A stretch of 21,258 nucleotides of DNA from a virus, in the IMG/VR virus record IMGVR_UViG_3300032607_000049, positions 1 through 21,258 of that record. The stretch is one strand, 5' to 3'. Positions 1 through 21,258 of the stretch are shown one piece after another. Both the position numbers and the translations under genes were made by a program. Under the pieces are notes generated by a model. That model was not told where the DNA came from and did not search any database. It saw only the letters and a list, made by a program, of their open reading frames with translations. Positions within the stretch are counted from its first letter, which is position 1. Each line of letters begins with the position of its first letter.

Positions 1-2
1 AC

Positions 3-176
3 ATGACAGATGAATACACATACGAAACCTACGATATGGCACGATTCCATATTCCTGACGGGCTGTACTCAATTGAAGAAATTGAGAAGATGCTTATTCA
101 CATGAAGGCGGCAAGGAAGCGGCAAGAAGAATACTTAAAGCGGTCAATCCAACCACTCAAGGAGAAGAACACATGA
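3..176 (+). CDS. small phage hypothetical protein (57 aa)
   Basis: An open frame of 57 codons starts with ATG at position 3 and ends with TGA at 174-176. The first bases read ATGA, so an upstream gene outside the window may end in the same ATGA overlap; only two bases precede the ATG, so a longer gene cannot be excluded. The protein is charged: an acidic, tyrosine-rich start (MTDEYTYETYDMARF), a central IEEIEKMLIHMKAARKR helix and the tail LKEKNT. The next gene starts inside its stop codon (ATGA at 173-176), which supports it as a real member of the operon. I recognise no family and assign no function. Confidence 0.65.
   Translation: MTDEYTYETYDMARFHIPDGLYSIEEIEKMLIHMKAARKRQEEYLKRSIQPLKEKNT
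159..171 (+). promoter_or_regulatory. ribosome binding site, copy 1 of a 13-base cassette
   Basis: AAGGAGAAGAACA lies just before the ATG at 173, with GGAG about 8 bases upstream. It sits inside the end of the preceding gene and encodes its C-terminal KEKN residues. An identical 13-base string serves the next start at 402. Confidence 0.7.
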
Positions 177-409
177 AACCAACAGCATGGTACGACCCAA
201 CTAACGGCATGGTCAGCACAGACAAAGACAGCCCTTTGTTTACACCACTTGGTCAGGTGTGGCCTTTGTGTCCACAGCGCCCTTGGGTAGGGCTGACGGA
301 TGAGGAGATTCTTTTAATCTCCGCTGACTGTGCCGCTTCTCATCAACACATGGACATCCAGTTTGCCAGAGCCATTGAAGCCAGACTAAAGGAGAAGAAC
401 AATGGATGA
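173..409 (+). CDS. small phage hypothetical protein (78 aa)
   Basis: The ATG overlaps the stop of the preceding gene by four bases and has a strong Shine-Dalgarno sequence about 8 bases upstream. The 78-residue protein has an N-terminal MKPTAWYDPTNGMVST stretch, a central PLCPQRPWVGLTDEEI segment and a helical C-terminus ending RLKEKNNG. The form WVGLTDEE followed by a helix is common in small accessory proteins of phage early operons, but I know no established function. The next gene begins 8 bases before its stop. The reading frame is well supported by context; function is unknown. Confidence 0.75.
   Translation: MKPTAWYDPTNGMVSTDKDSPLFTPLGQVWPLCPQRPWVGLTDEEILLISADCAASHQHMDIQFARAIEARLKEKNNG
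389..401 (+). promoter_or_regulatory. ribosome binding site, copy 2 of a 13-base cassette
   Basis: AAGGAGAAGAACA directly precedes the ATG at 402. It is identical to the copy at 159-171 and again codes for the LKEKN end of the upstream protein. This supports 402 as the start of the next gene. Confidence 0.7.
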
Positions 410-587
410 CGATGACATTCAAGAATACGAATCATCAGGGTGGCGCAAGCGTCAGATTGGATACAACCCCACCAACATACGCAACGCTACGCTAGAAGAA
501 GTTGCGCAAGAAATCGAGAAGATGACTGTGTTTGGCAAAGACACCATCGACAGCTTCGTAGTATTTATACGGGAGATGAAACGATAA
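402..587 (+). CDS. small acidic phage hypothetical protein (61 aa)
   Basis: The frame starts at ATG 402 behind a strong Shine-Dalgarno sequence and ends with TAA at 585-587. The 61-residue protein begins MDDDDIQEYESSGWRKR and continues with a helix rich in E and K (TLEEVAQEIEKM) and a hydrophobic end (DSFVVFIREMKR). Its stop overlaps the next start by one base (TAATG). No family is recognised. A longer alternative frame starting at 440 overlaps this gene and is not supported by a ribosome binding site. Confidence 0.72.
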   Translation: MDDDDIQEYESSGWRKRQIGYNPTNIRNATLEEVAQEIEKMTVFGKDTIDSFVVFIREMKR

Positions 588-766
588 TGCCAAGATCTAA
601 ACCATCTGAGCCAATAACATTTAGAAACATCCGTATGTCTGACAGACAGTGGATTATTTTTAACGAACTTGGCGGTGCTGAATGGTTACGTGGATTTCTT
701 GAAAAGAAAGCACCAATGCCCAAGCAATACTACGACAAACTTTTACAGGAAAAACAAAATGATTGA
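587..766 (+). CDS. small phage hypothetical protein (59 aa)
   Basis: I start this gene at the ATG of the TAATG junction (587-589), although the frame is open further upstream, because the upstream part is the shadow of the preceding gene. The 59-residue protein begins MPRSKPSEPITFRNIRMSD, continues with RQWIIFNELGGAEWLRGFLEKK, and ends in a lysine- and tyrosine-rich tail. The central helix-turn-helix-like stretch around residues 17-40, with LGGAEWLR, recalls small phage proteins that may bind DNA. That is a resemblance in shape only. It overlaps the next gene by 8 bases. Confidence 0.68.
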   Translation: MPRSKPSEPITFRNIRMSDRQWIIFNELGGAEWLRGFLEKKAPMPKQYYDKLLQEKQND

Positions 767-1007
767 ACCCGTAAAGCAACTGGAACTGTTCCCCACTGCT
801 AATGATATGCAGGTGGGGGGCGATCACTACATGGACAGGTGCATACAGCCTTGGGATTACATTGTCAGCAATAACCTTGGCTTCCTTGAAGGCAACATTG
901 TGAAGTACGTCACACGCTGGAAACATAAGAACGGAGTCGATGACTTGCGTAAAGCACAGCATTACTTAGCTAAACTGATTGAGGTGAGCGATGGCACAAA
1001 CCCCTGA
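759..1007 (+). CDS. DUF3310 family protein (T7 gp1.7-related)
   Basis: The 82-residue protein shows the DUF3310 signature almost throughout: GGDHY (20-24), IQPWDYI (29-35), LGFLEGNIVKYVTRWKHKNG (40-59) and DDLRKAQHYLAKLIE (61-75). The family includes T7 gp1.7, reported as an unusual nucleotide kinase active on dTMP and dGMP, so a role in the phage nucleotide supply is plausible. Activity of this short version is inferred. I start at ATG 759, which overlaps the previous stop by 8 bases and follows an AGGAAAAAC ribosome binding site, rather than at ATG 669, which lies inside the upstream gene. It overlaps the following nuclease gene by 17 bases. Confidence 0.88.
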   Translation: MIEPVKQLELFPTANDMQVGGDHYMDRCIQPWDYIVSNNLGFLEGNIVKYVTRWKHKNGVDDLRKAQHYLAKLIEVSDGTNP

Positions 1008-1404
1008 AGTCAAAGTCAAAGCCCGTGTGCGTGCCATCCTTGATGCACTGGGTATCTACTATTTCATGCCCCCTGCCAACGGATACGGTAGGCAAGGCAT
1101 CCCCGACATCATCTGCTGTATGGCTGGCAGGTTCGTAGCCATCGAGTGCAAGGCAGGCAAAGGTCAACTGACCGAGTTACAGAAGCGTGAGCTTGACAAG
1201 ATCATGAACGCCGATGGCCTGACCTATGTTGCACGAGAAGATAACTTAGTGGAACTCAAAGCCATGCTTCAAGAAGAGATAGCGCCTACACACAAACGTG
1301 TGGTCATCAAACGAATCCCTGCACCCCCCGGCACGGTATACAAATCAGCAAGTGAGATCATTGCCGAAGAAGGTCTTGACGTACTGGCTAGAAGGAACTC
1401 ATGA
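991..1404 (+). CDS. VRR-NUC domain nuclease
   Basis: The 137-residue protein carries the PD-(D/E)XK fold of the VRR-NUC family. An N-terminal acidic residue lies in TPEVKVKARV (E6), GIPDI holds D39, IECKAGKGQLTELQ holds E52 and K54 with Q59 behind, and YVAREDNLVELKAML closes the fold. VRR-NUC domains occur in FAN1-type structure-specific nucleases and as stand-alone phage proteins, where they are often near SNF2 helicases. About 40 residues (98-137) extend beyond the nuclease core and have no recognised fold. The start has a GAGGTGAG ribosome binding site about 6 bases upstream. It probably processes branched or broken DNA during phage replication. Confidence 0.88.
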   Translation: MAQTPEVKVKARVRAILDALGIYYFMPPANGYGRQGIPDIICCMAGRFVAIECKAGKGQLTELQKRELDKIMNADGLTYVAREDNLVELKAMLQEEIAPTHKRVVIKRIPAPPGTVYKSASEIIAEEGLDVLARRNS

Positions 1405-3284
1405 ACCTAATCACAATCGACTTTGAGACTTATTACGATCAGAAGTACAGCCTGACCAAGATCAGCACCGAAGAGTACGTGCGTCACGATAGGTATGAAA
1501 CCATTGGCTTTGCGTACAAGATAAACGATGAACGCTGTGTGTGGGTGACAGGCACCAAGGAGCACATCCAAAAGGTACTGGACACGTTGCCGTGGGATAC
1601 CTCACTTGTGCTGGCACACAACACCATGTTCGATGGCGCAATCTTGTCGTGGCGATACGGCGTCAAGCCCAAGGGCTGGCTAGATACCATGAGCATGGGG
1701 CGTGCCCTGCATGGCGTGGATCAAAGCGTGTCTCTTTCGGCAATGGCTTTACGTTATGGTGTAGGTGAGAAGGGTACAGAAGTAAGCGCCGCGATTGGTA
1801 TAGCGCGAGAGTTCTTTGGCTTTGAGCAACTTCGTCAGTACGGTGAGTACTGCCGCAATGATGTGGAGTTAACGTACAACATCTTTCAGATGATGATGCA
1901 AGCAGGATTTCCTAAGAGTGAACTTAAGCTGATTGATCTGACGTTGAGTATGTTCATTCACCCCGTGCTGAAGCTGGACACCGAAGCGTTGAAAGCGCAC
2001 CTTGTTACCACGGTGGCTCAGAAGAAAGCCCATCTGGTCAGTGCACTGCAAGCTGTGGGCAAGCAAGACCTTGCGGTCAAGCACATCCTTGGTGATGAGG
2101 AAGTACAGGCAGAGGTACGCAAAACCTTGATGAGCAACGTGCAGTTTGCCACCATGCTCAAGGGCTTGGATGTAGAAGCCCCCACCAAGATCAGCCCTAC
2201 CACGGGTAAGCTAACCCTAGCCTTGGCCAAGAATGACGAGGCGTTCAAAGAGTTGCTTGAGCACGATGACCCACGGGTGCAAGCCCTGTGTGCGGCACGC
2301 ATCGGCACCAAATCAACCTTAGAAGAAACCCGTACACAACGGTTCATTGACATTAGCCACCGTGGGGCGTTCCCTGTACCCCTTAGATACTATGCTGCCC
2401 ACACGGGTAGGTGGGGTGGCACAGATTCAGTTAACTTGCAGAACCTGCCAAGCCGTGGGCCAAACGCAGGCAAGCTGAAGAAGGCGATCCTCGCACCCGA
2501 GGGTTATGTGTTTATTGATGCTGACTCATCCTCCATTGAAGCCCGTACGTTGGCTTGGGAGTCGGGTCAGGATGACTTAGTGAAGGCATTTGCAAATGGT
2601 GAAGACGTATACAAAATCATGGCTTCAGCTATATATGGCAAGGCGGTTAAAGAAGTTTCACACGGCGAGAGGTTTGTTGGTAAAACAACCATCTTGGGCG
2701 CGGGGTACGGTATGGGAGCGCCTAAATTTAAAGCGCAACTCAAAACTTTCGGGGTGGACATTGAAGACGACACGTCGAAACGGGTCATTGAAACTTATCG
2801 CAACACATACCCCATGATCCCTGTGTTGTGGCGCGAAGCGCAAGAAGCCTTACGTTGCATGAGCCGTGGCATGACCATGAAGCTTGGGCGGGATGGCCTG
2901 TTGACTGTCGATAATAAAGGCATCCTCCTACCAAACGGGCTACACATTTACTACAGTGTGTTGGATGAGTCCATTGAGAATGACAAGCGGCAGTTTACAT
3001 ACCAGACGCGCAATGGGCGCATTAAAATTTATGGTGGAAAAGTTGTAGAAAACTTCACACAGGCCATTGCGCGGTGTATCATTGGCGATCAAATGCTAAA
3101 AATTGCTAAGCGATACAAGGTCGTGCTTACTGTGCACGATGCTATTGGTATTATCGCTAGGCAAGAAGAAGCCGATGAAGCACGTGCTTATGTGGAATCC
3201 TGCATGCGTTGGGTTCCGTCATGGGCTGAAGGTTTACCTGTCAACTGCGAAAGCGGTATGGGATTGAGTTACGGAGATTGTTGA
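1401..3284 (+). CDS. family A DNA polymerase with 3'-5' exonuclease domain
   Basis: The 627-residue protein is a replicative polymerase of the Pol I/T7 type. The exonuclease domain (about 1-165) has Exo I ITIDFET (D7, E9), Exo II around NTMFDGA (D78) and Exo III YCRNDVELT (Y150, D154). The polymerase domain follows: the TGRW...NLQNLP region (335-350), motif A FIDADSSSIEAR (D373, E380), motif B on the O helix R424-xxx-K428-x7-Y436-G, and motif C LTVHDA (H579, D580). Catalytic aspartates are present, so it should be active. The residue equivalent to E. coli F762 is leucine (L432), and motif C has alanine where VHDE is usual. It is shorter than T7 gp5 (704 aa). It overlaps the VRR-NUC gene by 4 bases (ATGA) and has AAGGA upstream. 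Confidence 0.95.
   Translation: MNLITIDFETYYDQKYSLTKISTEEYVRHDRYETIGFAYKINDERCVWVTGTKEHIQKVLDTLPWDTSLVLAHNTMFDGAILSWRYGVKPKGWLDTMSMGRALHGVDQSVSLSAMALRYGVGEKGTEVSAAIGIAREFFGFEQLRQYGEYCRNDVELTYNIFQMMMQAGFPKSELKLIDLTLSMFIHPVLKLDTEALKAHLVTTVAQKKAHLVSALQAVGKQDLAVKHILGDEEVQAEVRKTLMSNVQFATMLKGLDVEAPTKISPTTGKLTLALAKNDEAFKELLEHDDPRVQALCAARIGTKSTLEETRTQRFIDISHRGAFPVPLRYYAAHTGRWGGTDSVNLQNLPSRGPNAGKLKKAILAPEGYVFIDADSSSIEARTLAWESGQDDLVKAFANGEDVYKIMASAIYGKAVKEVSHGERFVGKTTILGAGYGMGAPKFKAQLKTFGVDIEDDTSKRVIETYRNTYPMIPVLWREAQEALRCMSRGMTMKLGRDGLLTVDNKGILLPNGLHIYYSVLDESIENDKRQFTYQTRNGRIKIYGGKVVENFTQAIARCIIGDQMLKIAKRYKVVLTVHDAIGIIARQEEADEARAYVESCMRWVPSWAEGLPVNCESGMGLSYGDC
3273..3276 (+). promoter_or_regulatory. 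ribosome binding site deciding the start at 3284
   Basis: GGAG lies 7 bases before ATG 3284. In-frame TTG codons at 3278 and 3281 are too close to it, so the ATG at 3284 is the better start. Confidence 0.6.
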
Positions 3285-3955
3285 TGACGAAGATTCCTGC
3301 ATGGTCATTCAGTAGCTTGAAGACGTTTACCACTTGCCCCAAGAAGTTCTACCACACCAAGGTACTCAAGGATGTCAAAGAACCCGAGGGTGAGCAAGCC
3401 CTCTACGGCAAGCTGGTGCATGAGGTTGCTGAGTTGTACATACGGGATGGCAAGGAGATACCTGAGAAGTTTGCCTTCATCAAGCCTGCGCTCGATAGCC
3501 TGCTCAAGATACAAGGCGAGAAGTTCTGTGAATTAAAGATGGCACTGACTGAGAAGCTAGAACCTTGTGACTTCTTCTCCCCTGACTGTTGGTTCCGTGG
3601 CGTGGCTGACCTGTTGATTGTTGACCGTGAGAAGGGGGAAGCCCGTGTGGTTGACTACAAGCTAGGTAAGTCCCGCTACGCTGACCTAGGCCAGTTGGAA
3701 CTTATGGCACTTGCGGTGTTTAAGATGTTCCCAGAAGTCAAGAAGGTCAAAGGTGGCTTGTTGTTCCTGTCGGAAGACAAGTTTGTGCCATCTGTCTTTG
3801 AAGTAGAGCAACAGCACAGATACTGGGGCAATTGGATGCCCAAGGTCATGATGTTGGAAGGTGCCTACAGTGCAGATATTTGGAATGCAAAACCCAACGG
3901 TTTGTGTAAAAATTACTGCTGGGTGTCATCCTGCGCCCATTGTGGAAGGAAATGA
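3284..3955 (+). CDS. Cas4/AddB/RecB-like PD-(D/E)XK nuclease with cysteine cluster
   Basis: The 223-residue protein has the RecB-type nuclease motifs in order: an N-terminal FTTCPKKFYH (C18), YGKLVHE (H46), GVADLL (D109), VVDYKLGK (D124, K126) and GQLELMALAVF (Q137). The C-terminus has four cysteines, C208, C212, C217 and C220, which could hold an Fe-S cluster, alone or with C18, as in Cas4 and AddB. Such proteins are 5'-3' exonucleases or end-processing enzymes. Beside the polymerase it may do the job of the T7 gp6 exonuclease, which is an inference. The ATG shares one base with the polymerase stop (TGATG), so translation is probably coupled. Confidence 0.88.
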   Translation: MTKIPAWSFSSLKTFTTCPKKFYHTKVLKDVKEPEGEQALYGKLVHEVAELYIRDGKEIPEKFAFIKPALDSLLKIQGEKFCELKMALTEKLEPCDFFSPDCWFRGVADLLIVDREKGEARVVDYKLGKSRYADLGQLELMALAVFKMFPEVKKVKGGLLFLSEDKFVPSVFEVEQQHRYWGNWMPKVMMLEGAYSADIWNAKPNGLCKNYCWVSSCAHCGRK

Positions 3956-3956
3956 T

Positions 3957-4235
3957 ATGCCCTATGTAAACAAACCTAGACCCTACCAAAAAGAATACCA
4001 ACAGCAGTTGGACAGAAATGAATTACCTACAAGACGCAAACGTGAACAAGCCCGTGACCTATACGACAAAGAAGGCATTGACCGTAAGGGAAAAGATATT
4101 GACCACAAGCGCCCACTATCTAAGGGTGGAAGCACCGCCAAAGGTAACTTGCAACTCAAGACGCCCAGTGCCAACCGTTCATTTAGTCGCAACAGCGACC
4201 ACACTGTGAAGGTAAACAAACCTAAGAAAAAATAA
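3957..4235 (+). CDS. small HNH-type endonuclease-like protein
   Basis: The 92-residue protein is very basic. Its centre reads GKDIDHKRPLSKGGST followed by GNLQLKTPSANRS, which fits an HNH fold: D49-H50 in the first strand, the PLSKGG turn, N64 in GNLQL and N73 in the final helix. The zinc cysteines of many HNH enzymes are absent. I start at ATG 3957, one base after the previous stop and behind AAGGAAATG, and not at the upstream in-frame ATG inside the nuclease gene. A role in resolving branched DNA or cutting host DNA is possible, but the terminal histidine of the classical motif is not obvious. Confidence 0.72.
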   Translation: MPYVNKPRPYQKEYQQQLDRNELPTRRKREQARDLYDKEGIDRKGKDIDHKRPLSKGGSTAKGNLQLKTPSANRSFSRNSDHTVKVNKPKKK

Positions 4236-4414
4236 TACGTGTTGCGTTAGGTGTGAGTGGTGGACACGGGGGGCTTTTTGAATTGAACCCTTTAAACCGC
4301 ATCAGTCAGAGTCTTTATTTTTCGTTTAGATGATCTGACCGAATGACACCCGTAAGGTGTTACTTAATGATCGAAGTGAATGTCACTTTCGGTCTGTTAT
4401 GCATTGGAACATGT
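4236..4414 (+). promoter_or_regulatory. non-coding leader of the SNF2 helicase gene
   Basis: This is the longest gap between + strand genes. It begins with a weak possible hairpin, CGTGT (4238-4242) against ACACG (4264-4268), followed by GGGGGGC and a run of five T, which might be a leaky terminator of the upstream operon. The second half holds a foldable element. I found no convincing -35/-10 pair. An in-frame ATG at 4343 falls inside the folded element and lacks a ribosome binding site. Confidence 0.5.
4337..4394 (+). ncRNA. candidate three-way-junction RNA element in the leader
   Basis: Three stems fit together. P1 pairs GACCGA (4337-4342) with TCGGTC (4389-4394), 6 of 6 Watson-Crick. P2 pairs TGACACC (4344-4350) with GGTGTTA (4356-4362), 7 pairs including one G-U, with loop CGTAA. 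P3 pairs AAGTGA (4374-4379) with TCACTT (4383-4388), 6 pairs with a three-base loop, and abuts P1 directly. An 11-base linker joins P2 and P3. P3 can instead extend as CGAAGTGA/TCACTTTCG, which breaks P1, so two folds compete. This resembles a cis-regulatory leader about 20 bases before the helicase start. No known riboswitch class was recognised. Confidence 0.4.
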
Positions 4415-5971
4415 ATGGAAATCATTGACGGAAAAGCACTAAAACTTAAATTAAAGAACCCGTACAGGGTCTTAAACGTGATACCCAAGAGCGCGTTGCT
4501 TGAGGAAGGCCCCATCAGTACAGTGATGGTGCACTGGGGTTTGGAAGAAGCGCAGGTATTAAAGAACCTGAAGGTAAAGAACGTACCATCCCCCATCGTT
4601 GCCAAGTATGGATGGCCGGGCATCTATCAACCGTTCACACATCAAAAACAAACAGCCGCGTTCCTTACCCTGCACAGGCGTGCCTTCTGCTTCTCAGAGC
4701 CGGGAACTGGTAAAACTTTGTCTATCACATGGGCGTGTGATTACTTGATGAACGCCAAGCACATCAAACGTGTGCTCATTATTTGCCCTCTCTCAATCAT
4801 GCAGTCAGCGTGGCAGAACGACATCTTCAAAGGTGCGATGCACCGCAAGGTTGGGATTGCCTATGGCTCAAAAGAGAAACGTCAGCAGATCATCAACTCA
4901 GATGCTGAATTTGTAATCATCAATTACGATGGTGTTCCCATTGTGGAAGACGACATCATCAAGGCAGGCTTTGACATGGTGGTGATCGATGAAGCTAACG
5001 CCTACAAGACTGCAACTACCACACGCTGGCGCACCCTGAACCGGATCGTCAGACCAAATATGTGGTTGTGGATGTTGACAGGTACACCTGCCTCGCAGTC
5101 GCCCCTTGATGCATATGGTTTGGCTAAGCTAGTTAACCCATCGGCTGCACCCCGTAGCTTCTCCATGTACCGCGATCAGGTGATGAACAAGATCACTCAG
5201 TTCAAGTGGGCACCCAAACGAAACGCAGAGCAAACGGTTAACACACTGCTACAGCCTGCGATCAGGTTCACCAAAGAGCAATGCCTTGACCTGCCGGACT
5301 TGCTGTACGCAGAGCGTGAAGTACCTATGACCGCACAGCAGATACGCTACTACGAGAAGCTACGCAAGGTGATGGCTATGCAGGCGGCAGGGGAGGAAGT
5401 CACGGCCATCAACGCCGCCGCTAAGCTGAATAAGCTACTACAGATTTCCTGTGGCGCAGTCTATTCCGATAGTGGTGAGATTGTGACCTTTGACTCTAGC
5501 AGTCGAACAGCGGTGCTCAAAGAAGTCATTGACGAATCCAGCCATAAGGTATTGGTGTTTGCCCCATACCGCCATGCCATTGAGATTTTGTTCGAGGAAC
5601 TGCGTAGGGATGGCTACACAGTGGATGTGATACACGGGGGTGTACCTGCTGGCAGGCGCACAGAAATATTCCGTAAGTTTCAAGATGAGAAAGACCCACA
5701 GGTGCTTGTCATACAACCCCAAGCTGCATCACACGGTGTCACCTTGCACGCGGCAAACACGATTGTATGGTGGGCACCCATTACATCATACGAGACATAC
5801 GCGCAAGCCAATGCACGTATCCACAGGGCAGGGCAAGTTAACAAATGTTTGGTTGTCAAGCTCCAAGGAAGTCCAGTAGAGGCCAAGCTGTACAAGGCTT
5901 TAGAAACAAAAGAGTTAGCGCAGTTTAATTTAATGGAACTTTATAAAGAGGAATTCGACCTGAACAAATAA
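4415..5971 (+). CDS. SNF2-type superfamily 2 DNA helicase/translocase
   Basis: The 518-residue protein has a full SF2 helicase core: the FTHQKQTAAFL entry (Q-like region, about 74-84), Walker A SEPGTGKT (94-101) with K100, motif Ia LIICPLS, Walker B VVIDEANA (D192, E193), motif III LTGTPASQSP (221-230), motif V QPQAASHGVTL, and motif VI QANARIHRAGQ (464-474). The RIHRAGQ motif and overall order are typical of SNF2/SWI2-like ATPases. Such phage enzymes probably unwind or remodel DNA at replication forks. I start at ATG 4415 with GGAA 5 bases upstream; an ATG at 4343 would add 24 residues lying in the structured leader. Position VI residues and the ATPase lysine are intact, so it should be active. 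Confidence 0.9.
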   Translation: MEIIDGKALKLKLKNPYRVLNVIPKSALLEEGPISTVMVHWGLEEAQVLKNLKVKNVPSPIVAKYGWPGIYQPFTHQKQTAAFLTLHRRAFCFSEPGTGKTLSITWACDYLMNAKHIKRVLIICPLSIMQSAWQNDIFKGAMHRKVGIAYGSKEKRQQIINSDAEFVIINYDGVPIVEDDIIKAGFDMVVIDEANAYKTATTTRWRTLNRIVRPNMWLWMLTGTPASQSPLDAYGLAKLVNPSAAPRSFSMYRDQVMNKITQFKWAPKRNAEQTVNTLLQPAIRFTKEQCLDLPDLLYAEREVPMTAQQIRYYEKLRKVMAMQAAGEEVTAINAAAKLNKLLQISCGAVYSDSGEIVTFDSSSRTAVLKEVIDESSHKVLVFAPYRHAIEILFEELRRDGYTVDVIHGGVPAGRRTEIFRKFQDEKDPQVLVIQPQAASHGVTLHAANTIVWWAPITSYETYAQANARIHRAGQVNKCLVVKLQGSPVEAKLYKALETKELAQFNLMELYKEEFDLNK

Positions 5972-5985
5972 ATTTATGGAGGTAC

Positions 5986-6013
5986 TTGACAAAGTAAAGA
6001 TAGGATGTATCAT
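5986..6013 (+). promoter_or_regulatory. sigma70-like promoter
   Basis: A perfect -35 box TTGACA (5986-5991) and a -10 box TATCAT (6008-6013, five of six consensus bases) are separated by 16 bases. The expected start of transcription is near 6020, about 20 bases before ATG 6041. It would let host RNA polymerase transcribe the 6041-10897 genes independently of the upstream operon. Confidence 0.72.
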
Positions 6014-6040
6014 TAACCAAAAAACGAAACGGAAAGCAAC

Positions 6041-6430
6041 ATGGATATAACAGCAGATAAATTAGTACGCGTATACATTAAGATGCGCGATGCTCGTGCC
6101 GCCCTCAAAGCGAAGTACGAAGCAGAAGACCTTGCAATCAAAGAGCAAATGGGTTTGGTCGAATCAAACTTGCTTGAGACTTGCAAAGCAACGGGAGCCG
6201 AGAGTATTAAGACGGCCCACGGCACAGCGATACGTACAGTGCAAACACGCTACTGGACAGGCGACTGGGCTGCAATGCACAAATTCATCCGTGACCATGA
6301 CGCACTTGACTTAGTTGAGAGGCGCATATCGCAGTTGAATATGAAAGAGTTCCTACGGGAAAATCCTGATGTACTTCCAACGGGATTGAACGTGGATCAC
6401 AAATATACTGTAACTGTCAGGAGAAGCTAA
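6041..6430 (+). CDS. conserved phage protein with N-terminal coiled coil (129 aa)
   Basis: The N-terminal third (about 1-45) is a charged helix likely to form a coiled coil (RDARAALKAKYEAEDLAIKE). A beta-like TAHGTAIRTVQTRYWTGDW segment follows, then helices with FIRDHDALDLVERRI and NMKEFLRENPDVLPTGLN, and a C-terminal strand YTVTVRRS. The layout resembles a phage protein often found beside SSB-like and HTH genes. It also recalls coiled-coil modulators such as Gam or Gp157-like proteins, but I cannot assign a function. The ATG has GGAAAG 6-8 bases upstream and is the first gene after the 5986-6013 promoter. Confidence 0.78.
   Translation: MDITADKLVRVYIKMRDARAALKAKYEAEDLAIKEQMGLVESNLLETCKATGAESIKTAHGTAIRTVQTRYWTGDWAAMHKFIRDHDALDLVERRISQLNMKEFLRENPDVLPTGLNVDHKYTVTVRRS
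6419..6423 (+). promoter_or_regulatory. ribosome binding site for the TTG start at 6432
   Basis: AGGAG sits 8 bases before TTG 6432. No in-frame ATG or GTG is placed as well, so TTG is the likely start. The rare start codon may keep this HTH protein at a low level. Confidence 0.6.
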
Positions 6431-6431
6431 A

Positions 6432-6650
6432 TTGGAAACTGCCCTTACGTTGGCGCAGGTGGCAAAGCTATTGCAAGTCGCGCCGTCAACTGTTCACGCG
6501 CTTATCAAGGAAGAAAATCTTGAGAAGCGTATACCTTTCATCCGCGTTGGTAAGAACTATCGATTCTTCGCTAGTGACCTTGCTAAATTTTTTAACATTG
6601 ACTTAGAAATCATTAACACTTTCATCAAAAAGGAAACCCCGAATGTCTGA
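6432..6650 (+). CDS. small helix-turn-helix protein, MerR/excisionase-like
   Basis: The 72-residue protein has the HTH_17 (excisionase/MerR-type) arrangement: LTLAQVAKLLQVAPSTVHALIKEE (6-29) as the HTH, a KRIPFIRVGKNYRF wing (32-45) and the FFASDLAKFF helix (45-54). Proteins of this kind bind specific DNA and act as excisionases, regulators or replication initiator accessories. No integrase is visible in the window, so an excisionase role is less supported than transcriptional control. The start is TTG behind AGGAG. The stop overlaps the next start by 8 bases, which suggests coupled translation with the SSB-like gene. Confidence 0.8.
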   Translation: METALTLAQVAKLLQVAPSTVHALIKEENLEKRIPFIRVGKNYRFFASDLAKFFNIDLEIINTFIKKETPNV

Positions 6651-7524
6651 TCTCGCACTATTCTCCCAAGGCGGCGCACTTCCCGCCCACCTGCGTAACC
6701 TTGAACTGGACGCAACAACCAAAGCTCTGATGGGTGGCGGTGGTACAGGTAAACGCATCTCCATTCGTGGTGGTGTATTCCGCATGATTGTTGGCGGCAA
6801 AGAAGTTGCACAAAATGATGAACGCGCCATGAACGTGGTGGTCGTGCGCTCTGCTGAGAAAACATCTCGCAGTTACTATGCAGGTACATACGTGGAAGGC
6901 CAGAACTCTGCGCCCTCTTGCGCATCTAACGATGGCGTGACGCCTGATGTGGGTGTAAAACAACCGCAGTCAACTAACTGTATGTCCTGCCAACAGAACA
7001 TCAAAGGTTCTGGTCAGGGTGACAGCCGGGCTTGCCGCTTCAACCAACGCATTGCGGTGGCTTTGGAAAACAATCTGTCAGGTGATGTGTATCAGTTGTC
7101 GTTGCCCGGTCAGTCGATCTTTGGTACAGGCGATAACGGCAAGATGCCATTGCAACAGTACGCCAAGTTCTTGGGCGGTCATGGTATCCCCGTGACAGCC
7201 GTTGTGACTGAGATGCGTTTTGATACATCCAGTGCAACACCCAAGTTGACCTTCCGCGCTGTGCGCCCCCTGTCTGTGGAAGAGTTGGCTGAGAGCAAAG
7301 CGCAAGGTGAATCAGCAGATGCGTTGGCCGCTGTGACACAGACTGTTCAGCAAGTGGATGGTGATGCACCGAAGGCTTCTCCTTTCATAGAGCCAACACC
7401 TGCCCCCAAGCCTGCCGCTAAACCCGAAGCTGTTGACGAACCCGTCAAACGTGCCGTGAAGAAAACGGAATCTAAAGACGTAGCTTCTGTGCTTGACGCA
7501 TGGGCAGACGACAGCGACGAGTAA
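6643..7524 (+). CDS. putative phage single-stranded DNA-binding protein
   Basis: The 293-residue protein has a central domain of about 35-210 with alternating strands (GKRISIRGGVFRMIV, MNVVVVRSAEK, KLTFRAVRPLSVEEL), consistent with an OB-type fold. Four cysteines, C93, C113, C116 and C131, could bind zinc, as in T4 gp32. A proline/alanine-rich linker (about 245-275) leads to an acidic tail, LDAWADDSDE, the kind of C-terminus by which phage and bacterial SSBs contact polymerase and helicase. I infer an SSB role from these features and from its place among replication genes; no single diagnostic motif proves it. The ATG has AAAAGGAAA upstream and lies inside the preceding gene's end. Confidence 0.65.
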   Translation: MSDLALFSQGGALPAHLRNLELDATTKALMGGGGTGKRISIRGGVFRMIVGGKEVAQNDERAMNVVVVRSAEKTSRSYYAGTYVEGQNSAPSCASNDGVTPDVGVKQPQSTNCMSCQQNIKGSGQGDSRACRFNQRIAVALENNLSGDVYQLSLPGQSIFGTGDNGKMPLQQYAKFLGGHGIPVTAVVTEMRFDTSSATPKLTFRAVRPLSVEELAESKAQGESADALAAVTQTVQQVDGDAPKASPFIEPTPAPKPAAKPEAVDEPVKRAVKKTESKDVASVLDAWADDSDE

Positions 7525-7531
7525 ACCAATC

Positions 7532-7588
7532 GGGGGGAAACCCGCTAATAGCTTTTCGAAAGCTTGCAGACGGGCGGGCGGTACCCCC
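7532..7588 (+). ncRNA. candidate GC-rich nested RNA structure before an HTH gene
   Basis: Three nested stems are visible: GGGGG (7533-7537) with CCCCC (7584-7588), CCCGC (7541-7545) with GCGGG (7574-7578), and AGCTTT (7550-7555) with AAAGCT (7559-7564) over a TCG loop. Competing local hairpins exist, for example CGGG (7531-7534) with CCCG (7541-7544), so the region could switch folds. No T-run follows, which argues against a simple terminator. It fills the 82-base gap between the SSB-like gene and the small HTH gene, whose ATG is about 19 bases further on. No known RNA family was recognised. Confidence 0.42.
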
Positions 7589-7606
7589 ACCTAACGAAAG
7601 ACAGCG

Positions 7607-7831
7607 ATGATTGGTTACACATTAGCCACCGTGCTAAAGAACAAGCAAGCTGATGGAAAGTTGTCCGGTGTAAAAATTGGCAGGGCTTGCATCAAGAAAA
7701 ACATATCGGTGAGTAAGGTTGCTGAGATCGCAGGGGTTACGAAGATAACCGTGTATGCGTGGTTCAAAGGTGACTATTCACCGCGTCCTGAAACCGCCAA
7801 GAAAATACAAAACTATATTGACCGCCATTAA
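7607..7831 (+). CDS. small helix-turn-helix regulator (74 aa)
   Basis: Residues 20-70 have a Cro/XRE-type layout: GVKIGRACIKKNISVSKVAE as the first helices, IAGVTKITVYAWFKG as recognition helix and turn, and a final ETAKKIQNYIDRH helix. Small proteins of this kind bind operators and tune phage transcription, or may act as copy or initiation control. The Shine-Dalgarno sequence is weak (GAAAG), and a strong RNA structure ends about 19 bases before the ATG, so its translation may be controlled. It ends 14 bases before the primase-helicase gene. Confidence 0.75.
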   Translation: MIGYTLATVLKNKQADGKLSGVKIGRACIKKNISVSKVAEIAGVTKITVYAWFKGDYSPRPETAKKIQNYIDRH

Positions 7832-7845
7832 CCCGAAGTATTCCT

Positions 7846-10704
7846 ATGACATTGACCGAATTTCTGAATGCGGTGTTGCCGGATACTGGCAATTACTGCG
7901 CGGTCGGCATCAAGCAGGAAAAGTTACGTACAAGATTTGCATCTGACATTCCCTCTCTCATCACGGAAATACAAGACATCTACAGTGCTGACGCTGACAC
8001 GTACTATGCGATGTTTTCGTTTGACCCTGAAGTTATTCCACCCCGTAGGCTAGCTGCAAACGCATACAGAGCCAAAGCATTTTGGCTTGATTTAGACTGT
8101 GGCCCCACCAAGGATTACCTCTCACGTGATCTGGCAATGGCGGCACTGGGGCAGTTCTGTACTGACCTAGGTTTACCTCAACCCATCTGTATCAACTCTG
8201 GTAACGGAGTGCATGCGTACTGGGTACTGCCTGAGAGTATTGACAAGAACACATGGCTACCTGTGGCCAAGCGTTTAAAGAATGTTTGCACTGAACGTAG
8301 TTTATTTGCTGACCCTGCTTGCACAACTGACATGGCGCGTATCCTTCGCGTGCCAGAAACACACAACTTTAAAAACCCTGATGCCCCGCTTCCCGTGGAG
8401 TATATGGGTGGTGATGGCAAGGTTGACCTGTTTGATTTTGCCGCCGCCCTAGGTGCGCCCGAGCCAAGCCAATCTACTGACGCATTGCCCTTTGAAGTGC
8501 CTGACTACATCAAGAACGCTGGGCCTGATGCGACCAGCAAAGCCCTGATGGGGCAGAACAATTCGTATCGCTTTGAAAAGATTATTGCCTTGAAGGTCGA
8601 GGGGTGTGCTCAACTTAATCACATCATGGAGCACCAGAAGCAGGTGCCAGAACCTTTGTGGCGTGGTGGCTTATCCATTGCACAGCTTTGCGTAGATCGT
8701 GATACCGCCATCCATGAGATGTCGAATCTACATGAAGGCTACAACCGATACGACACTGATAAAAAGGCGGGCGAAACCAAAGGCCCATATACCTGCGCCA
8801 CGTTTGACGACCTCAGACCGGGTGGTTGCAAAGACTGTAAGCACAAGGGCAAGTTTGGTTCGCCTATTGTGTTGGGTAAAGAGATCATTGAAGCAACTGA
8901 GGCAGACAACACCATTACAACGGTGGACTCTGGTTCCCAAGACGTGCGGGTATACAACATACCTGCATATCCCTTTCCTTTTTTTCGTGGTAAGTACGGT
9001 GGCGTTTACCGCCGAGGCGACCCCAACAAATCAGAAGAAGAAGGCAATGACAAGTTGGTTTATGAAAACGACTTCTATGTGGTCAAGCGTATGCACGACC
9101 CTGTGGCGGGTGAGGTTCTATGGATGCGACTGCACTTACCCAAAGATGGTGTGCGGGAGTTCTCAGTACCTCTAGTTAGTGTGTTGTCAAAGGATCGCTT
9201 TCGTGATGCCATTGCAACGCAAGGTATGGCGGTGCTAGGTAAGACCGTCGATGAGTTAATGTTTTATGTTTCACGTTGGGTAAAGGAGTTACAAATTATG
9301 GGACAAGCCGAAAAAGTACGTAGCCAGTTTGGATGGACAGAAGAAAAGACGTTCATCCTTGGCGACCGCGAGATCACAAAGACTGGGGTTAAGTACAGCC
9401 CCCCTGCAAGTTCAATCTTGCATGCCTGTTCATTGCTGACAAAGAAGGGTGAACTGGATGAGTGGAAGTCAGTTGTTAATTTCTACAACAACAATGGTAT
9501 GGAAGCGCAAGCATTTGCATTCATGCTTGGGTTTGGCAGTGTGCTGATGCCGTTCACTCAGGTGCGCGGGGGTATCGTTAACTTAATGAGTCCGGGTTCT
9601 GGCACAGGTAAATCAACTGTGCAGATGGCCATCAACAGCATCTGGGGGCAACCGTTTGACCTACTGCTACAGAACGATGATACATACAACGCCAAGATTC
9701 ACCGCTTCGGTGTGCTGAACAATCTGCCTGCAACGATTGATGAAGTGACCAACATGCGCGATGAGATGGTGTCACAGTTGGCATACGCCATCACCCAAGG
9801 CCGTGGCAAAAACCGCATGGAGTCACAGACCAACGCTGAGCGTATGAATAATACCTTCTGGCGTTTGCTTGCGATCACTTCATCCAACAGCAGTTTGTAC
9901 GATAAGTTATTTTCCCTGAAGGAATTTCCTGAAGGTGAGATGATGCGTATCATTGAGTTAAAAATCCGCCGTGATGACACGTACTCGAAAGAGTTTACCG
10001 ATGCACTGTTCGGCAAGCTGTCTACCAACTACGGCCATGCCGGTGAACTCTTCTTAAAGTATGTGGTTGACAACCTGCCTGAAGTTTTGGATACCATGCG
10101 TGACGTTCAGTTGCGTTTAGATACAGCGGCAGGCTTGGGTCAGCGTGAACGCTTCTGGTCATCCATCGGTGCACTGGGTATCACGGGTGGCCTGATTGCC
10201 AATCAGCTTGGCTTGATTGACTTTGACGTTAAGCGCATCTTTAACTGGCTTGTGGTTTTACTTAAATCCAACAAAGGTGACATTCAAGCAGCACCGACAG
10301 ATGGCGCTACAGCAGTGGGTTCCTTTGTCATGGCCAACATCAACAACATCCTGTTGGTTAGGGATAATCCTGCTGAGAATGGCCTGCCCTCTGCACCAGT
10401 GCGGGAGCCAAGGGGTGAGTTGCTGATTCGATACGAGTTAGATACCAAGAAGCTGTTCATTGTGCAAAAGAAGTTTAAAGAATGGTGCGCCAAGAATCAG
10501 GTTAGTTATCACGACACGGTCAATGCCCTGCGTAATACAGGTGTGGCTGTAGATTCTGTAAAGAAGCGTATGGCAAAGGGTACGCTGATGGCGGCACCAC
10601 CGGTCAATGCCTTGCTAATTGACGACACCATGAGCCATGTGTTTGACGTGGAAGCGGTACTGGCCATGCCGATTGAAGACGGTGAAGATAGAAAAGCCGC
10701 TTGA
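7846..10704 (+). CDS. primase-polymerase/helicase fusion replication protein
   Basis: The 952-residue protein joins two enzymes. Residues 1-210 look like an archaeo-eukaryotic-type primase (PrimPol): FWLDLDCG (D82, D84), INSGNGVHAYW (H123) and DMARILRVPETHNFKN (R165, R168). A middle region has a possible zinc site, C317, C328, C331 and H333 (GGCKDCKHKGK). Residues 560-700 form a AAA+/superfamily 3-like ATPase with Walker A SPGSGTGKST (K589), Walker B-type PATIDEV (D632, E633) and LAITSSN (675-681) as sensor 1. Together it should prime and unwind DNA at the fork, as T7 gp4 does with unrelated domains. It starts at ATG 7846 with a weak GAAG upstream. The domain assignment is by motif only. Confidence 0.82.
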   Translation: MTLTEFLNAVLPDTGNYCAVGIKQEKLRTRFASDIPSLITEIQDIYSADADTYYAMFSFDPEVIPPRRLAANAYRAKAFWLDLDCGPTKDYLSRDLAMAALGQFCTDLGLPQPICINSGNGVHAYWVLPESIDKNTWLPVAKRLKNVCTERSLFADPACTTDMARILRVPETHNFKNPDAPLPVEYMGGDGKVDLFDFAAALGAPEPSQSTDALPFEVPDYIKNAGPDATSKALMGQNNSYRFEKIIALKVEGCAQLNHIMEHQKQVPEPLWRGGLSIAQLCVDRDTAIHEMSNLHEGYNRYDTDKKAGETKGPYTCATFDDLRPGGCKDCKHKGKFGSPIVLGKEIIEATEADNTITTVDSGSQDVRVYNIPAYPFPFFRGKYGGVYRRGDPNKSEEEGNDKLVYENDFYVVKRMHDPVAGEVLWMRLHLPKDGVREFSVPLVSVLSKDRFRDAIATQGMAVLGKTVDELMFYVSRWVKELQIMGQAEKVRSQFGWTEEKTFILGDREITKTGVKYSPPASSILHACSLLTKKGELDEWKSVVNFYNNNGMEAQAFAFMLGFGSVLMPFTQVRGGIVNLMSPGSGTGKSTVQMAINSIWGQPFDLLLQNDDTYNAKIHRFGVLNNLPATIDEVTNMRDEMVSQLAYAITQGRGKNRMESQTNAERMNNTFWRLLAITSSNSSLYDKLFSLKEFPEGEMMRIIELKIRRDDTYSKEFTDALFGKLSTNYGHAGELFLKYVVDNLPEVLDTMRDVQLRLDTAAGLGQRERFWSSIGALGITGGLIANQLGLIDFDVKRIFNWLVVLLKSNKGDIQAAPTDGATAVGSFVMANINNILLVRDNPAENGLPSAPVREPRGELLIRYELDTKKLFIVQKKFKEWCAKNQVSYHDTVNALRNTGVAVDSVKKRMAKGTLMAAPPVNALLIDDTMSHVFDVEAVLAMPIEDGEDRKAA

Positions 10705-10897
10705 GATTGAAGGGGTACAGGTACAGATTGAGTGGCACAAGTTTCGGCTTGGCTCCTCTTTCTTCTTACCCTGTATCGCTCATGATCGCATGACGGCAAG
10801 CGTAATCAAACGTGCCGAGAGCCGAGGCTTTAAAGTCAAGATCATTGCCCACATAGAAAATGGCATGTGGGGTATTCGGGTTTGGAGGATTGCATGA
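10682..10897 (+). CDS. small conserved phage hypothetical protein (71 aa)
   Basis: A GTG at 10682 gives a 71-residue protein, VKIEKPLEIEGVQ onward, that overlaps the end of the primase-helicase gene by 23 bases. An in-frame ATG at 10637 would add 15 residues coded by the upstream gene's other frame and has no ribosome binding site. The protein shows a pattern common to small phage proteins: IEWHKFRLGSSFFLPC, a helix ASVIKRAESRGF, then strands KVKIIAHIENGMWGIRVWRI. Function is unknown. It is the last + strand gene before the terminator. Confidence 0.65.
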   Translation: MKIEKPLEIEGVQVQIEWHKFRLGSSFFLPCIAHDRMTASVIKRAESRGFKVKIIAHIENGMWGIRVWRIA

Positions 10898-10943
10898 TAG
10901 GATAGAGCCGCACCCTGCAAGGTGCAGTTGCTTTTCTCCTTTT

Positions 10944-10971
10944 ACCCCCGGCTAAACACCGGGGGTTTTTT
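10944..10971 (+). terminator. rho-independent terminator at the convergent junction
   Basis: A perfect 7-base-pair stem, CCCCCGG (10945-10951) with CCGGGGG (10959-10965), loop CTAAACA, is followed by six T (10966-10971). An extra A-T pair is possible at the base. It terminates + strand transcripts. On the - strand the stem is not followed by a T-run, so it works best in one direction. A second small hairpin, GCACC/GGTGC, lies at 10910-10925. The stop codon of the - strand giant gene (10970-10972) overlaps the T-run. Confidence 0.9.
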
Positions 10972-13900
10972 ATTTACTAAGATCGCGCACTTGTTTATCT
11001 AGCATACGCACATATTGCAGTGAAGCATTTTCTTGTTTAATAATATCGTCAATTGCTTCACGGCGTTCTTTACTGGTCATACCTGACAACGCCTCTGTAG
11101 TGGTTTCCAACTGTTGACGGAGTTGGCGTGTTTGGCTTAACTGTTTTAACGATTCGTTTAAGATAGGAGCAACAGAAATCAGTGCTGCATTCTTATCAAA
11201 ATAATCGACGGCTTTATCTGGCGCAGTTTCTTGCATGTTCTTAAACGTCATTTCAGCCTGACTTACTTTATTTTGCAAGTCATAGAATTCATTTTTAGCG
11301 CGGCCACCTTCAGTGTTGTACAAGAACAAACTTGCAAACGGCATCTGATACAAGGGGCGGTCAGGGCGGCTTGGGTTAATCAAAGCGTCTGTCAACAATA
11401 GTGTGGATGAACCTGCAATACCAAACAACCCACGCAACAAGTTGTCAACCTTGATAGGTGATACTTCCACAATCTTAGCACCCGTCACTTCCCCAAGCTT
11501 CTGCGATAGTGCGCCGATAGATTTGGCCAACTCGGATGTACTGCTTGTTGAACGCTGTGACTTATCAAGCCTTTCCATAGAGGCGGATTCCAACTCACGT
11601 TGCAAGAAGAACGAATGGTTGGTTACGTTTTCAAGCACAGGTTTAATTAACGCAGGTGTTGCATTGGGTGACCCGTATGCAGAGATGCCCCCTGTAACAA
11701 TCGTGCTAAGCAGGTTAAGTATGGTCTGCTCTTCATCTGTGCCATAGCGACGATAGTAGTTAACCAACCGTTCTGGGATTGACTTGAACAGGAAGCCAAT
11801 TTCTTTTGGCAACGGAATCTTTTTGTCTGTGTAGGGAATTAAGAAGTTGTTATCACGCACTTCTTCAGATGCGTTCTTATAACCCTCATCGTCACCAAAC
11901 GCCAAGGCATACATAAAGCCAAGTGCTGTCAGCTTCATAGCCATTTTGTAGAACTGCTTACGCGCTTCCATACGCTCTGAACCCGTTGCAGAATCCAGAC
12001 CACTTGCAGTGCGGTATGTAACATCCATACCCTGCACGTATGCGTTCATGAACGGTACTACATGGCTGAGCGTACGGATTCTGGGATCAGACCCACGGCG
12101 GCTAAAGTTAATTAACTCACGAGCACGTAACTGCGCAAGTTCTACGTCACCACCTGTGATGTCGCCATTTTTATCTTTCTTGCCACCTGTCTCAAGCAAG
12201 GTTTCCTCAAACACCGCCAAGCGTGCGGCAAGGTCAGATGCTTTAGTAATTTTTTCAAGCACGTGGTACACGGTAGCAGCTATGCCTCGCTTCTCAGCGC
12301 CAGCCGCAATCTTAATATCCTGTGCAGGGTTAATGATGTTGACATCATAGTCGCCAAGGACGCCAAGCTTTTCCATCATACGCACCAAAGGTATTTTCTT
12401 GCTAACACCCAAAGCTTGCAAGGCATCGGAAGTTAGCAGGCGTGGGAAGTTGTACAGCGTTTTCATACCAACAACCATTGGGCGTGTAACACCTGAGTGA
12501 AACATTGCACGTTGTGAGTCTTCTATCACCTGCTTAACTGAGAACGCGGGGAAAGCCGTTACGCCCACACGCAGCCATCTAGCGCCGGGGGCTAACATAG
12601 CAGTGAATCCAGTCAATACTTCAGGTGCCATTTGGAACGCTTGGAAATCAGCAAGGCTTTCAACTTCAAACTCAACGGGTTTACCTTCACGATAAACTTT
12701 GACAACTAGTTTAGGATTTTTTAGTGCTTCACCGGGCGTAAGTTCTTTTGCAAACCCACCAAGCGCCATCGTATCTAGCACGTTGTAGGAAGCGTTGTTA
12801 TGTACAGCCTCTGTAATCATCCAACTTAATCGGCCAGTGTAGGAATCAAATACGTTTTTGATGGGGCGTTCAAACGAACCTTTCATGCCTTCAAGGTTAC
12901 GCAATGCCGCAATGCCAGTAAATCCACGCCCTCTAACCGGGCCTTCGGTTTCTACAAATACACGATCAAATGGTACGTACGCGGCGTTGTCTTTCCAGAA
13001 CTGCCCTTGTTCTTTGGTGATACGACCTGTTGCAATCGATAAATCAATTGCTTGTGTACGGGTTGCGTTCATCGTATCAAGGATAGCCTTAACTTCGGGT
13101 GACTTCTGGAAGGCTGCTTCCAACGTATCAATGTCAGCGTTGTCCATGTGACGCGCCAACTTCTTTTTACGTTCAGCATCAGCAAGTTTATTTTTACCTT
13201 GCTGTTCAAGGGTCAGGGCAGATGCTTCCAAAAGCTTGTCATGCTCTTCGCGCATGTTGTGTAAGCGGTGGCCTTCCAACAAAGAAGATACATAAGACTC
13301 AGCGTCCTTGTAAGTCATGTCGCTCTTAGAAGCCAAATCAACCAACTGCTCTATTGCACCCTGCAAAGAATCTTTGGTATCAACAGTTTCAATCAACCCG
13401 CTCTTACGCATCCTAATACCGCCAGCTTGGAAAAAATCAAGCACCAACTTACGGGCTTCTTCTGCTTGGCGTGCCAGCACCATAGGACTTAAATCACCAA
13501 AGGCGTTTTTAAATCCTTTAGAGTACATTTTTTCAATCTTATTACTGACTGTTGCGTACTTGTCAGCAAGTTTCTGGCGTGTAATAAGTTTGGCTTGGTC
13601 GCGTGTTTCAACATCACCTACGCTTTTGAGCACCTGAACCAACGATTTCTTTTCCTGTTCTTTATATATTTCAGGCGTCTTATCTTGGATAGCTTGTACC
13701 GCACGGCGGGTGTTCTCATCAATACCGCCGGGCACCGAGAAGCGGCGTGTCAAGCGCATGTTTACAGGGCCAGCGCCAACTGCGGCAGTCATGGCTTCTT
13801 GTACAAACTTCTCAACTTCTGTGTAGGTTGCAGACCGGATGCTCTGTGCAACTTGACGCAAGCCCATCTTCTCGGCAACGTCAGCCAACCATTTTGCAAT

Positions 13901-16900
13901 AGAACGTACAAACGCACGTTGACCTGTACCAATCTTCTTGCCTGTCTTTAACTCTTCGGCAATACGTGCAAGTGCTTCGTCTGTACCATGGGCAGTCAAC
14001 GCGTTCAGTTGATCCCGTGGGTTGCTGTATTCTTTGGCGTATCCAGCTTTGGCATCTTGGCCTTCTTGTGAAGCAATCCACTTATCCGCCATCTCACGCA
14101 CTCGGGCGTTCATGCGGTACAGGTTAATCATTACCCTGTGATATTCTTTAGGGTTAGTCAAAAGCTTCTGCAAGCCAAGGTGGAACAGTTCGTGGAAGAT
14201 GGTCTTAGCCCCTTCAATGCCAGACTTGATGCCATCCCTAAACAGATACACGTTGCCATCTTTTACCAAACCTGCTGCACCAGCAGGCGCTTTAGGGTCA
14301 AGGTCTTTTGCGCTGTCAAGGATAGTTACTTCAACTTCACCACCCAAAGACTTCTTCACATCAGCCACAATGCCCTCAAGGTCGGCATTAGAAATAGGGT
14401 TATCAACAGGGTTTTGATCGTCTGTGATGCGTGCGCGTATTGGCTCCTTTGGTGGAAGTCCTTGCTCACGACCTAACGTATCTGCCTTGGCTTCTGATTT
14501 GGCAGTGGTTGGAGTTTCTGTACGTTCAACAACCTTTGTCTCGGGTTTAAACATTTCTGCCGTAGTTTCAGTTGCATCGGGCAACACAAAAATTAAGCCA
14601 CCATCTAATTTATCAATGTTTGGTTTGATCTTTTTAACGAACGTATCGTGCTTGGTATTGATACAACCGTAGCTAATGCGGTTGTCTTCCGTTGTTTCAG
14701 TATCTAAACGACCCAAACGATTTTCAGACGGCGTGCTGGTATCTGCCGCATGAATGGCAATATAGCCCGTGCTATCTTTAGATTCAACCAAAATTAACGT
14801 AGTATTTCCTACGAATTTAGCATCAGGAGATTCTTGTAGGGTGAATTTACCAGCGGGGGTAGTTTTTGCGCCACCCTGCAAAGAAGACACGGCTGCAAGC
14901 ACATCGCCCTTGTCCTTGCCGTATAGCGTAGGGTCAGACAGGGCGTGGGAACCATCTTCCTTAAAGATGTGCATCATGCCATTTGGTTTGTCAGCAACTA
15001 TGAACCACTTGCCGGTTTTCATTGCCACGGGTGCCATCGCGCCATACACATCTTGTGCAAGAGGCGACATCTTAGATTTAGCAACTTCGGGTACAGGCGC
15101 AGTTATTGAGATCGTTTCTTGAAACGTCTTTTGTATGTTGATGTTGTACTGATTAGTAACTGCGTTAGGGTTAAAGATTAGACCAACCGCAAGCACACCG
15201 GATGCAATCTGGTTAACAATCTCACGGATTGCTTTGGCTACAGCCTTAGAGCCTTCATTGATTGACTTGGTTACATCAGCACGTAACTTTTTCCAAAACT
15301 CTGGGTTGTCTTTCTTAACGCCATAGAAATCTTCAAGTTCTTCAACTTGGTCGTCTTGCAAACGGTTGACCGGGCCTTCCAATAACTTAAATTCGTTATC
15401 AGGGATTACCCGTGTCTCACCCTCAATGGTGTTGCTTTCGTCTGTAACCTTCTTGGGTTCAGGTTTAGCTTCAGGCGCTTGCTTTTGCTTGCTCTCATAA
15501 GCTTCAAGTGCAAACCTGACTTCATCTAACAGGTCTTCATACCCCATATCCTTGTCTTTGGATATGCTTTCAACCGCGTTCAAACTAACGTCGTCAATCA
15601 AGCCTGCTTTGTGCAGACGTTTGGCAAATGATTTAACTTTGGTTTTAGTTGTTTCAGGATCAAGGTCAAGATCATCAACAGTCTCACGTGCTTTATCAAG
15701 CGCCTTGTCAACCTTTGGTGTTTCTTTTGCAGGTTCAACTTTAACAAGGTCGGTCTTTGGCGTACCCTTCTTGACAACTTTAATAGGTGCGGGGGTTGTG
15801 GTAGGTGCGGTAACAATGGGCGCTGGTGTAGGCGCGGGAAGCGCAAGCTGTGTGACCTTCTTTACGGATGGTTGTGCCGCTTTGTTAGCCGCTTTCTTTT
15901 CAGCAGATTGACCAGTGGGTTTAGCGGGGGCTAGTGATGGGGCGTAAACAACCGTACCAAACTCAGTATTGTCAAAGCCCGGAATGTTACGTACGTCAAC
16001 ACCTTCAAACCCAAGAGCCTTCATTGTGCGGGTCGAAGCTGAATCTATGTAAGTGCGTTCAAAAATAACGTCATCAGTTCTGGCGGTGGTAGCTTCTTGA
16101 ACCGCGTTGGTAACTGCGGCCTTTACTTGATCTTTACCTATGTTTGTGCCTAAGCTTAACCAGATATTAGATGTGGCTTGATCAATCTTTTCTTGCGCGG
16201 CTGGGGTGTTTAAATCTTGACCAACAAGGTTGTTAACAGTTTTTAAGCCCTCGTGCAAATCTTTTGCATTGGTACTAGTTTGTGGTTTAGCAAGGTTGTA
16301 TTTAGATAAGTCAACCGTGTTGACGGATCTATCATCTCTAGCAAACTTATTGGTAGCTGCCTCTGGTTTTCCAACAAAGTACACCCCAGTACCAAAGTGT
16401 CCAGTACTTCTACCACCCGCCATTCTTCCTAATGTGGTATCACCCGCATAACCTAAATCACCCGCATGGTAGCCAGCGTTCTTAGGCGCTACTGGCGTTT
16501 CTACCTTTGACGTTTCTACTTTAGGCGCTTCTGTAACGGTAGGTACAACGGTAGGCGCTTCTGTAACGGTAGGTGCCGGGGTAGGTGCGGCGGGGGCAGG
16601 TGCGGGCACCGCTTCAAACTCAGGGCGACCAAGGAACGTATCAATCTTCTCAACGATGCCGGGGCTACGGCCTTCCTTGTAGATTGTCAACATGTTCTTT
16701 ACTTCAGCCGCATCTTCGGGCTTGGTAATGTCCAGACCTTGGATGGCATGGCCGGGCTTGCGCATCACAGCCGTGGGGCCAATACCCAATACGCCAAGCG
16801 CTTCGCTTGTAATGACAGGCGCAACGGTCAAAGGCGTGGGCTTTTGCAACACCACAGGTTCAATAACTGGTGGCTTCTGTACAATTATCTTTGGTGGGGC

Positions 16901-18769
16901 AACCTCGGCTTCGGCAGTTGGCGTACCTACGCGGGTAAACAAACCCAGTTGACCTGCATCTTTAGCGGCATTACGTTCAGCCTGACCTGCGCGAGCATCG
17001 CGTCTGTTCTGTAAGTCCAAGGCAGCTTGCGCTTCCTCTGCTGTCTGCACAGTTTTAAACTTGTCAGGTGCAGGTGGTGCGGGTACTTCTTGAATGATGG
17101 GCTGACCTAACAAATCAGTCTGGGGTATGGGGGCTTGCTCAACCGTAGCCGCACGTATTTCCATCTGCTGTGGTTCAGGAATAGTAAACGCAGTGGCCGC
17201 ATACTTAGCTTGCAAGTCTTCAGGCAGTTGCTTGATTACCTTGGCGTTCTCAGCCTGCATACGGCGGAACTCAGTTGGTACGCGGTTGTCTTCCTCAACA
17301 ATACCAACCATCAAGTCAGTAATAGTTTTAAGGCGTGCGCGTACATCTTTAGTTTGTGTTTGCCCTGCTAACGCTTGCTTTTCTTGGAACAACTCTGCGT
17401 ACGAGTTGGTCTTCTGCATTACATCGCTGTAATCATTTGGGAACGTCTGCTCCAGTTCAGCTTGGCGTTGGTTGCGTAGTGCTTGCAATTCTTTGGCGGC
17501 GGCTTGTTCAGCTTGTATAAGGACAGCCCGCTCTTGATCGGCTTGTGCTTGCGCTTCTGCATCAAGCAACTTCTCACCTTCACGGGCGGCACGGCCTTCC
17601 TTCACACCCATCTGCTCTTGCTGGCGTTCTTGCCTACGTTGCTGTACCTGTGCTTCTAGTTCGGTGGGTGTGGGCTGACCGGGTTGGCCGGTTGGCGGTG
17701 CGGTAGGTGTGGGCGCAGACGGGCTTGTAAATGGACTGACTGCTGAGCCACCCAGCATGCCCATCATGCCTTCTTTAGTTCCCGCACCTATTACGCCTTG
17801 CATTGCAGGGGTTTCAAATCCCTCGCGTGTCTGCGCCACATTGGATGCAAACTGCTCTTGACCGCCTTGAATACCTTCGGGTATAGCTTCTCTTAAACCT
17901 GTACCAACGGCACGTTTTGTACCCGCAATGATGCCTTTCTTAGCAACTTCTTCCCCAGCTTTTTTAGCCGCCGCTTCAGCAACGGGTTTAGATAGTTTCT
18001 TTAAAAGGTCTTTTTCCAAACCTGTACCACCAGCCACCGCACCAATACTGGTGCCAGCCATGATGTTGTCCCAGTTTTTACCAGTAAAACTTTGTGCTTC
18101 TAACGCAATCTTAGAAACTTCTTCTTTGGAAAGGTCGGGGTATTGCTTGCTAACTTCTTCTTTGACGGCATCGTAAATAGAACCTTTGACGGAACCCGCA
18201 CCTTGTAATGCACCAAGGGCGTACTTTGTACCAATACCAACAGCGGCGGCAAACGCAAGGGCAGGGGCACCTACCAAACCAATACCAACAGCGGCAGCAC
18301 TTGCCAAAGCAGCCGCGCCTATACTCAATGCAACAGTAGGAATAGATGAACCAATTGCGGATGCAGTGGCTTGGATGGGGGCTTCAGTAACACCAGCGGC
18401 ACTGGCTTTGATTTCTTCTAATGTGCTACCAGACCTAGCGGCGGCTTTTTCAAGTGCGGCACGGCGAGCTTGTTCAGCTTGACGTTCAGGTGTATAGAGT
18501 TGCCCCAAACCCTTTTGCAGGTTGCCAAGGGTTTCCACTCCGGGGGCTTCTGCGCCAAAACCTTGTAGTGTAGATTTAGCCGCACCAACGGCACTTTGCA
18601 AACCTGCAACAGCCGTGTCACCAAAAGAAGCGCCAGCTTCTTTAAATGGCGTACCTGACTCAGGATTTTTGGCCATAACAGCCATTGCCACTTCTTCCTT
18701 AGACGCACCATCTGGCCCCTCAATTTCGTACGTTAATCCGTTGGGGGCTGTGATGCGGTAGAGTGCCAT
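10970..18769 (-). CDS. giant multi-domain phage polyvalent/internal virion protein
   Basis: The 2599-residue protein fills 7.8 kb. In order: N-terminal MALYRITAPNGLTYEIEGP with GASKEE (1-30); an alanine/glycine-rich hydrophobic segment (about 133-190) that may insert in membranes; a glutamine-rich coiled coil (about 365-490); proline-rich linkers; an ADP-ribosyltransferase-like domain (about 765-945: H768, Y797, E936); an L,D-transpeptidase-like domain (about 1240-1405: H1340, C1369 in SYGCIN); an HExxH metallopeptidase-like motif (FHELFHLG, 1526-1530); and a long helical C-terminus with LINFSRRGSDP and VVPFMNAYVQGMD (about 2050-2300), resembling LPD38 of large polyvalent proteins. It may be packaged and ejected into the cell, where it modifies peptidoglycan and host proteins. 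No Shine-Dalgarno sequence is visible; the start lies two bases after the upstream stop. Confidence 0.82.
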   Translation of the reverse strand: MALYRITAPNGLTYEIEGPDGASKEEVAMAVMAKNPESGTPFKEAGASFGDTAVAGLQSAVGAAKSTLQGFGAEAPGVETLGNLQKGLGQLYTPERQAEQARRAALEKAAARSGSTLEEIKASAAGVTEAPIQATASAIGSSIPTVALSIGAAALASAAAVGIGLVGAPALAFAAAVGIGTKYALGALQGAGSVKGSIYDAVKEEVSKQYPDLSKEEVSKIALEAQSFTGKNWDNIMAGTSIGAVAGGTGLEKDLLKKLSKPVAEAAAKKAGEEVAKKGIIAGTKRAVGTGLREAIPEGIQGGQEQFASNVAQTREGFETPAMQGVIGAGTKEGMMGMLGGSAVSPFTSPSAPTPTAPPTGQPGQPTPTELEAQVQQRRQERQQEQMGVKEGRAAREGEKLLDAEAQAQADQERAVLIQAEQAAAKELQALRNQRQAELEQTFPNDYSDVMQKTNSYAELFQEKQALAGQTQTKDVRARLKTITDLMVGIVEEDNRVPTEFRRMQAENAKVIKQLPEDLQAKYAATAFTIPEPQQMEIRAATVEQAPIPQTDLLGQPIIQEVPAPPAPDKFKTVQTAEEAQAALDLQNRRDARAGQAERNAAKDAGQLGLFTRVGTPTAEAEVAPPKIIVQKPPVIEPVVLQKPTPLTVAPVITSEALGVLGIGPTAVMRKPGHAIQGLDITKPEDAAEVKNMLTIYKEGRSPGIVEKIDTFLGRPEFEAVPAPAPAAPTPAPTVTEAPTVVPTVTEAPKVETSKVETPVAPKNAGYHAGDLGYAGDTTLGRMAGGRSTGHFGTGVYFVGKPEAATNKFARDDRSVNTVDLSKYNLAKPQTSTNAKDLHEGLKTVNNLVGQDLNTPAAQEKIDQATSNIWLSLGTNIGKDQVKAAVTNAVQEATTARTDDVIFERTYIDSASTRTMKALGFEGVDVRNIPGFDNTEFGTVVYAPSLAPAKPTGQSAEKKAANKAAQPSVKKVTQLALPAPTPAPIVTAPTTTPAPIKVVKKGTPKTDLVKVEPAKETPKVDKALDKARETVDDLDLDPETTKTKVKSFAKRLHKAGLIDDVSLNAVESISKDKDMGYEDLLDEVRFALEAYESKQKQAPEAKPEPKKVTDESNTIEGETRVIPDNEFKLLEGPVNRLQDDQVEELEDFYGVKKDNPEFWKKLRADVTKSINEGSKAVAKAIREIVNQIASGVLAVGLIFNPNAVTNQYNINIQKTFQETISITAPVPEVAKSKMSPLAQDVYGAMAPVAMKTGKWFIVADKPNGMMHIFKEDGSHALSDPTLYGKDKGDVLAAVSSLQGGAKTTPAGKFTLQESPDAKFVGNTTLILVESKDSTGYIAIHAADTSTPSENRLGRLDTETTEDNRISYGCINTKHDTFVKKIKPNIDKLDGGLIFVLPDATETTAEMFKPETKVVERTETPTTAKSEAKADTLGREQGLPPKEPIRARITDDQNPVDNPISNADLEGIVADVKKSLGGEVEVTILDSAKDLDPKAPAGAAGLVKDGNVYLFRDGIKSGIEGAKTIFHELFHLGLQKLLTNPKEYHRVMINLYRMNARVREMADKWIASQEGQDAKAGYAKEYSNPRDQLNALTAHGTDEALARIAEELKTGKKIGTGQRAFVRSIAKWLADVAEKMGLRQVAQSIRSATYTEVEKFVQEAMTAAVGAGPVNMRLTRRFSVPGGIDENTRRAVQAIQDKTPEIYKEQEKKSLVQVLKSVGDVETRDQAKLITRQKLADKYATVSNKIEKMYSKGFKNAFGDLSPMVLARQAEEARKLVLDFFQAGGIRMRKSGLIETVDTKDSLQGAIEQLVDLASKSDMTYKDAESYVSSLLEGHRLHNMREEHDKLLEASALTLEQQGKNKLADAERKKKLARHMDNADIDTLEAAFQKSPEVKAILDTMNATRTQAIDLSIATGRITKEQGQFWKDNAAYVPFDRVFVETEGPVRGRGFTGIAALRNLEGMKGSFERPIKNVFDSYTGRLSWMITEAVHNNASYNVLDTMALGGFAKELTPGEALKNPKLVVKVYREGKPVEFEVESLADFQAFQMAPEVLTGFTAMLAPGARWLRVGVTAFPAFSVKQVIEDSQRAMFHSGVTRPMVVGMKTLYNFPRLLTSDALQALGVSKKIPLVRMMEKLGVLGDYDVNIINPAQDIKIAAGAEKRGIAATVYHVLEKITKASDLAARLAVFEETLLETGGKKDKNGDITGGDVELAQLRARELINFSRRGSDPRIRTLSHVVPFMNAYVQGMDVTYRTASGLDSATGSERMEARKQFYKMAMKLTALGFMYALAFGDDEGYKNASEEVRDNNFLIPYTDKKIPLPKEIGFLFKSIPERLVNYYRRYGTDEEQTILNLLSTIVTGGISAYGSPNATPALIKPVLENVTNHSFFLQRELESASMERLDKSQRSTSSTSELAKSIGALSQKLGEVTGAKIVEVSPIKVDNLLRGLFGIAGSSTLLLTDALINPSRPDRPLYQMPFASLFLYNTEGGRAKNEFYDLQNKVSQAEMTFKNMQETAPDKAVDYFDKNAALISVAPILNESLKQLSQTRQLRQQLETTTEALSGMTSKERREAIDDIIKQENASLQYVRMLDKQVRDLSK
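16522..16574 (-). repeat. two-copy 23-base direct repeat in the giant gene
   Basis: The 23 bases 16522-16544 recur exactly at 16552-16574, a 30-base period. They encode the TVTEAP repeats of a proline/threonine/valine linker just before the ADP-ribosyltransferase-like domain. Such linkers can vary in copy number by slippage or recombination. Confidence 0.85.
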
Positions 18770-18771
18770 GG

Positions 18772-20463
18772 CTATTTAGGTGTTACGACTCGGGCGTCTT
18801 TCCACAAGTCAAGATTTAAATTACCGCCACCAAGTTTACCGCCGGTAGGGGTTGCTGTTGGTATTGTACCGCTGGGGTCTAATTGCGCAAGCAGTCTTTC
18901 AGTTTCTTTTTTAATAAGGTCTTCTTTATAAGCTGCTGGATCAAACATTGCACCTGCTTTTTTAGCGGCGGCGGCGGCTACCGTTCGATCATACATAAAC
19001 GTCTTGCTGTTTGTAACGTTATCGCTTGCTTTATCCCGTATTGTTGCAAGTTGGGCAGGAGTTAATTGACCTCTTGCGCCTGCGGCAGAATTAGCCCGTG
19101 CCATAAGTGCATTAGCCCCAATTTGTGCAACCTTTTCTCTAGACTGACGATCCAAACCGCCTTCTTCCGCTTTTGAAGCTACCTCAAAGAGTTTGCGTGA
19201 ATCGTCTTTGGCAATACCATAAGCTTGTTCCATGCCTTTGAGCGCATCTTTTTCTGCGCCCACAACGGTTTTGCCAATTTCGGTTTTAAGCGTTCTACGA
19301 TCCCGAGTAGTCATAAAGGCTTCATTACGGCGTAGGGTATCTAAACCATCACGCGCATCATCAATCTTTTCTTGGGCGGCACGTAGGCGTTCAATACCAC
19401 TTGCATACGCTTTAGTTCCAACAGCCGCGCCTTCTGCAATACCTGCTAACCCACGGCCTTTTGACTGCATCATGGCCAAACCGGCTTCAATGATAGACAT
19501 GTTGGTATTCAAATCTTTTTGCTTACCAAGCTCAGCTTCTCGTTTATTGATGCGTGCTTCTTGGGGTTTACCTGCTTCCCCCAGTTTCGCTATGTCTGCG
19601 TCATAGTCTGTCAGATTTGTTCTAGCAAGATTTGTTTCTTTCTCTGCCACTTTTGCACGTTGAGCCGCAAACGGATCAACAATATCTTTGGGCATAAAGC
19701 TACCCATCAACTGTTTATAGTCTTCAGGTTTAGTAGCTGTAAGGGGTGCTGGTCGTGCCCCTGCTTTTTGTGGGGGTGGAGCCTTTGGTGTGGGTCTGCT
19801 GTAATCATCAAACGCGCCTTCAAGTTCCATCTGCTTTCTACGAGCGGCAATCTGCGCATCAATATTGGTAAACTCATCAGGGTATCCTACAAGACTGCCG
19901 TCTCCTCCCATTTCCATGGGAACGCCTTGATAGCGTGGGATACCGCCATCTGCCATACGAACTACAGGTTCGCCAGCGTTCATCATGTCTTCGTCGGTGT
20001 AGCCACCATCAGCAAAAGCTACGATACCACCACCGGCCATGTTCTGCATATTAGGCGCAGGCAGTTGTGCAATTCCTTGGTCTTCTGGCAACTGACCTCC
20101 ACCTTGTGGTGGCATACCCTGACCGCCTTGTGGTGGCATACCTTGTGGTGGCATACCTTGTGGTGGCATACCTTGTGGTGGCATACCTTGTGGTGGCATC
20201 TGTGGAACAGGATCCATGTTCTGCACAACTTGCTGGTTTACTGGCGGCATGTTACCGCCTTGCGATGCGTTGGCTTTTTGTGCGTACTCTTCACGTTTTG
20301 CATGCACCGCTTGGGCAGCGCCCAGCATAACCATATCTTCTTGGTGTTCAGCGGCAAACGCTTTTAACTGATCGGTGCTCATCACCGCAAGCTTGGCCAG
20401 AACCGAATCAAGGCTTGGGTTACGGATGTCTTCGTGTGGACGATAGATGCTTGATAAAGACAT
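18772..20463 (-). CDS. probable virion-associated protein with MPPQG repeats
   Basis: The 563-residue protein has a helical N-terminus (1-70), a proline/glutamine/glycine-rich segment with five exact MPPQG units and a sixth nearby (89-125), then GGGIVAFADGG (144-154) and MADGGIPRY (170-178), motifs I associate with tail or internal virion proteins of metagenomic phages. The rest (about 205-480) is charged and helical, including MSIIEAGLAMMQSKGRGL and a long coiled coil. By place and size it may match the T7 gp15 layer of the ejection apparatus, an inference from gene order. It starts at ATG 20463 behind AAGAGGT and ends two bases before the giant gene, so both are probably translated together. 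Confidence 0.75.
   Translation of the reverse strand: MSLSSIYRPHEDIRNPSLDSVLAKLAVMSTDQLKAFAAEHQEDMVMLGAAQAVHAKREEYAQKANASQGGNMPPVNQQVVQNMDPVPQMPPQGMPPQGMPPQGMPPQGMPPQGGQGMPPQGGGQLPEDQGIAQLPAPNMQNMAGGGIVAFADGGYTDEDMMNAGEPVVRMADGGIPRYQGVPMEMGGDGSLVGYPDEFTNIDAQIAARRKQMELEGAFDDYSRPTPKAPPPQKAGARPAPLTATKPEDYKQLMGSFMPKDIVDPFAAQRAKVAEKETNLARTNLTDYDADIAKLGEAGKPQEARINKREAELGKQKDLNTNMSIIEAGLAMMQSKGRGLAGIAEGAAVGTKAYASGIERLRAAQEKIDDARDGLDTLRRNEAFMTTRDRRTLKTEIGKTVVGAEKDALKGMEQAYGIAKDDSRKLFEVASKAEEGGLDRQSREKVAQIGANALMARANSAAGARGQLTPAQLATIRDKASDNVTNSKTFMYDRTVAAAAAKKAGAMFDPAAYKEDLIKKETERLLAQLDPSGTIPTATPTGGKLGGGNLNLDLWKDARVVTPK
20102..20200 (-). repeat. 15-base tandem repeats encoding MPPQG
   Basis: Five consecutive 15-base units of CCTTGTGGTGGCATA occupy 20126-20200, differing only in the last base of the final unit. 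A separate copy lies at 20102-20116, with an irregular 9-base spacer between. Read on the - strand they code for MPPQG. They are near-identical at DNA level, so they are recent or homogenised and prone to slippage. Confidence 0.95.
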
Positions 20464-20468
20464 ATTTA

Positions 20469-20474
20469 CCTCTT
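20469..20474 (-). promoter_or_regulatory. ribosome binding site of the 563-residue gene
   Basis: On the - strand AAGAGG lies 5 bases before ATG (20463-20461) and overlaps the stop codon (TAA, 20475-20473) of the Q/N-rich gene. It fixes the start and suggests translational coupling. Confidence 0.65.
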
Positions 20475-21258
20475 AAGCCATTTTGTGAAGGAGCAATTTT
20501 GCCAGACCTGCATTGGGGCGCTCTTTAATTACGCCACCTTTTTTAGAGCCAAACATTTTGTATGCGCCATATGCGGCTGTACCCGCGCCTGCCACTTGAC
20601 TGAGCATTGACGGTGGTGATGTGTACATCGTACTGCCTTGCTGAGACAGGGGTGCGCCGCGGTACATGTCTGACAAGAAGCCCATCTGTTTGTACGGGTT
20701 GTTTTGCGCTGTCTGGTAGTCCTGATACTGGGTGTTCAGAATGTTCTGAACTTGGGCTTGTTGCTGTGTACCATACTGATTCTGCATGTTCAGGTTGTTC
20801 ATGTTTTGGTTATACATGTTCTGCCCTTGAGCGCCAAGGTTTTGGTAGCCCGTCATACCAGCTTGCATTCCTTGCAGACCCAGACCCGCGCCAAACTGTG
20901 ATTGCTGTGCGTTCAACTGGTTAGCCGATTGGCCATATTGCGCTTGGTTCTGCGCGTTGTTCATCTGCTGGCCGTAGCCATACTGCTTGGCCTGCTCAGC
21001 CATTTGTTGGGCACTTAAGCCGTACTGTTGGTTAGCCAGTTGAGCCTGCATGTTCTGGCCAGAACCCAGTTGTTGCTGCGCCAAATTAGCTTGCAGGTTT
21101 GTATTGCCAACGTTGTAGCCCATGTTCTGGTTAGCCAGCATAGCTTGCTGTGCCAACTGAGGGTTCTGCATAGCCGCGGCTTGATTAAACTGACCCTGCT
21201 GAAGTCCGTACTGTCCTTGCATCTGTTGGTTAGATAGCCCAAACTGGTTTTGCGCCTG
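20473..21258 (-). CDS. Q/N-rich probable virion protein, 5' end outside window
   Basis: The frame stays open to the window edge, so the true start lies beyond 21258; at least 261 residues are visible, 12 of them before the first in-window ATG (21222). The visible part is very rich in Q, N, G, M, A and Y, with recurrent QQYG/QNMG-type units such as LANQQYGL and QNMYNQNMNNLNMQNQYG. The C-terminal part is less biased: NPYKQMGFLSDMYRGAP, then a small-residue helix MLSQVAGAGTAAYGAYKMFG and a basic end GVIKERPNAGLAKLLLHKMA. Its place before the 563-residue gene fits a small internal virion protein (T7 gp14-like position), by inference. The Q/N bias is unusual and not diagnostic of function. Confidence 0.72.
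   Translation of the reverse strand, partial: QAQNQFGLSNQQMQGQYGLQQGQFNQAAAMQNPQLAQQAMLANQNMGYNVGNTNLQANLAQQQLGSGQNMQAQLANQQYGLSAQQMAEQAKQYGYGQQMNNAQNQAQYGQSANQLNAQQSQFGAGLGLQGMQAGMTGYQNLGAQGQNMYNQNMNNLNMQNQYGTQQQAQVQNILNTQYQDYQTAQNNPYKQMGFLSDMYRGAPLSQQGSTMYTSPPSMLSQVAGAGTAAYGAYKMFGSKKGGVIKERPNAGLAKLLLHKMA

Follow-up and report, generated by a model that had tools for sequence, protein, structure and literature searches.

An L,D-transpeptidase (LDT) domain with a conserved active site was found inside a 2,599-residue phage protein, encoded in a window of 21,258 nucleotides (the whole stretch of DNA analysed, IMG/VR virus record IMGVR_UViG_3300032607_000049). From its gene order and by analogy, the protein most likely belongs to a podovirus DNA-ejection machine, as the third, gp16-like component. 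The polyvalent architecture itself was already known; what is unexpected is the LDT. The enzymes known from phage entry break down the wall (lytic transglycosylases, lysozymes, endopeptidases), and the L,D-transpeptidase class links peptidoglycan strands and lipoproteins. With an LDT-class enzyme built into their giant ejection-type proteins, phages would deal with the wall at entry in a different manner.

The giant gene and its domains

The gene is a single uninterrupted frame with an ATG start. Homologues over the full length (2,383-2,854 residues) occur in independent viral contigs and pairwise dN/dS was 0.04-0.2 along the chain, homologous cassettes with unsaturated dS being compared; on these grounds the ORF is a real, translated gene. 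A misread frame was dropped on the dN/dS values and a chimeric assembly because the same architecture is present in many independent contigs. Feature coordinates are listed in Table 1.

Table 1. Features of the giant gene and its upstream neighbours in the window.
Feature	Position (nt)	Strand	Basis or remark
Giant polyvalent protein, 2,599 aa	10970..18769	-	Single open frame, full-length homologues
Gly/Ala-rich paired hydrophobic segments, residues 137-182	18224..18361	-	Hydropathy peaks 1.6 and 2.1
Candidate ADP-ribosyltransferase, GDLG/GHFGTGxY family, slot A, residues 754-956	15902..16510	-	Homologues, alignment, AF2, fold matches
Hydrophobic helix, residues 1180-1200	15170..15232	-	Travels with LDT; consensus AIRxIIxxIAxGVLAxGxxFNP
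L,D-transpeptidase (YkuD) catalytic domain, slot B, residues 1256-1384	14618..15004	-	PF03734, Foldseek, VIA, alignment
H1340, putative catalytic histidine	14750..14752	-	Invariant, 69/69
C1369 in SYGCIN, putative catalytic cysteine	14663..14665	-	Invariant, 69/69
Zincin-like metallopeptidase domain (probable), slot C, residues 1455-1680	13730..14407	-	HExxH and DEALARIAEE, Foldseek rows
HELFH motif, residues 1526-1530	14180..14194	-	Sequence motif
Slot D junction, after residue 1677	13738..13739	-	Empty in window
LPD38, residues 2294-2478	11336..11890	-	PF18857, E = 1.6e-30
E2, 563-aa gene directly upstream, second of putative ejection cassette	18772..20463	-	Homologue near giant gene in relatives
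E1, DNA ejection protein homologue, partial at contig end	20473..21222	-	phrog_4287

The product is a phage-type polyvalent protein: unrelated enzymatic domains (LDT, HExxH peptidase, ART-like) share one chain with a phage-type LPD. This is LPD38, which scored 107 against a cut-off of 27 in the whole-protein Pfam scan and bears out the polyvalent C-terminus that the initial annotation had placed in residues 2000-2600. Residues 1805-2581 match 49 cultured phages (tblastn); neither the whole protein nor a C-terminal profile met a meaningful match among the PDB sequences. The hydrophobic segment of the same annotation was found in two places, the pair at residues 137-182 being a candidate membrane-penetrating hairpin and the other a helix preceding the LDT.

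The LDT domain proposed at residues 1240-1405 was confirmed with its active site conserved; its activity is predicted. PF03734 fell below the cut-off in the whole-protein scan (E = 5.7e-4, 20.9 bits) and above it (23.4 bits) when residues 1140-1425 were scanned alone (E = 2.2e-5, 25.5 bits). The LDT core of the predicted model has a pLDDT of 70-90. Foldseek ranks 1-6 were L,D-transpeptidases or the YkuD-like DpaA, and the VIA rows shown (Z 10.5 to about 7.4) were all LDT/YkuD-fold proteins, the best being 5bmq (Z 10.5, 2.9 Å over 116 residues) and the matches including the crosslinking LdtMt1/2. Pgp2, Csd6 and DpaA are also among the top structural rows. The LDT profile retrieved only NHL propellers from the PDB sequences, on a short repeat-like stretch. 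TPAG (1304-1307), GCxN, H1340 and C1369 are conserved in all 69 LDT sequences; in the preceding helix R1182 is kept in 66 of 68 rows and N1200 and P1201 in 69 of 69. For the same-type LDTs that could be scored, dN/dS was 0.055-0.13. The common LDT motif is SHGC, with a shorter His-Cys loop than here, where the motif is S-Y/F-G-C-I-N and the Cys lies 29 residues past the His.

Residues 765-945 are probably an ADP-ribosyltransferase (ART). About 60 nonredundant homologues were found, and in the aligned family H768, Y797, D925 and D933 are invariant or nearly so. The slot-A model (pLDDT 87.5) places H768 in its first strand and Y797 in its second, with D925 and D933 lacking a clear strand assignment; in ARTs of the Tox-ART-HYD2 type H, Y and D stand in strands 1, 2 and 5. 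Foldseek of the model against the PDB and BFVD returned nothing with E below 0.3, which leaves the motifs and a second look by VIA as the grounds for the ART call. The VIA rows spanning the whole domain were the A-4L ejectosome protein 9k3a_B (Z 4.7) and PARP catalytic domains (PARP2/3/10, Z 2.7-3.2), all weak scores. What had been annotated as ART-like thus stands on a confident fold, the motif and ART-like fold rows, without a match in Pfam, PHROG or PDB sequences. As to a family name, PF18760 (ART-PolyVal) matched none of 29 slot-A domains and no other Pfam or PHROG family did so. Alignment of slot-A with slot-D ARTs (hhalign) gave P of about 0.017 over 29-34 columns. The ART prototype in Iyer et al. 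(2017) is the vRNAP of Roseovarius podovirus 1; the part compared, 3,521 residues following the N-terminal remainder, did not match the ART profile. The slot-A ART-like domain is in a branch that the Pfam ART-PolyVal model misses, exposing a large ART-like family absent from Pfam.

Slot C is probably a zincin-like peptidase. The HExxH motif expected within residues 1500-1600 is present as HELFH, and DEALARIAEE downstream completes the zincin pattern (HExxH, then a helix with a Glu ligand); equivalents of both occur in other slot-C types. Foldseek rows 7-11 were abylysin and MATCAP, weak matches (E 0.19-0.64) in a region of low model confidence. The annotated 2,599-residue protein with ART-like, LDT and peptidase domains, hydrophobic segment and polyvalent C-terminus thus survived the tests, the ART by structure and motif only.

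Recurrence, cassette exchange and gene order

Besides the window protein, at least 68 further distinct copies of the LDT were found, all in giant ORFs; the complete ones (n = 45) encode 2,304-4,424 residues. Nearly all invariant columns of the giant-protein alignment fall in the LDT, which on this alignment is better conserved than any other part of these divergent giants and therefore a good handle for finding such phages. Searches of 50,697 phage records (tblastn) gave no convincing match to the LDT (best E 0.2) or the peptidase piece (best E 0.007) and no match to the second LDT type or the ART piece, so phages found through the LDT carry one without a match among cultured phage records. 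Lysozyme- or SLT-type Pfam domains were detected neither in 16 sampled LDT giants nor in five upstream virion-module proteins of one relative (L009); the endolysin is encoded by a separate gene.

Sequence comparison of the giants revealed cassette exchange at fixed slots. The window protein and that of L002 are 85-94% identical in the flanks and 33% in the LDT, which has therefore been exchanged as a cassette; L003 and L004 share 91% identity in the LDT, 18% in the peptidase and 58% in the C-terminus. One slot holds three peptidase types, two LDT types swap, and in close relatives of the window protein the ART is absent or elsewhere in the chain. Slot D is occupied by ART-PolyVal (PF18760) in L002, L008 and L013. 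The domain combination had been called unusual: the presence of the LDT is indeed surprising, but the exact set is only one of the forms that this exchangeable architecture takes. Whole-cassette exchange at fixed slots provides a natural series for asking which effectors phages deliver together.

The giant gene lies on the strand of the virion genes, opposite to the replication genes, and follows two other putative ejection genes (E1 and E2). E1 matched phrog_4287 with E = 8e-4 in the window and with 4.7e-14 and 1.2e-11 in complete relatives. In 32 of 57 LDT loci an E2 homologue lies at most about 80 nt away from the giant gene; in 34 of the 57 a phrog_4287 protein ('DNA ejection protein') is encoded some 1.6 kb upstream. 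Where upstream sequence was available, the ejection cassette was recognised in only about 60% of the loci. Upstream of the giant gene the Geobacteraceae prophage L037 encodes phrog_511, an internal virion protein (E = 1e-126), and phrog_8003; another record (L006) contains TerL, portal and the phrog_332 head-tail adaptor. Eight records, fragments among them, gave no match to a P22-type portal. The giant gene stands behind an ejection-protein homologue and one further gene, so that its product is most likely gp16-like and the third of the ejection proteins, and its place in this cassette makes delivery with the DNA the best reading. We infer its presence in the virion, its ejection, the activities of its domains and their initially proposed order, periplasm first and then host proteins.

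Possible roles at entry

We consider it fairly probable that the protein is a gp16-like ejection protein carrying a wall-remodelling LDT, a peptidase and an ART effector. It would be packed in the phage head and exit through the short tail together with the two upstream ejection proteins, the hydrophobic segments inserting into the envelope. The LDT would remodel peptidoglycan at the conduit's wall crossing, most likely standing in, by analogy, for the lytic transglycosylase that has this task in T7 gp16 and for that of JC1 gp69. The zincin-like peptidase would then cut the chain (or host targets) and release the ART-like effector, which would modify host proteins. The scaffold itself stays conserved, with its enzymes (the ART, the type of LDT and the type of peptidase) swapped as cassettes by recombination. 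In favour of this reading are also the virion location of JC1 gp69, an LPD38 giant with an LT-like domain, and the ART-like fold in a solved ejectosome protein (A-4L gp27). Against it speak the S-Y/F-G-C-I-N motif in place of SHGC, the long His-Cys loop, the usual cross-linking role of LDTs, the share of loci (about 60%) in which the ejection cassette was recognised and the weak fold evidence for the peptidase (Foldseek E 0.2-0.6).

LDTs usually form cross-links, which an entry hole does not need, and LdtA-C join Braun's lipoprotein to the stem peptide. The domain might accordingly reseal or reinforce the wall, or tether the conduit covalently to peptidoglycan, rather than open the wall, by forming 3-3 cross-links around the point of injection or by joining a phage lysine to the stem peptide. 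Bond-making is the classical LDT role, the GCIN motif agrees with it, as does the LDT fold, whose matches include the crosslinking LdtMt1/2, and C and H are kept in every sampled member; but the top structural rows include the YkuD-fold hydrolases Pgp2, Csd6 and DpaA (for DpaA, PMC10653827, PMC8263019) and no acceptor lysine was identified in the phage protein. We hold resealing or tethering to be somewhat unlikely. That the ejection LDT of these uncultured phages makes bonds, welding a transient conduit to the wall or re-crosslinking the breach, we hold to be unlikely; if true, the cell would survive injection of DNA and several effector enzymes from one chain, and uncultured phages with such an LDT would be a widespread group. 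It is quite improbable that the protein is made in the cell and acts late on host wall or proteins in takeover or lysis: the hydrophobic helix before the LDT could target the membrane from inside, but the gene is on the virion-gene strand, opposite to the replication genes, and adjoins ejection-protein homologues, an LPD38 relative is virion-borne and the endolysin is a separate gene. Very improbable, finally, is a YkuD-like domain that no longer works on peptidoglycan and instead cuts or joins peptides of the polyprotein or the host, in the manner of a cysteine peptidase or a transpeptidase; the non-standard SYGC/SFGC motif and the long His-Cys loop would suit it, but TPAG and other core positions are invariant and the zincin already provides a processing enzyme.

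Comparison with known systems

In joining unrelated enzymes into a single chain, the window protein resembles the phage-type polyvalent proteins (Iyer et al., 2017; PMC5512222), with which it also shares a zincin-like peptidase, a candidate ART, an LPD38 C-terminus and exchangeable architecture. Wall enzymes in that survey are lysozyme, SpoIID-like and DD-peptidase, without mention of an LDT or YkuD; a further difference is that PF18760 does not detect the ART branch of the window protein. Burkholderia phage JC1 gp69 / Bcep22 gp75 ('DarB-like', 4,515 aa) likewise combines a peptidoglycan enzyme and other enzymes in one chain with LPD38 near the C-terminus; unlike the window protein it has an N-terminal LT-like transglycosylase, LPD3, helicase and methylase-like regions and no listed LDT. 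JC1 gp69 was detected in podovirus virions by mass spectrometry with 51 unique peptides (PMC9144972).

T7 gp16 resembles the window protein in being the largest of the ejection proteins and in combining a peptidoglycan enzyme with parts that span the membrane (PMC8954989), but is half the size, with an N-terminal lytic transglycosylase and no effector enzymes; no sequence match between the two was found. Cyanophage A-4L gp27 (PDB 9k3a chain B, pre-ejectosome; 1,717 aa), in which no Pfam domain was found and no LDT recognised, has an ART-like domain (YHGT..GSGTYF, near 1420-1600) that aligns to the window ART model, the similarity being structural and weak (Z 4.7). The cellular LDTs and YkuD-fold hydrolases (LdtMt2, YkuD, Pgp2, Csd6, DpaA) share the fold, the catalytic His/Cys and TPxG with the window LDT, which differs from cellular LDTs in its mid-chain position in a giant phage protein, its S[YF]GCIN motif and its long His-Cys loop.

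Domain composition of the giant protein

The gene at 10970-18769 is a single frame with an ATG start encoding 2,599 residues, in an IMG/VR record that is linear (21,258 bases). The initial annotation had described a giant multi-domain gene with a polyvalent-type C-terminus; both points were borne out, the latter by a match to the polyvalent-protein domain LPD38. Its observation is confirmed and its interpretation was right in outline. The 563-residue gene directly upstream (E2) contains a 15-nt repeat in five tandem copies.

Features of the window and exchangeable slots of the giant protein
Feature	Window	Residues	Strand	Remarks
Replication genes			+	VRR-NUC nuclease, family A DNA polymerase, exonuclease, SNF2-type helicase, primase/helicase
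Giant gene and its two upstream neighbours			-	
Repeat in E2	20126-20200			
ART-like domain (slot A)	15902-16510	754-956	-	
YkuD (LDT) domain		1256-1384		Pfam
Peptidase motif HELFH		1526-1530		
LPD38		2294-2478		Pfam, E=1.6e-30
Slot A		about 755-955		ART-like domain in window and L002; empty in L003, L004, L006, L013; different short segments in the others
Slot B				LDT, two types
Slot C				Peptidase, three types: HELFH, HELVH, HEVGAH
Slot D		after 1677		PF18760 ART in L002, L008, L013 (E 1.6e-23 to 4.6e-27); empty in window

The proposed L,D-transpeptidase (YkuD, PF03734; LDT) domain was upheld. Its Pfam match lay below the cut-off in the whole-chain scan and reached 25.5 bits (cut-off 23.4) when residues 1140-1425 were scanned alone. 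The AF2 model of residues 1110-1720 was poor overall (pLDDT 55) with a good LDT core, and Foldseek returned L,D-transpeptidases or DpaA at ranks 1-6. In a second structure comparison (VIA), all 50 rows among the matches listed were LDT/YkuD-fold proteins (Z 10.5 to 7.4), including YkuD, LdtMt1, LdtMt2, Pgp2, Csd6 and DpaA, the best being 5bmq (Z 10.5, 2.9 Å, 116 residues). H1340 and C1369 were verified on the DNA, and the H and C are kept in 69/69 rows (68 distinct relatives and the window). As for the suggested HExxH peptidase, the motif stood, with DEALARIAEE downstream; the zincin peptidases at Foldseek ranks 7-11 are weak as fold evidence. A peptidase signature with an HE motif comes within 420 residues after the LDT in 40 of the 68 distinct loci.

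The suggested ADP-ribosyltransferase (ART)-like domain gave no match in Pfam, PHROG or PDB sequences. Scanning for the motif GHFGTGxY[FL] yielded 78 viral stretches. These supplied about 60 nonredundant homologous domains (loci L038-L115), some within giant ORFs and others encoded by stand-alone genes of about 190-350 residues. On the evidence of this one scan, the GDLG/GHFGTGxY domain represents a large family in phages that has no Pfam model. The alignment retains H768, the HFGTGxY block, H839, N846, D925 and D933. The domain model was confident (pLDDT 87.5, pTM 0.85); Foldseek gave no convincing match with it. VIA rows spanning the whole domain were the cyanophage A-4L pre-ejectosome protein 9k3a_B (Z 4.7, 136 residues), which is A-4L gp27 along its full length and reads YHGT...GSGTYFS in the aligned region, and the catalytic domains of PARP3, PARP2 and PARP10 (Z 3.2-2.7). 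The H-Y-D pattern, in which the last-strand acidic residue is tentative, is compatible with the Tox-ART-HYD2 clade reported in polyvalent proteins (Iyer et al., PMC5512222). The domain is probably an ART of a branch outside PF18760.

Exchange of cassettes

Homologues of the giant protein were found on sixteen contigs, and their segment identities show a conserved scaffold with exchangeable slots. The LDT and its hydrophobic helix travel as one cassette, because identities differ sharply between LDT and flanks: the window and L002 are 33% identical in the LDT and 85-94% on either side, and L003 and L004 share 91% identity in the LDT, against 37% for the N-terminus, 18% for the peptidase and 58% for the C-terminus. 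In slot A, other short unrelated segments replace the ART-like domain at L008:12110-12712 and L017:11495-12241. At L014:4-651 a ParB-like sequence (GHEGRHRARALAALGY) replaces the LDT before the peptidase; since the 5' end of this ORF is missing, an LDT could lie further upstream.

Breadth of LDT giants

A profile scan gave 114 LDT relatives among viral contigs; tblastn gave none in 50,697 phage records. The loci examined held 68 distinct LDT sequences, all (68/68) in giant ORFs, the 45 complete ones being 2,304-4,424 residues long (median 2,803). Other scaffolds are represented, several with C-termini only 15-17% identical to the window protein and one with LPD39 instead of LPD38. When 16 divergent giants were aligned, the invariant columns fell almost entirely inside the LDT cassette. 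Pfam detected LPD38 in eight of these, ART-PolyVal in four, helicase, methylase and ParB domains in one case each, and no family of the lysozyme or SLT type; at that threshold, their LDTs escape PF03734 as well, which may be why LDT giants went unnoticed. Within the same set (L117-L177), one giant has a match (E=1.6e-17) to phrog_2206, the phage virion RNA polymerase family, another to SNF2/helicase models and a further one to a methylase model; LDT therefore co-occurs with N4-like and DarB-like payloads.

The words 'YkuD' and 'transpeptidase' are absent from the polyvalent-protein survey (Iyer et al., PMC5512222), and literature combining either with virion or ejection gave endolysin-type or unrelated mentions only. 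Priority for LDT in ejection-type giants cannot be claimed firmly, since most subscription papers lie outside the literature coverage.

Ejection context and comparison with known systems

A phrog_4287 'DNA ejection protein' is encoded upstream of the giant gene (E=8e-4 for the window copy, which is truncated, 4.7e-14 in L009 and 1.2e-11 in L006). Among the 57 LDT loci having upstream sequence, 34 have a homologue of it at a distance of about 1.5-2.3 kb upstream, and in 32 an E2 homologue directly adjoins the giant gene. The L006 record, with TerL, portal protein and head-tail adaptor matches, is compatible with a podovirus. A Geobacteraceae MAG contig (JACABD010000021.1) encodes an LDT giant of 2,821 residues, flanked upstream by genes for internal virion proteins and downstream by an integrase. 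It is a probable prophage, which therefore places a Gram-negative-host prophage among the LDT carriers and offers a path to a cultivable member.

The zincin domain would cut the giant chain into units, as proposed for polyvalent chains by Iyer et al. (PMC5512222). The LDT may open the wall, as the hydrolysing YkuD-fold protein DpaA might suggest (PMC10653827, PMC8263019), reseal it or act as a tether. By analogy with two systems, the LDT would be the enzyme with which these putative ejection proteins act on the wall. A virion protein of podovirus JC1 is likewise an LPD38 giant and has an LT-like domain (PMC9144972); T7 gp16 has a lytic transglycosylase, which is required where the wall is highly cross-linked (PMC8954989).
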